DNA of 64,000 bases from a bacterium (GTDB lineage: Bacteria > Armatimonadota > Zipacnadia > Zipacnadales > Zipacnadaceae), in NCBI GenBank assembly GCA_030603495.1, contig JAUVXR010000015.1:1-64000 (forward strand), read 5' to 3'. How positions within the stretch are numbered: position 1 is the stretch's first letter; the number at the start of each line of letters is the position of its first letter. Shown here piece after piece: positions 1 to 64,000 of this stretch. Position numbers and translations under genes: made by a program. Below the pieces are notes generated by a model, which saw nothing but the letters and a program-made list of their open reading frames with translations, searched no databases and had not been told where the DNA came from.

Positions 1-31
1 CAGGCATATTCATGGTTCGAGTGGGCGATGA

Positions 32-217
32 GGTCAAACGGAGGCCGGTAGACCGGGGACAAAGAGCCGTTACCCCAGGGAGTACGGCCTGTTTCCGCCT
101 TCGTTCGTGGTCACCTCGCCGCTGGCAGGATGCAATCTGAAATGCGTGGGCTGCTACGGCGGTGCCTACGGCGAGAAAGACCCGAGGAGCAAGTACAATG
201 GAGATCTGCCTGATTAA
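32..217 (+). pseudogene. Radical SAM gene fragment (CX3CX2C stub)
   Basis: This reading frame is open from 32 to a TAA at 215-217. It encodes a typical radical SAM N-terminal stretch: a PREYGLFPPSF lead-in, then GCNLKCVGCYGG. The three cysteine codons are at 131, 143 and 152 and form the CX3CX2C motif that binds the [4Fe-4S] cluster. The frame stops about 20 codons after the motif, before any barrel. The next gene, itself a radical SAM enzyme, starts inside it in another frame at 198. No intact start is visible because a TGA lies at 29-31. I read it as a truncated gene remnant; the upstream part may lie outside the window. Confidence 0.55.
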
Positions 218-1484
218 CCCAGAAGCCTCCCTATATCGCAATCCCTCTAAGCACTTGCCTAAGCCTCTGTTCCCCCCACTGGGCTTGATGACGGTGGCTG
301 CGCTCACTCCCGAAAAACACAATGTTACCATCATTGACGAGAGTGCCGGGTCAGTGGATTTCAGCATCCATCCGGACCTGATCGGCCTGACTGCGATGAC
401 CGCTGGTGCGCCCCGCGCGTATCAGATAGCCGATCGTTTCAGCGCGCAGGGCGTGCCCACAGTCATGGGAGGCATGCATGCGTCGGCGCTGCCCCAGGAA
501 GCGCTGCAGCACGTTGATGCCGTAGTCGTCGGCGAGGCAGAGGAACTGTGGCCTCAGGTGCTGGCCGATTTTGAGCAAGGGCAGCTCCAGCCAGTTTACC
601 GCCACGAGTACTATCCCGACGCCACCACGATTCCACCGGCTCGACGCGACGTGGTGGACATCAACAAGTACATAGCCAAGTATACTCTCCAGGCCACTCG
701 CGGGTGCCCCTTTGCATGCTCTTTCTGCACGGTCTCAAACTTCTTTGGACGCACCTATCGAACCCGACCCGTGGAAAACGTCGTGGCCGAAGCAGCGGCT
801 CTGAGGGGTAAGCCCCTGATTCTAGTAGACGATAACATAATGGGCTGCCCGGGATATGCTGAAATGCTTTTTGAGAGGCTAGCCGATCTCAAAACCACCT
901 TCCTGACCCAGGCCTCCACTACCATGCTCAAAAGGCCCGAACTGATCACTAAGGCAGCAAAGGCTGGTTGCCGAGCCTTGTTTGTCGGCATGGAGAGTAT
1001 CTTCCCGGAGCAGCTCGCCAAAATCGGCAAGAAATTCAACGTGGTGGACAAATACAAAGAGCTGGTACAGCGGCTACACGACAACGGCATCGCGGTAATT
1101 GGCAGTTTTATGTTCGGGCTCGATGGCGATGACCCGGATGTCTTTGAGCGCACGGCTGAATTCGCCGAGGCCGCCCAGATTGACATCGGCCAGTTTTCCA
1201 TCCTCACGCCGTTACCTGGCACCAAGTTCTACGAACAAATGCACAGAGAAAGAAGGTTATTTGAGCGCGACTGGAGTAAGTATGGTGGGTCGCATGTTAC
1301 TTTCCGGCCGCAAGGCATGAGCATAGAAAAGCTTGAAGCGGGCTTCGAGTGGATCTACCAGCATTTCTACTCTTGGCACAGCATAGTCAAGCGAACTGCC
1401 CGCCGTTTGGAGCCCATAGTCTGGCTAATAAACGGGATTTACCACAAGCGGGTGCACAACTGGGCAGTCGAGATACAGCATTAG
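198..1484 (+). CDS. B12-binding-domain radical SAM protein
   Basis: A 428-residue enzyme of the class that pairs an N-terminal cobalamin-binding-like Rossmann domain (about residues 1-130, with LIGLTAMTAGAP and VMGGMHASALP) with a radical SAM barrel. The barrel carries C170, C174 and C177 in the sequence RGCPFACSFCTV. FMFGLDGDD and LTPLPGTKFYEQM are typical of the later barrel strands and C-terminal part of this family. There is no DxHxxG motif, so any cobalamin would be bound without a His ligand, as in many such proteins. I chose ATG 198 because the family begins with this ICLINP strand; an upstream in-frame start at 162 would read through the preceding fragment. The substrate cannot be told; related enzymes methylate or rearrange lipids and natural products. 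A GT-C glycosyltransferase follows 10 bases downstream. Confidence 0.85.
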   Translation: MEICLINPEASLYRNPSKHLPKPLFPPLGLMTVAALTPEKHNVTIIDESAGSVDFSIHPDLIGLTAMTAGAPRAYQIADRFSAQGVPTVMGGMHASALPQEALQHVDAVVVGEAEELWPQVLADFEQGQLQPVYRHEYYPDATTIPPARRDVVDINKYIAKYTLQATRGCPFACSFCTVSNFFGRTYRTRPVENVVAEAAALRGKPLILVDDNIMGCPGYAEMLFERLADLKTTFLTQASTTMLKRPELITKAAKAGCRALFVGMESIFPEQLAKIGKKFNVVDKYKELVQRLHDNGIAVIGSFMFGLDGDDPDVFERTAEFAEAAQIDIGQFSILTPLPGTKFYEQMHRERRLFERDWSKYGGSHVTFRPQGMSIEKLEAGFEWIYQHFYSWHSIVKRTARRLEPIVWLINGIYHKRVHNWAVEIQH

Positions 1485-1494
1485 TTGGCCCTTG

Positions 1495-3084
1495 ATGAAT
1501 AAACGATCCCAGCAACTGCCAGAGACGTCTCTTCCTCCAACCTCCGCCGCCAGCAAATGCTCTCCGTGGCTCGCGATCACCTTGCTCCTCATTGTCTTTG
1601 TGGGGCTGCGCCTGCCGCTGCCCCAGATCCGGCCGATGTGGGCCGACGAGGCTTACTCGGTAGCGATGGCCCAGCAATCAATAGCCCAGATCTGGCGGAT
1701 CTCCTTCGAAGTCGACGCTCACCCCCCGGGTTACTACGTTCTGCTGCACCTGTGGCGGGCAGTCTTTGGCGACTCACTGTTGTCCATCCGGATTCTGTCG
1801 CACTTAGTGATCGCAGTGGCGATCATAATCGCCTTCTTCGCCATGCGGCGGCTGGTCAGCGAAAGGACCGCCTGGGTCACGGCCTGTCTGATGACGGTCA
1901 GCCCCTTTGTCTGCCGACTCGACGAGGCCCGCAACTACTCAATGACGTTCCTGTTTGGGGCTTTGGCCTTGCTGGTCCTAGCATACGCCCACCGCCGGCG
2001 GGACTGGACAGCCTGGCTGGGGGCAGCGCTGGTGGTCATCGGCGGTCTGTACTGTAGCTATAGCGGTCTCCAGGTTGGGCTGGGACTGGGCCTAGCTATG
2101 CTGTGGCTGTTTCGGCGCCATTTGCGCCAGTTGGCGCTGGGCCTGCTAGTCTTCCTCGCGCTGATCGCCGTGGCATTCCCCCCAATAGTCGGGGGTATCA
2201 AGTCGGCCCAAATCTGGGCCGCATATCGCTACCACCCTGACCCCTGGCCGCACCTGATTCAGTGGGGAATTCGCCGCTCGGTCCAAAGTGGCAGCGGCGT
2301 GCTGGTCGGCTTTCATCACCACATCTGGATGGAGCTAGTCGCTCTGATTGCCTTGCTCGCGGTGGCGGGCATCATCATCAGCGCGGCTCGACGCGGCGTC
2401 CGGATTGACGGCCGCAGGTTGGGCCAGTATGCCCTGCTCCTGACAATGGTAGCCTTTCCGGGGTGGCTGCTGTGGTCGGGCGCCAGCATCGCCAACCGCA
2501 CGCTGCTGATGACCAGTGCCTATTACACCTCGGTGGTGCCCGCGCTTTATGCCCTGGTTGCACTGGCGCTGGCGCACGGGCGGCGGCGGGCCGGGTGGGC
2601 CCTGGCGGTGGCGGCCCTGACGGTGGCGATGGTAGCTGGCCACGGGCTGCGCTACTACAACGCCGCTCACCAAGTTGATTGGGCTGAAATAATGGGTTTC
2701 ATCGGCGAGCGCGAGCAGCCCGGCGACGTGATAGCTATCGCACCGCCCTACGTACACCTACAGGGGCTGTACCACCACCGGGGTCCGGGTACAGTAACCG
2801 GCGTGCCTGCTGACTTCGATATCACCCGGCATCGCGCCCTGTCCCCGGAGGTCACGCTGGCCCCCGACAAGCTGCCTGGATTGATCCAGCGACTCAGCCG
2901 ATTCGACCGAGTGTGGCTGATTGAGACCCGCGTCCAACGCTACGATCCCGACCGGATGACATATAGCGCCCTCCAGCAAGCTGGCAGCCAGGTTGACCTG
3001 GGCCTGCAAGAAGCACCCGGCCATCTCCACGGCGTGGTAAGCCTGTTTGATATGCAGACTAACGCAGCAAGCGATAAGCGCTAA
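1495..3084 (+). CDS. GT-C glycosyltransferase (GT39/ArnT-like membrane protein)
   Basis: A 529-residue polytopic membrane protein. The first transmembrane segment (about residues 23-40) is followed by the hallmark MWADEAYS acidic pair, the metal/donor-binding motif in the first extracytoplasmic loop of the dolichyl-phosphate-mannose mannosyltransferase superfamily. The DAHPPGYYVLLHLW motif follows, also typical. About ten further hydrophobic segments run to residue 400, then a soluble C-terminal domain begins. Family members move a sugar from a polyprenyl-phosphate carrier to lipid or protein on the outer face of the cytoplasmic membrane. TTG 1492 directly precedes ATG 1495; I use the ATG. 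The close spacing with the radical SAM gene and the GNAT gene suggests one transcription unit. Confidence 0.85.
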   Translation: MNKRSQQLPETSLPPTSAASKCSPWLAITLLLIVFVGLRLPLPQIRPMWADEAYSVAMAQQSIAQIWRISFEVDAHPPGYYVLLHLWRAVFGDSLLSIRILSHLVIAVAIIIAFFAMRRLVSERTAWVTACLMTVSPFVCRLDEARNYSMTFLFGALALLVLAYAHRRRDWTAWLGAALVVIGGLYCSYSGLQVGLGLGLAMLWLFRRHLRQLALGLLVFLALIAVAFPPIVGGIKSAQIWAAYRYHPDPWPHLIQWGIRRSVQSGSGVLVGFHHHIWMELVALIALLAVAGIIISAARRGVRIDGRRLGQYALLLTMVAFPGWLLWSGASIANRTLLMTSAYYTSVVPALYALVALALAHGRRRAGWALAVAALTVAMVAGHGLRYYNAAHQVDWAEIMGFIGEREQPGDVIAIAPPYVHLQGLYHHRGPGTVTGVPADFDITRHRALSPEVTLAPDKLPGLIQRLSRFDRVWLIETRVQRYDPDRMTYSALQQAGSQVDLGLQEAPGHLHGVVSLFDMQTNAASDKR

Positions 3085-3095
3085 AGGATGACTAT

Positions 3096-3668
3096 ATGAC
3101 CAAAGAGATGGGCAACGTAACCGTGAAGTCGGGGGAGACGATGCAAATCATGCGGGTAGACGCGCCCGATCCAGAGTGGAAGCAGCCCATACTGGACTTC
3201 CTCCAGCATAAGGGCGAGCCGTGGGTGGAGGCCAACAGGCTAATACTCGGGCAGCAGCTCGAGGGCATCCAAAGCTACTTCTACCTGGCGATGTCGGGCA
3301 AGGAAATCGTCGGCAACATAATGACCATCGAGGCGGTCGAAGCCAGCGTCGGCATTCTGGGCCACGTCTTCACTGCTGTGGAACACCGACGCAAGGGCAT
3401 CTGCTCAGCGATTATGGAGGTGCTCACCCGGGACTTCGTGGAGCGCGGCGGTCGAGGAATGACACTGGGCGCCAGCTACGACGGCCCGGCGTACCATATT
3501 TACTACAGCTTCGGCTTTCGGCCAGTGCAGGAGACGGGGCACATGATATGGGAAGCCGAAGCCGGTCTTCTGGCGCACTACTTCTCACCGGAGGCTACGA
3601 CGGTCCGAGACGTGTGCTGGGTGGACACGATCCAAATGACGCTGGACCAGTCTCTGGAAGGCGTGTAG
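3096..3668 (+). CDS. GNAT family N-acetyltransferase
   Basis: A 190-residue protein with the GNAT core. A strand carries EIVGNIMT, followed by GILGHVFTAVEHRRKGICSAIM, in which the (R/Q)xxGx(G/A)-type acetyl-CoA pyrophosphate loop appears as RRKGIC. A second half reads MTLGASYDGPAYHIYYSFGFRPV, matching the usual Y..GF end of motif B. It probably acetylates an amine on a small molecule or protein; the substrate is unknown. The start at 3096 follows AAAGGATG. The gene lies 11 bases behind the GT-C gene. Directly after its stop, in the same frame, is a decayed second copy of the same domain. Confidence 0.85.
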   Translation: MTKEMGNVTVKSGETMQIMRVDAPDPEWKQPILDFLQHKGEPWVEANRLILGQQLEGIQSYFYLAMSGKEIVGNIMTIEAVEASVGILGHVFTAVEHRRKGICSAIMEVLTRDFVERGGRGMTLGASYDGPAYHIYYSFGFRPVQETGHMIWEAEAGLLAHYFSPEATTVRDVCWVDTIQMTLDQSLEGV

Positions 3669-3920
3669 TGTCATTGCTACCTGGGCCTGCTGGACGGGGA
3701 AATTGGCGGAAATTTTGCCAGCACCGAGACTACCGAAGTGGGCGTCAGCATTCTCGGCCATGTCTACCCCCATCCTGCTCACCGGCGCCGGATGACCATG
3801 AACCACGGCGGCCAATCATCCCTGGTTTTGCCCATGCCCGGGGGGGAGCGTGTCTGCCGTAGGCCCAATAGCTGTCGTACTTCTCAATTCGAGGCAGAAT
3901 CTTCGTCAGAAGCGTTCTAA
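3669..3920 (+). pseudogene. Decayed GNAT paralog fragment
   Basis: Reading on in frame past the stop of the intact GNAT gene gives YLGLLDGEIGGN, then VSILGHVYPHPAHRR. These line up with YLAMSGKEIVGN and VGILGHVFTAVEHRR of the upstream enzyme with the same internal spacing. Similarity ends near 3800, after which the frame reads as unrelated sequence to a stop at 3918-3920. The N-terminal third and the whole C-terminal half of the domain are missing, and no start codon with a ribosome site is present. This is a remnant of a tandem GNAT gene. The rest of the gap up to 4045 holds nothing I recognise. Confidence 0.7.
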
Positions 3921-4045
3921 TCTCGGGTATTCCTATCCAAATGATCCACAGCAGGAGGTATTGGTACAGGAAAGACAGAATGCAAAACGTGGCCACGAAG
4001 GATGTAGGAAGTTCCACACCAATAAGAAGGAATGGTGAGTATGAA

Positions 4046-5428
4046 ATGATCACGCCCAAGGTAGGATTCATTGTGTACGGAGTACATAAGGACGGCCTGC
4101 GGGATCCGATGGGGACACCTTTCATTGATGATGAACTCATTGCCAACGCGAAGCAGGCCCTTCAGCATGCCGGATTGGAGCTCGTCGAACACGGTTTGAT
4201 CATCGCGTCCAAACAGGAAGCCAGAGAATGTCTCGGCAAGTTCAAGAAGATGGACGAGGTGGACGCGGTGATATTGTTTTCAGGCACCTGGGTGTGGGCC
4301 GCTCACATGATCGCTGCCATACGCGATTTCGCATTTACCGGTAAAGGCATAGTGATATGGACCCACCCGGGATCACAGGGCTGGCGTCCGGTCGGTGGGC
4401 TGGTGATGCACGGAGCGCTCAAGGAGGTGGGTATAGCACATCGTTCCGTTTATGGCCAATACGACGACTCCGGAGACATCAGACGTATCGTGTCATACTG
4501 CCGGGCAGCCAACCTGACGAACAGGCTCAACATGAGCACGATAGGCACGTTCGGGGGCCGGGGCATGGGCCAAACCTGCGGTGTGGCCGACCCATCGCAA
4601 TGGATGAGAATCTTCGGAGTGGATATTGACTCGCGCGACACAGCCGAATTGCTCCAGACGGCACGCAATATCTCGGACAAGGAGGTCGAGAAGGCTTGTA
4701 CCGAGATCCAGCCCCTGTTCAGCGAGCCCATACCCGAAGGCGAAACGGCGGCCCGCTCGATTCGGCTGTATCTTGCCATTAAGAAGATTCTGCGCAAAGA
4801 GAACTGGGATTTCTATACCATTCAATCCTTCCCGGGGTTGGGGGATGATTACAGCGCAACATGTTTCGCGCAGAGCATGATGCTTGACGACCGCGTAGCC
4901 ACTTCGACGCTTGGCGATTTCAACACGCTCCTAACCGTGAAGCTACTCACGGACCTGAGTGCAGAGCCAGTGTACTACGGCGATCTCCAGCATGTCGACA
5001 GATCAAACAATGAAATCAAGATCATTGGGGACGGTGCCTGCCCACCTTCCCTGGCCGGTGCTGTCGGCCCGGCCAAGTTTGCCGAGCATGGCATCCCAAC
5101 TGAGGGAGAAGCCGGCGGCCTATCGGTAGACCTGGTCTGCAAGCCTGGGAAAGGAGTGCTAGCCCGGCTGGCACGTAACAACGGGGAATTCGAAATGATT
5201 CTCGCACGGTGTTCCGTCTTCGAACCCGCTGCTGATCAGATCAAGGCACGACGAGAAGAGTGCGGCATTCCCTTCTGGCCTCACGCATTTGTGACGGCGC
5301 ACTGTGACATTGAGCGGCTCATTGAAGAATACAGCAACGAGTATGCCATACTGGGCTATGGCGAGCATCTGTACGAGGACTTATTGGCGTTCTGCGAGCT
5401 GACGGGGATCAAGCTCATCGCATTGTAA
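4046..5428 (+). CDS. L-fucose/L-arabinose isomerase-like protein
   Basis: A 460-residue protein with the layout of the L-fucose isomerase-related family (COG2407-like). An N-terminal Rossmann-like part includes VGFIVYGVHKDGL and DAVILFSGTWVWA. The middle has STIGTFGGRGMGQTCG. The C-terminal half has QSFPGLGDDYSATCFAQSMMLD, EPVYYGDLQHVD and PFWPHAFVTAHCD. Family members interconvert aldoses and ketoses with a divalent metal; the exact sugar cannot be read from sequence. ATG 4046 is preferred over 3941 because family similarity starts at KVGFIVYG and GGTGAG lies just upstream. Base composition seems lower in GC than the neighbouring genes, which may indicate a separate origin. Confidence 0.7.
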   Translation: MITPKVGFIVYGVHKDGLRDPMGTPFIDDELIANAKQALQHAGLELVEHGLIIASKQEARECLGKFKKMDEVDAVILFSGTWVWAAHMIAAIRDFAFTGKGIVIWTHPGSQGWRPVGGLVMHGALKEVGIAHRSVYGQYDDSGDIRRIVSYCRAANLTNRLNMSTIGTFGGRGMGQTCGVADPSQWMRIFGVDIDSRDTAELLQTARNISDKEVEKACTEIQPLFSEPIPEGETAARSIRLYLAIKKILRKENWDFYTIQSFPGLGDDYSATCFAQSMMLDDRVATSTLGDFNTLLTVKLLTDLSAEPVYYGDLQHVDRSNNEIKIIGDGACPPSLAGAVGPAKFAEHGIPTEGEAGGLSVDLVCKPGKGVLARLARNNGEFEMILARCSVFEPAADQIKARREECGIPFWPHAFVTAHCDIERLIEEYSNEYAILGYGEHLYEDLLAFCELTGIKLIAL

Positions 5429-5545
5429 GCACAGCCTGCCACACAAAAAGGCCATCGGCAGTCCGATCTCAGAGAACTTGATCTGGTCCTGCTGAAGTAC
5501 TCGCCAGCAGCGACTAAACGCTATCCAAACAAGGAGTACTGCTTG

Positions 5546-5989
5546 ATGCCGACGGTAGAGAGTGAAATTATCATTGAGCGTCCGGCGGCTGAGGTCTATG
5601 CGCTGGCCCAGGACATCGAGCGCTTCCCCGAGTTCATGGCCGATGTCCAGAGCGTGGAGATTCTGGAAGACGACCTGCCCCGCCGGGTCAGCCGCTGGAT
5701 CGGCGTAATCAAGGAGTTCAATCGCACCATCGAGTGGACAGAAGAAGACTACTGGGACGACGACGCCCACCTGTGCACCTTCGCGCAACTGGAGGGCGAC
5801 TTCAGCGAGTACCGAGGGCGCTGGGAGTTCAGCGAAGTGCCCGAAGGGACGAGGGTTCACATCGAGGTTGAGTACGAATATAACATTCCGCTGATCGGGG
5901 CGCTCATCAAGAACCTGCTTCGTAAGAAGATGCAGCAGAATATTGACGCAATGCTGGCTGCGCTGAAGCAGAAGGCAGAACAAGGCTAG
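5546..5989 (+). CDS. SRPBCC/START-like domain protein (RatA/cyclase-like)
   Basis: A 147-residue single-domain protein. It starts SEIIIERPAAEVYALAQDIERFPEFMADVQSV, with the pattern VY-x7-RFPEF that opens polyketide-cyclase/RatA-like START proteins. It continues through alternating strands to a long C-terminal helix (NLLRKKMQQNIDAMLAALKQ). Such proteins bind a hydrophobic ligand in a helix-grip fold; the ligand here is unknown. AAGGAG at 5531-5536 supports ATG 5546 over the adjacent TTG 5543. It stands alone, with a terminator hairpin beyond its 3' end. The 117-base gap before it contains nothing recognised. Confidence 0.75.
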   Translation: MPTVESEIIIERPAAEVYALAQDIERFPEFMADVQSVEILEDDLPRRVSRWIGVIKEFNRTIEWTEEDYWDDDAHLCTFAQLEGDFSEYRGRWEFSEVPEGTRVHIEVEYEYNIPLIGALIKNLLRKKMQQNIDAMLAALKQKAEQG

Positions 5990-6033
5990 ACAGCGGTTCC
6001 GCTCATCACGGCCGGGGCCCTGAGCACAAAAGG

Positions 6034-6075
6034 AAGCGGCTGGCTCCGAAATAGTCGGGGCCAGCCGCTTGTTTA
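6034..6075. terminator. Bidirectional intrinsic terminator hairpin
   Basis: A perfect 11-bp stem (AAGCGGCTGGC at 6034-6044 pairing with GCCAGCCGCTT at 6060-6070) with a 15-base loop, followed by GTTTAT. It lies between the convergent START-like gene and the FlgM-like gene, where a shared terminator is expected. Confidence 0.7.
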
Positions 6076-6100
6076 TGTCTAAGCTATGTGCGAGGACCGT

Positions 6101-6397
6101 CTACACGCCGCCCTCGATGATATTGCGGGCGATCTGTTCGCTGTCAATCTCGAGGGTACCCTCGACGATCTTCCGCTTGGCTTCAGCCACCTTTTCCTGG
6201 CGCACTTCGGGCACCTCGCCGAGGGCCTGCTGGGCACGCTGGACCTCTGCCGCACCCTGACTGAGAGTGGCCTGGTCGGCCTGCGCGGGGCCGACAGGCT
6301 GTCCGGCGGTTGCACCGGCTGGCTCGACCCGCTCACTTTCTATACTCTCCACCGTCTTGCGAGCCACTTCTGATAACCTTTTCGGATCAATTCTCAT
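6101..6397 (-). CDS. FlgM-like anti-sigma-28 family protein
   Basis: A 98-residue protein opening MRIDPKRLSEVARK and ending with the FlgM signature: VRQEKVAEAKRKIVEGTLE, then DSEQIARNIIEGG. FlgM proteins bind and hold the flagellar sigma factor FliA until hook completion. GGAG seven bases before ATG 6397 supports this start. The middle section (residues 25-55) is Ala/Gln/Pro-rich and probably disordered, as in known FlgM. No other flagellar gene is present in the window, so the partner sigma factor and a flagellar role remain inferred. An AT-rich tract at about 6430-6500 probably contains its promoter. Confidence 0.75.
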   Translation of the reverse strand: MRIDPKRLSEVARKTVESIESERVEPAGATAGQPVGPAQADQATLSQGAAEVQRAQQALGEVPEVRQEKVAEAKRKIVEGTLEIDSEQIARNIIEGGV

Positions 6398-6685
6398 CTT
6401 TGTACTCCAGTCTTGCCCCACCAAATGTTATTTCGTGTTAATCTATCGGCGGTTTGTGACAAAACTTTAACAAATTATGTAGATTTATTGATTAACCTTT
6501 GTTTTAGGCACACCAATACGAGGAATAAGTTCGTCGCTTGCTACTCAATTCCTCCTCCTCAGCTCTAAACAACAGGAAAATTTCCAGCGCCAGCATCCCG
6601 CAATGTCGAGGGCGAAAAGCTATATCTCGACACTGATATGCAAGGCACTGCGCACGCTGAGTTCGTTCGGAGGGTACCCGAGGGG

Positions 6686-7705
6686 CTATTTCTGCATCGA
6701 GGCCTTGATCTTGCGCACTTCTTCTGGGGGAAGCGAGCCCGTCAGCACAAAGCAGTAGTCTCCTACCAGCCAGCTCTCGCTTCGCTTGCCGTGCCTGGGG
6801 TGGACTTTCAACGCACGTGGCCCCTGGAACAGGGAGAACCGGTCCACGCCGTTGGAGAACGGCAGCCACAGGACCAGGTGTTTTTTGATCCGCGGCACTG
6901 CCACGCGACTGCGCTCGAGTTCGAAGCCTACCGGCAAGTAGGGAGGCAGCTTGGCCGCGAAACCGGCCTGCCGCTCGGCCTCGGCCAGCGCTATGCGGGG
7001 TAGCTCCTCCGGCAAGCGCACGATCTTACAGTCAGGCGGAGGACTGAACGAAAACATGTGCGGGGCGAACTGCGGGCTGTAGTTGATGGTGGTGAAGTAG
7101 GCAGAGTAGGCGATGTTGCCACGCAGGTCAAAGCGCTGTACTTTGAGCTGGACGAACTTCTCGCCGTCCACCCACAGCTTGCGCACCGGTTGGCCAGCGC
7201 GGTTAGTCAACTCAATGATGTGAGCGGTCCGACTGGCGATGTGTCCGTCGCCGAGGTACTTGGCATTCAACGGCGGCCGCTGAGGGCCTGGCCGGTTGTC
7301 CGCCCCAGGCTCTGGCCCCCAGCGCCTGGGAGGACGGACGTGGCCGATTATTACCTTGTTGGCCTGCGGGTAGTACTCCCAGCGCGTCTTGCCGTCGCAT
7401 ACCTCGAGCCGCCCTTTGCGGTCCGGAGGTTCAAGCACCACCACTCGCGTGCGGCCGGTCCGATCCCGGGATACCTTCTGACGAAAGCCGGCCACCTTCT
7501 GCCCATCGCGAAAGACCACAACATCGCGGAAGCCCTCGTGGGGCACCTCCCGGGCGGCCTCCATGCTGCGCCTCACTACGCGCCAGGCCCAGTCGCCGTC
7601 TGCCCAGGCCAGCGAGGCCAGGCCGGCTACCACAACCAGGCCAAATAGCGTGGCCCACCGGAGAACCGATGCCGATGTATTGCCCCGAAATTGGTACATC
7701 ACCAA
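6686..7705 (-). CDS. RseB/MucB-like secreted sigma regulator (LolA-like fold)
   Basis: A 339-residue exported protein. A signal peptide (hydrophobic core about residues 14-33, ending LASLAWADG) is followed by a domain resembling the lipoprotein-sensing domain of RseB/MucB and LolA: VVVFRDGQKVAGFRQKVSR, GKTRWEYYPQANKVI and VRKLWVDGEKFVQLKVQRFD. A C-terminal domain of about 100 residues includes LPPYLPVGFELERSRV, like the second RseB domain or DUF4367. Proteins of this kind bind the periplasmic part of an anti-sigma factor and tune its release. It starts 6 bases after the anti-sigma gene, which supports that role. Confidence 0.75.
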   Translation of the reverse strand: MVMYQFRGNTSASVLRWATLFGLVVVAGLASLAWADGDWAWRVVRRSMEAAREVPHEGFRDVVVFRDGQKVAGFRQKVSRDRTGRTRVVVLEPPDRKGRLEVCDGKTRWEYYPQANKVIIGHVRPPRRWGPEPGADNRPGPQRPPLNAKYLGDGHIASRTAHIIELTNRAGQPVRKLWVDGEKFVQLKVQRFDLRGNIAYSAYFTTINYSPQFAPHMFSFSPPPDCKIVRLPEELPRIALAEAERQAGFAAKLPPYLPVGFELERSRVAVPRIKKHLVLWLPFSNGVDRFSLFQGPRALKVHPRHGKRSESWLVGDYCFVLTGSLPPEEVRKIKASMQK

Positions 7706-7711
7706 TGGCTC

Positions 7712-8263
7712 CTACCACTCATCCGGCGAGTACGAGACGAGATTCATTCCTGGGTCATCAGTCACGGCAAAGCTCTCGCTATACCGCCGATGCCACAGTT
7801 CCATCTCGTCCATTACCGGCAAGGTCACTTCGCCAGCGGTGCCGTTGTGCGCAATCACCGCCCCATTTGTCGGCGGACCGACAGTACCTCGCGGCGTACC
7901 AACGAATAGGCCAACGGCCAGGACAATTGCGAGAGCCGATGCTGTACCCCATGCCAATCGCGGCGAGATCGCCGGGGCCGCCGCTCGCTCTACACCGAAG
8001 ACGCGCGCCAGCCAGGCGACCTTGGGCTTGCGCCGGCGGGCCTGTACCCGGCTCTTGACCATAGCCGTGAAGTCCTCAGGAACTTGTGAAGCAGGCAACG
8101 CCCGCAGCGAATCGGCAAGCGCCGCCATCTGCCGGGCGTACCGGGCACATTCCGGGCACTGCCGTAGGTGCTGCTCGACGGACCGCTGTAGCCGCTCCGA
8201 CCGCTGCTCGGCTGGAACGACGACGATTATATTGCGCAGCTTCGCGCACCGCATCTGTGGCAC
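7712..8263 (-). CDS. Membrane anti-sigma factor with zinc-finger motif
   Basis: A 183-residue protein. An N-terminal HxxxCxxC motif in VEQHLRQCPECARYA (about residues 27-42) is the zinc-binding anti-sigma domain that clasps an ECF sigma factor. A single transmembrane helix (TASALAIVLAVGLFVG, about residues 107-122) is followed by a short extracytoplasmic tail. The usual N-terminal Cys of the ZAS motif may be the Cys in MRCAKLRN. It sits 34 bases after the ECF sigma gene and 6 bases before the RseB-like gene, the standard sigma/anti-sigma/regulator order. Confidence 0.85.
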   Translation of the reverse strand: MPQMRCAKLRNIIVVVPAEQRSERLQRSVEQHLRQCPECARYARQMAALADSLRALPASQVPEDFTAMVKSRVQARRRKPKVAWLARVFGVERAAAPAISPRLAWGTASALAIVLAVGLFVGTPRGTVGPPTNGAVIAHNGTAGEVTLPVMDEMELWHRRYSESFAVTDDPGMNLVSYSPDEW

Positions 8264-8297
8264 ACTCCTTGGTGCATTGTCATCCTACCTGCCAGCT

Positions 8298-8948
8298 TCA
8301 CTCCGTCCTCAAATCCTCAATGTCTATCCTGCTTGCCAGTATCTGCCGCAACTGATTGCGCGCGTTGAACAAGCGACTCTTCACCGTCCCTACCGGACAA
8401 CCCAGAACATCAGCAATCTCCCGGTAACTCAGCCCCTCGATATCGAACAAGCTAATGACCATTCTAAGCTTGGGCGACAGCTCAGTGAGCGCTTCAGCAA
8501 CAATCTCTTGCAGCTCAGTGCTTTCTACCTGGCCGTCCGGCCCGCGCTCCCCAGTAGGCAGTTCTCGCTCGAGTTGTCCATCATCAGTTGCCACCGGTCT
8601 GTCCAGCGAGAAGGCGCCCACATCGCGCCGGTTGCGCGCCCGCGCCGCGTCAATTGCCAAGTTACTGGCGATCCGATACAGCCATGTCTGGAAGCTCGCC
8701 GCGCCCCGGAATCCCATTAGATTCTCATAAGCGCGAATGAAGACCTCCTGGGCAACGTCCTCCGCTTCGGTTGGGTCGTGCAGCATCCGAGATACGTAGT
8801 TATAGATCTTGCCTTTATACTCGTCAACCAGTATCCCGAAGGCCTCATCGTCGCCCTGTTTCGCCAGTTCCACCAGCGCCGGAACGTCTCCGGCTCTGGC
8901 TGCACCCTCGGACATAGTCGTAGACGTATCTCCATCAGCAAGGTTCAC
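8298..8948 (-). CDS. ECF-family RNA polymerase sigma factor
   Basis: A 216-residue sigma-70 family protein. Region 2 spans about residues 40-100 and includes DPTEAEDVAQEVFIRAYE and SFQTWLYRIASNLAID. Region 4 spans about 155-205 with LSYREIADVLGCPVGTVKSRL, the helix-turn-helix that reads the -35 element. There is no region 3, as in ECF sigma factors. GTG 8948 is chosen because GGGGAG lies six bases upstream; an internal ATG at 8915 is possible. It probably directs an envelope-stress regulon and is held by the anti-sigma factor encoded next. The upstream yhaM-like gene ends 22 bases away. Confidence 0.92.
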   Translation of the reverse strand: MNLADGDTSTTMSEGAARAGDVPALVELAKQGDDEAFGILVDEYKGKIYNYVSRMLHDPTEAEDVAQEVFIRAYENLMGFRGAASFQTWLYRIASNLAIDAARARNRRDVGAFSLDRPVATDDGQLERELPTGERGPDGQVESTELQEIVAEALTELSPKLRMVISLFDIEGLSYREIADVLGCPVGTVKSRLFNARNQLRQILASRIDIEDLRTE

Positions 8949-8970
8949 TTACCGCTCCCCGGCTCCCTTA

Positions 8971-9948
8971 TCAACTCTGGCTTTCGTCTGGGGCCTGGTT
9001 GGAACCCACAAAGATGCGCCGCTCGAAGTACGGATGATACCGTGACCAGCGATCCGACTGGTCCTGGTATTGGTCAATGATGCTCTGGAAGCCCTGCACA
9101 CGCGCATCCAGGTTGTCGGCATAGTGCAGCGCGCAGGCCTCCGGCGTCGCCGGCACGACCGGCGCACCCCATTCCCGCTGGCCGTGGTGGCTGAGCAGCG
9201 CGTGGCACAGTAGATCGGCCAGGCCCAGGGGGAACTGGGGCACCTGAGCAATCTTATCAGTAACCAGCCGGTCGGTCAACACCACATGCCCCACGAAGCC
9301 ACCCACGTCGCTGTACTCGTAGGCCAGCTCACCTTCAAGTTCGTACACCTTGCCCAGATCGTGCAGCAGACCCGCCGCAATCAGCATATCCCGATCCAAC
9401 TGCAGATGCAGCTCCTGAGCCTTCTTCACCAGCTCCACCACGTTGAGCGTATGCTCGAGCAGCCCGCCGCGATAGGCGTGGTGAAGACTCTTACCGCCGG
9501 GGGCCGTGGCAAAGCGGGCCAGCAGCTCCTCATCGCCGAAGATCTCTTCGAGCAACGCGCGCAAGTGTTCGTTGTCAACCTCGGCGATATTCGCGTGGAG
9601 CTGCTCCAGCATCTCCTCTTCGCTGCGCTGGCTGGACGGCACGAAGTCGTCGGGATCATACTCATCGGGCGAGCAGGGCTTCAGCGTCCGCACAATGATC
9701 TGCGGCTGGCCCTGGTACTCCTCCACATGCCCCTTGACCGCTACCACCTGCCCGACCTGCAGCTTGGCGGCCGCCGGCTCGGCGTTGTCCCACATCCGGG
9801 CGGTGATCTGCCCACTGCGGTCGCCCAGCACGAGGTTGAGATACTTGCCAGACTTGTTGCGAAACGGCGCCAGGTTCATCTCCTTGATCACAAACGGCGC
9901 AGCGATGTCATCGCCGACGTTCAGGTCGCTCACTAGTGGTTTGGCCAT
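8971..9948 (-). CDS. yhaM: YhaM-type 3'-5' exoribonuclease (OB fold + HD domain)
   Basis: A 325-residue protein. An N-terminal OB fold (about residues 10-90, with GKYLNLVLGDRSGQITARMW and VGQVVAVKGHVEEYQGQPQI) precedes an HD-type phosphohydrolase domain. The HD residues are visible as SLHHAYRGGLLEHTL and LIAAGLLHDLGKV, with a further conserved CHALLSHHG. This is the arrangement of the Firmicute exoribonuclease YhaM, which degrades RNA and single-stranded DNA from the 3' end. It lies just upstream of the ECF sigma gene and may be co-transcribed. Start and length match the family. Confidence 0.85.
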   Translation of the reverse strand: MAKPLVSDLNVGDDIAAPFVIKEMNLAPFRNKSGKYLNLVLGDRSGQITARMWDNAEPAAAKLQVGQVVAVKGHVEEYQGQPQIIVRTLKPCSPDEYDPDDFVPSSQRSEEEMLEQLHANIAEVDNEHLRALLEEIFGDEELLARFATAPGGKSLHHAYRGGLLEHTLNVVELVKKAQELHLQLDRDMLIAAGLLHDLGKVYELEGELAYEYSDVGGFVGHVVLTDRLVTDKIAQVPQFPLGLADLLCHALLSHHGQREWGAPVVPATPEACALHYADNLDARVQGFQSIIDQYQDQSDRWSRYHPYFERRIFVGSNQAPDESQS

Positions 9949-9972
9949 TGAACCTCTATCCCCCCAAGTTTC

Positions 9973-10070
9973 GGTACGACAGGCGTCCCGCCTGTCGAGC
10001 GTTCATTTGGTGCGAGAGGCAGCTCGCCTCTCCTAGCTTCGTTCGGTACGACAGGCGTCTCGCCTGTCGG
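9973..10070. repeat. Three REP-like palindromes upstream of yhaM
   Basis: Two copies of a GGTACGACAGGCG-type hairpin: 9-bp arms CGACAGGCG/CGCCTGTCG at 9977-9985/9989-9997 and at 10049-10057/10061-10069, with 3-base loops TCC and TCT. Between them is a variant with GAGAGGC/GCCTCTC arms at 10014-10020/10026-10032. They lie directly downstream of the RAYT gene and belong to the same family as the copies at about 10.3, 10.6, 16.7 and 30.7 kb. Confidence 0.85.
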
Positions 10071-10085
10071 CACTCCGTCAACTCT

Positions 10086-10685
10086 TTACCTCTCTTCTAG
10101 TCCCTCGCACCACAGGTACTGATATTGGAAACCATCCTCCACTAGCCCCGCTCTGACCGGATTGTTAAGCATATAACGCAGTTTCTCTTCGAACTCACCC
10201 TGGTCGCGAACGATGCGATCAAAACTCTCCTCAGCCCAGAGCGATCCCACTGCGCCGCGTCTCTGGTTTATGGCATGGGCCGTATAGCTCTTGATACTAT
10301 GCAGTATTTCCGCTAGCGAGTAGTATTGTCGCGGTAGGACAGGCGTCTCGTCTGCCCGGCTTGGAGTAGGCAATGGCTGGGCGAGTATATGCACATGATC
10401 GGGCATCACCACAACACCGCGAACACGCCATTTACTCCTATCCCAGTAAAGACAACTGGAAAGAACTATCTGCCGTTCGTCTTCAGTCAACTGACCTTGC
10501 TGCAGCCGGAAGGTGATGGAGTATGTTCCGCCTGCCTGCTCCCAGTGCGGCAAGTGTCTTCGTCGGCGCCGCAGTTGCGGTGTCACAGGCGGCACAGTAG
10601 ACTCTTCGCGCGCCGCACTGCTATTACCGGCAACTTCCTCGTGGACAGGCGAGACGCCTGTCCTACCGTCACTTTCCTTTGGCAC
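10086..10685 (-). CDS. REP-associated tyrosine transposase (RAYT, Y1 HUH family)
   Basis: A 199-residue single-strand transposase of the IS200-related REP group. The HUH metal site appears as MPDHVHIL (about residues 95-102). The catalytic tyrosine is in SIKSYTAHAINQ about 50 residues later. GSLWAEESFDRIVRDQGEFEEKLRYMLNNPVRAGLV is the well-conserved RAYT C-terminal block (written here as context, not one motif). The enzyme nicks and mobilises REP hairpins; matching hairpins flank the gene. Unusually, two copies of the hairpin sit inside its own frame and are translated: one as GRTGVSPVH near the N-terminus, one as ETPVLP between the HUH motif and the tyrosine. The start is GTG 10685 with only a weak ribosome site. 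Confidence 0.85.
   Translation of the reverse strand: MPKESDGRTGVSPVHEEVAGNSSAAREESTVPPVTPQLRRRRRHLPHWEQAGGTYSITFRLQQGQLTEDERQIVLSSCLYWDRSKWRVRGVVVMPDHVHILAQPLPTPSRADETPVLPRQYYSLAEILHSIKSYTAHAINQRRGAVGSLWAEESFDRIVRDQGEFEEKLRYMLNNPVRAGLVEDGFQYQYLWCEGLEER
10333..10360. repeat. Degenerate REP copy inside the RAYT frame
   Basis: GGTAGGACAGGCGTCTCG followed by a degenerate right arm TCTGCCC. It lies between the HUH motif and the catalytic-tyrosine part of the RAYT gene and is read in frame as part of ADETPVLPRQ. Confidence 0.75.
10641..10667. repeat. REP copy inside the RAYT N-terminal coding region
   Basis: Perfect 9-bp arms GGACAGGCG (10643-10651) and CGCCTGTCC (10655-10663) with loop AGA, followed by TACC. 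On the RAYT strand it encodes GRTGVSPVH at residues 7-15. Confidence 0.85.
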
Positions 10686-10892
10686 TATCGCCTCACAGAG
10701 ACAGAGTGCTCCGGTTACTCAATCGGCCAGCCCAGGATGATCTGATCAAATCTCCTGCATGAGCTGCCGCGTCTCGCGCAGGCTTTCATGCGCTGACTCA
10801 AGGGCACAAGCTGCTATCCTATTCGCGACGGGCCGTGGAAAATCCTGCTTGAGTACCACAGAGCCGAGGTTCCTGACACCGGTGGGACGGGC

Positions 10893-10921
10893 TTGACAAA
10901 GTTTCGCCCCCATTATACAAT
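10893..10921 (+). promoter_or_regulatory. Consensus sigma-70 promoter for the pentapeptide gene
   Basis: TTGACA at 10893-10898, a 17-base spacer, and TACAAT at 10916-10921. The start codon of the pentapeptide-repeat gene is 62 bases further on. The rest of the 300-base gap between the RAYT gene and this promoter holds no supported gene. Confidence 0.6.
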
Positions 10922-10983
10922 CATAGCTGTACCCGCTGTACCCAAAGTTGCAGCAAACTTCGCAGCTACGGAAGGTGAGAGCA

Positions 10984-12492
10984 ATGCCACCAGCTTCGCC
11001 ACTTCGCAGTCCCACTACACCGACCATTTGCCTGGCGCTTGCCGTATGGCTCATCACTGCTCCTGTCGCACCGCTGGTTGCTCAGGAACCAGTCAACGCC
11101 GAACAGGTCGAAGAGATGCTGGCCGCCGGCGAGAGCCTGGTCGGAAGGGACTTTGCCCAAGCCCAACTGGCCGGGTTCGAGTTCAAGCAAATCAGTCTCG
11201 ACTCAACCAAGTGGACCGAGGCCGATCTGCGCGGTGCCGAGTTTCTGGGTGTTGACCTGCGTGGGGCCGAGATCACCAACACCAACGCCCGCGGCGCGAG
11301 CTTCTGTGGCTGTGATCTGTCGGGCGCGGTTCTGCGCAACAGCGACCTGTCAGGCGCGTCGTTCCAGAACATGCTGCTATGGGGCACTCTTCTGGATAAC
11401 GTCCGGCTGGGCGGTGCGCACTTCGAGGGCATCCGCCTCTCCCCCAGCAGCGCAGATCACCTGTCGGCGCTGGCCGTAGCGTTGCAGACGATTACGGCCC
11501 GGGCAGCCGAGGACGGCGTAACCAGTCATCCGCTGACGGCACCCCAGTTCGTGGCCGGCCTGAGCGGCGATGCCTTCGCCTTCGTCTACGACCCAGCAGA
11601 CCCGGGGGCATGGCCGGGGCAGCCGTTTAGCCAGAATCCCATCGTTGCTGCCCCCGAGGTGCTTGGCTGCGAAGTGGCGGTGAACCTACGGCTCAGCCGG
11701 GCCGTTGCCTTCAATAAGCTTCGCGAGGCGCTGGATGCGGGCAATGTCTGTCTGTTGCCGTTGCACATACCGGTGCCGGGCAGCAGCGGCAGTGGCCTGC
11801 AGGAACCGCTGTGGGCGGCAGCCACGGAGTTCATCGTTGTGGACGACGTGGTGCTCTGCCGTCTGACAGTCCCACCGTTCGGCGAGATGGAGCTGCCAGC
11901 GGAGGACCTCGACGCCAGGTGGCAGGGCGCACGGGCGACGCTCGAGCCGGTGGGCGCCGCAGTAGGCGAGGTCAAATACCCACTGATTGTCATCGGGCCA
12001 CCGGCCAAGGCTCTGTCGCTTCAGCAGACCGCGCTGTGGGCGATGGCCAACGCGGTGGAGATCCTAACGGCGACCAATGCCGAATCAGAGACTACGCTCT
12101 GCCCCGGCCTGGGGGGCATCCAGTACCTGACCCAGGAGCTGGCAGCGGCAGAGGCCCAAGATGATGGTGTCCGACTGGCGGCGCTGGCGGCGTGGGAAGA
12201 GCTACCACGCCTCAGCTATATCGGCGCGCGCCGGGCCGCCGCTGATTTCCTCCGCCGGGTGAGCAGTAGCTTCCCCGCTGCTGAGGCCGATATTATTGCC
12301 GAGTCAGCGGTGCTGCTACGCAGCGAGGCAGCCATGCTGGAAACGCAATGGCAACCGTTCGCACGGGACAAGTTGGCCGCGCTGACACTCACGGAAGCCG
12401 TGCGGGAGAATATCCAGGTGCTGGCCGAGGTCCACGCGGTCGAGCAGCAGGTGCTCACCAACCTGGAGGCTGTGCTTAAGGGCATACGCTAG
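10984..12492 (+). CDS. Secreted pentapeptide-repeat protein with C-terminal domain of unknown function
   Basis: A 502-residue exported protein. The signal peptide spans about residues 1-35 (hydrophobic TICLALAVWLITAPVAPL, cleavage near VAQ-EP). Pentapeptide repeats of the A(D/N)LxG type occupy about residues 65-150: ADLRGAEF, VDLRGAEI, CDLSGAVL, SDLSGASF. Repeats of this kind stack into a right-handed quadrilateral helix. The remaining 350 residues contain LSGDAFAFVYDPADP, VCLLPLHIP and FIVVDDVVL, loosely like the cysteine-peptidase-related BtrH N-terminal fold, but no Cys/His pair can be assigned, so I leave the function open. A Leu/Ala-rich helical tail follows. GGTGAG just before ATG 10984 decides the start. 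Confidence 0.7.
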   Translation: MPPASPLRSPTTPTICLALAVWLITAPVAPLVAQEPVNAEQVEEMLAAGESLVGRDFAQAQLAGFEFKQISLDSTKWTEADLRGAEFLGVDLRGAEITNTNARGASFCGCDLSGAVLRNSDLSGASFQNMLLWGTLLDNVRLGGAHFEGIRLSPSSADHLSALAVALQTITARAAEDGVTSHPLTAPQFVAGLSGDAFAFVYDPADPGAWPGQPFSQNPIVAAPEVLGCEVAVNLRLSRAVAFNKLREALDAGNVCLLPLHIPVPGSSGSGLQEPLWAAATEFIVVDDVVLCRLTVPPFGEMELPAEDLDARWQGARATLEPVGAAVGEVKYPLIVIGPPAKALSLQQTALWAMANAVEILTATNAESETTLCPGLGGIQYLTQELAAAEAQDDGVRLAALAAWEELPRLSYIGARRAAADFLRRVSSSFPAAEADIIAESAVLLRSEAAMLETQWQPFARDKLAALTLTEAVRENIQVLAEVHAVEQQVLTNLEAVLKGIR

Positions 12493-12516
12493 CGACCGCG
12501 CCAGGCGACAAAGGCG

Positions 12517-14058
12517 CTATTCCAGGGTTAGGAAAGCGTCGGGCAACTGCTCGAGCAGGTCGGAGGCAATAAGACTGCGTTCCCCACAAGATTCGGCGGC
12601 TAGGTCACCAGCCAGACCGTGGTAGAAAACACCGCTGACCGCCGCGTCGAGGCCATCGGCTTCGCCGGCCAGCAGTGCCGCGATGACGCCAGTGAGCACG
12701 TCCCCAACCCCGCCGGAAGCCATGCCCGGATTGCCCGTGGGATTGACCCAGAGCTGGCCGTCCGGTGCTGCTGTCACCGTCCCCGCCCCTTTGAGCACCG
12801 TGACACACCCAAGATCTTCAGCGGCTTGCCGGGCCACACCCACACGGTCTGCCTGGATATCGGGCACCGGCAGACCAATCAGGCGGGACAGTTCGCCCGG
12901 ATGCGGGGTGATGACGGTCGGAGCCGAGCGACCGGTGAGCATCTCTGTCGCGCCCACGCAGGCATTCAACCCGTCGGCATCAACCACGAGGGGCAGCGGA
13001 ATCTGTTCGATCAAGTCCCGGAGCAACTGCCGCGTCTCTGTTGCCTGCGAGAGGCCGGGGCCCAGCGCCACTGCGTCGCAGTTCTCAGCGAATGCCAGAA
13101 TCCCCTCTGCCGCCGCCGATGCCAGGCTGCGCTGCGGGGTCTCAGGCAGCGGCAGCGTCATCACCTCGGTGCACTTGACCTCGAGGATATCGTTGATGCT
13201 TTCAGGTACGGCCAGGGTAACCAGGCCAGCACCGGCGCGCATGGCAGCCAGGCCAGCCAGCGCCGCCGCCCCGCTCATGCCCGCCGAGCCGGCCACGATC
13301 AGCAGCCGCCCGGCCTCGCCCTTGTGCATCTCCGGCCGCCGGTACGGCAGCATTAACCAAGCGTCCATCGCCTCGGTCAGGTTAGTGGTAAGTGCCTGGT
13401 CAGTCAGCAGGTCCCACGGCAGCGAGATGTCCACAACCTCGATCTCCCCGCAGCAATCCCGGCCCGGGTAGCAGTAGTGGCCGACTTTGGGCAGGCCGAA
13501 CGTCAGCGTCCGGTCGGCACGAACCGCCTCCCCCAGCACTGCGCCGCTATCGCTGCTGACTCCTGAGGGCATATCCACGGCCAGCACCGAAGCCGGCGAC
13601 TCATTTATGGCTTCGATCGCCGCCCGCGCTATCCCCTCAACCTCACCGCTAAGGCCTGTGCCCAGGATCGCGTCAATAATCAGGTCGGCCGAATCGAGCG
13701 CGGCTTCTAGCTCCTCAGGCTCAGGATTCTCGACAATCGGCAGGCCCATCTGTTGGGCGATCCGGCAGTTGGTAGCCGCATCGCCGGTCAGATCGTCGCT
13801 CGAAGCCAGCAGATAGACGTCAACGTCCCAGCCCCGGTTAGCCAGGTGCCGAGTCGCTACAAACCCGTCGCCACCGTTATTGCCCCGACCACAAACCACT
13901 GCCGCGCGGGCAAAAGCGTCAATCTCGCCGAGCATCTCGTCGGCAGCATCAGCTACTGCTCGACCAGCATTCTCCATCAGCACTACACCGGGAATGCCAC
14001 GCTCTTCGATAGCCTGGCGATCAATGCTGCGCATCTGTTCACTGGTAACCAGCTTCAT
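12517..14058 (-). CDS. nnr: Bifunctional NAD(P)H-hydrate epimerase/dehydratase
   Basis: A 513-residue two-domain repair enzyme. The N-terminal YjeF/NnrE domain (about residues 1-215) has SIDRQAIEERGIPGVVLMENAG and CGRGNNGGDGFVATRHL; it interconverts the R and S forms of hydrated NAD(P)H. The C-terminal ribokinase-like NnrD domain (about 235-510) has RPEMHKGEAGRLLIVAGS and NPTGNPGMASGGVGDVLTG; it dehydrates NAD(P)HX using ADP or ATP. The length matches the fused family form. I place the start at ATG 14058, where the family begins (MKLVTSEQMR), rather than at 14103. It is convergent with the pentapeptide gene. Confidence 0.93.
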   Translation of the reverse strand: MKLVTSEQMRSIDRQAIEERGIPGVVLMENAGRAVADAADEMLGEIDAFARAAVVCGRGNNGGDGFVATRHLANRGWDVDVYLLASSDDLTGDAATNCRIAQQMGLPIVENPEPEELEAALDSADLIIDAILGTGLSGEVEGIARAAIEAINESPASVLAVDMPSGVSSDSGAVLGEAVRADRTLTFGLPKVGHYCYPGRDCCGEIEVVDISLPWDLLTDQALTTNLTEAMDAWLMLPYRRPEMHKGEAGRLLIVAGSAGMSGAAALAGLAAMRAGAGLVTLAVPESINDILEVKCTEVMTLPLPETPQRSLASAAAEGILAFAENCDAVALGPGLSQATETRQLLRDLIEQIPLPLVVDADGLNACVGATEMLTGRSAPTVITPHPGELSRLIGLPVPDIQADRVGVARQAAEDLGCVTVLKGAGTVTAAPDGQLWVNPTGNPGMASGGVGDVLTGVIAALLAGEADGLDAAVSGVFYHGLAGDLAAESCGERSLIASDLLEQLPDAFLTLE

Positions 14059-14184
14059 AATGGTTTGCACCCCAGTTCGGCTGCGAGGAGGATAATGCCG
14101 CACAAGCGGTCAATATTCAACTATTCATAGTTTCACTGCCTCTGGCGCTAATACCTCCAGAGCGGCAGCGCCCAGCTAACGAAT

Positions 14185-15768
14185 ATGTCTGAAGAGATCA
14201 GCACAACTTCGTCCTTGGCGAATGACAAGAAACTGCCTCCCGCCCAGGCTCGCTTCAGGGGACGTGACTGGGCCATCGCCGGCGTGCTCGTGGTCTTGAC
14301 AGTAGCGACCCGGCTGCCGTTCGTCCCCCCGCTGATAGCCCACTCCGACGGGGCGGAGTATGCCTTTGCGTTGGAGAAGTTCGATATGGCCCGGGGCTAC
14401 CCCCATGCGCCCGGCTACCCCTATTTCATCCTCTGCGCCAAGCCGCTCTACACGCTGACCGGCGACGCCAACCTTAGCCTGGTGGCCGTGGCCATTGCCT
14501 TCAGTGCGCTGGCCTGCGGCGCGCTGTATCTGCTGGGCACAGCGCTGTTCGGGCCGTGGGTTGGGCTGGCGGCGGCGTTGCTATTGATGACCGATAGTAA
14601 CTTCTGGCGTTTCGGCGTGTCCTGGATGTCGTATCCTGCGGGGGTCTTCTGGGGGAGCGTGGTGGCGCTGACCGCCTATCGTGCCCGGACGCTTTCGTCG
14701 CGCTGGACCATCGTCTCGGCACTGGCAATAGGCATTGCGGGCGGCTTCCGTCAGCAGATATTGAGCTTCTTCACGCCGATGTGGCTGTGGTTCTCGCGGC
14801 GGGTCGGCTGCGCCAGGCTGGTACTGGGAATGGTCCTCATCGCTATCTTGACTGTGGTTTGGATCGGGTGGGTCTCGTCGTGGACCGGCGGATACTCCGT
14901 TTATCAAGCCAGCAGCCAGGAGCAGTGGACTGAGGTCATCTACGACTCTTCAGTATTTGCCGTCGCCTCCCAGGGACCGGCGGCACTGGTGGAGCGTCTC
15001 ACTCACCGCCTCGGGGTTTGGTCGGAGCTCCTGTTCGGTGGTCGCTCACATCTGTCGGTATTGGCGTGGCTGCTGCCGCTGCTGTACGCCCTGGGGCGGG
15101 TACTGCGTCCGCAGCTTATCCGTTCCGACGACCGTATCCAACTGCTGATATTGTGGCTGCTGCCCATAATGGCCTTCCACCTACTGGTCAACATGGACAC
15201 TCGTAGCTACGTGTTGATCTACATGCCCGCCCTGTGCTTGCTTGCCGGACTAGGCATATACCTGTTATGCGCCGACTTGAGCAGTAGCAGGGCACGGGCG
15301 CTGCCCGTTTGCATGGCGGTAGTGGTAGCTCTGGGCATTATACTGAATATCGGTGTGTTTGCCCTACGCACCCACCCCGAAAGTGCCCGATATGCCCGAC
15401 AGGTTCAGTCAGTAATCGGCTATGTCCAGGCACAGTATCGGCCCGCCGAAGCGGCCATCGTCCAATCGGACCTGCGGATGTTCTATCATGCCGTACACTA
15501 CTATCTGCCCGAGTATGCGGGGTATCTGTTGCAGCAGACGATGTCGCCGCCGCGGCCCAGCCTGGCCTTTGCCAGCCCCGTGCGATTGGACGATAGCGTA
15601 ACCAGCGTAGTCTTTCTCAATCCCGATGCTCGGGTACAACCCGAGCCAGAGCTGGTCAAACTGCCCAGCAGCGCCGTCATTCAAATCCTGCACCTGGGGC
15701 CTGAACAGCGCTATATGTATTTCGGTCCCGAGGGTGTTTGGTTCTCGACCGAGGCCCCCCTGAGGTGA
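14185..15768 (+). CDS. GT-C-type membrane glycosyltransferase (DUF2723/GT39-like)
   Basis: A 527-residue polytopic membrane protein. After a cytoplasmic N-terminus and the first membrane helix (about residues 32-48), the first outer loop has LIAHSDGAEYAFALEKF and YPHAPGYPYFI. This acidic S-D-x-x-E-Y plus P-H-x-P-G-Y pattern is typical of GT-C enzymes related to DUF2723/PMT. About nine more hydrophobic segments follow, then a C-terminal soluble part ending YFGPEGVWFS. It probably transfers a sugar from a polyprenyl-phosphate carrier on the outer membrane face. The next gene encodes a GT2 enzyme of the polyprenyl-phosphate sugar synthase type, a plausible donor supplier. Confidence 0.75.
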   Translation: MSEEISTTSSLANDKKLPPAQARFRGRDWAIAGVLVVLTVATRLPFVPPLIAHSDGAEYAFALEKFDMARGYPHAPGYPYFILCAKPLYTLTGDANLSLVAVAIAFSALACGALYLLGTALFGPWVGLAAALLLMTDSNFWRFGVSWMSYPAGVFWGSVVALTAYRARTLSSRWTIVSALAIGIAGGFRQQILSFFTPMWLWFSRRVGCARLVLGMVLIAILTVVWIGWVSSWTGGYSVYQASSQEQWTEVIYDSSVFAVASQGPAALVERLTHRLGVWSELLFGGRSHLSVLAWLLPLLYALGRVLRPQLIRSDDRIQLLILWLLPIMAFHLLVNMDTRSYVLIYMPALCLLAGLGIYLLCADLSSSRARALPVCMAVVVALGIILNIGVFALRTHPESARYARQVQSVIGYVQAQYRPAEAAIVQSDLRMFYHAVHYYLPEYAGYLLQQTMSPPRPSLAFASPVRLDDSVTSVVFLNPDARVQPEPELVKLPSSAVIQILHLGPEQRYMYFGPEGVWFSTEAPLR

Positions 15769-15798
15769 TCTTAGTAGTGAAAGGTTGAGCAACCGGGC

Positions 15799-16509
15799 AT
15801 GGCCCCCCGCGTTTCCATCGCCTTCCCAATGTATAACGAAGAGGAGAATATCCGGGCAGCGGTGGAGACGGCTGCCCGCGTCCTCGAGCCACTGGCTGCC
15901 GGGAATTACGAGATCATCATTGTCAACGATGCCAGTACCGATCGCACCGGCGAGATAGCCGAGGAGTTAGCGGCGGATGATGGGCGCATTCGCCCCTTTC
16001 ATCACAAAACCAACCGGACACTAGGAGGAGCCGTAAGGACGGGCCTGGCTAACAGCGCCGGGGAGCTGGTACTTTACACCGACGCCGACCTGCCCTGCGA
16101 CCTGGCTTACCTCAGCGATGCCATTCCGTTGCTCGACCAAGCCGATGTGGTTATCGGATACCGAACCAACCGGCGCGAAGGGTTCAAGCGCTGGCTATAC
16201 AGCAAGGTCTACAACTTGCTGACGCGACGGCTCTTGGGCCTGAATGTCAGAGACGTCAACTTCGCCTTCAAGCTATTCAAGCGCGAGGTCGTCGAGGCGA
16301 TGGAGTTGCATGCGGAGGGCTCATTCATTGACGCCGAGATGCTCAGCGAAGCGCGGCGCCACGGCTTTCGCATCGCCGAGATGCCGGTGGTCTACCAGGC
16401 TCGGCAGGCTGGCCAGTCCACCTTGGCCCGGCCCCGGGTGATTATCAAAATCTTCCGGGAGATGTACCAACACTGGCGGCGACGTTCAACCAACCCGGGC
16501 ATACAATAG
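15799..16509 (+). CDS. GT2 glycosyltransferase (DPM1/polyprenyl-phosphate sugar synthase-like)
   Basis: A 236-residue GT-A glycosyltransferase. VSIAFPMYNEEENI opens the nucleotide-binding fold, IIIVNDASTDRTGEIAEEL supplies the NDxS motif, NRTLGGAVRTGLANSAG is typical of DPM1-like enzymes, and YTDADLPCD holds the DxD metal site. No membrane tail is present, so it is the short soluble form. It likely charges a polyprenyl phosphate with a sugar for the GT-C enzyme encoded 30 bases upstream. The donor sugar is unknown. Confidence 0.88.
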   Translation: MAPRVSIAFPMYNEEENIRAAVETAARVLEPLAAGNYEIIIVNDASTDRTGEIAEELAADDGRIRPFHHKTNRTLGGAVRTGLANSAGELVLYTDADLPCDLAYLSDAIPLLDQADVVIGYRTNRREGFKRWLYSKVYNLLTRRLLGLNVRDVNFAFKLFKREVVEAMELHAEGSFIDAEMLSEARRHGFRIAEMPVVYQARQAGQSTLARPRVIIKIFREMYQHWRRRSTNPGIQ

Positions 16510-16542
16510 CTACCAACCATCACAAGATACGGAGTCATTCGC

Positions 16543-16735
16543 ATGAAGCTAAAGATTCTGGGTAGTGCCGCGGCCGAAGGCGTTCCTGCGTTGTTTTGTG
16601 TGTGCCCAGTCTGCCAGGCAGCCCGCGAAAACGGTGGCCGTGACATTCGGCGGCCTGACCCACAATGAGCTGGTAGCCCAACTGGGGCACGCCGGCATTG
16701 AGATAGGTTATGACGGGATGGAGATTGAGATCTGA
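16543..16735 (+). pseudogene. MBL-fold hydrolase (PhnP-like) with internal deletion
   Basis: From ATG 16543 the frame encodes MKLKILGSAAAEGVPALF followed by CVCPVCQAARENGG, the N-terminus of the PhnP-like metallo-beta-lactamase group, and stops at 16666-16668. An overlapping frame from about 16646 encodes LTHNELVAQLGHAGIE and YDGMEIEI with a stop at 16733-16735, matching the C-terminal end of the same family. The roughly 200 central residues, including the HxHxDH metal site, are missing. This looks like a gene collapsed by an internal deletion. Confidence 0.7.
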
Positions 16736-16744
16736 TCAGTACGA

Positions 16745-16799
16745 GGTACGACGGGTGTGTCGCCTGTCGCTTGTGGACAGGCGGGACGCCTGTCCTACC
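16745..16799. repeat. Inverted pair of REP hairpins
   Basis: A degenerate copy (GGTACGACGGGTGTGTCG, then CCTGTCGC) at 16745-16770 faces a perfect copy (GGACAGGCG, loop GGA, CGCCTGTCC, then TACC) at 16775-16799. The head-to-head layout resembles the paired REPs mobilised by RAYT enzymes. Confidence 0.8.
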
Positions 16800-16827
16800 G
16801 AAAGACCAACGAGGCGAGGTAATACCC

Positions 16828-17184
16828 ATGTACACAGTCAATGCCCAAGAGGCAGACCGTGACACGGTGACGGCCGAAGGCGCGAAGGACACTGACGTCC
16901 AGTGGCTGCTCACTGAGTCAGACGGCGCACCGAATTTTGCGCTGCGGCGGTTTGTCATCGCTCCGGGCGGATATACCCCCCGGCACACGCACGACTGGGA
17001 GCACGAGGTCTATGTCCTACACGGCGAAGGCGTCCTGGTCGCCGAGCAGGGGCAGATTCCCCTGCAGGCTGACCAGGCTATCCTCGTTGCACCCGGCGAA
17101 AGTCACCAGTTCTGCTGCACCGGCCCGGACAGCCTGGAGATGCTGTGCATCGTGCCCAACGGGCCAGCAACCGCAGGTCATTAA
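16828..17184 (+). CDS. Single-domain cupin protein
   Basis: A 118-residue cupin. The first cupin motif reads PGGYTPRHTHDWEHEVYVLHGEG (metal ligands H, H, E) and the second ends VAPGESHQFCCTG. No catalytic function can be assigned; small cupins of this kind act as isomerases, dioxygenases or sugar-binding proteins. ATG 16828 follows GAGGCGAGGT. An in-frame upstream start at 16771 would translate the REP element as GGTPVLP and is rejected. It sits inside a glycosyltransferase region. Confidence 0.85.
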   Translation: MYTVNAQEADRDTVTAEGAKDTDVQWLLTESDGAPNFALRRFVIAPGGYTPRHTHDWEHEVYVLHGEGVLVAEQGQIPLQADQAILVAPGESHQFCCTGPDSLEMLCIVPNGPATAGH

Positions 17185-17207
17185 CTCAAAGTCAAAACGA
17201 GAGCAGA

Positions 17208-17948
17208 ATGTACCTGTCCATAGTCATTCCGGCCTACAATGAGGAACAGCGCATCACGCCGACGCTCGATTCGGTGGCCGTCTTTGCCCGCCAGGTGGAT
17301 TTTCCCGTCGAAGTGCTGGTGGTAGACGACGGGAGCACCGACGGGACTGCAGCGCTTATTGAGGCGAGGAGCCGGGAAGACGATCTCTTCGGGCTAATCA
17401 GTTACCGGCCCAACCGGGGCAAGGGCTACGCCGTGCACGCGGGCATGTTGGCCGCCACGGGCGAATACCGCCTCTTTATGGACGCCGACGGCAGCATGGC
17501 AGTCGAGCAGGCCCTCGATTTTCTCGAAGCTCTCCAACAGAACGATGCCCAGGTAGCCATCGCCTCGCGCTACCACGAAGACAGCCGGCGGACAGGGGAG
17601 GAATCCTGGCTGCGAGGTGCTATCAGCCGCCTGGGCAGGGTGTTGATTGGGCTGACAGTATTGCCCGGCATCACTGACAGTCAGTGTGGGTTCAAGCTTT
17701 TTACCAGCGAGGCCGCGGCAACGCTGTTTTCGAATCTGACAGTACGCCGATGGGGGTTCGACGTGGAGATCCTGGCGCGAGCGCGGGCGTTAGACATGAA
17801 GATAGTGGAGGTTCCCGTCGAGTGGCGGCATGTGGCCGGCACTACGCTGGCTCCGTGGCGCGCGGTGCCCTCGGTGCTGGGGACCACGATCCAGGTCGCC
17901 TGGCGCTACCATACTGGCCGTTACCGCACAACGACCGAGAGCAGGTAA
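17208..17948 (+). CDS. GT2 glycosyltransferase (dolichyl-phosphate glucosyltransferase-like)
   Basis: A 246-residue GT-A enzyme resembling ALG5. LSIVIPAYNEEQRI, VLVVDDGSTDGTAAL, RPNRGKGYAVHAGML and FMDADGSM (DxD) come in order. TDSQCGFKLF and GFDVEILARAR are the later signature blocks. It likely makes a polyprenyl-phosphate hexose. ATG 17208 is where the family begins. The downstream amidohydrolase starts 2 bases after its stop, so the two are co-transcribed. Together with the GT2 and GT-C genes upstream it points to envelope glycan building. Confidence 0.88.
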   Translation: MYLSIVIPAYNEEQRITPTLDSVAVFARQVDFPVEVLVVDDGSTDGTAALIEARSREDDLFGLISYRPNRGKGYAVHAGMLAATGEYRLFMDADGSMAVEQALDFLEALQQNDAQVAIASRYHEDSRRTGEESWLRGAISRLGRVLIGLTVLPGITDSQCGFKLFTSEAAATLFSNLTVRRWGFDVEILARARALDMKIVEVPVEWRHVAGTTLAPWRAVPSVLGTTIQVAWRYHTGRYRTTTESR

Positions 17949-17950
17949 GA

Positions 17951-18742
17951 ATGTCAATTGTCATTGATATACACAACCATATCTTTCCCGACAAAGTGGT
18001 AGACAAGGCGATGGCGGCGCTGGCAGCGGCGTACGGTGCGCAACCGCTCACGCGGCCGACCGTAACCGGGCTACTGGAGCACATGGATGCTACCGGCGTG
18101 GATGCCGCCGTCATCTGTCCGGTCGCGACACGCCCTGACCAGGTCGCCTCCATCAACCGTTGGGCCGCCGGACTGGCTAGTGAGCGGCTGATTCCCTTCG
18201 GGGCTCTTCATCCTGCTGACCCTGACTGTGATGAGCAGATACAGTTTCTGCTCGGCGAAGGCATCCGCGGTGTCAAGCTCCAACCCCATTTCCAGGAGTT
18301 TGAGCTGCTGGCGCCGGCTGCGCTGAAGATGCTGGAGAAGCTGGCCGGGCGGCTAATTGTCCTCCTGCACGCAGGCCAGGAGATCAAGCCTATCGAAAGC
18401 GTAGACCCCACACCGCAGCGGCTGCTCGAGTTGCATCAGACGCTGCCGGAGCTTCAGCTCATCCTCGCCCACCTGGGTGGCTACCAGATGTGGGACCAAG
18501 TCGAGGAGTTCGTGGTCGGCCAGGACCTCTACATGGACATCTCCTACGTCTTCAACAATACCAGCGACGAGCAGATTGCGCGGATTATCTGCGCTCACGG
18601 CCCTGAGCGGATTCTGTTCGGCTCCGACTTCCCCTGGCAATCCGCAACCGAGGGGCTTGCAGGACTTGAGCGTCTGGACCTTACTGCCCAGGAACGCGAA
18701 GCCATTCTGAGCGCCAATGTCGCCAGATTATTGAAATTCTAA
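17951..18742 (+). CDS. Amidohydrolase (ACMSD-like TIM barrel)
   Basis: A 263-residue metal-dependent hydrolase of the amidohydrolase-2 group. The metal-site motifs are IDIHNHIFP near the N-terminus, GVKLQPHFQEF in the middle, LLHAGQE, LILAHLGGY, and LFGSDFPW near the C-terminus. These enzymes hydrolyse or decarboxylate small acids; the substrate cannot be told. ATG 17951 is 2 bases from the preceding glycosyltransferase stop. Confidence 0.87.
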   Translation: MSIVIDIHNHIFPDKVVDKAMAALAAAYGAQPLTRPTVTGLLEHMDATGVDAAVICPVATRPDQVASINRWAAGLASERLIPFGALHPADPDCDEQIQFLLGEGIRGVKLQPHFQEFELLAPAALKMLEKLAGRLIVLLHAGQEIKPIESVDPTPQRLLELHQTLPELQLILAHLGGYQMWDQVEEFVVGQDLYMDISYVFNNTSDEQIARIICAHGPERILFGSDFPWQSATEGLAGLERLDLTAQEREAILSANVARLLKF

Positions 18743-18767
18743 CTAACACGCGAGGTACTGACCAGCA

Positions 18768-18860
18768 GTGACATCCAAGCAACGAGTGATAACCACCCTG
18801 CAATTCCAAGAACCCGACCAAGTTCCCCTAGCCGAATACCACAAGCTGGCTGATTACTGA
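18768..18860 (+). pseudogene. UroD-like N-terminal stub
   Basis: GTG 18768 opens a 30-codon frame: TSKQRVITTLQFQEPDQVPL, then AEYHKLADY and a stop. The pattern R-V-x-x-x-L-x-F-x-x-P-D-x-V-P is the usual N-terminus of uroporphyrinogen-decarboxylase-like proteins. Nothing of the barrel follows; the 3' end of dacB on the opposite strand overlaps the last bases. I read it as the broken start of a lost gene. Related starts occur at 62580 and 63851. Confidence 0.5.
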
Positions 18861-20059
18861 CTTAGGGAGACTTGAGGCTCCGCGGCGGCTACTCCCGCTT
18901 GGTCAGCCAGCGCATACCTGGCCAGATGAACCGCCACCTGGTCCTGAATCGCTCGCGCTTTTTTCAGCGAGCAGGAGTATCCACTCATCATCAGCGTAAA
19001 TGCCAGGGTCGGCGAGCCCTCTACGTAGACGTATCCCGCCAGACAGCTAACCTTCTTGAGTGTGCCGGTCTTGGCATAGATGCGGCCTTCAGCGACAGTC
19101 CCGCACATCCGTCCACTCAACGTGCCGCGCACTCCCGCCACGGGCAGGGAGTCAGCCAGAGCCTCCAACTCATGCTCATCCCGCGCTATCTCCACGAGCA
19201 CACCAGTGAGCAAGGCAGGTGTGAGCTTGTTGTGGTGGGACCGGCCACTGCCCTCGATAAGCCTCAGAGCTGAGGTGTCCAGGCCACATTCGTGCCAAAG
19301 CTCGGCCACGAAGCTGTGGTCGGGATCGTGGGGATTGCCGAAGCTGCTGAGCAGGCTGCTCAAGAGCAGCGAGGCTCGACGATTGTCCGAGTGCATGTTT
19401 ACAGCGCGAAGGTAGTCCCGTAAGGCCACCGACTGGCGCCAATAGACCAGGTGCCCGCCCGGCGGCACTGCGCCTTGTGAAACCCCATGCTCGACCCAAA
19501 TGCCCTTGCCGCCCAGAGCTTGGTGCAGCGCGTGAGCCGCTTTGAGCCCCTTGTCTTGTTCGCTGGCCGCCATTGCACCCGCACCGACTATCCCACCACC
19601 CACCCAGCGGATGCCCTGGCTCCGGAGCTGTCGGGCGATGTCGGTGTAGGTGGCCGCGTTCGCCGCAGGATCGGCTGTACCTGCAATGATCAGGTCTCCA
19701 GATATTTGGCCCCACTCGGTCGGCGCCGCCGGAGTCCAGACCGAGGTATGATAGACGAAGTCGGGCCCCAGCAGCCGCACCGCGCTGGCTGTGACCAGCA
19801 ATTTAATCGTCGAAGCAGGGATGAACGACTGGTGAGGGTTGAGGCTGTAGAGCACCTCCCCATCGGGCAGCGAGACCACGCACGCCCCCACCTGCGCTCC
19901 GTGCAAGGCAGGGTGCGCCATCAAGTCCGCCAGCTTCTGGCGCAACTGCGCTGCTGCGTCGTGTGGGTCAGTGGGCGCCGCCAGCGTGCAGATGCTCAGG
20001 AGTACAAGCAGCCCACCGATCAGAATGCCCCATAAATGCTTTCGGGATCTCGTAATCAT
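18854..20059 (-). CDS. dacB: D-alanyl-D-alanine carboxypeptidase/endopeptidase (PBP4, peptidase S13)
   Basis: A 401-residue penicillin-binding protein. After a signal peptide (LWGILIGGLLVLLSICTLAAP, about residues 8-30) the three active-site motifs are present: SxxK in IPASTIKLL, SxN in NMHSDNRRAS, and KTG in IYAKTGTLKK. It trims or cuts peptidoglycan cross-links in the periplasm. The protein is shorter than E. coli DacB (about 477), with a reduced insert domain between SxxK and SxN. ATG 20059 is chosen because it gives a normal signal peptide; 20122 would add a charged leader. Confidence 0.9.
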   Translation of the reverse strand: MITRSRKHLWGILIGGLLVLLSICTLAAPTDPHDAAAQLRQKLADLMAHPALHGAQVGACVVSLPDGEVLYSLNPHQSFIPASTIKLLVTASAVRLLGPDFVYHTSVWTPAAPTEWGQISGDLIIAGTADPAANAATYTDIARQLRSQGIRWVGGGIVGAGAMAASEQDKGLKAAHALHQALGGKGIWVEHGVSQGAVPPGGHLVYWRQSVALRDYLRAVNMHSDNRRASLLLSSLLSSFGNPHDPDHSFVAELWHECGLDTSALRLIEGSGRSHHNKLTPALLTGVLVEIARDEHELEALADSLPVAGVRGTLSGRMCGTVAEGRIYAKTGTLKKVSCLAGYVYVEGSPTLAFTLMMSGYSCSLKKARAIQDQVAVHLARYALADQAGVAAAEPQVSLSQ

Positions 20060-20140
20060 AATACCAGGATAAACCGGCCGCAGAATCCTTCTAGGTGAAC
20101 TGAGGGCAGGTGTCTCCCTCAACTGCGGCGAAAGATTGTT

Positions 20141-20169
20141 TTGTCAATTACTTGTGCTATGTTTATACT
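20141..20169 (+). promoter_or_regulatory. Sigma-70-type promoter for the flavin reductase gene
   Basis: TTGTCA at 20141-20146, a 17-base spacer, and TATACT at 20164-20169. It lies in the divergent gap between dacB and the flavin reductase gene. The predicted transcript starts about 45 bases before the proposed start codon. Confidence 0.6.
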
Positions 20170-20217
20170 AATCAAGGCACTTAGTCAACTAATGCCAGCC
20201 GATCAAAGAGGAGCGCG

Positions 20218-20787
20218 ATAGCGACGGCAAAGCGTCTGACGGATAGCCCAACCAGCCGATACTTCTATCCATGGCCGATATGCCTGGTGACCACCATCGG
20301 CGCGGAGGGCAGACCCAACATCATTACCATCGGCGCCAGTTCGATCTGTTCGTCGAACCCACCGATAGTGGGTGTGGCTATCGGCCGGGCGCAGTATTCG
20401 CTCGAACTCATCAAAGAGACCGGTGACTTCGGCGTCAACCTGCCCTCGGCCGACCAGATGAAGCAGACCGATATCTGCGGCACCCGCTCGGGCCAGACCG
20501 TTGACAAATTCAGCGCCTGTGGTTTTACCGTTCAGCCCGGCAGCCAGATCCGCACGCCGCTAATTGAGGAGTGCCCGGTGAGCATGGAGTGCGAATTGGT
20601 CCAGAGCGTACCGCTGGGTAATCACGAGTGGGTAATGGGCAAGATCGTGGCGGTACACGTTGACGAAGAGATTCTGGACGAGGCCGGCAATCTCGATAGC
20701 GGCAAAGCCCAGCCGCTGCTGGGCGTATGGGGGGAGTACTGGACCCTTGGCGAGAAGCTGGGCGACTGGCACTACACACGGAGCTAG
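20218..20787 (+). CDS. Flavin reductase family protein (FMN-binding split barrel), probable ATA start
   Basis: A 189-residue flavin-binding split-barrel protein. RYFYPWPICLVTTIGAEGRPNIITIG (shown in part: PWPICLVTT), PPIVGVAIGRAQYS and FGVNLPSADQ are family blocks, and the C-terminal VWGEYWTLG fits too. Members reduce FMN or FAD with NAD(P)H. The family N-terminus clearly begins before the first canonical codon, GTG 20287, which would remove the first barrel strand. The frame is closed by TAG at 20182. The only codon at the right distance from a strong GAGGAG (20209-20214) is ATA 20218, so I propose ATA as start. A base error in the sequence is the alternative. Confidence 0.75.
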   Translation: MATAKRLTDSPTSRYFYPWPICLVTTIGAEGRPNIITIGASSICSSNPPIVGVAIGRAQYSLELIKETGDFGVNLPSADQMKQTDICGTRSGQTVDKFSACGFTVQPGSQIRTPLIEECPVSMECELVQSVPLGNHEWVMGKIVAVHVDEEILDEAGNLDSGKAQPLLGVWGEYWTLGEKLGDWHYTRS

Positions 20788-20871
20788 AGGCAGTGAATTG
20801 TCAGGCCCGGCCGGGGTCTCGCTTCTCAGGCCCCCCGGACCGGTGAGAAAACTGGCAGAGCGACTACTACG

Positions 20872-21597
20872 ATGACCACGATACCTAGCAAACAAGGCCT
20901 GCAGGTTCTAGGAATCATCCCGGCGCGGGGCGGGTCGAAGTCAATACCGCGCAAGAACGTGGTGCCTCTGGCCGGCAAGCCGCTGATTGTCTGGACGATC
21001 GAGGCTGCCCAGCGGGCCGAGCTGCTCGACCGAATCGTCGTTTCTACCGACGACGAGGAGATCGCTCAGGTCTCCCGCGAGGCCGGTGCGGAGATTATCG
21101 AGCGCCCGACGGAAATCGCCACCGACACCTCCCAGACCGAACCGGCGCTACTGCATACACTGGACCACCTGGAGAGTAGCGAAGGGTACGTGCCGGATGC
21201 CGTGGCGCTGCTGCAATGTACCTCGCCGCTGCGGGGCAGCGACATCATTGACGCGGCTATCACCAAGCTGGCGGAAACAGGCTGCGATGTGGTGATGACC
21301 GTCGCGCCGCTGCAGCACTGGGACAAGTGCGGGGAACTCCACGACGGTGACATCTGGGTGCCCGAATACGACTACGTCAGCCGGCAGTTCACCCAGGAAG
21401 TGGCCGACAAATACTCGGAGAACGGTGCGCTGTATGTCACTCGCACTCACATCCTGCGCGAGCATAAGAACCGGTTGGGTGGCGAGGTACGGGTAATGGT
21501 AATGGATTCGATGCACTCGATTGACATTGACACCAGCGAGGACCTCACTTTGGCTGAAGAGATTATGATGGCCCTGGGGATCGTCAAGAGCAGGTAA
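20872..21597 (+). CDS. neuA: Acylneuraminate (nonulosonate) cytidylyltransferase
   Basis: A 241-residue nucleotidyltransferase. IPARGGSKSIPRKNVVPLAGKPL is the CMP-sialate synthetase P-loop-like motif (read in parts: ARGGSKSIPRKN). RIVVSTDDEEIAQVS, LLQCTSPLRGSDI and SIDIDTSEDLTLAE follow in order. It activates a nonulosonic acid with CTP to give the CMP sugar. The next gene, 12 bases on, encodes the matching synthase. Which sugar is made (neuraminate, legionaminate or pseudaminate) cannot be decided; the genes for making the amino-sugar precursor are not in the window. Confidence 0.88.
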   Translation: MTTIPSKQGLQVLGIIPARGGSKSIPRKNVVPLAGKPLIVWTIEAAQRAELLDRIVVSTDDEEIAQVSREAGAEIIERPTEIATDTSQTEPALLHTLDHLESSEGYVPDAVALLQCTSPLRGSDIIDAAITKLAETGCDVVMTVAPLQHWDKCGELHDGDIWVPEYDYVSRQFTQEVADKYSENGALYVTRTHILREHKNRLGGEVRVMVMDSMHSIDIDTSEDLTLAEEIMMALGIVKSR

Positions 21598-21609
21598 GGA
21601 AGCGACATT

Positions 21610-23505
21610 ATGTCTGAACGCATAACGCACATTCAAATCGGCAGCCGCCGCGTTGGCCCGGACGAGCCCGTTTACATCATCGCCGAGGCCGGCATCAACC
21701 ACAATGGCAACCCGCAGATTGCCCGCCAACTGATTGCCGCTGCCGCCGACGCCGGCGCTGACGCCATCAAGTTCCAGAAGCGCGACCTGCGCCTGCAGTA
21801 CTCCCCGGAGTTGCTGGAGGACCTGACCGAGGCCGATAAGGAGCTCCAGTTCCTGATCCCCTTCCTGGAGGAAGCGGAGTTGTCTGATGAGATCTTCCGC
21901 CGCTTGGCCGAATACGCACGCGCCTGTGGCCTGGAGTTCTTGTGTACGCCGTGGGATGAAGCCAGCGTGGATTTTCTGGAATCGCTCGAGGTGCCAGCGT
22001 ACAAGATAGCCTCGCCCGACCTGACTAATATCTTTCTACTTGAACACCTCGCCGCAACCGGTAAGCCGCTGATCCTGTCCACCGGCATGTCGCGCTGGGA
22101 GGAGATCGAGCATACCGTCAACTTCCTGCGCCAGCGCGGCGTGCAGTTTGCCCTGTTGCACTGTCAGTCCACCTACCCAGCGCCGTTCAAGGACGTCAAC
22201 CTGCGCTTTATGCGGCGTCTGGCCGAACTGGGCGTACCCATTGGTTACTCCGGCCACGAGCGGGGTATCGCCGTCTCCACGGTAGCCGCCGCACTGGGGG
22301 CCTGCATCATCGAGCGGCACATTACACTCGACCGGAGCATGCCCGGGCCCGATCACGCCGCCAGCCTCGAGCCCCAGGGCCTCGGGAAACAGGTCCGCGA
22401 TATTCGCAACATGGAAGCAGCCCTCGGCGGCCCCGACCGGCCCTTGTCTCGGGGCGAAATAGTCAACCGCCATGCCCTGCGCAAGAGCCTAGTCGCCGCC
22501 CAGGACATCCCCGGCGGCGCCGAGATCACCCGCGAGATGCTCACCGCGCTGGGGCCGGGCAGTGGCATCAGCCCACAGCGTTACCCCGAACTCGTCGGCC
22601 ACAGCGTGCCGCGCGAGATCAGAAAGGGCGAGCAGTTCCGCGAGTCGGATATAACCGGGGTGACACCGCAACAGGTCTCCGCCGTCTTCCCCCGGCGCTG
22701 GGGCCCAGTGGTGCGCTACCGCGATGCGGCAGCGCTGGCCCAGTGGCAGCCCGATGTAATGGAGTTTCACCTCACCGACCAGGACCTGGAGCACTTCCCT
22801 GAGGACTTGGGCCAGTTCGAGCCGGAGCTTATCGTCCACGCCCCGGAGTATCGCCACGGCCAGCTCCTCGACCTGTGCAGCACAGATGAGTTGGCACGCC
22901 AGGCGGGGATAGAGCTTATTGCCGATACTTGCGAAGTGGCCCGACGGCTGGCGGAGCACTTCCCTAATCAGACCGGCCCAGTCAAGATAGTTGCCCACAC
23001 CGGGGGGATGAGCTTCGACGGCTTCCTCGATGACAACATCGCACTGTACGACAATCTGGCACAGGCAATGGAACTGCTCCGCCACGAGGAAGGCGTCGAG
23101 CTGTTGTTGGAGAACCTACCGCCGTTTCCGTGGTATTTCGGCGGCCAGTGGTACGGCAACGTCTTTATGGACCCGCAGGAGATTGCCGACTTCTGCCAGG
23201 CGCACGGCGGGCGCATCTGTTTCGACCTCTCACACGCCACGCTCTGGTGCAATCATGTCGGTGGCGTCATCACCGAGTATATCCAGACGGTTAAACCCTG
23301 GATCACCCACCTGCATATTGCTGACAGCTCCGGCGTTGATGGGGAGGCGCTCCAGATCGGCGAGGGTGAAACCGATTTCGTGGCGGTGATGGCGGAACTG
23401 GCCGACGTAGACGCCGCCCTCATCCCCGAAGTATGGCTGGGCCACCAACAGGATGGCGAGTCGTTCCTGGTCGCCCTCCAGCGGCTGGTGGAGGCGATCT
23501 CCTGA
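21610..23505 (+). CDS. neuB: Nonulosonate synthase (NeuB/LegI-like) fused to a sugar-isomerase-like TIM barrel
   Basis: A 631-residue fusion. Residues 1-275 form the synthase barrel: VYIIAEAGINHNGNPQIA, DAIKFQKRD, EFLCTPWDEASVDFLE, LILSTGMSRWEEI and PIGYSGHERGI, with the ERHITLDRSMPGPDH metal region. Residues 285-345 form the SAF/antifreeze-like lid (LRKSLVAAQDIPGG). Residues 360-631 are a second domain of the xylose-isomerase-like endonuclease-IV fold, with IVHAPEY, ENLPPFPWYFGG, CFDLSHATLW and HLHIADSSG. The synthase condenses PEP with an N-acyl hexosamine. The second barrel may make or edit the hexosamine substrate, which is inference. The stand-alone synthase is about 345 residues. Confidence 0.87.
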   Translation: MSERITHIQIGSRRVGPDEPVYIIAEAGINHNGNPQIARQLIAAAADAGADAIKFQKRDLRLQYSPELLEDLTEADKELQFLIPFLEEAELSDEIFRRLAEYARACGLEFLCTPWDEASVDFLESLEVPAYKIASPDLTNIFLLEHLAATGKPLILSTGMSRWEEIEHTVNFLRQRGVQFALLHCQSTYPAPFKDVNLRFMRRLAELGVPIGYSGHERGIAVSTVAAALGACIIERHITLDRSMPGPDHAASLEPQGLGKQVRDIRNMEAALGGPDRPLSRGEIVNRHALRKSLVAAQDIPGGAEITREMLTALGPGSGISPQRYPELVGHSVPREIRKGEQFRESDITGVTPQQVSAVFPRRWGPVVRYRDAAALAQWQPDVMEFHLTDQDLEHFPEDLGQFEPELIVHAPEYRHGQLLDLCSTDELARQAGIELIADTCEVARRLAEHFPNQTGPVKIVAHTGGMSFDGFLDDNIALYDNLAQAMELLRHEEGVELLLENLPPFPWYFGGQWYGNVFMDPQEIADFCQAHGGRICFDLSHATLWCNHVGGVITEYIQTVKPWITHLHIADSSGVDGEALQIGEGETDFVAVMAELADVDAALIPEVWLGHQQDGESFLVALQRLVEAIS

Positions 23506-23562
23506 CAGTATCACAAGCCTGGAGTACAGTGGCACCAGCTCCAAGCCGGTGCTCGCTGGCGG

Positions 23563-23901
23563 TTAGCCCACCTCAATCTTATCCCCGGGCACATACGGGC
23601 ACTTGATGAAGATGATGCGGGTGTCGCCGTCGGTATCGTTGACAATATTGTGCGCTTCACCCGGCTCCAGGCGGAAGACGTCGCCCGCGGTGACCCGATG
23701 CTCCTGCTCGTCCACCACCATCAGCGGCGTGCCACTCTCGAAGTAGAAGGTCTCCTCGACTTCGGCATGCTTGTGGGCGCCCAACTCCTGGCCAGGTTGG
23801 AAGACAATCACACCCCACTCGAACCTGGGCCCACGCAGGAAGTACTTGGGCCCGTGGTCACCAAACCGAAACTCGCAGTCAGACTCGTTAACCGTTTCCA
23901 T
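23563..23901 (-). CDS. Cupin domain protein
   Basis: A 112-residue single cupin. QELGAHKHAEVEETFYFESG is the first metal motif (H, H, E) and LEPGEAHNIVN holds the final His. The N-terminal GPKYFLRGPRFEWGVIVF matches cupins often linked to sugar or acid metabolism genes. The role is unknown. It is convergent with the nonulosonate synthase gene. Confidence 0.82.
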   Translation of the reverse strand: METVNESDCEFRFGDHGPKYFLRGPRFEWGVIVFQPGQELGAHKHAEVEETFYFESGTPLMVVDEQEHRVTAGDVFRLEPGEAHNIVNDTDGDTRIIFIKCPYVPGDKIEVG

Positions 23902-23997
23902 AGCAACCTCCCTGGGTAAGAATCTCGCGGCACGAGCATTGTCCCGACTAACATTATCCCGCTGCGCGAGGACATCTTTGCCCCGACCCTCACCACC

Positions 23998-24110
23998 GTA
24001 GGAGCGACATTCCTGTCGCGACGACTATCAGGGCATCCCTCGACTAGCTCAGGGCGTACTGAACGTTGCCGCCACAGCCGAAACAATCGCGACAAGAATG
24101 TCGCTCCTAC
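23998..24110. repeat. 113-bp element with 24-bp inverted terminal repeats
   Basis: The left end GTAGGAGCGACATTCCTGTC (23998-24017, running on to 24021) is repeated inverted at 24087-24110, with one mismatch over 24 bases. Each end is also a small hairpin in itself (GCGACA and TGTCGC around a 4-base loop). No gene lies inside. It looks like a MITE or a paired REP-like unit and fills most of the 285-base gap between the cupin and alcohol dehydrogenase genes. Confidence 0.7.
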
Positions 24111-24186
24111 CCCTGCTTGGCCTGTTGAATCCCCGAGGTAGCACAACTTCGCGGGGTCTCCGCATAAGCCCTTAATGGTTTGTACC

Positions 24187-25335
24187 TCATAGTATCTGCC
24201 GCAGGAAGTGCCCCAGGTCCGGCTCAGTCACCTCGCGGGGATTGTGCTGGCTCGAGCTGGACGAGATAGTAGGCTCAATCATCCCCTCCAGGTCGGCCTC
24301 GGTAACGTCCAGTTCCGACAGCGTCTTGCCGATCTGGAGCTCCTTGGCCAGCTCGACGACCCACTGATGAAGCTGCCGGGCGGCGGCATCGTCGTCGGGT
24401 TCGCTGGTGATACCTAGCATCCGGGCGGCGCGGGCGTATTTCTCCTGCGCGGCGGCCACATTGAACTCGATGACGTGGGGCAGCAGCAGCCCGCAGATGC
24501 GCCCGTGCGGCTGACCGGTGGCGGCTCCGACCGGATGGGCCAGGCCATGGACCAGCCCCAGGCGCGAGCTGGCAAAAGCCATCCCTGCCAGCAGGCTGCC
24601 CAGGCTCATGGACTCCCGCGCAGCCAGGTCCGAGCCGTCGTAATAGGCAGTGCGAATGGCCGAAGCGACGTGCACGAGCGCCTCGGTGGCCAGCGCGTCA
24701 GTAACGACGTTGGCGCCCGTGGAGGTGTAAGCCTCCAGCGCCTGGGTGAAGGCATCCATGCCAGCGTATGCGGTGGTGGTGGGCGGTGCGCTCAGGGTGA
24801 GTTCCGGGTCCACGATCGCCACCTTTGGGATAACTCCGCCACCGCGAATACTGGCCTTCACGCCGCGGCCGTGGTCGCTGAGCACCGCATTGGCCGTGAC
24901 TTCAGTGGCGGTACCCGAAGTGGTGGGACAGGCGATGATCGGAATAGCGGGCTCAGTGATGTCGCGGCCCTGGTGATACTCGACGACTGTGCCAGGGGCA
25001 TTGCCCAGCGCTCCGATTGCCTTGCCCACGTCGAGGCTGCTGCCCCCACCCACCGCGACCACCACATCGCAGCCCGCCTCACGAAGCATCTCCCGTCCCC
25101 GCTCGACAGTGCCGAGGGACGGCTCGGGCTCAACGCCCTCAAAGACGGTCACAGCCATGCCGTGCTCGCCAAGCCCGCTGACAATTCGCTCTAGCCATCC
25201 GGACTGGCGTAGCGAGCCGCGCCCGGTGACCAGCAGCGCCCTGCTGCCGAGCTGGGCGGCCATTTCGCCCACCTGGGCGATAGTGCCGGTGCCAAAGACT
25301 ATCCGCGGCATCGGCATCAGTTGAAAGCTCTTCAA
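24187..25335 (-). CDS. Iron-containing alcohol dehydrogenase family protein
   Basis: A 382-residue group III alcohol dehydrogenase. The NAD-binding GGGSSLDVGKAIG, CPTTSGTATEVT and GMDAFTQALEAYTS motifs lead to LVHGLAHPVGAATGQPHG. Of the usual D-H-H-H metal set, the Asp of GMDAF and the two His of the later motif are present, but the first His is Gln (FTQ rather than LTH). A Gln there occurs in a recognised branch of the family. It oxidises an alcohol or reduces an aldehyde; the substrate is unknown. The best start is TTG 25335 (MKSFQL), which matches the usual N-terminus; ATG codons follow at 25317 and 25311. Confidence 0.87.
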   Translation of the reverse strand: MKSFQLMPMPRIVFGTGTIAQVGEMAAQLGSRALLVTGRGSLRQSGWLERIVSGLGEHGMAVTVFEGVEPEPSLGTVERGREMLREAGCDVVVAVGGGSSLDVGKAIGALGNAPGTVVEYHQGRDITEPAIPIIACPTTSGTATEVTANAVLSDHGRGVKASIRGGGVIPKVAIVDPELTLSAPPTTTAYAGMDAFTQALEAYTSTGANVVTDALATEALVHVASAIRTAYYDGSDLAARESMSLGSLLAGMAFASSRLGLVHGLAHPVGAATGQPHGRICGLLLPHVIEFNVAAAQEKYARAARMLGITSEPDDDAAARQLHQWVVELAKELQIGKTLSELDVTEADLEGMIEPTISSSSSQHNPREVTEPDLGHFLRQIL

Positions 25336-25424
25336 CGAACTGATATAGTATCACCCTCTCCACAAATGACACCGTGATAGTTCGCGCACGCGGCGCATTT
25401 GTCCTTCTGAAGCAGGCCGTTACA

Positions 25425-25453
25425 TTGACAGGAGTCGCCCAAGCCGGTATCAT
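25425..25453 (+). promoter_or_regulatory. Sigma-70-type promoter for the 25.6-34.2 kb cluster
   Basis: TTGACA at 25425-25430, a 17-base spacer and TATCAT at 25448-25453. The first gene of the plus-strand cluster starts 117 bases downstream, leaving a leader of about 110 bases in which I see no recognised riboswitch. Confidence 0.55.
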
Positions 25454-25570
25454 TACAGGTAATTGCAGCAATACTAGCAGGCCAGTTGCACTCCGCTTCC
25501 GGGGCTGCCACGCCCCTAATCTGCGACTCCACCGTACCACCGGCTCGAAGACTCACCACTGGGAGGCACA

Positions 25571-26695
25571 ATGAGCAACGAGAAACCTCGTTTTTGTGTG
25601 ATGGGTGCCGGACACGGCGGCACGGCGATGGCTGCTCACCTGGCCCTCAAGGGCTTCCAAGTCAATCTCTACAACCGTTCCGAAGAGCGGCTCATTCCGA
25701 TCAAGGAAAGAGGCAACATCGAGTTGCTCAGCCCCGGCCTGGATGACATCGAGAAGGGCGAAGGCGACATAGCAGTGGCAACCACCGATGCGGGCGAAGC
25801 GCTTGAGGGCGCTGATATAGTTATGGTGGTGGTACCGGCCACGGCTCATGCCTTCATCGCTGAGGCGTGCGCCCCTCACTTGCAAGATGGGCAGATTGTG
25901 GTGCTAAACCCGGGCCGCACTGGTGGTGCGCTGGAGTTCCGGCATATCATCCTGGAGATGGGCTGTACCGCGGACGTCCTGATTGCTGAGGCCCAGACGT
26001 TCATCTACGCCAGTCGGGCCACCCAACCAGCCCAGGTGCGCATCTTCAGCGTCAAGCATAACGTGCCGGTCGCAGCTATTCCCAGCTATCGCACCAGTGA
26101 GGTGATAGAAGCGCTGCGCGTGGCCTATCCCCAGTTCGTACCCGGTGACAATGTCCTGAAGACCAGCCTGAATAATGTAGGCGTGATCTTCCACCCTACT
26201 GTGCTGGTAATGAACGCTGGACGGGTAGAAGACACTCACGGCGACTTCCAGTACTATCTCCAGGGCATTACCCCGTCGGTGGCCGACGCGCTGGAGGAGA
26301 TGGACCGGGAGCGTGTCCGCGTCGGTGATGCCCTCGGCATCGGGGTGATGTCAGCCAAGAACTGGCTGTTCATCGCCTACAGTGCAGCCGGCGACAACCT
26401 CTACGAGGCCATAGCGGCGAATCCCGGTTACAAGGGAATTATGGCACCAGCAATAGTGGTCCACCGCTACATCCTCGAGGATGTGCCCACTGGGCTGGTC
26501 CCGATGATCTCGCTGGGCGAGATGCTCGGGGTGGAGACCCCGACGATGCAAGCGGTCGCTCATCTGGCATCCTGCTTGGTGGGCAGAGACCTCTCCGCCG
26601 AGGGGCGCACGGTGGAGAAGCTCGGCCTCGAGGGCTTGACCATCCGCCAGATCCAGCGCTTGGTGATGGAAGGTGAGCCTGGTGAACCGGACTGA
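25571..26695 (+). CDS. NAD/NADP octopine/nopaline dehydrogenase family protein
   Basis: A 374-residue dehydrogenase. The N-terminal Rossmann motif is FCVMGAGHGGTAMAAHLALKG. The C-terminal opine-dehydrogenase domain includes NNVGVIFHPTVLVMNAGR and DFQYYLQGITPSVADALEEMDRERV (read in parts), with the catalytic His of the N-x-x-x-H-P-x-x-x-x-N-x-G pattern. Opine dehydrogenases reductively join an amino acid and a keto acid, or run in reverse. GGGAGG sits before ATG 25571. The gene overlaps the next gene by 23 bases, so the two are co-translated parts of an operon. Confidence 0.85.
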   Translation: MSNEKPRFCVMGAGHGGTAMAAHLALKGFQVNLYNRSEERLIPIKERGNIELLSPGLDDIEKGEGDIAVATTDAGEALEGADIVMVVVPATAHAFIAEACAPHLQDGQIVVLNPGRTGGALEFRHIILEMGCTADVLIAEAQTFIYASRATQPAQVRIFSVKHNVPVAAIPSYRTSEVIEALRVAYPQFVPGDNVLKTSLNNVGVIFHPTVLVMNAGRVEDTHGDFQYYLQGITPSVADALEEMDRERVRVGDALGIGVMSAKNWLFIAYSAAGDNLYEAIAANPGYKGIMAPAIVVHRYILEDVPTGLVPMISLGEMLGVETPTMQAVAHLASCLVGRDLSAEGRTVEKLGLEGLTIRQIQRLVMEGEPGEPD

Positions 26696-28316
26696 GCGGA
26701 CGGTGGTCGCGGGGGCGCTCGGCAACTGCGTTCATGTCGCCGGCGTACTCAGCTTCCTCAATCTGGCCCGCTCTGCCGGATACGAGACGATCTTCCTGGG
26801 CCCGGCAGTGAGTGTGGAGGAGTTCGCCGCCGCAGTCGCTGAGCACGACCCCGAACTGGTGGCAGTGAGCTATCGCTTGACCCCCAGCGTAGCCAAGACG
26901 CTCATCGAGCAACTCCAGGACTTGCTTCGGCAGCGCGACCTGCTCGAGCGCCGCTTTGTCTTCGGCGGGACGGCGCCGGTTGCACAAGTGGCCCAGGCAA
27001 GTGGTCTGTTCGAGAAGGTATTCTCCGGCGGCGAAAGCCCGGACGAGGTCTTCGCTTACCTGCGCGGCGAGACCCAACAAAGGGAACCAAGAAACTGGGG
27101 TACCAGCTTGCGGGAGCGGCTGGTAGCCAGGCAGCCTTATCCCCTGCTGCGCCATCACTTCGGCCAACCGGAAGTCGCTGTAACCGTCGAAGGGGCGCAG
27201 CGGATCGCCGAAGCCGAGGTCCTCGACATCCTCTCCCTTGGACCCGACCAGAACGCGCAGGAGAGCTTTTTCCGCCCCGACGAGATGAAGCCAGAACAGT
27301 CCGGTGCCGGCGGAGTGGCCCTGCGCTCCCCTGACGACCTGCGGGCGATATACCAGGCAACTCGCTGCGGCAACTATCCACTCCTGCGCTGCTACAGCGG
27401 CACTCGCGACCTGATCAACTGGGCGGAGATGTCGGTGGAAACAATCAACAACGCCTGGGGCGCGATCCCGTTGTGCTGGTATAACACTCTCGACGCCCGC
27501 TCCGACCGGCCACCCGAGCGGTCCATCGCGGAGAACCAGGAAGCGATGGCGTGGTATGCCCAGCGCGGGATCCCGGTCGAATGCAACGAAGCGCATCACT
27601 GGAGTATGCGCGGTGCTCACGATACCCTTGCGGTCGTCGCGGCCTACCTGGGTGCGTACAACTGCAAAGTGCTCGGCGTGCGCACTTACATCTCCCAATA
27701 TATGTTCAATAGTCCCGCAGCCACATCGCCCGTGATGGACTTGGCCAAGATGCTGGCGAAGATCGAACTGATAGAAGGGCTGCACGACGACGATTTCACC
27801 TCGCTGCGCCAGACCCGGGCCGGCCTGCTCAGCTTCTCCCCGGATATGGACATAGCCAAGGGGCAACTGGCAGCGGCGACCGTCGTGCAATTGGCTATTC
27901 GACCTCATATTGTACATGTGGTAGGTTACTCCGAGGGCGACCATGCCGTCACGGCGCCGGAACTCATCGAAAGCTGCCAAATTGTCCACGGCGCGATCCG
28001 CAACTGCCGCACTGATATGCCCGATACGCTTTCCGATCCCATTGTCCAGGCCCGGAAGGAAGAACTACTGGCCGAGGCCAACCTCCTGCTGGAGGCCATA
28101 CGCTCGCTAGCTGAAGGCGGCGCAGATCCGCTTACCGATGCTCGGGTCATTACCCGCGCGATCAAGCTCGGGCTGCTTGACGCGCCGCATCTGTGCGGCA
28201 ACCCGGTCGCCGCCGGCAAGCTGGCAACTGCGCCGGTAGACGGAGCGATCCGCGCGCTGGACCTGGAAAGCGGAAAGACCTTGACAGAAGAAGAACGCAT
28301 TGCGAGGCTGTTGTAA
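26673..28316 (+). CDS. B12-binding protein with large C-terminal TIM-barrel-like domain
   Basis: A 547-residue protein. The N-terminal 140 residues form a cobalamin-binding Rossmann fold: GALGNCVHVAGVLSFLNLARSAGYETIFLG keeps the His and Gly of DxHxxG but has Cys in place of Asp; VAVSYRLTP and RFVFGGTAP are the later strands. After a linker, residues 200-480 contain PLLRCYSGTRDLINWAEM, NNAWGAIPLCWYN and CNEAHHWSMRGAHDT, reminiscent of the glutamate-mutase epsilon-type barrel. I infer a B12-dependent mutase or methyl-transfer enzyme, but no close named family is recognised. The start may be GTG 26673 or GTG 26682. HPS-RraA follows 16 bases later. Confidence 0.65.
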   Translation: MSLVNRTERTVVAGALGNCVHVAGVLSFLNLARSAGYETIFLGPAVSVEEFAAAVAEHDPELVAVSYRLTPSVAKTLIEQLQDLLRQRDLLERRFVFGGTAPVAQVAQASGLFEKVFSGGESPDEVFAYLRGETQQREPRNWGTSLRERLVARQPYPLLRHHFGQPEVAVTVEGAQRIAEAEVLDILSLGPDQNAQESFFRPDEMKPEQSGAGGVALRSPDDLRAIYQATRCGNYPLLRCYSGTRDLINWAEMSVETINNAWGAIPLCWYNTLDARSDRPPERSIAENQEAMAWYAQRGIPVECNEAHHWSMRGAHDTLAVVAAYLGAYNCKVLGVRTYISQYMFNSPAATSPVMDLAKMLAKIELIEGLHDDDFTSLRQTRAGLLSFSPDMDIAKGQLAAATVVQLAIRPHIVHVVGYSEGDHAVTAPELIESCQIVHGAIRNCRTDMPDTLSDPIVQARKEELLAEANLLLEAIRSLAEGGADPLTDARVITRAIKLGLLDAPHLCGNPVAAGKLATAPVDGAIRALDLESGKTLTEEERIARLL

Positions 28317-28332
28317 GAAAGAAGCGATAGCA

Positions 28333-29655
28333 ATGGTCCAATCACAGCCGATTCTACAAGTTGCGCTTGACTTTGCTAATCTCAGCCAGGCGCTGCGGGT
28401 GGCCGGGGAGGCGGTGGCTGGTGGCGCACAGTGGGTGGAGGCGGGCACACCGCTGATCAAGAGTGAGGGGCTGGAGGCTGTGCGTGTACTGCGCCGCGAA
28501 TTCCCCGACCACACTGTAGTTGCGGATATGAAAACAATGGACGCGGGCCGGGCGGAGGTGGAGATGGCCGCGCAGGCTGGCGCCAACGTAGTGACGGTGC
28601 TCGCTGCGGCCTCCGATTCGACGATCGCAGAGTGCGTGGGGGCCGGGCAGCGTTATGACGCGCGGATCATGGTTGACCTTTGCGAAATCGCCGAACCGGC
28701 CACCCGGGCGCGCGCAGTGCAGGAGTTGGGCGCCGCAATCATTGGTGTTCACTGCCCGATTGACGTGCAGATGCGCGGAGAAGACCCGCTGGCGGTGCTA
28801 CGCGAGGTGGCCGAGGCAGTGGATATCCTCGTGGCAGTGGCCGGCGGCATAAACTCGGAAACCGCACCGCTGGCTGTTGAGGCTGGCGCGGACATCGTCA
28901 TTGTCGGGGGCGCGATTATCAAGGCTCCCGACGCGACCGAGGCAACGCGCACGATTCTCGAGGCAATGCGCACCGGGGAGGCGGTTGAAACCGACCTGTA
29001 CAAGCGCGGCGGGCTGGAGCAGCTCCGGGAGATCTTCGGCAAGTGTAGCACCGCCAATATCTCCGATGCTATGCACCGCAAGGGCTGGCTGCCGGGGATA
29101 ACGAGCATCGCTCCAGGCATGAAGGCAGTCGGCCCAGCCCTGACCGTCTGGACCTATCCAGGTGACTGGGCCAAGCCGGTCGAGGCAATTGACCAGGCCG
29201 AGCCAGGCCAAGTATTGGTGGTAGACGTCCGGGGCGAAGGTCCCGCCGTCTGGGGTGAAGAGGCCAGCAAGAGCTGCCTCCAGCGCCGCATAGCCGGCAT
29301 TGTCATCAATGGTGCACTGCGTGACAGCGCTGAGATCCGCGAACTGGGCTTTCCGGCGTTCTCGAAGCTGATTGGGCCCGCAGCGGGTGACCCTAAGGGC
29401 ATGGGCATGATTGGCGTGCCGTTGAAGATAGATGAGACGGTCGTGCGCACCGGTGACTGGATCATCGCTGATGACGACGGCGTGGTGGTCGTGCCCCAGG
29501 AACACGCTGTGGAGATCGCCAACCGTGCGCTGGCGGTGGTCGAACGCGAAAGCCGAGAGAAGGCGGAAATTGACGCGGGCAGTACGCTGGGCCAGGTCGT
29601 CGAGCTGAAACGCTGGGAGCAGCAGCGCGGCGAGACCCCCAGTACGAACGAGTAA
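28333..29655 (+). CDS. 3-hexulose-6-phosphate synthase / RraA-like aldolase fusion
   Basis: A 440-residue fusion. Residues 1-215 are a 3-hexulose-6-phosphate synthase of the OMP-decarboxylase suprafamily, with the DxKxxD motif in VADMKTMDAGRAEVE and the phosphate site VAVAGGINSETAPLA, then IVGGAIIKA. Residues 225-435 are RraA-like (4-hydroxy-4-methyl-2-oxoglutarate aldolase family): ANISDAMHRKGWLPG, VNGALRD-type INGALRDSAEIRELGFPAF with the conserved Arg-Asp, and GDWIIADDDGVVVVP. HPS fixes formaldehyde onto ribulose 5-phosphate; RraA-like domains cleave or decarboxylate keto acids. The fusion is known in archaea and some bacteria. ATG 28333 is where family similarity begins. Confidence 0.87.
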   Translation: MVQSQPILQVALDFANLSQALRVAGEAVAGGAQWVEAGTPLIKSEGLEAVRVLRREFPDHTVVADMKTMDAGRAEVEMAAQAGANVVTVLAAASDSTIAECVGAGQRYDARIMVDLCEIAEPATRARAVQELGAAIIGVHCPIDVQMRGEDPLAVLREVAEAVDILVAVAGGINSETAPLAVEAGADIVIVGGAIIKAPDATEATRTILEAMRTGEAVETDLYKRGGLEQLREIFGKCSTANISDAMHRKGWLPGITSIAPGMKAVGPALTVWTYPGDWAKPVEAIDQAEPGQVLVVDVRGEGPAVWGEEASKSCLQRRIAGIVINGALRDSAEIRELGFPAFSKLIGPAAGDPKGMGMIGVPLKIDETVVRTGDWIIADDDGVVVVPQEHAVEIANRALAVVERESREKAEIDAGSTLGQVVELKRWEQQRGETPSTNE

Positions 29656-29674
29656 TCAGCACAACCCAATACTG

Positions 29675-30640
29675 ATGCCAGATTCCCGTCACAGCGACAC
29701 TCGGTCCCCACAACCAGATAAACCTCGTGTGATTATCGTCGGCCCGGGGGCGATGGGCTGTCTGCATGCTGGGCTGCTAGGGCAGACGCCGCATCTGCAA
29801 GTCAGTCTGCTTGACCACCGCGCGGACCGGGCCAAGCTTATCCACCAGCAGGGCAGCATCATCGAAGCGCCCACCGGCACCTACACTGTGCCGGTCCCCT
29901 GCAGCGCCGACCCCTACGAATTTCGCCCAGCCGACCTGATGATCATCTTCACCAAAGCGTACGACACGGCGGCCGCGGCGCAACATGCGGCGCCGCTGGC
30001 CGGTGAGGACACAGCGGTCTTGACGCTGCAAAACGGCCTGGGCAACTACGAGGTGCTCCAGGAGTACTTTCCAGAGGAGCAGGTCCTGGCAGGGACGACC
30101 GCTAGCGGCGCGACGCTGCTGGCGCCTGGACGAGTGCGCCAAGCCGGGCTGAGCGAGATCATCTTGGGCAGTCCGGCGGACAACCAGCCACTGGCGCAGC
30201 GCGTCGCTGAGCTTCTTCAAAGCGCAGGGTTAGCGGCGCGAGTGACCGAGGACGTAGACGCACTGCTGTGGCGCAAGGTGCTGATCAACTGCGCGATCAA
30301 CCCGCTCACTGCGCTTACACGGCGGCGCAACGGCGAATTGCTGGAGAGCGCGGTGCTGCGCGAGCTGCTTGAGAGGGTAGCCGAGGAGGTCTACGAGGTG
30401 GGCAAGGCCGCCGGGGTTGAGTGGGGCGACTTCGCGCCGGGGCAGGAAGTCAAGAAGGTCTGCCAGGCTACGGCAGCCAATCAGTCCTCGATGCTCCAGG
30501 ATGTGCTCGGAGGCCGGCGGACGGAGGTTGATTACATCACCGGCGCTGTCAGTCGTACGGCGCAAGAAGTGGGGGCGCAGGCGCCACTTTGCCAGTGCCT
30601 GACGGCGCTGGTCAAGGGGCTAGCCGTGCGCTACGGATAA
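29675..30640 (+). CDS. 2-dehydropantoate 2-reductase family protein (ketopantoate reductase-like)
   Basis: A 321-residue NADP-dependent reductase. IIVGPGAMGCLHAGLLGQ is the nucleotide-binding motif, with MIIFTKAYDT, LTLQNGLGNYEVL and GTTASGATLLAPGRV from the N-terminal domain. The C-terminal helical domain has LLWRKVLINCAINPLTAL with the conserved Lys and Asn, and NQSSMLQDVLGGRRTEVDYITG. Canonical members make pantoate, but the context next to an opine-dehydrogenase-like gene and an aldolase suggests reduction of a different keto acid. It ends before a block of REP hairpins. Confidence 0.85.
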   Translation: MPDSRHSDTRSPQPDKPRVIIVGPGAMGCLHAGLLGQTPHLQVSLLDHRADRAKLIHQQGSIIEAPTGTYTVPVPCSADPYEFRPADLMIIFTKAYDTAAAAQHAAPLAGEDTAVLTLQNGLGNYEVLQEYFPEEQVLAGTTASGATLLAPGRVRQAGLSEIILGSPADNQPLAQRVAELLQSAGLAARVTEDVDALLWRKVLINCAINPLTALTRRRNGELLESAVLRELLERVAEEVYEVGKAAGVEWGDFAPGQEVKKVCQATAANQSSMLQDVLGGRRTEVDYITGAVSRTAQEVGAQAPLCQCLTALVKGLAVRYG

Positions 30641-30653
30641 CAACACGGAATAT

Positions 30654-30773
30654 GGTAGGACAGGCGTCTCGCCTGTCCCAGCTACCGTTTACCCGATGCA
30701 GGTGATTCACAAGGTCACACAGGCAGGAGGCCTGTGCCACTAGAAGCCCGACAGGCGGGACGCCTGTCGTACC
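30654..30773. repeat. REP hairpin cluster between operon genes
   Basis: A perfect copy at 30654-30678 (GGACAGGCG, TCT, CGCCTGTCC), a variant CACAGGC/GCCTGTG hairpin at 30718-30736, and a second perfect copy in opposite orientation at 30749-30773 (CGACAGGCG, GGA, CGCCTGTCG, TACC). The last one ends 9 bases before the ribosome site of the methyltransferase gene. It accounts for nearly all of the 157-base gap. Confidence 0.85.
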
Positions 30774-30797
30774 GAGATCTTCAAGGAGACGAACAGC

Positions 30798-31601
30798 GTG
30801 ATCATCATCGGCGAACTGATTAACGGGACCAGAAGCAAGGTGAAAGAGGCAATAGCCGGTCGCGACGCCGACTGCATCGCTGGCCTGGCGGTCAAGCAAG
30901 CCGAGGCCGGCGCAGACTTCATTGACTGTAATCCCGGCACGGTCGGCGAGCAGGAAGCCAAGGATATGCAGTGGCTGGTGGAAACGATTCAGGCGGCCAC
31001 TGATAAGCCGATCAGCTTCGATTCGCCCAATCCCCAGGCCGTCCAGCGCGGGCTGGAGATGTACACCGGCGAGGCGATGCCGATGATAAACTCAGTCACG
31101 GCGGAGCCGGGTAGCGTCGAGAAGATGCTGCCGATTGTCCTGGAGGCGAAGGTCAACGTAGTGGCACTGGCCCTGGGCGAGGCGGGCATGCCCACACAGG
31201 GGGGCCAGCGCGAAGAAGTCGCCAGGCAGCTTATTGACAGGCTGGTAGATGGCGGAATCGCAGCGAGCCAGATCTTCGTGGACCCGATTATTTCACCCTT
31301 GAGCACCTCGCCCGAGGCCTGCCTGCATATATTGCAGGCCATCGGCGCGATTCGCGAGTACTGCCCGGAGTGTCACATCACCTGCGGGCTGAGCAATATC
31401 TCGTTTGGGCTGCCCAATCGCCGCCTGATGAACCGGGCCTTCATCGGCCTGGCGATGCAGGCGGGGATGGACTCGGCGGTAGTAGACCCGCTGGACCAGA
31501 AGATCATGGCTCACATTGTCGTCATCGAGGCGCTATTGGGGCAGGACGAGTTCTGCATGAACTATATCCAGGCCCACCGCGCCGGAAAGCTGGACGTGTA
31601 G
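30798..31601 (+). CDS. Methyltetrahydrofolate:corrinoid methyltransferase-like (pterin-binding) protein
   Basis: A 267-residue pterin-binding TIM barrel of the MeTr/AcsE group. GELINGTRSKVKEAI opens it; the pterin-site residues appear in ISFDSPNPQAV (Asp), MINSVTAEPG (Asn) and FVDPIISPLST (Asp); CGLSNISFGLPNRRLMN holds the conserved Asn. It lies in a cluster with a B12-binding protein, so methyl transfer between a folate and a corrinoid is likely. The start is GTG 30798, with AAGGAG at 30783-30788. Confidence 0.87.
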   Translation: MIIIGELINGTRSKVKEAIAGRDADCIAGLAVKQAEAGADFIDCNPGTVGEQEAKDMQWLVETIQAATDKPISFDSPNPQAVQRGLEMYTGEAMPMINSVTAEPGSVEKMLPIVLEAKVNVVALALGEAGMPTQGGQREEVARQLIDRLVDGGIAASQIFVDPIISPLSTSPEACLHILQAIGAIREYCPECHITCGLSNISFGLPNRRLMNRAFIGLAMQAGMDSAVVDPLDQKIMAHIVVIEALLGQDEFCMNYIQAHRAGKLDV

Positions 31602-31636
31602 CCCATACTCCATTCCAGACCTACAGGGAGATAGAG

Positions 31637-32905
31637 ATGAACGTCCGAGAGTATGCCGCGGAACTGCTAAAACAGATCGAGGCCATTCCGGTAGTTGATT
31701 CCCACGAACATTTGGTCCCCGAAGCAGAGCATATTGACAGCAACATTGACGTACTCAGTCTGATAGATCACTATACAAGCGACGATCTGCGTGCGGTCGG
31801 CTGTCCGCCGGAAGTCGCGGAGAAGATTGTTGACCCCAAGGGAGAGATCGCTCCACGCTGGGAATTACTGGAGCCTTATTGGCCGAAAATCCGTAACGGC
31901 TCATACGCGCGAATGTGGACGCGGACCCTCAAAGACCTGTTCGATTGCCAAGAGGTGTCGGCCGCAGCGCTGGCTGAGGCCACTGAAAAGATGAGGCAGG
32001 CCAACCAGCCCGGCTGGTATAAGCAGGTACTTAAGGACCGGTGCAACATTTCCGTCTGTATCTTGGACCAAGGTTCTCTCACTGACTGTGACTGTGAACT
32101 ATTCGTTCCGGTTATCCACGCCACCCAGTTCATCGAAGCCCGCACCAAACAGCAAGTCGAAGAGCTATCGGCAACCACCGACCATCCCTTGCATTGCCTT
32201 GACGACCTGGTCAGTGCCGCTCAGGGCTACATCAGTCATGTGCGCGCTGAGGGCGCAGTGGCCCTGAAAGTCGCTGTAGCCTACCAGCGCACTCTCCAAT
32301 TTGACAAGGTGACTCGTGCGGATGCTGAGCGGCTCTTCAATCGCATCTTTGACCACCTGGGCGAGGGGCTATCGTGGGCGGAGGCCAAGCCGCTGCAGGA
32401 CTACATACTGCACAAGTGCGTCCAGGCAGCGATGGAAAATGACATGACCATCATCTTCCACACCGGACTACAGGCCGGCGGACAGAATATCGTGACCAAT
32501 ACTGATCCCACACTGCTCACCAATCTCTTCCTGGAGTACAAACAGGCCCGGTTTGACCTGTTCCACGCCGGTTATCCCTACACCCGCGAGTGTGGCGTGC
32601 TGGCCAAGTACTTTCCCAATGTCTGGGCGGACCTGGCCTGGGTGCATATCATTTCGGCCGCGGGCACCCGCCAGATTCTGGCCGACTGGCTGGACCTAGT
32701 GCCCGCCAATAAGATCATCGGCTTCGGTGGCGACGTGCGCCATGTGGAATTGGTCTATGGCCATCTCTACGAGGCCCGGCGGAACATTGCCGAGGTCTTA
32801 GCGGAACGGGTGGCGCGCGGAGATGACACAGAAGAAGAAGCGTTGCGCATCGCCCAGTTCCTGCTTCACGACAGCCCCGTCGAAGCCTTCAAGCTGTCGG
32901 TATGA
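31637..32905 (+). CDS. Amidohydrolase family protein (uronate-isomerase-like)
   Basis: A 422-residue member of the amidohydrolase superfamily. VVDSHEHLVPEAEH holds the HxH metal site, ALKVAVAYQRTL the possible lysine, IIFHTGLQAGG and DLFHAGYPYTRE the later His ligands, and IIGFGGDVRHVELVYG the final Asp. The size and the last motif resemble glucuronate-isomerase-related proteins and similar sugar-acid enzymes; the substrate is unknown. ATG 31637 with AGGGAG upstream is chosen over longer starts that overlap the methyltransferase gene. The next gene begins 3 bases after the stop. Confidence 0.82.
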   Translation: MNVREYAAELLKQIEAIPVVDSHEHLVPEAEHIDSNIDVLSLIDHYTSDDLRAVGCPPEVAEKIVDPKGEIAPRWELLEPYWPKIRNGSYARMWTRTLKDLFDCQEVSAAALAEATEKMRQANQPGWYKQVLKDRCNISVCILDQGSLTDCDCELFVPVIHATQFIEARTKQQVEELSATTDHPLHCLDDLVSAAQGYISHVRAEGAVALKVAVAYQRTLQFDKVTRADAERLFNRIFDHLGEGLSWAEAKPLQDYILHKCVQAAMENDMTIIFHTGLQAGGQNIVTNTDPTLLTNLFLEYKQARFDLFHAGYPYTRECGVLAKYFPNVWADLAWVHIISAAGTRQILADWLDLVPANKIIGFGGDVRHVELVYGHLYEARRNIAEVLAERVARGDDTEEEALRIAQFLLHDSPVEAFKLSV

Positions 32906-32908
32906 GGT

Positions 32909-34225
32909 ATGATGCACTGGTTTACTGAGCACACACACAGTTTGGCGCTGCGGGGTACAGTAGTGTTCCTGCTGGTGTTGGCCTTCGCTGGCTCCTCGGT
33001 TGCCGCCCAGTGGAGCGGCTGCTATATCGGCGCCTACATCGAGCAAGACCCGATCGTGGCCGGAGATATTGAGCTATTCGAGCGGCTCGTCGGCAAGAAG
33101 CACACCAGCTATATGTGCTACCTGGGCTATGGCGAGCCGTTTCCCGCTCAATGGGCGACGAAGGTAATCGAACATGGCGCGTTACCACAGATTGCCTGGG
33201 AGCCGAATGATGGGCTGGAGGAGGTCCGCGACGACGCTTACCTGCACGGCTGGGCGGAGGCGGCGGCACAAGCCGAAGGACCGATCCTCCTACGCTTCGC
33301 CTCGGAGATGAACGGGACGTGGATGCCCTATTCGGGGAACCCCGATGAATACGTGCGCAAGTGGAGGCTGGTCTACAGTGTGCTCAAGCAGACTGCGCCA
33401 AACGTGATAATGGTCTGGTGTCCGTTTGCCACGCCACGGCGGACGATCCCGCTCTACTACCCGGGGGATGACTACGTTGACTGGGTCGGCGTCAATATCT
33501 ATGCTGTGCTGTACAACGATGGCGACATCAACCAGCCAGCTCCCGACGACCAACTGGACAGCCTGCGTTACATCAGCAGTCTCTACGGCACGCGCAAGCC
33601 GATCGCCATCTGCGAGTACAGTGCCACCCATTTCTGTGCCGCTTCCCAGCGGCGCTCCAGCGACTTCGCCGTGCGCAAGATGGGGGAGATGTACGAGACG
33701 GTGCGCGAGCAGTTTCCCAACGTGGTACTGCTCAACTGGTTCTCGGTAGACGCCGCCAGCGACGGGCTGGCTGACAACGACTACGCCGTGACGACCGACC
33801 ATCTGGTGCTCCAGACCTATCGCGAGCTGGTCGGCGGCGAATACTTCCTGGCGCAGCTCTCGCCGTTAGGGCTGCCCCGGTCACAGATATCCGAGACTGC
33901 CGCGCCGATGGCTCTATCCGGCAGGCCGTTGGCCAGTACCGATCAGGTGGCGATTATACTTAAGGGCAGCCGGGCGGAGGCAGTGACTGGTCGAGTGGTC
34001 CTGGAGGCTTTGGTCGGCTCCGGGCTTGATGCCTATCTGGTCGAATTCTACGTGGACGGGCGATTCAAGGCTCTGACCAACGTTGCCCCATACCGCGCCT
34101 CGTGGAACGCCGATCGTTACGAGCCCGGCGTCCATACCATCCGGGTGGTCGTACGCGACCGGGCAGATCAGGAGATCGCTTCCCAGGAAGCCACAGTCAT
34201 AGTATCGCGGCCACAACAGGACTAG
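32909..34225 (+). CDS. Secreted GH26-like glycoside hydrolase with C-terminal Ig-like domain
   Basis: A 438-residue exported enzyme. The signal peptide (VVFLLVLAFAGSSVAAQW) ends near residue 33. The catalytic barrel has the GH26 pattern: LLRFASEMNGTWMPY carries the acid/base Glu, DYVDWVGVNIY a conserved strand, and KPIAICEYSATH the nucleophile Glu. Residues 350-435 form a beta-sandwich with YLVEFYVDGRFKALTN and APYRASWNADRYEPGVHTI (Ig-like, probably an accessory domain). GH26 enzymes cleave beta-mannans and related glucans. It directly follows the amidohydrolase gene, so its product may feed that cluster. A terminator lies beyond its end. Confidence 0.83.
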   Translation: MMHWFTEHTHSLALRGTVVFLLVLAFAGSSVAAQWSGCYIGAYIEQDPIVAGDIELFERLVGKKHTSYMCYLGYGEPFPAQWATKVIEHGALPQIAWEPNDGLEEVRDDAYLHGWAEAAAQAEGPILLRFASEMNGTWMPYSGNPDEYVRKWRLVYSVLKQTAPNVIMVWCPFATPRRTIPLYYPGDDYVDWVGVNIYAVLYNDGDINQPAPDDQLDSLRYISSLYGTRKPIAICEYSATHFCAASQRRSSDFAVRKMGEMYETVREQFPNVVLLNWFSVDAASDGLADNDYAVTTDHLVLQTYRELVGGEYFLAQLSPLGLPRSQISETAAPMALSGRPLASTDQVAIILKGSRAEAVTGRVVLEALVGSGLDAYLVEFYVDGRFKALTNVAPYRASWNADRYEPGVHTIRVVVRDRADQEIASQEATVIVSRPQQD

Positions 34226-34271
34226 CGGCTGCCGAGGCAACAGCAATCGAACCGCTTGCACACCACAGAAA

Positions 34272-34298
34272 GGGAGCCAGGCACTATGCCTGGCTCCC
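34272..34298. terminator. Intrinsic terminator between convergent genes
   Basis: A perfect 12-bp stem (GGGAGCCAGGCA at 34272-34283 with TGCCTGGCTCCC at 34287-34298) with a 3-base loop. It sits between the GH26-like gene and the convergent TPR lipoprotein gene. No long U-tract follows on either strand, so its efficiency is uncertain. Confidence 0.65.
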
Positions 34299-34329
34299 CA
34301 CATCTTTGCTGGCCTGTCGGCTTCAGCGA

Positions 34330-34797
34330 TTACTGCAATCGCGCAATGGCTGCTTCGGCCTCAGATTGCCGCTCCGGGTCGGCGGTGAGCTCGAGTACCT
34401 TCTCAAACTCACGGATAGCCTCAGCCTTCCTTCGCAGGTCGGCGAGCGTCCAGGCCAGGCCCCAGTGCGCGTCTTCGCTATCAGGCTCTTCCAGCAGCGC
34501 TGCCTGGAACTTCAGCTCAGCCTGTTCCAGTCGGCCAGCCCGCTTGGCGGCCATCGCCTCTGCGACCAGGTCGGCGGTGCCAGCCATCGGCAGCGGCAGG
34601 CCCTCTTCCTCACCGGGCATCGGAGGAAGTTCCTCCTCGCCACCCGGGAACATTGCCTCGCCCTCCTCCGGCACCTCGGCGATTTCCCCCTCAGGCCTCT
34701 GGCCGGTATCCGGCACCTTCTTCTCGCCGCAGCCCAGTGATATACCCAGTAATAGGGCCACGACCAGCATGACCATCAGCACTCTGTAAGCTCTCAT
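34330..34797 (-). CDS. TPR-containing lipoprotein
   Basis: A 155-residue lipoprotein. The signal peptide MRAYRVLMVMLVVALLLGIS is followed by the lipobox LGC (Cys at residue 23). A Pro/Glu-rich acidic linker (about 25-70) leads to one or two TPR helices: AAKRAGRLEQAELKFQAALLE and WTLADLRRKAEAIREFEKVLE. It probably scaffolds an envelope complex. It lies just downstream of a foldase gene on the same strand. The 139 bases between the two contain nothing recognised. Confidence 0.8.
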   Translation of the reverse strand: MRAYRVLMVMLVVALLLGISLGCGEKKVPDTGQRPEGEIAEVPEEGEAMFPGGEEELPPMPGEEEGLPLPMAGTADLVAEAMAAKRAGRLEQAELKFQAALLEEPDSEDAHWGLAWTLADLRRKAEAIREFEKVLELTADPERQSEAEAAIARLQ

Positions 34798-34936
34798 TGG
34801 TTCCCCACTCCCTTCGTTTTAGTGGCATAGACCAATACTGTAGGTGGCTGTTCGCCAGATATATCCAGAATCCCTTCCCGGCCGCCGACGACCTCCGGGC
34901 GGGGTGGTGACAACGTGCTTACTAAGTTCCGTAGGG

Positions 34937-35896
34937 CTATCCCCCTGGGGCAGCCTCAGCCGTAGCCTCTGAGCCAGACGGGAACTCGATGAGCCACTCG
35001 ACTCTGGCCATCTTGATTATCGCACTGCGCATCTCAGCGGAAGCTTGGGCCAGTCTGGCCCGGTAGATTCCCTCGGTCAGCTCTTCCTGGATCTCCTCAA
35101 AGGGCGGGGTCCCGCCTTTCTGGTGGGCCTCGCGGCGGAGTATGTCCCAGCCCATGGGGGTCTGGAAGACGGGGCTGATTTCCCCATCAGCCTTGAGCTT
35201 GAAGGCCTGCTCCCGAATCGGCTCCCAAGCCGGGTTAGGTAGCTCACCTTGGCCAATCAACGGCAGCAGGCCAGCGTTGGTGCGGCCGTAGGGATCAATG
35301 GAGTACTTCTCGGCAGCATCTGCAAAGGTGATCTTCTGGGCCATTATCTCCTGGCGAATCTGCTCAGCTTCCTCCTGCGTCGTTACGGTAATATGGCTGA
35401 CGCGCACCGCTTCGGAGCGTTCGAGCTCCTTGGGGTGGCTTTCGTAGAACTGCGCTACCTCTTGCTCGGTTACCTTAACGTCACCTTTCACCATCGCCTC
35501 AAGCAAGAGCTGCAGATCGATTTCTTCGCGGAAAGTCTCGGGATTCAAGTTGCGTTGGTTCAGCCACACAGCAAAAACCTGTGCCTCCGAAAGCTGGGAG
35601 GCCGGAGCCGAGGCGATGATTTCGCGCTGCACCTGCTGGTATCGGGCCTCGAGCTCATCTGGGGTAACCGACAGGCCCCGTTCTCTGGCCTGCTGGCGGA
35701 TAGCCAGGGCTTCGATCATCGCCTCCAACACTGGATAACCGTGCCGAGTCATCAACTCATCGACTAGCGCCGCTTCGGTGATGATCTCGCCATTCACCTT
35801 GGCGGAGGGCTTATCCTGGGCCCCAACTGGATCCGTGTGAAGTAGTCCCACTATTGCGAGCAGGACCACAATAAGAAGATGCTTGCTGCTTGGCAT
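34937..35896 (-). CDS. Foldase/peptidyl-prolyl isomerase (SurA/PrsA-like, parvulin type)
   Basis: A 319-residue exported chaperone. A signal peptide (LLIVVLLAIVGLLHTDPVGAQ) is followed by a SurA-type N-terminal helical domain (AKVNGEIITEAALVDELM; QQARERGLSVTPDELEA, read in parts). A parvulin rotamase domain spans about residues 165-265: VRVSHITVTTQEEAEQI, FADAAEKYSIDP and GQGELPNPAWEPI, then VFQTPMGWDILRRE. It assists folding of secreted proteins. There is no lipobox, unlike Firmicute PrsA. Confidence 0.88.
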   Translation of the reverse strand: MPSSKHLLIVVLLAIVGLLHTDPVGAQDKPSAKVNGEIITEAALVDELMTRHGYPVLEAMIEALAIRQQARERGLSVTPDELEARYQQVQREIIASAPASQLSEAQVFAVWLNQRNLNPETFREEIDLQLLLEAMVKGDVKVTEQEVAQFYESHPKELERSEAVRVSHITVTTQEEAEQIRQEIMAQKITFADAAEKYSIDPYGRTNAGLLPLIGQGELPNPAWEPIREQAFKLKADGEISPVFQTPMGWDILRREAHQKGGTPPFEEIQEELTEGIYRARLAQASAEMRSAIIKMARVEWLIEFPSGSEATAEAAPGG

Positions 35897-35916
35897 AGCA
35901 GTATTCCGCCTCTTGT

Positions 35917-37062
35917 TTAGTATGCTACCTTGGTTGGCACCGGGGACGGCTCGGCCACCTGCTTAGAGTTGGGCTGATGGGTCGGGTAATCTACATAGGC
36001 CCGCCCGTTGGCGATCTGTACGGCCGTGCCCAAGTCGGCCGACATCTGTTGGAATCGTTCCAATATCCGGGTTCGCCGCTCCCCAGCGGCATACTCCGGC
36101 CCCAGCCGTGACCGCGGGATCCATACCGGCGTCATCTCCACCCGCCAGCCCCGGCCCTGCGTGTAGTACAGATCAAAGATCCCGCTCTCCATTCGCTCGC
36201 CGCTGCGCTGGTCAAAGATGAAGTTGCCCATGCTGTACATGATGAGCTTCTTCTGGTATATCTCTACACCCTCCAGCACGTGCGGATGATGCCCCAGCAC
36301 CAGGTCAGCGCCCGCCTCGATGCTGGCGTGGGCGACCTCCATCTGCCGGGCGGTGGGCCTGCGCCGATACTCTTGGCCCCAGTGATATGAGACAATCAAG
36401 ATGTTGCAATTGTTCTCCGCTTCGGTAATCTGAGCGCGTAATCTACTCAGTTCCCGATCAACTTTCGAATAGCTGCCGTGGGTGAAGCTCAGATCAGTGT
36501 AGGCCATAAAGCCGACCCTGATATCCTGGACTGCGAAGAAAGTCGGCTCGGAGCCGTGCTCTCTTTGGCGGGCCGCGCCTACATAGGCAATGCCGGCCTG
36601 CGTAAGATGATCCAGGGTTTGCAGCAAGGCAGCAGCGCCGGAGTTGAGCGTGTGATTGTTGGCAAGGGATAAAATGTCGAACCCACCCAGCACCAGCACC
36701 TTCACCGTCTTGGGGTCGGCCCGGAATACGCACGCACCGCTGGGCTGGTGCGGGCCGACGGTAGACAGCGGGCACTCCAGGTTACCAAAGGTGATATCAG
36801 CCTGGCGGAGCTGTTCGGCCACCTGCTCAATAATGCCGGCGCAGCCGTTCGCGTTGATCTTCTGGCCAACCGACCGATCCAGCATGATGTCGCCTACAGC
36901 AACCATGTGCAGCTTCTTGGGCGGCGGCGGCACCGGCTCCGGTACAGACGCAAGCCTCGCTGCAGCAATTGACGGCGCCTGCGGCCCGGCCCGGCAGCCT
37001 GCCAGCGCACCCACTAGCCCAATGATCACCACAAGCAGGCAAATTCGGCAAAGCTTGTCCAT
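35917..37062 (-). CDS. CapA family lipoprotein (poly-gamma-glutamate synthesis-type metallophosphatase fold)
   Basis: A 381-residue lipoprotein. LLVVIIGLVGALAGC gives a lipobox with Cys about residue 23, which decides ATG 37062 over 37146. The CapA domain has VAVGDIMLDRSVGQKI, FGNLECPLSTVGPH, LSLANNHTLNSG, IVSYHWGQEYR and LVLGHHPHVLEGVEIY, the D/N/H metal-site pattern of this calcineurin-like family. In Bacillus CapA takes part in making poly-gamma-glutamate capsule; elsewhere the role is uncertain. No CapB or CapC gene is nearby, so a different envelope role is likely. Confidence 0.87.
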   Translation of the reverse strand: MDKLCRICLLVVIIGLVGALAGCRAGPQAPSIAAARLASVPEPVPPPPKKLHMVAVGDIMLDRSVGQKINANGCAGIIEQVAEQLRQADITFGNLECPLSTVGPHQPSGACVFRADPKTVKVLVLGGFDILSLANNHTLNSGAAALLQTLDHLTQAGIAYVGAARQREHGSEPTFFAVQDIRVGFMAYTDLSFTHGSYSKVDRELSRLRAQITEAENNCNILIVSYHWGQEYRRRPTARQMEVAHASIEAGADLVLGHHPHVLEGVEIYQKKLIMYSMGNFIFDQRSGERMESGIFDLYYTQGRGWRVEMTPVWIPRSRLGPEYAAGERRTRILERFQQMSADLGTAVQIANGRAYVDYPTHQPNSKQVAEPSPVPTKVAY

Positions 37063-37254
37063 CAACTCGCGGCTCTCGTTCCGACTGCTGGCTACCTCTG
37101 TATGATAGCCCAGAACACCTGCGACAGTCAAATGATTCTCTGCCATGGCTCGGCATGGGGCTGGCAGGCCCTCTCTTTACAGCGATGCTTGCCTACGGTA
37201 TCATTAGGACAGTATCGGCCTTTCTCATAACTCTTCCTAACTCACAGGCTTAGT

Positions 37255-38934
37255 ATGCCCCGAGTGCTGCTGATCGGCGTTGACGGACTGAGCCCGGACC
37301 TGGTCCGGGAATGGGCAGAGGCTGGCTACCTCCCCCATCTGCGCGAGATGCTGGCCGAGGGCGTTGGCGGTCCGCTACGCTCCACGCCGGAGTTTTCCAG
37401 CCCCCAGGCCTGGCCCAGCCTGATGACTGGCACCAACCCCGCTAAGCACGGCATATTCAGCTTCCTGCAGCGCGTGCCCGGCAGCTACGACGTAGCCCAT
37501 GTCACCTCAAACGACATCCAGGTGGCCACCATCTTTGCGATGTTGAGCAAGGCGGGTGCACGCGTGGCGTGCCTGAATATGCCCTGCACTTATCCAATGG
37601 GGCCACTTAACGGCCTGGGGGTGGCCGGCTGGCTGTGCCCGTCGCTCCGCCACAGAGGCGCAACGTGGCCGCCCAAACTGGCTGATGAGCTGCGGCGGCG
37701 GTTTGGCTCGTATCCCTTCCATGCTGAGGTCAAGCGCCACGTCCTCCGCGGACGCTACCAGCTGGCGATTGAAGCGGCGCTGGCTGGCTTGCGCAAGAAA
37801 TCAGAAATCGGCAAGTATCTCTACCGGCAGGGAAGCTGGGACCTGTTCGCCATCGCTTTCGTGGAAACCGATGCCATCCAGCACTATTTCTGGCACCTAT
37901 GCGACCCGGGCCACCCAGACTACGACGCGGAGCTGGTCAATCGGTGGGGCAATCCGGTCTTGCAGGCCTACCAGCTAATAGATGATGTCATCGGGCAGTG
38001 GCAAGAGCTGGTCGGCGACGATACTGTCATCATCATCGCTTCCGACCACGGCGCAGGCATCTACAACCGCGGGCGCACGTACCTTCCCAATCTACTGCGC
38101 GAAGTGGGCCTGACGGTGGACAGGCCGGCTGCTTTCCGGCAGCTTCGCGCAATTGGCGGCGCAGGCCGGCAGAAGCTGGGCGAGGTGTTGCACCACCTGC
38201 TCCCCAAGCGCCTCAAGATGCGTCTGTATAACACCCGCTTCGGACGAAGAGCAGTTGAGTCGTTCTTCTCCCGACAACTTACAGACGCGATTGACTGGCA
38301 ACGGACCCGAGCATATTGTTACTATTGGGAGACCGCACCCTGGGTTAACGTGCGCGGCCGGGAGCCGGAGGGGATTGTCGCAGCCGGGAAGGAATACGAA
38401 GATATGCGGGCGCAGCTTATTGATCTGATATCTTTGGCTGAAGACGCAGCCACGGGACAGCCCGCCGCCGACCGAGTCTACCTGCGGGAAGAGCTGTATA
38501 ACGGCCCATACCTGGAGGTAATACCCGATGTCGGGATATGGTGGAATCAGCAGATCACACTGGAGGGCCCGTTAGTTGCCAACTTCGGCGGCCGGCGCGT
38601 TGAGGTCAAGCCGGCGATCGCGGTGCCCGGCATCACCGGCGGTCATGCACCGGAGGGCACACTGGTGATGTGGGGGCCGAGCGTGGGCAGCGGTGCACCG
38701 GTCACGGGTGCGCGGATTGAGGATATCACTGCCACCATATTGCGCCTGCTGGGCCAGCCCGTACCTCACGATATGGACGGAGTCCCGCTGGAATGCTGTT
38801 TTGAAAGCAATTTCGCGAAGGCCGAACGGGCAGCCGCGGCACAGGGGGCAAATACTGTCCCGCCAGCTTCGCCGTACACCGCGGAAGAAGAAGAGATAAT
38901 CATCGAGCGCTTGCGCAATCTGGGCTATATGTAG
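37255..38934 (+). CDS. Alkaline-phosphatase-superfamily phosphohydrolase (phosphodiesterase/nucleotide pyrophosphatase type)
   Basis: A 559-residue enzyme of the COG3379 kind. LLIGVDGLSPDLVREW carries the first metal Asp; the nucleophile region is PEFSSPQAWPSLMTGTNPAKHGIFSF; VETDAIQHYFWH and IIIASDHGAGIYNRG provide the later D/H metal ligands, and GGHAPEGTLVMWGPSV the final His. It likely hydrolyses a phosphomonoester or diester; the substrate is unknown. A C-terminal tail SPYTAEEEEIIIERLRNLGYM is the usual family end. HflX follows after 22 bases. Confidence 0.87.
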   Translation: MPRVLLIGVDGLSPDLVREWAEAGYLPHLREMLAEGVGGPLRSTPEFSSPQAWPSLMTGTNPAKHGIFSFLQRVPGSYDVAHVTSNDIQVATIFAMLSKAGARVACLNMPCTYPMGPLNGLGVAGWLCPSLRHRGATWPPKLADELRRRFGSYPFHAEVKRHVLRGRYQLAIEAALAGLRKKSEIGKYLYRQGSWDLFAIAFVETDAIQHYFWHLCDPGHPDYDAELVNRWGNPVLQAYQLIDDVIGQWQELVGDDTVIIIASDHGAGIYNRGRTYLPNLLREVGLTVDRPAAFRQLRAIGGAGRQKLGEVLHHLLPKRLKMRLYNTRFGRRAVESFFSRQLTDAIDWQRTRAYCYYWETAPWVNVRGREPEGIVAAGKEYEDMRAQLIDLISLAEDAATGQPAADRVYLREELYNGPYLEVIPDVGIWWNQQITLEGPLVANFGGRRVEVKPAIAVPGITGGHAPEGTLVMWGPSVGSGAPVTGARIEDITATILRLLGQPVPHDMDGVPLECCFESNFAKAERAAAAQGANTVPPASPYTAEEEEIIIERLRNLGYM

Positions 38935-38956
38935 CACCCCCGGGAGGAGCATTAAG

Positions 38957-40267
38957 TTGGCGTTTAACGAGGAGATAGTTGTTGGTCGCGAAGATATTAC
39001 GCTTGAGCCGGAACGGGCAGTGCTAGTCGGCATCGAGGAACTCTCTGGCGCTGGTGAGGCCTCGATGCAGGAGCTGCTCCAACTGGTGCGGGCAGCGGGC
39101 GCCTCCGTGGTGGATGTGGTGATGCAGACGCGCAGGAAACCGGACCCGACCACCTTCGTGGGCAAGGGCAAGCTGGCGGAGATCAAGGAAAATGTAGCAG
39201 CCAACGAAGCGGACATAGTGGTCTTCAATGCGACGCTCAAGCCGGCGCAGATCAACAACATCCTCGACGTGCTCGACGGGTGCAAGGTCCTCGACCGCGT
39301 TGAGCTTATCCTGGACGTCTTTTCGCGGCACGCCCGTAGTCGGGAGGGCAAGCTCCAGGTGGAATTGGCGCTGCTCACCTACCTCCTGCCGCGGCTGGTT
39401 GGCCGGGGTAAGATGATGTCCCGAATCGGCGGTGGTCGCGTGCTGGGTATAGGTGTGCGCGGCCCGGGCAAGACTAAGCTGGAGATGGACCGGCTGCGGC
39501 TGCGCCAACGCATCGCCCGCTTGCACCACCAGCTGGAAGAACTGCGCAGCCGCCGGGACACCGAGCGGGCGGCGCGCCGCCAGTCGGGGCTGCCGCTTAT
39601 CAGCATCGTTGGTTACACTAATGCGGGCAAGTCCAGTCTCCTGAACGCCCTGGCCGGCGCCGAAGAGGTCGCAGCCCACGACCGGCTCTTCGAGACGCTG
39701 GATCCAACCGTCCGCCGGGTTGATCTCGGCGACGGCGTCAGCGTCCTGGTCAGTGACACCGTAGGCTTTCTGCGCAATCTGCCGCCCAATCTGATTGCCG
39801 CATTTCGCTCGACGCTCGAAGAAGCCGTCCAGGCCGACATCCTGGTCGAGGTCATTGACGCAAGCGCCCCGGCAGCGCTGGGGCAACATCATACAAGCCA
39901 GGAAATCCTGGGCGGCCTCGAAGCGCTGGACAAGCCGTACATAGCTGCCCTTAACAAGTGGGACCTGGTCTCCAATCCGGAGGCCACCTGGGGGCAGCTT
40001 AAGCGACTGCCCAATGCTGTTCGCCTCTCGGCCACGGACGGCTACGGCCTGGACGAACTCAAGGCCCGCCTGCGGGAGTTGGTCAGACGGCACCGCACCT
40101 CAGCGACCATCCGGCTGCCCTACGACCGCCTGGAACTGCTGGATCTGGTCCACCAGCGCGGGCGCGTGCTTAGCGAGGAATACCAGCCCGAATACGTGGA
40201 GGCGCAAGTGGAGGTGGACACAGAGATCCTCGGCAAGCTGGCACCGTTCACCGTCAACCAGACCTGA
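38957..40267 (+). CDS. hflX: GTPase HflX
   Basis: A 436-residue ribosome-associated GTPase. The N-terminal HflX domain has TRRKPDPTTFVGKGKLAEIKE (in parts) and LDRVELILDVFSRHARSREGKLQVELA, a hallmark. The G domain has the P-loop GYTNAGKSSLLNAL, switch II DTVGFLRNLPPNLI and NKWD. HflX splits stalled or hibernating 70S ribosomes. The start is TTG 38957 with GGGAGGAG upstream. The 253 bases after it, up to the Lon-like gene, show only a short GC hairpin near 40350 and no gene. Confidence 0.93.
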   Translation: MAFNEEIVVGREDITLEPERAVLVGIEELSGAGEASMQELLQLVRAAGASVVDVVMQTRRKPDPTTFVGKGKLAEIKENVAANEADIVVFNATLKPAQINNILDVLDGCKVLDRVELILDVFSRHARSREGKLQVELALLTYLLPRLVGRGKMMSRIGGGRVLGIGVRGPGKTKLEMDRLRLRQRIARLHHQLEELRSRRDTERAARRQSGLPLISIVGYTNAGKSSLLNALAGAEEVAAHDRLFETLDPTVRRVDLGDGVSVLVSDTVGFLRNLPPNLIAAFRSTLEEAVQADILVEVIDASAPAALGQHHTSQEILGGLEALDKPYIAALNKWDLVSNPEATWGQLKRLPNAVRLSATDGYGLDELKARLRELVRRHRTSATIRLPYDRLELLDLVHQRGRVLSEEYQPEYVEAQVEVDTEILGKLAPFTVNQT

Positions 40268-40520
40268 ACAAGGCACACACAGGACACGTACATACTAATG
40301 CTCAGGCACTGCGGGCTGGTTCCACCGCTTGCTGCAGCGCAGGCAGGCGGCCCCATCAGGGCCGCACCCAGACTACCTCCCCGACCGGATCCTGGTTCTC
40401 TTTCCCCCTCCTGTGGCAGCAAGCACCCGGCAAAGTGATCTGGTCAGGAAGGTGCTGCTACCCCTCGCGGACAATATATACCCATCATCTAGAATCATCC
40501 ACCGATAACAGGAGTGATGA

Positions 40521-42959
40521 GTGTTGGATATTAGCAAGTTCGAGGTGCCCGCAGATCAATTGCACTGGCTCTGTGATCCTGCCACGCTGAGCTTCGAGAC
40601 CACGGCAGACCTGGAACCGATGGCTGAACCTATCGGGCAGCAGCGCGCGATGGCGGCGGTTGATTTCGGGGCACAGATCCCTAGTGACGGCTATAACATT
40701 TTCGTGCTGGGGCCGGTGGGGGCAGGCCGCTCGACGATGACACGCCAGGCTCTGGAGGCCCTTGCCGCCCAGCAGTCCACACCCAGCGATTGGTGCTACG
40801 CCCACAACTTCGCCGACCCCCGCTCGCCGGTCACCATTGAGATGGCTGCCGGCGACGGCCGGCGTCTGGCCGAGGACGTTGATGAACTGATCGAGGACGT
40901 AACCCAGGCAATTGAGACCGCCTTTGAAAGCGAAGAATACCAGGAGCAGCGCGACGAGCTACTGAAGGACTTCCGGGAGGAGCGCAACCGGGAGATGCGC
41001 CAGTTTGAGCAGGAGGCGGAGGGGGCAGGTTTCACCATCGGCCGCGGGCCAGGTGGTCTAGTCGTAGCACCGGCCACCGAGGGCGAGGTTATGAGTGCCC
41101 AGGAATACGAAGAGCTGAGTGAAGAAGACCGCAAGGCCCTGGACGAGAAGCGCGAGGAGCTGCAAGACAAGCTAGTTGACTTGATGCAAGACCTGCGCCG
41201 CCGGGAGAAGGAGGCGCGCAAGACGCTGCGGGAGCTAGACCGCCAGACGATTCAATTCGCTACCAGCCACTTGATTGATGAACTCAGCGAAAAATACAAG
41301 AAGTACGAAGCGGCGGTCGAGCACTTCGAGCAGATGAAGCAGGACCTGGTGGAGAATGTCGCCCGCTTCCGGGACGGTGAAGAGCACACGCCCCCGTTCC
41401 CCATACCTGATGCTTTCATGACCGGCGAACGCATCCCCTACGACCGTTACCGGATTAACGCCCTGATCGGGCGGGACGATGCCGATGGCGCACCGGTCAT
41501 TTTCGAGATGAACCCAACCATTGACAACCTCACCGGCGAGATCGAATACCAGACCCGAATGGGAGCGCTGATTACTGATCTTACGATGATCAAGCCGGGA
41601 GCGCTGCACAAGGCCAACGGCGGTTACCTGCTGCTGGAAGCGGAGGCGGTGCTGCGCCGGCCCTACGCCTGGGAAGCGCTGAAGCGTTGCCTGAAGAGCA
41701 GCCAGGTGCGCGTTGAGTCCATCCAGGACCAACTCCGGCTTATCTCCACAGTCAGCCTCGAGCCGCAGCCGATCCCGCTCAAGCTTAAAGTGGTATTGAT
41801 CGGCACGCCACTAATCTACTACTTGCTCCATACTTATGACGACGAGTTCGGCAAGCTGTTCAAGGTCAAAGCCGACTTCAATGTTATGATGGACCGCACT
41901 AAGGAGGCGACCGGGGAGTACGCCCGGTTCATCGCTGCCAAGTGTCAAGAAGAGGCTCTGCTGCCTTTCTCAGCCGCAGCCGTGGCCAAGGTGGTTGAGT
42001 ATGGCGTGCGCACCGCGGCAGATCAGGAGAAGCTCACCACCTGCTTCGGTCCGGTAGTTGACCTGGTACGCGAGGCCAGCTACTGGGCGGAGCGCACCGA
42101 CAGCCCGGAGGTAGTAGGGCCGGACGACGTCGAGTACGCCATTGAACAGCACATCTGGCGCTCGAACCGGATCGAAGAGCGCCTGCTGGAGATGATCGAG
42201 CAGGGCACACTGATGATTGACACCGACGGCGCCGCCGTCGGCCAGATAAACGGCCTGCATATTATCCCGTTGGGCGACTACACAATTGGTATGCCTAGCC
42301 GGATTACAGCACGCAGCTTTATGGGCAGCGCCGGAGTTGTCAACATCGAGCGGGAAGCCAAGCTCTCCGGTCCCATCCACGACAAGGGCGTACTCATCCT
42401 CAGCGGCTATTTGGGTCAGAAGTATGCCACGGAGCAGCCGCTGTCCTGCGCAGCCAGCGTCAGCTTCGAGCAGAGCTATACTCAAGTCGAAGGCGACAGT
42501 GCTTCGTGCGCCGAGCTTATGGCCTTGCTTTCCAGCCTAGGCGGTATTCCGCTGCGCCAGGACATCGCGGTGACCGGCTCAGTCAACCAGCACGGCACGG
42601 TTCAACCCATCGGTGGGGTCAGCCGCAAGGTCGAAGGCTTTTACTACGCCTGCAAGGTCAAGGGCCTGACCGGCCGGCAGGGCGTGGTGCTCCCGGCCAG
42701 CAACATCCGCAATCTCATGCTGCGCGAGGAGGTTGTTGAGGCAGTCGCAGAGGGCCAATTCCACGTCTGGGCCGTCCAGACTATTGACGAGGCGATCGAG
42801 ACCCTGACCGATCTGCCCGCCGGGGAGCCCGACGCGGAGGGCAACTACCCGGAGGGCACCGTCCACTACGCCGTGCAAGCTCGGCTGGGCGAGATGGCCG
42901 AGACTCTCAAGCAGTACGGGCGTCCCTCCAAAGGCGACAGTAGCTCAACGGCGGACTGA
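40521..42959 (+). CDS. Lon-type ATP-dependent protease (AAA_32/LonB-like)
   Basis: An 812-residue protease. An N-terminal AAA-like part has VLGPVGAGRSTMTRQALE, a Walker A in which Arg replaces the usual Lys, as is common in this Lon-related family. A long charged coiled coil follows (about 120-280). The second ATPase part includes GGYLLLEAEAVLRRPYAWEALKRCL (in parts) and IPLKLKVVLIGTPLIYYLL. The C-terminal Lon protease domain has QVEGDSASCAELMALLSSL with the catalytic Ser, and GGVSRKVEGFYYACK with the catalytic Lys. It degrades misfolded or regulatory proteins in the cytoplasm. GTG 40521 follows AGGAG. Confidence 0.9.
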   Translation: MLDISKFEVPADQLHWLCDPATLSFETTADLEPMAEPIGQQRAMAAVDFGAQIPSDGYNIFVLGPVGAGRSTMTRQALEALAAQQSTPSDWCYAHNFADPRSPVTIEMAAGDGRRLAEDVDELIEDVTQAIETAFESEEYQEQRDELLKDFREERNREMRQFEQEAEGAGFTIGRGPGGLVVAPATEGEVMSAQEYEELSEEDRKALDEKREELQDKLVDLMQDLRRREKEARKTLRELDRQTIQFATSHLIDELSEKYKKYEAAVEHFEQMKQDLVENVARFRDGEEHTPPFPIPDAFMTGERIPYDRYRINALIGRDDADGAPVIFEMNPTIDNLTGEIEYQTRMGALITDLTMIKPGALHKANGGYLLLEAEAVLRRPYAWEALKRCLKSSQVRVESIQDQLRLISTVSLEPQPIPLKLKVVLIGTPLIYYLLHTYDDEFGKLFKVKADFNVMMDRTKEATGEYARFIAAKCQEEALLPFSAAAVAKVVEYGVRTAADQEKLTTCFGPVVDLVREASYWAERTDSPEVVGPDDVEYAIEQHIWRSNRIEERLLEMIEQGTLMIDTDGAAVGQINGLHIIPLGDYTIGMPSRITARSFMGSAGVVNIEREAKLSGPIHDKGVLILSGYLGQKYATEQPLSCAASVSFEQSYTQVEGDSASCAELMALLSSLGGIPLRQDIAVTGSVNQHGTVQPIGGVSRKVEGFYYACKVKGLTGRQGVVLPASNIRNLMLREEVVEAVAEGQFHVWAVQTIDEAIETLTDLPAGEPDAEGNYPEGTVHYAVQARLGEMAETLKQYGRPSKGDSSSTAD

Positions 42960-42963
42960 GAAG

Positions 42964-44376
42964 ATGGCCCAGCGGCGGATGGGGACATCAGGCTCGAGTT
43001 ACCAGCAACTGGCAGACAGCATCAACGAACTGATAGGGGACCGCCGGGAGTGTCCCTGCGGGCGGATCCACGAAACCCCTACGCGCCAGGTGTTGATCGA
43101 GGCGGGCACTATCGAGCAGCTCCCGGACGTACTGGCGAAACAGGGCCTGGCGGGTGCGGGGCTGCTCGTCGCCGACGATAATACCTACCAGGCGGCCGGC
43201 GAAAAAAGTAGCCAGGTAATCCGAGGCTCAGGCCGGGAGTTGGATACGTTGATTATTCGGCCCGAGCCGGGGCAGGCAGAGGTGCAGGCCACTGATGGGC
43301 CGGTCGAGCTGGTGCAACGGCAGGCGACCGGTGCAGACTACCTGCTTGCCGTCGGTAGCGGCACAATAAACGACATCTGCAAGCTCGCTGCCACCCGGCT
43401 GGATATCCCCTATGTATCCGTCGCCACTGCACCCTCTATGACCGGCTACACCTCGGGCATCGCCGCGCCGTTGACCGGTGCTATCAAGAATACCATTGAT
43501 GCCCGACCGCCGGTCGCGGTCGTTGCTGATCTTAATGTACTATCCGCTGCGCCTGCACCAATGCGAGCTGCTGGCGTCGGGGACTTGGTCTCCCGCTCAC
43601 TGAGCAGCACCGACTGGAAGCTGGCTGCGCTGCTGAGGGGTGATTATTTTTGCCCCTATATCGCCACAATGGTGGACGAGGCCGACCGACACTGCCGCGC
43701 AGTGGCCCCGGAGATCAAGCTAGGCCAGCCCCAGGCGGTGGCTGTGCTGACCGCCGGACTAATCCTGGCGGGAGTGGGCATGAAGATGGCGGGGACCTCC
43801 GCCCCTGGTTCCGGCGGCGGCCATCTGATGTCACACTATTGGGATATGACCGCGCCGGCGCGTCATCGCCAACGCAGCCTCCACGGATTTCAGGTCGCAC
43901 TGGGTGATCTGATCTGCGCCGCGCTCTACGAGCGGATGTGGCCGCAGATAGCTGAGCTGGACCTTGAGGAGATAGTGGCCAAGCGAATGCCGGCTGATGA
44001 CTTCGCGCGCGAGACCTACGAGCACTACGCGCCGTTGATCGGCTCCGAACCCGCCGAGGAAGTAGCCCGGTTTGCCGTGGCCAAGCACGCCGAGGGGGAG
44101 GAGCTGCGTCGCCAACTGGAGCTCGTCACCGCTGATCCGCGAGCCTTCTGGACCCAACTGGCGCCGTTGTTTACATCCTCTGAGGAACTCAAGCGGACAC
44201 TCCAGGAATCTGGTGCTCCGCTGACCGCAGCCGAACTGGGCATCAGTGAAGCGGAGTTGCTCGACGGCTACCGTTTTGCCCGCCGCTTCCGGGACCGTTA
44301 CACGGTGCTGGACCTAGCCTACGACCTGGGCCTCCTCGATGAACTGCGCGACGAGGTGCTGGCCACAGCGGAGTAG
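42964..44376 (+). CDS. sn-glycerol-1-phosphate dehydrogenase (AraM/EgsA-like)
   Basis: A 470-residue member of the iron/zinc dehydrogenase group that makes glycerol 1-phosphate. The N-terminal ECPCGRIHETPT motif is typical of bacterial AraM. LLAVGSGTINDICKLAA is the NAD site; SVATAPSMTGYTSGIAA and AAGVGDLVSRSLSSTDW carry the family signatures, and GGGHLMSHYWDM with SLHGFQVALGDLI the metal His residues. In archaea the product begins ether lipids; in bacteria it feeds glycerolipid or phosphatidylglycerol variants. It begins 4 bases after the Lon-like gene. Confidence 0.85.
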   Translation: MAQRRMGTSGSSYQQLADSINELIGDRRECPCGRIHETPTRQVLIEAGTIEQLPDVLAKQGLAGAGLLVADDNTYQAAGEKSSQVIRGSGRELDTLIIRPEPGQAEVQATDGPVELVQRQATGADYLLAVGSGTINDICKLAATRLDIPYVSVATAPSMTGYTSGIAAPLTGAIKNTIDARPPVAVVADLNVLSAAPAPMRAAGVGDLVSRSLSSTDWKLAALLRGDYFCPYIATMVDEADRHCRAVAPEIKLGQPQAVAVLTAGLILAGVGMKMAGTSAPGSGGGHLMSHYWDMTAPARHRQRSLHGFQVALGDLICAALYERMWPQIAELDLEEIVAKRMPADDFARETYEHYAPLIGSEPAEEVARFAVAKHAEGEELRRQLELVTADPRAFWTQLAPLFTSSEELKRTLQESGAPLTAAELGISEAELLDGYRFARRFRDRYTVLDLAYDLGLLDELRDEVLATAE

Positions 44377-44399
44377 CCGGATAGCCACCACTCGAGAAG

Positions 44400-45407
44400 C
44401 TACCACCAACCAAGCCCGGGACGCGGCCCGTCAGTGACGTGCTGGTTGGAGAAGGGGCGATAGCGCCGGCTCTCGGATATCTCGTCAATGCGCACCAGGT
44501 CCTCAGCGTCTATCTCGATGTCCAGCGTATCCCAGACCTGCTCGTAGTGCTCGGCGCGGCTGCCCCCGATCAGTGGGGTGGTCGCGTAGGGCTTGGATAG
44601 TATCCATGCGTAGGCCAGTTCATTTAGCCTGATGCCATACTTATCGGCAATCTTCGCCAGCTCATCCAGAATGTCGAAGGCCTCGTCGTTCAGTTCCCCC
44701 TCTTTCGATTTCATGCGCTCAAACCGTGCGCCTTTGGGCATCGGCTCGCCGCGCTTGTAAATGCCCGTCAGTATCCCGCCACACAGCGGCCCATAGGCCA
44801 TTATCGCGATGTTGAAACGCTCGCAGAACGGTACGGTTTCATTCTCGATCACCCGGTCGAGGATATTGTAACGGCACTGGAGGGCGACCACCGGCTCCCA
44901 GTTGTGCAGCGCGCTGACTCCGAGCATGTGCGCCACTTGCCAGGCATAGTGATTAGCCACACCGATGTATCGCACCTTGCCCTGCTTCACCAGTGTATCC
45001 AGCGCACCCAGGGTTTCTTCGACCGGCGTTTTGGGGTCAGGATGGTGCAGGAGGTAGAGGTCAATGTAATCGGTCTGGAGCCGGCGGAGGCTGTCTTCTG
45101 CTGCCTGGATGATGTGCACGCGCGAGCAGCCGCCGGTATTGGGTCCCTGGCCCATCTTCACCCAGAATTTCGTGGCAATTACGGCCTGGTCACGCCGGTC
45201 ATTAAGAGCACGGCCCAGGACCTCCTCGGCGTACCCTTTGCCGTAAGCGTCGGCACAGTCAATGAAGTTTATGCCCCGGTCCAGGGCCTGGTGGACGACC
45301 CGGATCGCCTCGTCCTCCTCGACCCGGTTGGGCAGATCCATAAAGCCCAGACAAAGTCGCGAAACCTGCATTCCCGCGTTGCCAAAGCTGACATACTCCA
45401 TGATCAT
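44400..45407 (-). CDS. Aldo/keto reductase
   Basis: A 335-residue NADPH-dependent oxidoreductase. The catalytic tetrad can be followed in NFIDCADAYGKGYAEEVLG (Asp, Tyr), VIATKFWVKMG (Lys) and DLYLLHHPDPKTPVEETLGAL (His). VRYIGVANHYAWQV and CRYNILDRVIENETVPFCE are further family blocks. It reduces aldehydes or ketosugars; the substrate is unknown. AGGAG lies 5 bases before ATG 45407. Between this gene and the next aldo/keto reductase on the same strand is a TCACCCC/GGGGTGA hairpin (45426-45445). Confidence 0.9.
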   Translation of the reverse strand: MIMEYVSFGNAGMQVSRLCLGFMDLPNRVEEDEAIRVVHQALDRGINFIDCADAYGKGYAEEVLGRALNDRRDQAVIATKFWVKMGQGPNTGGCSRVHIIQAAEDSLRRLQTDYIDLYLLHHPDPKTPVEETLGALDTLVKQGKVRYIGVANHYAWQVAHMLGVSALHNWEPVVALQCRYNILDRVIENETVPFCERFNIAIMAYGPLCGGILTGIYKRGEPMPKGARFERMKSKEGELNDEAFDILDELAKIADKYGIRLNELAYAWILSKPYATTPLIGGSRAEHYEQVWDTLDIEIDAEDLVRIDEISESRRYRPFSNQHVTDGPRPGLGWW

Positions 45408-45451
45408 TTCTCTCCTTTTGGAGCATCACCCCGAGCGTGGGGTGAATCCCT

Positions 45452-46546
45452 CTATTTGCTCAGAGCGGCGTGGCTTTCTTTGAGCTGCTCGATTACACTG
45501 ATGTTTTGGGGACATTTCTCCTCGCACTCGGCACACTCAACACAGGCGGAAGCGTCCATCTTGCCATCTTTGTTGTCGGGCCCCAGTCTCCGATAGAGTT
45601 GTTTCGCATGTGCGGTCAGGCCCCACACCCTGTGGTGGTTCATCGCTGCGAAGATATCCGGAATCGCCACACCTTGTGGGCAAGGAATGCAGTAGTTGCA
45701 GCCGGTGCAATAGAGTTCTGCCAGGCGCTTGTTTTCTTCGAGGGTGCTCTGAATGGCTTGCATCTCTTCGTTGGAAAGTGGCGCTTCTCGGGAGGCAACA
45801 GCACAATTCTCTTCCACCTGCGCGCGGGTGTTCATGCCGGAGAGAGCAATCGTGACGTTAGGGTTCGCCAGCACGAATCGCAGTGCGAGCTCCGGCGTGC
45901 TGGTGACTCCTGGAACCATTGACTCGACGCGCTCGGAAGCCATGCCTAAACGCCCTCCGGCCACCGGACCCATGATCTCGACGCCCATCCCAGATTCGTG
46001 GGCATGAGCGATAACTTCCTCATTAGCCCGATCCAAGAGATTATACTGAAGCAGCATGCCTTCAAAAACGCCGGTATCGATGAGCTTGATCATGTTTTCT
46101 GGACTATCATGACAGGAGAAGGCCAAGTGGCCGATAATGCCCTGGTCACGCGCCTTTAATGCTTCTTTGTGCAGTTTCGGCTCGTAGACACGAGTGTAGA
46201 CATCCCACGATAGACCGTGAACGACCTTGTAGAAGTCTATGTAATCGGTCTGGAGGCGTGCCAGTTGGGTTTCAAGCCGCTGCCACCATCCGTCCACTGT
46301 CTCGTCGTGCAACGGGTTTTTGGTGGCGATATAGACCTCGTCTCGCCGTCCCTTGATTGCCTGGCCGACGAGCTCTTCGCTGTGGCCACCGCCGTAGCCG
46401 TAGGCCGAGTCAATCAAGTTGCCCCCCAGGTCCAGGTAGCGGCGCATGCACTCTACAGCATAGTCATCGTCGTCAGGCAGGCGCATCGCCCCAAAACCCA
46501 GGGCCGATACCATTTTGCCGGTACTACCGTACTCGCGATATTGCAT
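45452..46546 (-). CDS. Aldo/keto reductase with C-terminal 4Fe-4S domain
   Basis: A 364-residue protein. The aldo/keto reductase barrel has LIDSAYGYGGGHSEELVGQAI, VYIATKNPLHDETVDGW and FYKVVHGLSWDVY. After it, LYCTGCNYCIPCPQGVAIP and ACVECAECEEKCPQNISV bind two [4Fe-4S] clusters, an arrangement common in anaerobes. The clusters suggest electron transfer to or from ferredoxin rather than a plain NADPH reaction. The substrate is unknown. Confidence 0.9.
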   Translation of the reverse strand: MQYREYGSTGKMVSALGFGAMRLPDDDDYAVECMRRYLDLGGNLIDSAYGYGGGHSEELVGQAIKGRRDEVYIATKNPLHDETVDGWWQRLETQLARLQTDYIDFYKVVHGLSWDVYTRVYEPKLHKEALKARDQGIIGHLAFSCHDSPENMIKLIDTGVFEGMLLQYNLLDRANEEVIAHAHESGMGVEIMGPVAGGRLGMASERVESMVPGVTSTPELALRFVLANPNVTIALSGMNTRAQVEENCAVASREAPLSNEEMQAIQSTLEENKRLAELYCTGCNYCIPCPQGVAIPDIFAAMNHHRVWGLTAHAKQLYRRLGPDNKDGKMDASACVECAECEEKCPQNISVIEQLKESHAALSK

Positions 46547-46593
46547 GGGATTTCGCTCCTATTGCTGAGTGTAAAGACTTGGGCGTGCGCAGA

Positions 46594-47718
46594 TCAGTAG
46601 TAACCGTCGGGGATCTTCCCGGCCTTGACCTCGACTTCTTTCTGCTCGCCACCCCGCTGTATGGTCAGCGATATCGTATCACCAATCTTGTGGCTGCGCA
46701 CCTTTGCCTGCAAGTCGTCCGGGCTGGCCACTGTCTGGCCATCAATCTTCAGTATCACGTCGCCCGGCTCGATACCGACGCGCGCGCTGGGGCCGCCCTT
46801 GGCCAAGCCCCAGACCACTACACCATCATCAGTATGTAGCCCCAAGAATTGAGCCAGTCCCGGGCTGTTGGGGCGCATCTGCACGATTCCGACCCACGGC
46901 CCCCGATTGACCAGGAAATACATCATCTCCTTGGCCTGGTTGACGGGTATGGCAAAGCCGATGCCCAGATTCGTCCTCGTGGGGCTGAAGATGGCGAAGT
47001 TGATGCCGATGACGTTGCCGCCGACGTCCACCAGCGGCCCGCCACTGTTGCCGCTATTGATGGCGGCATCCGTCTGAATAACGTAACGGTTTTTGCCGTT
47101 GATCTCCCGCCAGCCCTGGGCACTGACGATACCCTCGGTCACCGTGTTCTCAAACCCAAAAGGATTGCCCACCGCGATCACCCGCTGCCCTATACTCACT
47201 TCCTCCGAATTCCCCAAGGGTAGGACGACAAGGCTATCGGGCGGAGCTACTGGCCTGATTACCGCGAGATCGTGCTCGGGGTCAGCGCCCAGCGGCTCCG
47301 CCTCAAACTCTTTGCCGTCCACCGTCTTGACAACCAGCCGGTCCGCACCCCCAATGACGTGGGTATTGGTGAGAATCAGCTTTTCGCCGTTGTGCTCAAA
47401 GACGAAGCCCGAGCCGATGCCCTGCTGCTCCCGAGGTGTCCCACCGAAGAAGAGATCGAAGGGATTGGGTTCAACCACACGGGTGGAGACGATCTTCACC
47501 ACACCTGGGTTGACCCGCTTGACGGCTGCGATCACCGCATCTTCACTGGTGACGACCTTGATGGGCTGGGGCCTTATCGTTACCGTGCCTCCACCGCCGT
47601 AATCCGGCGGAGGCAGCGATTTGATGTAGATATAGGCGCCCAGCCCGCCGCCAGCCAAGCCGAAGATCAGAGCCAGCAGTATCACAAATACAGGGCTGGG
47701 CCCTCGGGTAGTTCGCAC
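46594..47718 (-). CDS. DegQ/HtrA-type serine protease with PDZ domain
   Basis: A 374-residue membrane-anchored protease. An N-terminal helix (VFVILLALIFGLAGGGLGAYIYI) anchors it. The trypsin-like domain has the triad in ILTNTHVIGGADR (His), PEHDLAVIRPV (Asp) and INSGNSGGPLVDVGG (Ser). A single PDZ domain (about 290-370) has VVVWGLAKGGPSARVGIEPGDVIL (in parts). It degrades or chaperones damaged extracytoplasmic proteins. It lies 10 bases downstream of ribH, so it may share the riboflavin transcript. Confidence 0.92.
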   Translation of the reverse strand: MRTTRGPSPVFVILLALIFGLAGGGLGAYIYIKSLPPPDYGGGGTVTIRPQPIKVVTSEDAVIAAVKRVNPGVVKIVSTRVVEPNPFDLFFGGTPREQQGIGSGFVFEHNGEKLILTNTHVIGGADRLVVKTVDGKEFEAEPLGADPEHDLAVIRPVAPPDSLVVLPLGNSEEVSIGQRVIAVGNPFGFENTVTEGIVSAQGWREINGKNRYVIQTDAAINSGNSGGPLVDVGGNVIGINFAIFSPTRTNLGIGFAIPVNQAKEMMYFLVNRGPWVGIVQMRPNSPGLAQFLGLHTDDGVVVWGLAKGGPSARVGIEPGDVILKIDGQTVASPDDLQAKVRSHKIGDTISLTIQRGGEQKEVEVKAGKIPDGYY

Positions 47719-47728
47719 AGCGTTCCCC

Positions 47729-48202
47729 TCACTCGCCCGACATAGATTTGAGCGCGTTAACCTGCTCGATGGCCGTCAGCGCCGCCTCGAAGCCGCGGTT
47801 AGGCAGCTTGGTGCCGGCCCGCTCGATGGCCTGTTCGATGGTATCAGCGGTGAGCACACCAAAGATGACCGGCACTTCGGTCTGCATACCCGCCCGAGCG
47901 ATTCCCTTAGCACACTCGGCAGCTACGAAGTCGAAATGGGAGGTAGCGCCGCGGATAACTGCTCCCACCGCAATGACGGCATCGTACTGGCCGGATTGCG
48001 CCATCTTCAGGCAGGCCAGGGGCATCTCGAACGACCCGGGCACGTAGAGGATGGTGATGTCGCCGTCGGCCGCTCCGTGCCGGACCAGGCCGTCCAGGAC
48101 ACCCTCCAGCAACCGCTGGGTGATGAAGCTGTTATAACGACTGATGACCACTCCGAACTTCAGACCGGTCGCGTCCAGCTTACCCTCAATTATCTTAGCC
48201 AT
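47729..48202 (-). CDS. ribH: 6,7-dimethyl-8-ribityllumazine synthase
   Basis: A 157-residue lumazine synthase. [63 protein letters not shown] and [19 protein letters not shown] are the family blocks, with the catalytic His in TSHFDFV. It joins the pyrimidine product of RibD with dihydroxybutanone phosphate to make lumazine, the penultimate step of riboflavin synthesis. It is the last biosynthetic gene of the ribD-ribE-ribBA-ribH series on the minus strand. Confidence 0.95.
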
Positions 48203-48229
48203 AGTGGACTCTCCTTTGTCCGGGCCACA

Positions 48230-49450
48230 TCAGCAATCGTCTTCCCCAGAGCCGATGAGATGGCCCATCTTCTCCCTCTTGGTCTGGAGATATTTCTCGT
48301 TATACTCAGTTGGGTGGGATTCCAGCGGGACGCGCTCGACGACCTTCAGGCCGTAGCCCTCCATTGCGGCATACTTCTGCGGATTGTTCGTCATCAGTCG
48401 CATCTCGGTAATGCCCAGGTCGGCCAGTACCTGCGCTCCAATGCCATAGTCACGCATATCCGCGGGGAAGCCTAATGCCTCATTCGCCTCCACCGTGTCG
48501 TAGCCTTCCTCCTGGAGGTGGTAGGCCTTGATCTTGTTGGCCAGGCCGATGCCGCGGCCTTCGTGGCTGGCGACATAGACCACCACGCCGCAGCCTTCGT
48601 CTTCAATCTTCCCGAGCGCCGCCGCTAGCTGCCAGCCGCAGTCACAACGCAGCGAACCCAGTACGTCACCGGTCACACAGCCGGAATGAACCCGCACCAA
48701 CGGCGCCCGACTGCACTTTTTCAGATCGCCCTTTATTACCGCCAGGTAGTCGGTGCTGTCCAGTAATGAGGTATAGATGACAACGCGGAAATTGCCGTGC
48801 TCACTGGGCAGCTCGGCCTCCGCCTTCCTCTCAATAAGCTTTTCGGTCCGTCGGCGATATTCAATCAGATCAACAATCGTAACCAGCCCGATGCCGTGGA
48901 CTCGACTGAACTGGGCGAGTTGGGTCATATCTGCCGCCTGCCCCTGCTCGTCCAGGATCGTGCAGACAATGCCCGCCGGATAGAGGCCAGCGAGAATCGC
49001 CAGGTCTACTGCTGCCTCGGTATGCCCGGTGCGCCGGAGCACGCCGCCGTCAACCGCTCGCATCGGGGAGATGTGCCCCGGCCTGATCAGATCGCCAGGC
49101 TGGGTATCAGCATCGAGCAATGCCCGAATCGTCGTCGTCCGATCGGCAGCCGAATCACCCGTGCTCACGCCCCGTTTAGCATCAACTGACACCGTGAAGG
49201 CCGCGCGGCCGCTGTTGATGGACTCGGGGACCATCGGCGGCAGGTTGAGCTGCTCCAGGCGCTCGGCCGTCATCGCCACACCCATCAGTCCGCGGGCCTG
49301 CTGCATCATAAAGTTGACGTGCTCGGGCGTGGCGTGCTGCGCGGCCAGAACCAGGTCACCGGTGCCGTTGGCGTCGGCCTGGTCAACCACGACCACAAAC
49401 CGTCCGTCCCTTATCTGCTGTATCGCTTCTTCAATATCGGTCATCTTCAT
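48230..49450 (-). CDS. ribBA: RibBA: DHBP synthase-like domain fused to GTP cyclohydrolase II
   Basis: A 406-residue two-domain protein. The N-terminal RibB-like domain (about 1-200) has IRDGRFVVVVDQADANGTGDLVLAA and PMRAVDGGVLRRTGHTEAAVDLA (in parts). The acidic loop that is normally RENEGD reads ANGTGD, so the two Glu residues that bind magnesium and act in catalysis are missing. The GTP cyclohydrolase II domain (about 205-400) looks intact: the zinc Cys set C-x10-C-x-C in SGCVTGDVLGSLRCDCG, SHEGRGIGL and YGIGAQVLADLG. The RibB half may be inactive or use altered residues. It lies 13 bases after ribE. ATG 49450 and ATG 49444 are both possible starts. Confidence 0.88.
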   Translation of the reverse strand: MKMTDIEEAIQQIRDGRFVVVVDQADANGTGDLVLAAQHATPEHVNFMMQQARGLMGVAMTAERLEQLNLPPMVPESINSGRAAFTVSVDAKRGVSTGDSAADRTTTIRALLDADTQPGDLIRPGHISPMRAVDGGVLRRTGHTEAAVDLAILAGLYPAGIVCTILDEQGQAADMTQLAQFSRVHGIGLVTIVDLIEYRRRTEKLIERKAEAELPSEHGNFRVVIYTSLLDSTDYLAVIKGDLKKCSRAPLVRVHSGCVTGDVLGSLRCDCGWQLAAALGKIEDEGCGVVVYVASHEGRGIGLANKIKAYHLQEEGYDTVEANEALGFPADMRDYGIGAQVLADLGITEMRLMTNNPQKYAAMEGYGLKVVERVPLESHPTEYNEKYLQTKREKMGHLIGSGEDDC

Positions 49451-49463
49451 CACTGACGCAAGG

Positions 49464-50111
49464 CTAGCAGAAGCCGTGCTCGGTCAGGAACTCTTTCGTA
49501 ATTGTGCTTTCGGGAGCTTCGTCGGTCGCGTGCAGCATATTGTAGACGTATTTGGCGAGGATATCAACCTCAATATTGACCTGGGAGCCTGTCGAAAGCT
49601 GCGCCAGGTTGGTATGCTCAAGGGTATAAGGAATCATGGCTACCGAAAATGTTTCCTCGGTGACCTCGGTGACCGTCAAGCTGATTCCGTCAACCGCGAT
49701 ACTGCCCTTCTCCGCCACGAACGGGCGGATTTCAGTGGGCAGCGAGAAGGTGACATAGATTGTCTCCGCCGGGCCGGTACGGCTCACAAGGTGGCTGACG
49801 CAATCCACATGCCCCTGCACGAAGTGGCCGCCCAGGCGTTGGCCGGCGGCTAGCGCCTGCTCCAGGTTAACCCGCGTGCCCGTCCGCCATTGTGCCGCCG
49901 TGCTGCGCTGGACGGTCTCGGTACCAACATGGAACTCCAGGTCACTGCCGGCTATCTCCTCGACAGTCAGGCAGACCCCATTGATGGCCATGCTGTCGCC
50001 CGGTGCGCACCCCGGGCCGATCTCCGGCGCTGCAACGACGAGCCCCAGGCCGCTGCCGACCGCCGAGACGCGAACTACTCGCCCGACTTCTTCGATCAGT
50101 CCGGTGAACAT
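49464..50111 (-). CDS. ribE: Riboflavin synthase alpha subunit
   Basis: A 215-residue riboflavin synthase with two tandem lumazine-binding barrels. It begins MFTGLIEEVGRV; the first repeat has DSMAINGVCLTV and the second GSIAVDGISLTVTEV. GGHFVQGHVDC joins the two. It dismutates two lumazine molecules to riboflavin. It overlaps the 3' end of ribD by 16 bases, pointing to coupled translation. Confidence 0.95.
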   Translation of the reverse strand: MFTGLIEEVGRVVRVSAVGSGLGLVVAAPEIGPGCAPGDSMAINGVCLTVEEIAGSDLEFHVGTETVQRSTAAQWRTGTRVNLEQALAAGQRLGGHFVQGHVDCVSHLVSRTGPAETIYVTFSLPTEIRPFVAEKGSIAVDGISLTVTEVTEETFSVAMIPYTLEHTNLAQLSTGSQVNIEVDILAKYVYNMLHATDEAPESTITKEFLTEHGFC

Positions 50112-51226
50112 AGGTATGCCGTCACCAGTATATCCTCGCCCACTCGCTCGACTTGCTCAACGCAAACGCTACGGGCCACGCCAATCTCTTCGATATCGAG
50201 TCCGACCACGGCACTGAGCGCGTCCTGGTCGCCGATGATCTTGGGCGCATAGAAGAGCAGGAGCTTGTCTACCAGGTTCTGCTCCAGCAGCCCTCCTACC
50301 AACCGTGCCCCGCCCTCGACCAAGACTGACATTATATCGCGCGAGCCCAGCTCTGCCATCAATTCCGCCAGGTCAAGCTTGCCAGCCTTCTCGGGCAGCG
50401 CCAGAATCCCTGCCCCCGCCTTTTCCAGTTCCGCTACTCGTGCCTGCACATCATCCTTGAGTATCTCCCGCTCGGAGACAGCAATCATACAGGACGCCGC
50501 ACTAGATTCGGTTACAACCTTCGCCCCGGGCGGAGTGTCGGCGCAGGTATCTACCACCACCCGCAGCGCATCGCGGGCATCGAGTTTATCCAGGCGCGTA
50601 GTCAATGCTGGGTCATCCGCCAACACCGTACCACAGCCCACCATCACCGCGTCGCTGCGATCGCGCAGCGTGTGCACTAGCTGCCGCGCCTCTTCACCCG
50701 TTATCCACTTCGAATCGCCGGTGCGCGTGGCAATCTTGCCATCCAGCGTGCAGGCCAGTTTGACCGTCACGAAAGGCCGGCCGGTCGGCTTGTGCTTGAA
50801 GTACGCCTCATTAAGCTGGCGAGCTTCCTGCTCGAGCGGACCACAAAGAGTCTCGATGCCGCCGGCATGGAGCACCTCGTCTGCGCGACCGGCGTTAGCC
50901 GAATCGCAATCACGACAGGCATAGATAACGCGGCTTATTCCGGCAGCAATTATTGCCTGGGTACACGGCGGCGTGCGCCCGACAGTCGAGCAGGGCTCGA
51001 GGCTCACATAGAGCGCCGCGCCTGCGGCCTGCTTGCCGGCATCGTGTAGCGCTACGACCTCAGCGTGGGGCTGCCCCGCCGCCCGGTGAAAGCCCTCGCC
51101 GACAATCTCATCACCGGCAACAACGATCGCACCCACTGCCGGATTGGGCGAGGTCCGGCCCAGCCCCCGAGCCGCCAATTCCAGGGCTCGGCGCATATAT
51201 TTCAGGTCACGGCGTTCGGTGGTCAC
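50096..51226 (-). CDS. ribD: Bifunctional pyrimidine deaminase/reductase
   Basis: A 376-residue fusion. The N-terminal deaminase (about 1-145) has the zinc motif HAEVVALHDAGKQAAGAALYVSLEPCSTVGRTPPC (read as HAE followed by PC and PPC). The C-terminal reductase (about 150-370) has TVKLACTLDGKIATRTGDSKWITGEEAR (in parts) and LVEGGARLVGGLLEQNLVDKL. It carries out steps two and three of riboflavin synthesis. It overlaps the upstream membrane-protein gene by 4 bases. No FMN riboswitch is visible upstream of the operon. Confidence 0.94.
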   Translation of the reverse strand: MTTERRDLKYMRRALELAARGLGRTSPNPAVGAIVVAGDEIVGEGFHRAAGQPHAEVVALHDAGKQAAGAALYVSLEPCSTVGRTPPCTQAIIAAGISRVIYACRDCDSANAGRADEVLHAGGIETLCGPLEQEARQLNEAYFKHKPTGRPFVTVKLACTLDGKIATRTGDSKWITGEEARQLVHTLRDRSDAVMVGCGTVLADDPALTTRLDKLDARDALRVVVDTCADTPPGAKVVTESSAASCMIAVSEREILKDDVQARVAELEKAGAGILALPEKAGKLDLAELMAELGSRDIMSVLVEGGARLVGGLLEQNLVDKLLLFYAPKIIGDQDALSAVVGLDIEEIGVARSVCVEQVERVGEDILVTAYLCSPD

Positions 51227-51645
51227 GACCGGCTCTCGGGCCCCGGCTCGGCCTCTTCTCCGGACTGTGCTGCTTCGGTAAGCTTGGCAACCTCCCGACG
51301 CAGCTCTGCCATCCGCTGGTACAGCTCAGCCCGGGCAAGGTGGTGCGTGGCCCGCACCTGGCGCAGATCCACCACCGCCAGAATCATCACCACCACAGCC
51401 AGTAGCACCAGCACGAGCCCGAATACCACCACCGCGAATGGCTCGGGGTTTTTCTGGAAATAGACCATCCCCCCCAAGCTCAGTCCGACTATAGCCAGCA
51501 GCAGCACCGCCATAATCAAGCGCAGAACTAACTGCCGCCCGGAGATGATGCTTTGCCCACGGAAGTACTTGCTCAGCTCCACGAGTACCGCAATAACGAT
51601 GCCGAGCGCCGCTATGGCCAGTAAGACAACCACTGTCGGATTCAT
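51223..51645 (-). CDS. Small membrane protein of unknown function, first gene of the riboflavin operon
   Basis: A 140-residue protein with three predicted membrane helices: TVVVLLAIAALGIVIAVLV, LIMAVLLLAIVGLSLGGMVY, and AVVVFGLVLVLLAVVVMILAVV. A charged coiled-coil-like C-terminal tail follows (ARAELYQRMAELRREVAKL). GGAGG six bases before ATG 51645 decides the start. Its 4-base overlap with ribD suggests translation coupling, but I recognise no family and do not infer a role in flavin metabolism. A riboflavin carrier would need more helices. Confidence 0.65.
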   Translation of the reverse strand: MNPTVVVLLAIAALGIVIAVLVELSKYFRGQSIISGRQLVLRLIMAVLLLAIVGLSLGGMVYFQKNPEPFAVVVFGLVLVLLAVVVMILAVVDLRQVRATHHLARAELYQRMAELRREVAKLTEAAQSGEEAEPGPESRS

Positions 51646-51661
51646 AACCGCCTCCGCTTCC

Positions 51662-51690
51662 ATATTACCACAACAGGAAGACACAATCAA
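51662..51690 (-). promoter_or_regulatory. Candidate promoter of the membrane protein-rib operon
   Basis: On the minus strand TTGATT (51690-51685), a 17-base spacer and TAATAT (51667-51662). The predicted start of transcription would leave a leader of only about 10 bases before ATG 51645, so the assignment is weak. It is divergent from the cobalamin operon promoter. Confidence 0.35.
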
Positions 51691-51714
51691 GCCAGCCACG
51701 CCCCCGTGAGTGAC

Positions 51715-51743
51715 TTGACAGTCTATTGCCAATGTACTATACT
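51715..51743 (+). promoter_or_regulatory. btuF: Consensus promoter of the cobalamin-uptake operon
   Basis: A perfect TTGACA at 51715-51720, a 17-base spacer, and TATACT at 51738-51743. Transcription would begin near 51750, about 15 bases before the riboswitch P1 stem. Confidence 0.75.
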
Positions 51744-51763
51744 CAACCCAAATTGAATAAGAC

Positions 51764-51936
51764 AGCTTGCGTTTGACGGTCCAGTTGGGCCGCTAGCAGG
51801 AAGACGGTGTGAAGCCGTCACTGCCCCGCAACTGTAACCGGGGACGAAGCCCGCAGGTAGCCACCGGGACTGACACAGTCTTGGGAAGGCGCGGGAAGTA
51901 GGACGATCCGGGAGTCAGGATACTGCTGCGCAAGCT
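51764..51936 (+). ncRNA. Cobalamin (AdoCbl-type) riboswitch aptamer
   Basis: The conserved core is clear: GCTAGCAGGAAGACGGTGTGA, then CACTGCCCCGCAACTGTAACC (given here in parts), and the B12 box as GGAGTCAGGATACTGC near 51911-51926. An 8-bp P1 stem closes it: AGCTTGCG (51764-51771) pairs with CGCAAGCT (51929-51936). A promoter lies directly upstream and a terminator directly downstream, so bound cobalamin should stop transcription of the following uptake genes. The downstream btuF, btuD and btuC genes agree with this. Confidence 0.93.
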
Positions 51937-51990
51937 AATGTCAGTTTCATCTCCTCGTGGGAGGGGGGTGACTGTTTTTGATTTCCTAAG

Positions 51991-52021
51991 CCACCGCCGC
52001 TTTCCGGAGCGGTGGTTTTTT
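51991..52021 (+). terminator. Intrinsic terminator, riboswitch expression platform
   Basis: CCACCGC (51991-51997) pairs with GCGGTGG (52009-52015), followed by six T residues at 52016-52021. A second hairpin (GGCTGGC and GCCAGCC, about 52030-52053) follows. Placed 55 bases after the aptamer and 82 before the first gene, it is the likely off-switch. I could not pin down the antiterminator pairing. Confidence 0.75.
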
Positions 52022-52103
52022 GTTGCCGCATCCGGCTGGCGGTGCAGCCAGCCGCAACAACTGAATACGCACCCCACACCTAAACAATAATGGAGGACTC
52101 ATA

Positions 52104-52841
52104 ATGCCCCGACACACCCACAACCAGCGTGGTTTCACCTTGATCGAACTGCTCGTGGTCATCGCGATCATCGCGATTCTGGCCGCGATTATGTTTCCCG
52201 TCTTCGCCCGAGCTAAAGCCAAGGCTCTTCAGACCACATGCCTGTCAAACGTCAGGCAGCTAGCGCTGGCCTTCCAGATGTATGCCAGTGACCACGACGA
52301 GACTATGCCCCTGGCCTGCTACTACACCGGCGACTGGGGAGGAGAATACGAGGAGCATGCCTGGGACTTTCACTGCTATTGGGAGTGGGATGGTTCAGCG
52401 TCCAAGCTCATCTCTTACGAACTGGGCCTGATCGGGCCGCACACTAGGAACGAACAGATCAGCATCTGCCCGATCTTTGACGCCCCCAGCGGCCAGCGGC
52501 CTGCCAGCGGCTATGCCTATAACACCAGCTACCTCGGCGGGCTACCGCCTGCGCTTACCACGAAGATCAGGCAGCCGTCCCGCACGGTACTGCTGTGCGA
52601 CAGCGCCATCTGGATAAGCGGCAGCGGAACCAGCCAGAATAACTTCCTACGTTCGCCGGGCGATCCCTTCCGAGTCACGTGGAAAACCGGTCCCAACGTC
52701 CATTTCCGCCATAATGGGACGGCCAATGTAGCGTATTGCGATGGCCACGCCAAAGCAGCTACCCAGAAGTTCAATGTCAGCCCTAATGACGACTCGCTGG
52801 CTGACCTGTCGGAAGGCGAGAGCGCCTACAACCTGGAGTGA
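52104..52841 (+). CDS. Prepilin-like protein with H-X9-DG motif, under the cobalamin riboswitch
   Basis: A 245-residue type II secretion/type IV pilin-like protein. The prepilin peptidase site and helix are in RGFTLIELLVVIAIIAILAA, with cleavage after Gly10 and the conserved Glu at +5. A globular domain with several Cys and Trp residues follows, and near the end HNGTANVAYCDG gives the H-X9-DG signature of pseudopilin-like proteins that are expanded in Planctomycetes, Lentisphaerae and Armatimonadota. Its role is unknown. It is the first gene after the cobalamin riboswitch, and btuF starts 7 bases after its stop, so it belongs to the B12 operon. This suggests a surface or periplasmic part in corrinoid capture (inference). 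Confidence 0.87.
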   Translation: MPRHTHNQRGFTLIELLVVIAIIAILAAIMFPVFARAKAKALQTTCLSNVRQLALAFQMYASDHDETMPLACYYTGDWGGEYEEHAWDFHCYWEWDGSASKLISYELGLIGPHTRNEQISICPIFDAPSGQRPASGYAYNTSYLGGLPPALTTKIRQPSRTVLLCDSAIWISGSGTSQNNFLRSPGDPFRVTWKTGPNVHFRHNGTANVAYCDGHAKAATQKFNVSPNDDSLADLSEGESAYNLE

Positions 52842-52848
52842 CCGCCGT

Positions 52849-53934
52849 ATGGGGACGCCGAACCAGAGACCAATTCCGAATCTGACGGTATCAGGCAGGC
52901 CACTGGCGCTGGCAATCGCCACGCTGGTGCTGGCGATCCTCAGTGGCTGCCGAGGTGGCCAGCAAGCCGGCCCGTCACCTTCGGGTCCCAAGATGGACCC
53001 GGTGGCAAGCGACTGGCCGCGAACGTTCACCGATGACCTGGGCAATACGATCACCTTCGAGGAGCCGCCGCAGCGCATCATCAGCCTGTCGCCGAATCTG
53101 ACAGAGATCATCTTCCTGGTTGGAGCCGAGGAGCAGCTTGTAGGGCGCACCGATTTCTGCGACTACCCACCGCAGGCACTGGCGAAGCCCAGCATCGGTG
53201 GGATCGTCAACCCCAGCCTGGAGAAGCTGGTTAGCCTCGAGCCAGACTTGGTGTTGATAGCACGAGGCGTTGACGCCGCGTTCCTGGACCGGCTACGCAA
53301 AATGGAGATATGCTTCTTGGGATACGATCCGCAGACCCTGGATGACGTCATTGCCCTGATACAGCGCCTTGGCCAACTCACCGGGCACGATCAGCAAGGG
53401 GCCGAAGCATCGGATAAGCTGGCGCAGCGCAAAGCACAGGTCGAGGCAGACAGCCGCCCGCGGGCCGACATTCAGTTGCGGGTGCTCTTTGTCCTATCGC
53501 GCGAGCCACTGTTCGTCGCGGGCACTACCAGTTTCGTTGACAATATCCTCCGCACTTGCGGCGCCCGCAACGCCATCGCCGGCGTGCCCCACGTTGACCA
53601 GCGCCGCCCCTGGCCGCAGATCTCCCGAGAGACTGTCGTCGCCGCCGACCCGCAGTTGATTGTCTTTGCTGACACGCACGGCGCAGACAGCAGTAGTACC
53701 TCCGCCGACACTCTCACGCAGCTGCGAGCGACGCCGGGGTGGCGAGGGGTAGCCGCAGTCCTCACGGGCCAAGTTTATACTATCAGCGACGACTTGATTA
53801 CCATCCCCGGCCCCCGGCTGATCGAGGGGCTTGAACAGATTAGCCAACTTGTCCACGAGGCTGCGGGGCAATATACGGTTCAACCGGAAGAACGGCAAAG
53901 TAGAGTAGGGAACGTCTCTGAGTCCAAGAGGTAG
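52849..53934 (+). CDS. btuF: Cobalamin ABC transporter substrate-binding lipoprotein
   Basis: A 361-residue type III periplasmic binding protein. The signal peptide ends at a lipobox, LAILSGC (Cys about residue 33). The domain begins TFTDDLGNTITFEEPPQRIISL and continues SPNLTEIIFLVGAEEQLVG, VNPSLEKLVSLEPDLVL and PRLIEGLEQISQLVHEAA, the order seen in BtuF. It hands cobalamin to BtuCD. ATG 52849 is chosen over longer in-frame starts inside the prepilin gene because it gives the correct lipoprotein leader. It is under the riboswitch. Confidence 0.9.
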   Translation: MGTPNQRPIPNLTVSGRPLALAIATLVLAILSGCRGGQQAGPSPSGPKMDPVASDWPRTFTDDLGNTITFEEPPQRIISLSPNLTEIIFLVGAEEQLVGRTDFCDYPPQALAKPSIGGIVNPSLEKLVSLEPDLVLIARGVDAAFLDRLRKMEICFLGYDPQTLDDVIALIQRLGQLTGHDQQGAEASDKLAQRKAQVEADSRPRADIQLRVLFVLSREPLFVAGTTSFVDNILRTCGARNAIAGVPHVDQRRPWPQISRETVVAADPQLIVFADTHGADSSSTSADTLTQLRATPGWRGVAAVLTGQVYTISDDLITIPGPRLIEGLEQISQLVHEAAGQYTVQPEERQSRVGNVSESKR

Positions 53935-53945
53935 AGTCCACTGCT

Positions 53946-54632
53946 ATGAGCAAGGTCATCGCATCCTGGAGTGGCGGCAAAGACAGTTGCTTCGCCTGCT
54001 ATGCGGCGATTTCTCAGGGCCACAATGTGACCCACCTTGTGAATTTCATCTCGCAAGAGTACCACAGAGTACGCTTTCACGGCACGGAAGCCAAGCTGAT
54101 TCAACTCCAATCCCAGGCAACGGGCATACCCCTCCTCCAGAATCCGACTCCCGACGACGGATATGAGCAGGCGTTTAAGAAAGCCGTGCGAAGCCTACTT
54201 GGTGACGGCGCAGAGGCTATGATCTTTGGCGACATATTCCTGGAAGAGCACAAGGAGTGGACGGAAAGAGTTTGCCGGGAGCTGGGGATTCGCGCAATCG
54301 AACCCCTTTGGGGAAGGGCCCCTGAAGATGTTCTCAGCGAGTTTCTAGACGCGGGCTTTGAGGCGACAATAGTCAGCGCCAAGTCCGACCTGTTCGATGA
54401 AGAGTGGGTGGGTCGGACACTCGGCGGAGAATTCTTGAGATACCTCAAGGAAAACGATATCGAGCCCTGCGGCGAAAACGGCGAATACCATACCTTCGTG
54501 ACCGATGGACCTCTGTTTGAACAGAGGATAGAGATTTCTGAATCCCGAAAGGTTCTGCGGGAAGGTTACTGGCTGTTGGATACTCGCCAGTACCAGCTAG
54601 TCGGAAAAGATGCTCTTTCTGGGAAATCGTGA
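53946..54632 (+). CDS. Dph6-like PP-loop ATP pyrophosphatase
   Basis: A 228-residue ATP-dependent ligase-like protein of the diphthine-ammonia ligase group. The PP-loop is ASWSGGKDSCFACYAA; GAEAMIFGDIFLEEHKEWTERVCRELGI (in parts) and PCGENGEYHTFVTDGPLF are the family blocks. Bacteria lack diphthamide, so the eukaryotic role does not apply. Its place between btuF and btuD, 11 bases after btuF and overlapping btuD by 4, points to a job linked to corrinoid uptake or side-chain amidation, which is inference. GC looks lower than in its neighbours. Confidence 0.85.
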   Translation: MSKVIASWSGGKDSCFACYAAISQGHNVTHLVNFISQEYHRVRFHGTEAKLIQLQSQATGIPLLQNPTPDDGYEQAFKKAVRSLLGDGAEAMIFGDIFLEEHKEWTERVCRELGIRAIEPLWGRAPEDVLSEFLDAGFEATIVSAKSDLFDEEWVGRTLGGEFLRYLKENDIEPCGENGEYHTFVTDGPLFEQRIEISESRKVLREGYWLLDTRQYQLVGKDALSGKS

Positions 54633-55447
54633 TGGTGGGCGAGAAACAACTATTGACAGCCGAAGGGGTAGTCTGTGGTTATGACGGCCGTGAGGTGCTG
54701 CACAGTGTAACCATGGGCGCGGCTCGTGGAGAGTTCGTGGGGTTAATCGGCCCGAACGGCTCGGGGAAGAGCACCTTGCTGCGGGCGCTGACCGGCATAC
54801 TGCCCTTGAGCGCAGGCCTGGTGCTGCTGGAGGGGCGAGCACTGGACAGCTATTCCCGCCGGCAGATCGCCCAGAAGATCGCTGTCGTTCCGCAAGTCAC
54901 GGGCCACATCTTCTCGTTCAGCGTCGAAGACTACGTGCTGATGGGGCGCACGCCTCACCTGGGCCGCCTCCAGGGGCACCACGCCAGTGATCTGCACGTT
55001 GCCTGGGAGGCAATGGCGCTGGCCGATATCACCGACCTCGCCAGCCGTCCCGTCACCGAGCTGTCCGGCGGGGAGCTGCAACGGGCTACTATCGCGCGCG
55101 CTTTTGCCCAACAAACCGACATCCTGCTCTTAGATGAGCCTACGGCATTCCTAGACATCAATCACCAGCATGACATCTTCGAGCTACTCGCCCGCTTCAA
55201 CCGCGAGCAGGGCAAGACCATCGTCTGCGTCTCCCATGATTTGAACCTCGCCGCGCAGTACTGCCAGCGGCTAGTGGTCCTTTCCGAGGGCTGTGTGCAC
55301 ACTGAAGGCCCCCCGGAAGCAGTAGTGACCGAGCAGATGATCGAGCGAGTCTACCATGCCGAGGTGGCAGTGGACATCGGGCCGGGCGGTGCCCCACGCG
55401 TCAGCCTGATGCCCGGCGGGTCATCGCCGCGGGGTGAGCAGCGATGA
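54629..55447 (+). CDS. btuD: Cobalamin ABC transporter ATP-binding protein
   Basis: A 272-residue ABC ATPase of the iron-siderophore/cobalamin class. Walker A GPNGSGKSTLLRALTG, Q-loop VVPQVTGHIFSFSVEDYVLMGRTPHLG (in parts), signature LSGGELQRATIARAF, Walker B ILLLDEPTAFLD and the switch His in CVSHDLNLAAQYC. It powers BtuC. GTG 54629 overlaps the preceding stop; ATG 54632 is an equal alternative. It overlaps btuC by 4 bases. Confidence 0.93.
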   Translation: MMVGEKQLLTAEGVVCGYDGREVLHSVTMGAARGEFVGLIGPNGSGKSTLLRALTGILPLSAGLVLLEGRALDSYSRRQIAQKIAVVPQVTGHIFSFSVEDYVLMGRTPHLGRLQGHHASDLHVAWEAMALADITDLASRPVTELSGGELQRATIARAFAQQTDILLLDEPTAFLDINHQHDIFELLARFNREQGKTIVCVSHDLNLAAQYCQRLVVLSEGCVHTEGPPEAVVTEQMIERVYHAEVAVDIGPGGAPRVSLMPGGSSPRGEQR

Positions 55448-56469
55448 GCCGACGGCATATCGCGGTAGCCGTGGGACTGCTAGTGCTGCTGATTGCCACG
55501 GTGGCTATCTCGCTGGCGACCGGCCCCTCTGCCTTGTCCCCCGCGAAGGCAGGGCGCATATTGGTCGGCGCTGTCCCCGGTCTGGGCAGCCTGGCGCCGC
55601 CAGCCAGTGCCACCGAACGCGCCATTGTGCTCGACATTCGCTTGCCGCGTTTGATCCTGGCCCTGCTGGTGGGCGCGTCACTGGCCGTGGCCGGAACAGT
55701 GATGCAGAGCTTCTTTCAGAACCCAATGGCGGCACCGTCAATCCTAGGCGTCTCCGCCGGCGCAATGCTGGGCGCGACCGCTGCCATTATGCTGGGATTC
55801 GATATCGGGTTCTGGGGCCTCAGCGCCGTGCCCGCAGCCGCCTTCGTCGGCGCGCTGGCTGTCTCTGCGGCGGTATACCTGCTCTCGCGGCGGGGCGGAA
55901 GGACACCAGTTACGCTACTACTGCTCACCGGCATCGCGCTGGGCGCGCTGGCCTCGGCCATCTCCTCGTTCATTCTCATCCGCGGCCAGCAAGGCGACCT
56001 GGATATGGTCATCATCTGGATGATGGGGAGCGTCGCCAATCGCGGCTGGCCCGAGGTGCAGATGATTCTGCCCTATGTGCTCGCGGGCTCAGCCATCGTC
56101 TACCTCTACTCGCGCGACCTCAACGTCCTGCTGATGGGCGACGAACAGGCCTACTATCTGGGCGTGCCGGTGGAGCGCGTCAAGCTGATCCTGCTCATCC
56201 TGGCGTCGCTGCTAGCCGCGGCTGCAGTGGCGGTCACCGGAGCTATCGGCTTCATCGGCCTGATTGTACCGCATCTGATGCGCCTGCTGATCGGGCCCAA
56301 CCATCGCATACTCCTACCCGCGTGCTTCCTCGCCGGTGGGGTAGTGCTGGGCCTCTCAGACATCGTAGCTAACCTGGCGGGAGAGATCCCGATCGGCATC
56401 GTCACGTCGCTGTTGGGCGCGCCGTTCTTCCTCTACCTGCTCCACCGCACCCGCGACTACGAGTTCTAA
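55444..56469 (+). CDS. btuC: Cobalamin ABC transporter permease
   Basis: A 341-residue FecCD/BtuC-type permease with about ten membrane helices. DIRLPRLILALLVGASLAVAGTVMQSFFQNPMAAPSILGVSAGAMLGA is the classic entry region (in parts: RLPRLILALLVGASLAV, NPMAAPSILGVSAGA). GAIGFIGLIVPHLMRLLIGPNHR is the coupling-helix block and EIPIGIVTSLLGAPFFLYLL the C-terminal end. It moves cobalamin across the cytoplasmic membrane. It is the last gene of the riboswitch operon. Confidence 0.93.
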   Translation: MSRRHIAVAVGLLVLLIATVAISLATGPSALSPAKAGRILVGAVPGLGSLAPPASATERAIVLDIRLPRLILALLVGASLAVAGTVMQSFFQNPMAAPSILGVSAGAMLGATAAIMLGFDIGFWGLSAVPAAAFVGALAVSAAVYLLSRRGGRTPVTLLLLTGIALGALASAISSFILIRGQQGDLDMVIIWMMGSVANRGWPEVQMILPYVLAGSAIVYLYSRDLNVLLMGDEQAYYLGVPVERVKLILLILASLLAAAAVAVTGAIGFIGLIVPHLMRLLIGPNHRILLPACFLAGGVVLGLSDIVANLAGEIPIGIVTSLLGAPFFLYLLHRTRDYEF

Positions 56470-56614
56470 CCAATCCCCCCGAAACAGCAAGAGGAATCTC
56501 CCCTCGGGTTGGCGAACACGACGTTGCAGTCGGTTCGTATCTCCGCTCGCCGCATGTGCTGGCTCACACTATTCGTGGCCGGCGTTAGCTATACACAGAA
56601 GGGATTGCTTCACG

Positions 56615-58252
56615 ATGCGCAAGATCCAGAGAGCCTTGATCAGTGTCTCCGACAAATCCGGAGTCGTCGAGTTTGCTCAACAGCTTCACGAGATGGGTGT
56701 CTCGATTCTCTCCACCGGTGGCACTATGCGCGCCTTGCAAGACGGGGGCGTGCCGGTGACAGCAGTGGAGGACTACACCGGCTTCCCGGAGATGATGGAA
56801 GGAAGAGTAAAGACGCTGCACCCCAAGATTCACGGCGCGCTGCTGGCCAATCGGGATATACCCGAGCACCTCGAGGAGGCCGAAGCGCACGACATCGAGC
56901 TGATTGACCTGGTGGTGGTCAATCTCTACCCGTTCCGCGAGACCATTGCCAAGGCCGATGTGACGCTGGAAGAGGCCGTCGAGAACATTGACATCGGCGG
57001 GCCGACGATGCTGCGCTCGGCGGCTAAGAACTTCGCTAGTGTGGCGGTGGTCTGCAATCCGGAGCGCTACGGCGAGATTATCGCGGAGATGCAGGCCCAC
57101 GACGGCGCTGTGTCTGACGAAACTCGCCGGCAGCTCGCCCTGGAAGTCTTTGCTCACACCGGACAGTACGACGCGGCTATTGCCGAGTATCTTTCCCGGC
57201 AGTTCGCCGGCGAAGAGAGCGAGTTCCCCCGCTACTTCGCGCCGTGGTATATCAAGCAGGGCGGCGATTTACGTTACGGGGAGAACTCTCACCAGCAGGC
57301 CGCGCTGTACGCCCAGGCTGATGCCGCCGAACCGGGCCTAGCCCAGGCTCAGAAGATTCACGGCGAGCGGGAGCTGTCGTTCAACAATTACCTGGACCTT
57401 ACCGCCGCGCTCACTGCCGCCCGCGACTTCCCCGAGCCGACCGCGGTAATCATCAAGCACCTCAACCCCTGCGGACTGGCCAGTGCCCCAACTTTAGCGC
57501 AGGCCTTTCAGGACGCCTGGGCCGCTGACCCGATCTCGGCGTTCGGCTCAGTGATAGGCTTCAACCGTGTCATTGACGCCGAGACTGCCGAGATGATCGG
57601 GAACAAGGGGTTCCTCGACCAGGTCATCGCCCCGCGCTACCGCGAGGAGTCCGGTGATGAGGAGTCGCTGATTATCAGCGCCTTCGCCGAGGCCATCGTG
57701 GCTCCTGGCTACGAACCCGAGGCCCTCGAGCTTCTGCGCCGGCACAAGAACCTGCGCATTATGCAGATCGACCAGTTCGAGGCGCCCGCGCAGCCCGGTT
57801 TCGACCTGAAGAAGATCCCAGGCGGGCTGGTCGTCCAGGACGAGGACGTCCAGTTCGTCGCTCCCGACAGTATCCAGGTAGTAACGGAAAAGCAGCCCAC
57901 GCCCGAGCAGCTCGAGTCGCTGCTGTTCGCCGACAGGGTCGCTAAGCACGTCAAGAGCAACGCGATCGTGCTGGTGCAGGGCACCCGGCTGGTCGGCTGT
58001 GGCGCCGGGCAGATGAGCCGGATTGACTCGTGCCTGATCGCCGCTCGCAAGGCCGGTAACCGCGCCGCAGGGGCGGTACTGGCCTCCGATGCGATGTTCC
58101 CGGCCCGCGATGGCCTGGACGCAGCGGCAGCGACTGGCGCGATTGCGATCATCCAGCCGGGCGGCTCCCGCGCTGACGAGGAAGTCATCGCCGCCGCCAA
58201 CGAACACGGGCTGGTGATGGTCTTCACCGGTATGCGGCACTTCTGGCACTGA
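56615..58252 (+). CDS. purH: Bifunctional AICAR formyltransferase/IMP cyclohydrolase
   Basis: A 545-residue enzyme for the last two steps of IMP synthesis. The cyclohydrolase part (1-200) has ALISVSDKSGVVEFAQ, ILSTGGTMRALQDGGV and GRVKTLHPKIHGALLANR. The formyltransferase part has LRYGENSHQQAALYAQ, IKHLNPCGLASAPTL and SDAMFPARDGLDAAAATGAIAIIQPGGS (in parts). It uses 10-formyl-tetrahydrofolate. The length is slightly above the usual 510-530. The 145 bases between btuC and this gene contain no supported feature. Confidence 0.95.
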   Translation: MRKIQRALISVSDKSGVVEFAQQLHEMGVSILSTGGTMRALQDGGVPVTAVEDYTGFPEMMEGRVKTLHPKIHGALLANRDIPEHLEEAEAHDIELIDLVVVNLYPFRETIAKADVTLEEAVENIDIGGPTMLRSAAKNFASVAVVCNPERYGEIIAEMQAHDGAVSDETRRQLALEVFAHTGQYDAAIAEYLSRQFAGEESEFPRYFAPWYIKQGGDLRYGENSHQQAALYAQADAAEPGLAQAQKIHGERELSFNNYLDLTAALTAARDFPEPTAVIIKHLNPCGLASAPTLAQAFQDAWAADPISAFGSVIGFNRVIDAETAEMIGNKGFLDQVIAPRYREESGDEESLIISAFAEAIVAPGYEPEALELLRRHKNLRIMQIDQFEAPAQPGFDLKKIPGGLVVQDEDVQFVAPDSIQVVTEKQPTPEQLESLLFADRVAKHVKSNAIVLVQGTRLVGCGAGQMSRIDSCLIAARKAGNRAAGAVLASDAMFPARDGLDAAAATGAIAIIQPGGSRADEEVIAAANEHGLVMVFTGMRHFWH

Positions 58253-58304
58253 GTCGCGCGTACTGTCAGCGCGGGGTTGACAGCAATGACAAGGAGGGGT
58301 CTGG

Positions 58305-59600
58305 ATGGAGGAACCAAAGAAGATCGATGCAACCATTTTGTTCGCAGATATTGTCGACTCCCTGCAACTAGCGAACTACCTAGGAGTGGATAGGTACGAA
58401 GAGGTATTGCGGGAGTGGTACGACATCACAAAGCACGTCATTGAAAACTGCGAACGCCTGGCGCTAAGCCCTATTATGCTCGGCGACGTGTCAATTAGGG
58501 GTGATGAGCTTTGCGTGTTCTTTCGCAGTGGCAGTACCCAGGCCGACATTCGGGCTGCGATGACAGTGGCAGTGGAGACGAAGGTAGGGTGGTTGCTTTC
58601 TGAAACCAACAGGCAACGGTCTGACGAAGGAAAGCCTCCACTGGAAATCGGAGTGGGAATCCACACTGGCTTGGTGGTCGAGGCACACCGCCCGGAAGTC
58701 AGAGCTAACGTCACAGTCATCGGACCAGATGGGCAACAGGTTAAATCTGGCAAGGGCGGGTCTCTCCTGTTGCCGGCACGTGCGGGACTAGAGGGCTTCC
58801 CCATAAGCATTGCCAAGCGGATCGAGGACTGTGCGCGAGAGGGGCGCTTCTCCAAGATAATAGTTAGTCACACGACTCACAAATACCTCGGAGAGACAGG
58901 CTTGGGTGTCGAGTGCGATTATGTGGGCAAGGAGCAGCTTCGGGGGGTCTCGCAGCATTGGGCCGTTTACGAGGTGAAGGGTTGTGAATCTTGGCACATG
59001 TTCCAGGCTGCGCGGGATGACGCAACTGTCGCTCGGCTGGAGACCTGTGTCAACGCCGATCCCGACAACGTGTGGTTGTTGGGGATACTTATGCAGGTAC
59101 ACAGACACCGGAACGAAGCCAAAAGGTGCATGGCGACGGCTGACAGAGCGATACGGGTGGATGATACTAACGCATACGCACACTTCTATCGTGGTATGGC
59201 GCTCGGTATGCTTCAACGGCCAAAGGAGGCACTCCAGGACTTCGACAAGGCTCTTCGTCTCGGCTCACATCACATAATGGTCCGCGTCTACAAGGCTTCT
59301 GCCCTGATACAACTTGGCCAATTAGGTGAGGCCCAAGTGGAATGTGTGGATGTGCTGAAAATGGCCCCCTACCATCCCTCCGCTCACTATAATATTGCGT
59401 GTGTCCATGCTCGCAGGGGCGATACCACAAAAGCAGTGTACCACCTTGATCAGGCAGCAGGCTTCGGGGGTCCGCATATTGTCAAGATGGCGCAAGAGGA
59501 CGACGATTTTGCAGGGATGACAGGCAATCCGTCGTTCGCAAACCTTGTGGCGCGCTGGGACACAGGTGCGCAGACAAACGCTGGGAACGAATCAGGGTGA
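58305..59600 (+). CDS. Class III cyclase-like domain protein with C-terminal TPR repeats
   Basis: A 431-residue protein. The N-terminal domain (about 8-225) follows the adenylate/guanylate cyclase fold: ATILFADIVDSLQLANY with the first metal Asp, SIRGDELCVFF with the second, and LEIGVGIHTGLVVE. The usual VNxAxR appears as ISIAKR, so the transition-state Asn is Ser; an insert of about 25 residues precedes it. Residues 230-420 hold tetratricopeptide repeats (DNVWLLGILMQVHRHRNEA; NAYAHFYRGMALGMLQRPKEALQDFDKAL, in parts). It may be an inactive or altered cyclase used as a sensor. GC is lower than in flanking genes. Its partners are unknown. Confidence 0.75.
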   Translation: MEEPKKIDATILFADIVDSLQLANYLGVDRYEEVLREWYDITKHVIENCERLALSPIMLGDVSIRGDELCVFFRSGSTQADIRAAMTVAVETKVGWLLSETNRQRSDEGKPPLEIGVGIHTGLVVEAHRPEVRANVTVIGPDGQQVKSGKGGSLLLPARAGLEGFPISIAKRIEDCAREGRFSKIIVSHTTHKYLGETGLGVECDYVGKEQLRGVSQHWAVYEVKGCESWHMFQAARDDATVARLETCVNADPDNVWLLGILMQVHRHRNEAKRCMATADRAIRVDDTNAYAHFYRGMALGMLQRPKEALQDFDKALRLGSHHIMVRVYKASALIQLGQLGEAQVECVDVLKMAPYHPSAHYNIACVHARRGDTTKAVYHLDQAAGFGGPHIVKMAQEDDDFAGMTGNPSFANLVARWDTGAQTNAGNESG

Positions 59601-59631
59601 CCGGGTCCACGAGCCAAGGAGAAGGCGCTGC

Positions 59632-60387
59632 ATGGTGAATTCACATGAGCAACTTAAGGACGGCGTGGTACTTGCCGAGATCGGCAGCCACAGCAACGGA
59701 CCGTGGTGTGCCAAGCACGGTGCCGGGTCGGCGCTGGTGGTGCTCGGCACGTTCATTGTTGACGCCCGCGACGACGTGCCATATAACCCCGACTTTGTAT
59801 TCAAACCTGGCCGCGAAAACTATGGTGACTATCTGAACGAGCACGTGGCCGCCGCTCGGGACAGCGGGGCTGCAGTCGGCGTAAGTGTAGCTAGCGTCAA
59901 TCTGGATGATACTATTGACTTCTTGCTGGCCGCTGAAGAGGCGGGGGCGGACTACATCTCAGAATGCTTGCATTCAACTATGGACATGTTTGTCAGCCGG
60001 GGCCTGAGCTCGGCCCTGCTGCGGCAAGAGAACTGGCCTGCGCTGCGCGAGTGGATCAGCGTACTCCTCGATGCCACCAGCCTCCCCTTCATCGCAAAGA
60101 TCGGTGTGCACGACACGCCGAATACCGAGCAAGCTGTTGAGGTGATGGCGGAGGCGGGAGTTAAGATCATCCACGCGAACCTTCATGACGCACTCAGCGA
60201 CGAGGGCTTGCAGGCCCTTAGCCGGCTCAAAAGCTCCGGCCTGTTTCTCATCATCGGCGGCGGAATCAAGACGGCCGAGCAAGCGGGCCGCGTCATCGCA
60301 GCCGGCGCGGATGCGGTGGCCGTGGGCACAGCAGCCATGCAAGACCCTGGTCTGTGTGGGCGACTGCAAGCAGCACTGCACGACTGA
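59632..60387 (+). CDS. TIM-barrel protein, possibly FMN-linked (dihydroorotate-dehydrogenase-like)
   Basis: A 251-residue single-domain barrel. It begins LKDGVVLAEIGSHSNGPWCAKHGAG (in parts), has AAVGVSVASVNLDDTIDFLLAAEEAGADYISE in the middle and ends FLIIGGGIKTAEQAGRVIAAGADAVAVGTAAM (in parts), the phosphate-binding motif of FMN- or phosphosugar-binding barrels. It may be related to the dihydroorotate dehydrogenase or tRNA-dihydrouridine synthase group, but no catalytic residue can be assigned. AAGGAG before ATG 59632 decides the start. It lies between the cyclase-like gene and glyA. The 172 bases after it hold nothing recognised. Confidence 0.55.
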   Translation: MVNSHEQLKDGVVLAEIGSHSNGPWCAKHGAGSALVVLGTFIVDARDDVPYNPDFVFKPGRENYGDYLNEHVAAARDSGAAVGVSVASVNLDDTIDFLLAAEEAGADYISECLHSTMDMFVSRGLSSALLRQENWPALREWISVLLDATSLPFIAKIGVHDTPNTEQAVEVMAEAGVKIIHANLHDALSDEGLQALSRLKSSGLFLIIGGGIKTAEQAGRVIAAGADAVAVGTAAMQDPGLCGRLQAALHD

Positions 60388-60559
60388 GGTGCGACAGCCG
60401 CAAGCAGTATGCGAATGGTCGCCACTCCAATCAAGGCGAAAAGGCCACTGTCGGGAAGGTCGAAGCATAGTTTTCAGCGAAGGGTTGCCAGGTTCTACTA
60501 GAGAGTTCGTCCCCGGGTAACCAATAACTGCCTAGTTGAAAGAAGTGAGGACTACGCCG

Positions 60560-61807
<1,248 letters not shown>

Positions 61808-61826
61808 CGAAAGGACAGTGAATACA

Positions 61827-62528
61827 ATGCGGGTAATGGCAGTAGGTGCGCATCCTGATGACATTGAGTTTCTGTGTGCGGGGACGCTGGCCAAGTATGT
61901 CGAGCGTGGTGATCAGGTCTTTAATGTGGTCTGCACCAACGGCAATATGGGCAGCATCGTAATTCCCCCCGATGAGCTGGCCGAAATGCGTACCAATGAA
62001 GCCAGAAAAGCCGCCGAGACTATCGGGGCGGAGTTTCTGATGATTGGCGAAGAGGACGAGTGGCTCTTTCACGACAAGCGCACCCGCACCCTGATGATTG
62101 ATGCCATTCGCTGGGCCGACCCTGATGTGATCATCACTCACTCGCCCGACGACTACCATCCCGATCATCGCAACGCCTCCGATATGGTGTTCGCCGCCAG
62201 CTTCTTGTCTACGGTTCCACACATCGAGACGGAACATCCTGCCCAGAAAGGCATTGCGGCGATCTTGTATATGGACACCGTTGCGGCGACCAACTTCATC
62301 CCCGAGCTGTACGTGGACATCACCGACACTTTCGACAAGAAGCGCCAAGCGCTGCTGTGCCATCAGAGTCAGGTGCAGTGGATGATGGATCACGACAATA
62401 TGGACGTGGCCGAGTTCATTGATGTGATCGCCCGCACCCGGGGTCACCAGTGTGGTGTCAAGTATGCCGAGGGCTTCCGGGTAGCCAAGCTCTGGCCGCG
62501 CCTCCGCACCGAACGAGTATTGCCGTGA
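61827..62528 (+). CDS. PIG-L family deacetylase (LmbE-like)
   Basis: A 233-residue zinc-dependent N-deacetylase. The metal site is in VMAVGAHPDDIEFLCAGTL (AHPDD) and later THSPDDYHPDHRNASDMV (HPDH). Family members remove acetyl groups from GlcNAc-linked lipids, mycothiol or bacillithiol precursors; the substrate here is unknown. ATG 61827 with AAAGGA upstream is chosen; an earlier in-frame start would overlap glyA. It lies 19 bases after glyA. Confidence 0.9.
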   Translation: MRVMAVGAHPDDIEFLCAGTLAKYVERGDQVFNVVCTNGNMGSIVIPPDELAEMRTNEARKAAETIGAEFLMIGEEDEWLFHDKRTRTLMIDAIRWADPDVIITHSPDDYHPDHRNASDMVFAASFLSTVPHIETEHPAQKGIAAILYMDTVAATNFIPELYVDITDTFDKKRQALLCHQSQVQWMMDHDNMDVAEFIDVIARTRGHQCGVKYAEGFRVAKLWPRLRTERVLP

Positions 62529-62579
62529 CGTATCGGGCGGTGATCTTGCACTCCGGGCTGTCGCCCTTGGTATGATGAC

Positions 62580-62838
62580 ATGACCCCACGCGAACGCATC
62601 TTGGCGGCAATTGAATTCACCGGGCCAGACCGCTGCCCGATCCATCACTATGCCTTTCCAGGTGCGATCTGGCGTCACGGCCAGCGGCTGCTCGACCTGG
62701 CCGACAAGTATCCCGACGACTTCGGCAATGAGCACATCCAGAGTAATACCATCCCCCCTCCCGAAGGGAATGAGGACGCCGAGGACGTCGTGGAGTGGCA
62801 GGACGCGCGGGGCGGGGTGTGGCGGCGAGTGTTGGTAC
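62580..62838 (+). pseudogene. UroD-like N-terminal fragment interrupted by an IS remnant
   Basis: About 85 codons: MTPRERILAAIEFTGPDRCP opens it, then YAFPGAIWRHGQRLLDLADKYPDDF and WQDARGGVWRR follow. This is the N-terminal part of a uroporphyrinogen-decarboxylase-like protein (about 350-400 residues when whole). It then runs in frame, without a stop, into an IS1380 transposase tail. The junction is near 62838. Family members include methyltransferases that work with corrinoid proteins; the barrel active site is lost here. Confidence 0.6.
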
Positions 62839-63530
62839 CCATCGCAAGACGATATCAGGATAGCAGTCTGCGCAAGTACTTGCGGGCCGATGGGGCTTTC
62901 GCCTGTCCCGAAGTCTACCAGTACCTGGAGCAGGAAGGGTTTCAGTACGCCATTCGGCTGCCGGCGAACCCGGTACTGCAACGCCAGATAGAACCGCTGG
63001 TGACTCGGCCAGCGGGCTGGGGGCAGGGCCAGACGATAGTGCAGTATTATGATTTGTCCTACCAGGCGGTCAGCTGGCAACGGCCCCGGCGGGTGATTGC
63101 CAAAGTGCAGTGGCATCGGACCCGGCTGCTGCCTGAGGCGAGCTTTGTGGTGACAAACCTTGGCGCCACACCGCAAACGGTAGTGGAGTTCTACAATCAC
63201 CGAGGCACTGCCGAGCAATGGATCAAAGAGGGGAAGTACGCTCTGCACTGGACCCGCCTATCCTGTCATCGGTTCGTAGCCAATCAAGTACGCTTGGCGC
63301 TGTTTGTCTTGGCCTACAACCTGGGCAACTTCCTGCGGCGGTTAGTGCTGCCGGAGAGTGTACGCCACTGGTCGTTACGCAGTATCCAGGTCAAGCTGAT
63401 CAAGATCGGGGCCAAGGTAGTTCACCATGCCCGACAAGTAATCTTTCAGATGGCCGAGATAGCGGTGCCTAAAGAGCTCTTCGAACAGATTCTGGAACGA
63501 ATCTGGGCTTTAGCGCCTGGCAGCGGGTGA
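62839..63530 (+). mobile_element. IS1380-family transposase remnant (5' truncated)
   Basis: The last 230 codons of an IS1380 transposase: RADGAFACPEVYQYLEQEGFQYAIRLPAN (in parts), VVTNL and the hallmark VVEFYNHRGTAEQWIKEGKYAL, WTRLSC and RLALFVLAYNLGNFLRRL. The final catalytic Glu lies in the RGTAEQWIKEGK region. The 5' half with the DDE Asp residues is missing, so it cannot encode an active enzyme. It is joined in frame to the UroD-like fragment upstream. I could not identify the terminal inverted repeat. The 320 bases after it (63531-63850) contain no recognised gene. Confidence 0.85.
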
Positions 63531-63850
63531 CAGTGTAGTCGACGTCCGAATTATTGACAGTTAGTGTCTGGCCCAGGCAGCAGTGTGCCTCCTAGCTGCT
63601 CAAGCGCTCTCAGAGTTGCTTAATTGCTCACCAGTAAGCTCGGGCAAGGCTATGAATTCTTGATTCTTGCGTTTACGTCGCCAGCACGAGAAGGAATTGA
63701 CCACGGATCCGAAGAACGTATCAGTCGAGTACAGGCAAATGGGAAATCCCGACCAAGCAGGCTGGTTGATATGCCGGTTGGTATGCTGGCAGAACCTGCT
63801 ACCTATGGTTGGGAAATCGAAGAAAACGTCATTCTTTGAGGTGCGAAGCC

Positions 63851-64000
63851 ATGACAGGATGCCAGCGGCTTCTGAGAGCCCTACAGTGCCAGCCGGTCGA
63901 TGAATTGCCCGTGGTGCTCAAGGGACTGGAGCCCTGTAGCCCCATGCGGGTCTACCGTGACGCGAGCTGGGATCGCCTATTTCAGCGCTATGTCGAGACA
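63851..64000 (+). CDS. UroD-like protein, N-terminal part cut by the window edge
   Basis: ATG 63851 opens 50 codons that stay open to the window end: MTGCQRLLRALQCQPVDELP, then VVLKGLEPCSPM and a further RVYRDASWDRLFQRYVET. The R-L-L-x-A-L-x-x-x-P-V-D-x-x-P pattern is the usual start of uroporphyrinogen-decarboxylase-family proteins. Too little is present to say more. Assignment rests on this N-terminal pattern alone. Confidence 0.4.
   Translation, partial: MTGCQRLLRALQCQPVDELPVVLKGLEPCSPMRVYRDASWDRLFQRYVET

Follow-up and report, generated by a model that had tools for sequence, protein, structure and literature searches.

Vitamin B12 is too large for ordinary porins, and the locus described here raises the question why a gene for a pilin-like protein stands directly behind a cobalamin riboswitch and ahead of genes for corrinoid uptake. 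The locus lies in a 64,000-nucleotide stretch of an Armatimonadota genome of the class Candidatus Zipacnadia; the whole stretch is hereafter called the window. We favor, with a probability of roughly 0.6, the reading that the product is a pseudopilin, repressed by B12, that takes the place of BtuB at the outer membrane in acquiring corrinoids. A pilin family behind B12 switches would be a direct and testable answer to how TonB-less diderms take up B12. The pairing is found in at least four phyla, mostly in genomes without TonB-dependent receptors, and may represent an unrecognized way of B12 uptake.

Organization of the Operon

Table 1. Features of the riboswitch-pilin-btuF operon, in window coordinates.
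Feature	Position	Strand	Remarks
Sigma-70-like promoter, TTGACA-17-TATACT	51715-51743	+	11/12 consensus positions
Cobalamin riboswitch aptamer, RF00174	51756-51943	+	96 bits, E 1.2e-22, full length 1-189
Intrinsic terminator	51993-52016	+	10-pair stem then T-run; probable expression platform
Ribosome-binding site, GGAGG	52092-52096	+	7 nt ahead of pilin ATG; from sequence
H-X9-DG/DUF1559 pilin-like gene	52104-52841	+	245 aa; PF07963, PF07596, TIGR04294
btuF-like gene	52849-53934	+	361 aa; PF01497
DUF71/COG2102 gene, B12 subgroup	53946-54632	+	228 aa; PF01902, ENGEYH
btuD-like ABC ATPase gene	54629-55447	+	best model: corrinoid ABC transporter ATPase
btuC-like FecCD permease gene	55444-56469	+	best models: BtuC

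An earlier note on this DNA described a perfect promoter, a riboswitch and a terminator, followed by close-packed pilin, btuF, Dph6-like, btuD and btuC genes. The order and packing are confirmed, with successive spacings of 7, 11, -4 and -4 nt, and the 7 bases counted from the pilin stop codon to the btuF ATG at 52849 are correct; the promoter is present too, one consensus position short of perfect. The aptamer exceeds the covariance-model score of 31.5 bits over the whole aptamer that defines RF00174 membership, and it is the sole Rfam match in the window and the single RF00174 match in the 2.67 Mb genome. The terminator hairpin recurs in an RNA fold of the leader with a z-score of -1.1, which is not strong. 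Between the terminator and the pilin gene, a consensus scan of the plus strand found no sigma-70-like promoter, so that, as far as such a scan can tell, the pilin gene lacks the promoter of its own that the earlier note had named as a point against its reading.

The btuF-like product is a predicted periplasmic corrinoid-binding lipoprotein with an LSGC lipobox. It has a Peripla_BP_2 domain, its top relatives in the PDB are BtuF/vitamin B12-binding proteins, and its score of 114.6 lies under the NCBIfam BtuF equivalog cut-off of 234. The third gene belongs to the DUF71 family, and its label "Dph6-like" has to be corrected: its motif fits the signature ENGE(F/Y)H instead of EGGE/DxE, and this signature marks the DUF71-B12 subgroup, for which a role in B12 salvage has been predicted (PMC3541065). 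All genes after the pilin gene are therefore corrinoid genes. The DUF71-B12 genes of that study resemble the present one in both the signature and the company of btuFCD; unlike the window operon, they are described with mention of neither a pilin nor a riboswitch (PMC3541065). Read from the DNA, the locus is a riboswitch-btuFCD uptake operon of known type with a new, putative outer component.

The Pilin-Like Protein

The product of the first gene belongs to the H-X9-DG/DUF1559 pilins: it carries an N-methylation motif and a DUF1559/H-X9-DG domain, with scores over the cut-offs for PF07963 (42.1 against 21.2), PF07596 (27.9 against 23.3) and TIGR04294 (24.1 against 19). It falls short of the NCBIfam equivalog cut-offs of the named pilins GspG (37.3 of 88.85), GspH (31.6 of 80) and PilA (43.7 of 400). 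The N-terminus is complete, including the assembly glutamate E15, and prepilin cleavage is predicted ahead of F11; about 15 pilin-like N-termini are found in this genome in all. The motif that names the family is formed by H203-X9-D213-G214.

An AlphaFold2 model (pLDDT 94.3) has a single N-terminal helix and a globular head, and the long helix on a beta-sheet head is, as predicted, a type IV pilin fold. In structure comparison the best alignment is with Thermus PilA4 (6xxd, VIA Z 6.1 over 124 residues), followed by other pilins, and Foldseek returned no match below E 0.001. By sequence, PDB pilins are matched through the N-terminal helix alone, and the head domain gave chance matches only among solved structures. 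A defense-system protein was ruled out, since PADLOC has no match for the pilin.

Linkage of the Pilin to the Riboswitch in Armatimonadota

The window genome and 60 relatives, all Armatimonadota, made up a set of 61 genomes, 56 of which contain RF00174, and the DNA behind about 85 riboswitches was inspected, most of the weakest being left out. Within the genus, the order riboswitch-pilin-btuF(-DUF71)-btuD-btuC is kept in three genomes; in a fourth it is kept as far as btuD, as seen with a crude ORF caller, and in a fifth to the contig end. Riboswitch, pilin and btuF also stand together in four genomes of other genera in the same family and in six of other families, classes and the wider phylum. 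Often the pilin is the sole gene behind the switch, and the next gene is an unrelated groES-groEL, ftsK or melibiase. Recurrence in dozens of genomes and these lone-pilin loci rule out that a common pilin gene came to this position by chance or as a hitch-hiker.

These lone loci also bear on the idea that the pilin stays in the periplasm, tethered to the membrane, and helps BtuF without ever forming a filament. Its position 7 nt from a lipoprotein gene and the predicted helix-and-head shape agree with such a helper; many genomes, however, have the pilin behind the switch without btuF, and the full pilin N-terminus is kept, including E15. We regard a helper of this kind as improbable.

For a quantitative view, a subfamily profile (A1) built on the post-helix domain was run over the 61 genomes. 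The scores are two-humped: 38 matches reach 204-301 bits, and no generic pilin exceeds 118 bits; 14 matches at 130-169 bits and a 123-bit fragment of a split gene lie in between. Thirty-seven of the 38 top matches sit 212-549 nt behind RF00174 on the same strand, and the remaining one (G055:C212, L204) follows an aptamer of 22.6 bits, under the Rfam cut-off. Half of them (19/38) are outside the seed alignment, and 18 of these 19 are riboswitch-linked, the last again being L204 with its sub-threshold aptamer. Among the intermediate matches 10/14 are linked, one of them as the second gene, at 1.3 kb (G047:C2). Subfamily-like pilins that stand apart from a riboswitch number four (G055:C139, G044:C241, G044:C532 and G057:C2).

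A Distinct Subfamily of Pilins

A tree of 71 rows, 21 of them generic pilins, separates linked from generic pilins with support of 99/97 in IQ-TREE; full convergence of the bootstrap had yet to be reached, and long rows occur among the generic pilins. Four rows without a riboswitch link fall within the distant linked pilins, and the linkage label changes 3 times on the tree as against 20.7 times in shuffles. On these sequence criteria the riboswitch-linked pilins form a distinct subfamily, and the two-humped profile scores together with the tree rule out an ordinary housekeeping pilin. Features that scarcely vary in linked pilins and are rarely seen in generic ones include H200, F201, G108, G136, A168, P185, P197 and A207, with H200-F201 just N-terminal to the common H-X9-DG motif, and an acidic C-terminal tail with a Y/F-D end. 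The window pilin has both H200-F201 and a tail of the form LADLS-x-x-[DE]-S-x-Y-[DN]-L. Such subfamily-specific residues are candidates for a special function only, the H-X9-DG motif itself being common to all pilins of this kind. Generic H-X9-DG/DUF1559 pilins of Armatimonadota and Planctomycetota (TIGR04294, PF07596) thus share the family, the N-terminus and H-X9-DG with the window protein, but have no cobalamin riboswitch, no A1 score above that of the lower hump, and neither H200-F201 nor the C-terminal tail.

Occurrence in Other Phyla

Circular seeding of the profile was checked against a protein-only scan, blind to riboswitches, of 84,980 named species genomes, and the linkage held. The scan gave 79 loci; many of the Armatimonadota loci come from genomes of the 61-genome set, while those of other phyla are new. 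Upstream DNA was sufficient for 34 subfamily loci, and each of these directly follows a cobalamin riboswitch; the linked loci include Omnitrophota, Ratteibacteria and one TA06-named bin. Furthermore, weaker matches from Planctomycetota and Lentisphaerota, at 27-30% identity, also lie behind cobalamin riboswitches: nine distant loci directly, one of them (L179) behind an AdoCbl-type RF01482 switch, and three more within 2.7 kb. The remaining 26 loci, nearly all generic Armatimonadota pilins and two with little upstream DNA, yielded no riboswitch. The pairing, which the earlier note would have discounted had it occurred in this genome only, is hence conserved between genera, families and classes and found in no fewer than four phyla.

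Corrinoid partners of the pilin in linked operons elsewhere are btuFCD, DUF71-B12, CobU, CobT, cobyric acid synthase (CobQ) and homocysteine S-methyltransferase. In Phycisphaerae, genes for surface-type proteins of the PEP-CTERM and DUF4465 kinds stand between this switch and the pilin gene. The DUF4465 protein was considered as BtuH-like and rejected: comparison with solved structures matched other DUF4465 chains, and BtuH (7BIZ) was not listed.

Pilins and TonB-Dependent Receptors

The earlier note had suggested that the pilin might serve organisms that have no BtuB/TonB-type receptor nearby. Indeed, no plug domain (PF07715), the mark by which a BtuB/TonB-dependent receptor was sought, was found in the window genome, the E. 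coli control being positive, and pilin and plug domains are anticorrelated across genomes. With pilin presence called at an A1 score of at least 200 bits, a TonB plug domain is found in 4/37 genomes with the pilin and in 14/24 without it (p 1.2e-4; 61 genomes, absences being taken from draft MAGs). The figures are 4/33 and 13/17 in genomes at least 85% complete (p 1e-5), and 4/22 and 13/17 by genus (p 3.9e-4), this genus count alone being how the Fisher tests handle shared ancestry. When intermediate-scoring pilins are counted in, the Armatimonadota test falls to p 0.006. A riboswitch stands ahead of a plug receptor in 10 genomes, and a linked pilin is present in one of the ten, G042 (p 5.6e-4; by genus p 0.005). 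An ExbB-ExbD-TonB-receptor set is covered by riboswitch operons in three genomes, with calls Pfam-checked in G010, a member of the window family, and partly by similarity in G007, of that family too, and in G038.

Two families (f1 and f5) each contain both states, pilin and plug receptor, and the exchange between them has therefore happened more than once. Pilin and plug receptor occur together in G022, G042 and G053, and with a weaker score on one side in three more genomes; several Armatimonadota genomes have neither. Because of these cases replacement is a tendency and not a rule. The same tendency is seen in Planctomycetota, a group with many riboswitch-linked receptors: of 59 genomes, nine have the pilin, 7/9 of these pilins are riboswitch-linked within 2.7 kb, and plug domains are absent from 7/9 pilin genomes against 7/50 of the others (p 2.8e-4). 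Moreover, no plug match was found in 18/22 of the genomes behind the named pilin loci of the blind scan. Judging from this distribution, the pilin tends to replace BtuB-type receptors.

Type IV pilins commonly serve adhesion, and the pilin could instead make the cell adhere to or aggregate with particles or B12 producers when the vitamin is short, with no handling of the molecule itself. Expression repressed by B12 is equally called for by such a role. It leaves unexplained, however, both the anticorrelation with TonB plug receptors and the adjacency of btuF in the same operon, and we give it little credence.

A Proposed Role in Corrinoid Acquisition

Returning to the favored reading, a B12-repressed pseudopilin acting in BtuB's place, a role of the pilin in capture or at the outer membrane is suggested by its linkage to the switch and by its tendency to replace the TonB-dependent receptor BtuB. 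As the switch and terminator imply, the gene would be shut off by ample cobalamin and expressed once cobalamin runs short. Type II/IV machinery of the cell itself would assemble the cleaved prepilin into a pilus or pseudopilus, and the conserved head domain of the pilin may then capture corrinoid at the cell surface or help its passage through the outer membrane, after which BtuF-BtuCD would carry it over the inner membrane. In organisms without TonB-dependent receptors, the pilin would thus serve the outer-membrane step. One Omp85 protein, nine secretin matches and seven T2SSE-family matches in the window genome indicate that the organism is a diderm and could assemble and extrude pseudopili. 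A bolder version is that only low B12 calls forth a pilus or pseudopilus dedicated to catching external corrinoids and pulling them in by way of a secretin, so that in several phyla the job of BtuB is done without TonB; we hold this tentatively, as somewhat under an even chance.

The same machinery would serve an indirect role. The pilin would again be under B12 control and required for corrinoid acquisition, here as a subunit of a pseudopilus that assists a type II system in exporting another protein, one that binds or releases B12. Several T2SSE ATPases in the window genome and the surface-type proteins ahead of the pilin in Phycisphaerae fit this, as do secretins, which are present in 61/61 genomes and so do not discriminate. 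Most loci, however, contain no co-regulated candidate for the secreted protein, the pilin often being alone behind its switch, and this indirect role is unlikely, if less so than adhesion or a BtuF helper.

Relation to Known Systems

Among 5.39 million open-access papers, searches found none linking a cobalamin riboswitch to a (pre)pilin, a pseudopilin or DUF1559 in this sense. If the proposal is true, it would provide the first substrate for one branch of the H-X9-DG/DUF1559 pilins, whose families are very large, and a new class of vitamin uptake over the outer membrane. In function the pilin would be comparable to BtuB or to the capture proteins BtuG and BtuH, while being a member of none of these groups. 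In the E. coli-type system of riboswitch-btuB, TonB-ExbBD and BtuFCD, the riboswitch likewise governs the outer-membrane step, as proposed for the pilin, and BtuF, BtuC and BtuD form the inner-membrane transporter; in the window, by contrast, the pilin gene takes the place of btuB in a genome without a plug domain. In Bacteroides, BtuG and BtuH are surface B12-binding lipoproteins that work with BtuB (PMC6143338, PMC8941943, PMC10404256). They too are accessory proteins of the cell surface, controlled by riboswitches and encoded together with B12 transport genes, but the window protein is a prepilin whose subfamily occurs mostly where BtuB is missing; in place of a lipoprotein signal and a beta-propeller or BtuH domain it has the signal of a prepilin and no domains other than those of pilins, and no sequence relation to BtuG or BtuH was found. 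Competence pseudopili and planctomycete fibers differ from the window system in substrate, riboswitch control and gene neighborhood, and the study of the latter names no pilin (PMC5394234). They are alike in that pilus-like fibers have been proposed for the passage of large substrates through the outer membrane: the pili-like fibers of planctomycetes bind dextran and were proposed to bring such substrates into the cell by this way (PMC5394234).

Variations at cobalamin riboswitches

At locus L110, NrdD, the anaerobic (class III) ribonucleotide reductase and a B12-independent enzyme, is encoded directly downstream of a cobalamin riboswitch, and ORFs similar to it are likewise placed in genomes G019, G021, G024, G031 and G038. 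ExbB-ExbD-TonB and a plug-domain receptor follow cobalamin riboswitches at L067 (G010; Pfam-checked), L066 (G007) and L082 (G038; both assigned partly by similarity). These Armatimonadota thus appear to have a TonB system devoted to B12.

The pilin loci themselves vary. Two cobalamin riboswitches are arranged in tandem upstream of the pilin at L141, and the riboswitch-pilin-DUF71-btuF operon of the planctomycete locus L192 includes a DUF6580 membrane protein, possibly another transport component. In the Phycisphaerae loci L168 and L200, surface-type proteins are placed between the upstream riboswitch and the pilin; one common to both has no Pfam match.

Features at cobalamin riboswitch loci and beside the window's operon
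Feature	Locus	Position (strand)
NrdD	L110	842-2992
Tandem riboswitches	L141	1512-1713, 1795-1982
DUF6580 protein	L192	7897-8571
DUF4465 protein, PEP-CTERM-like end	L168	within 2211-4532
PEP-CTERM protein	L200	within 2848-5184
391-392 aa protein	L168, L200	within 2211-4532 (L168), within 2848-5184 (L200)
ORFs resembling riboflavin genes (ribH, ribBA, ribE, ribD)	window	47729-51226 (-)
Small predicted membrane protein	window	51223-51645 (-)

Upstream of the window's riboswitch operon, the ORFs resembling riboflavin genes were assigned by eye; no Rfam match to an FMN riboswitch was found anywhere in the window. The small predicted membrane protein, divergent from the operon, matches neither Pfam nor NCBIfam, and same-genus genomes harbor ORFs of similar size at the equivalent position.

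The pilin of L149, whose contig is titled "Vermiphilus sp.", is placed within the Omnitrophota/Ratteibacteria pilin clade; the title probably reflects a mistake in binning or naming.
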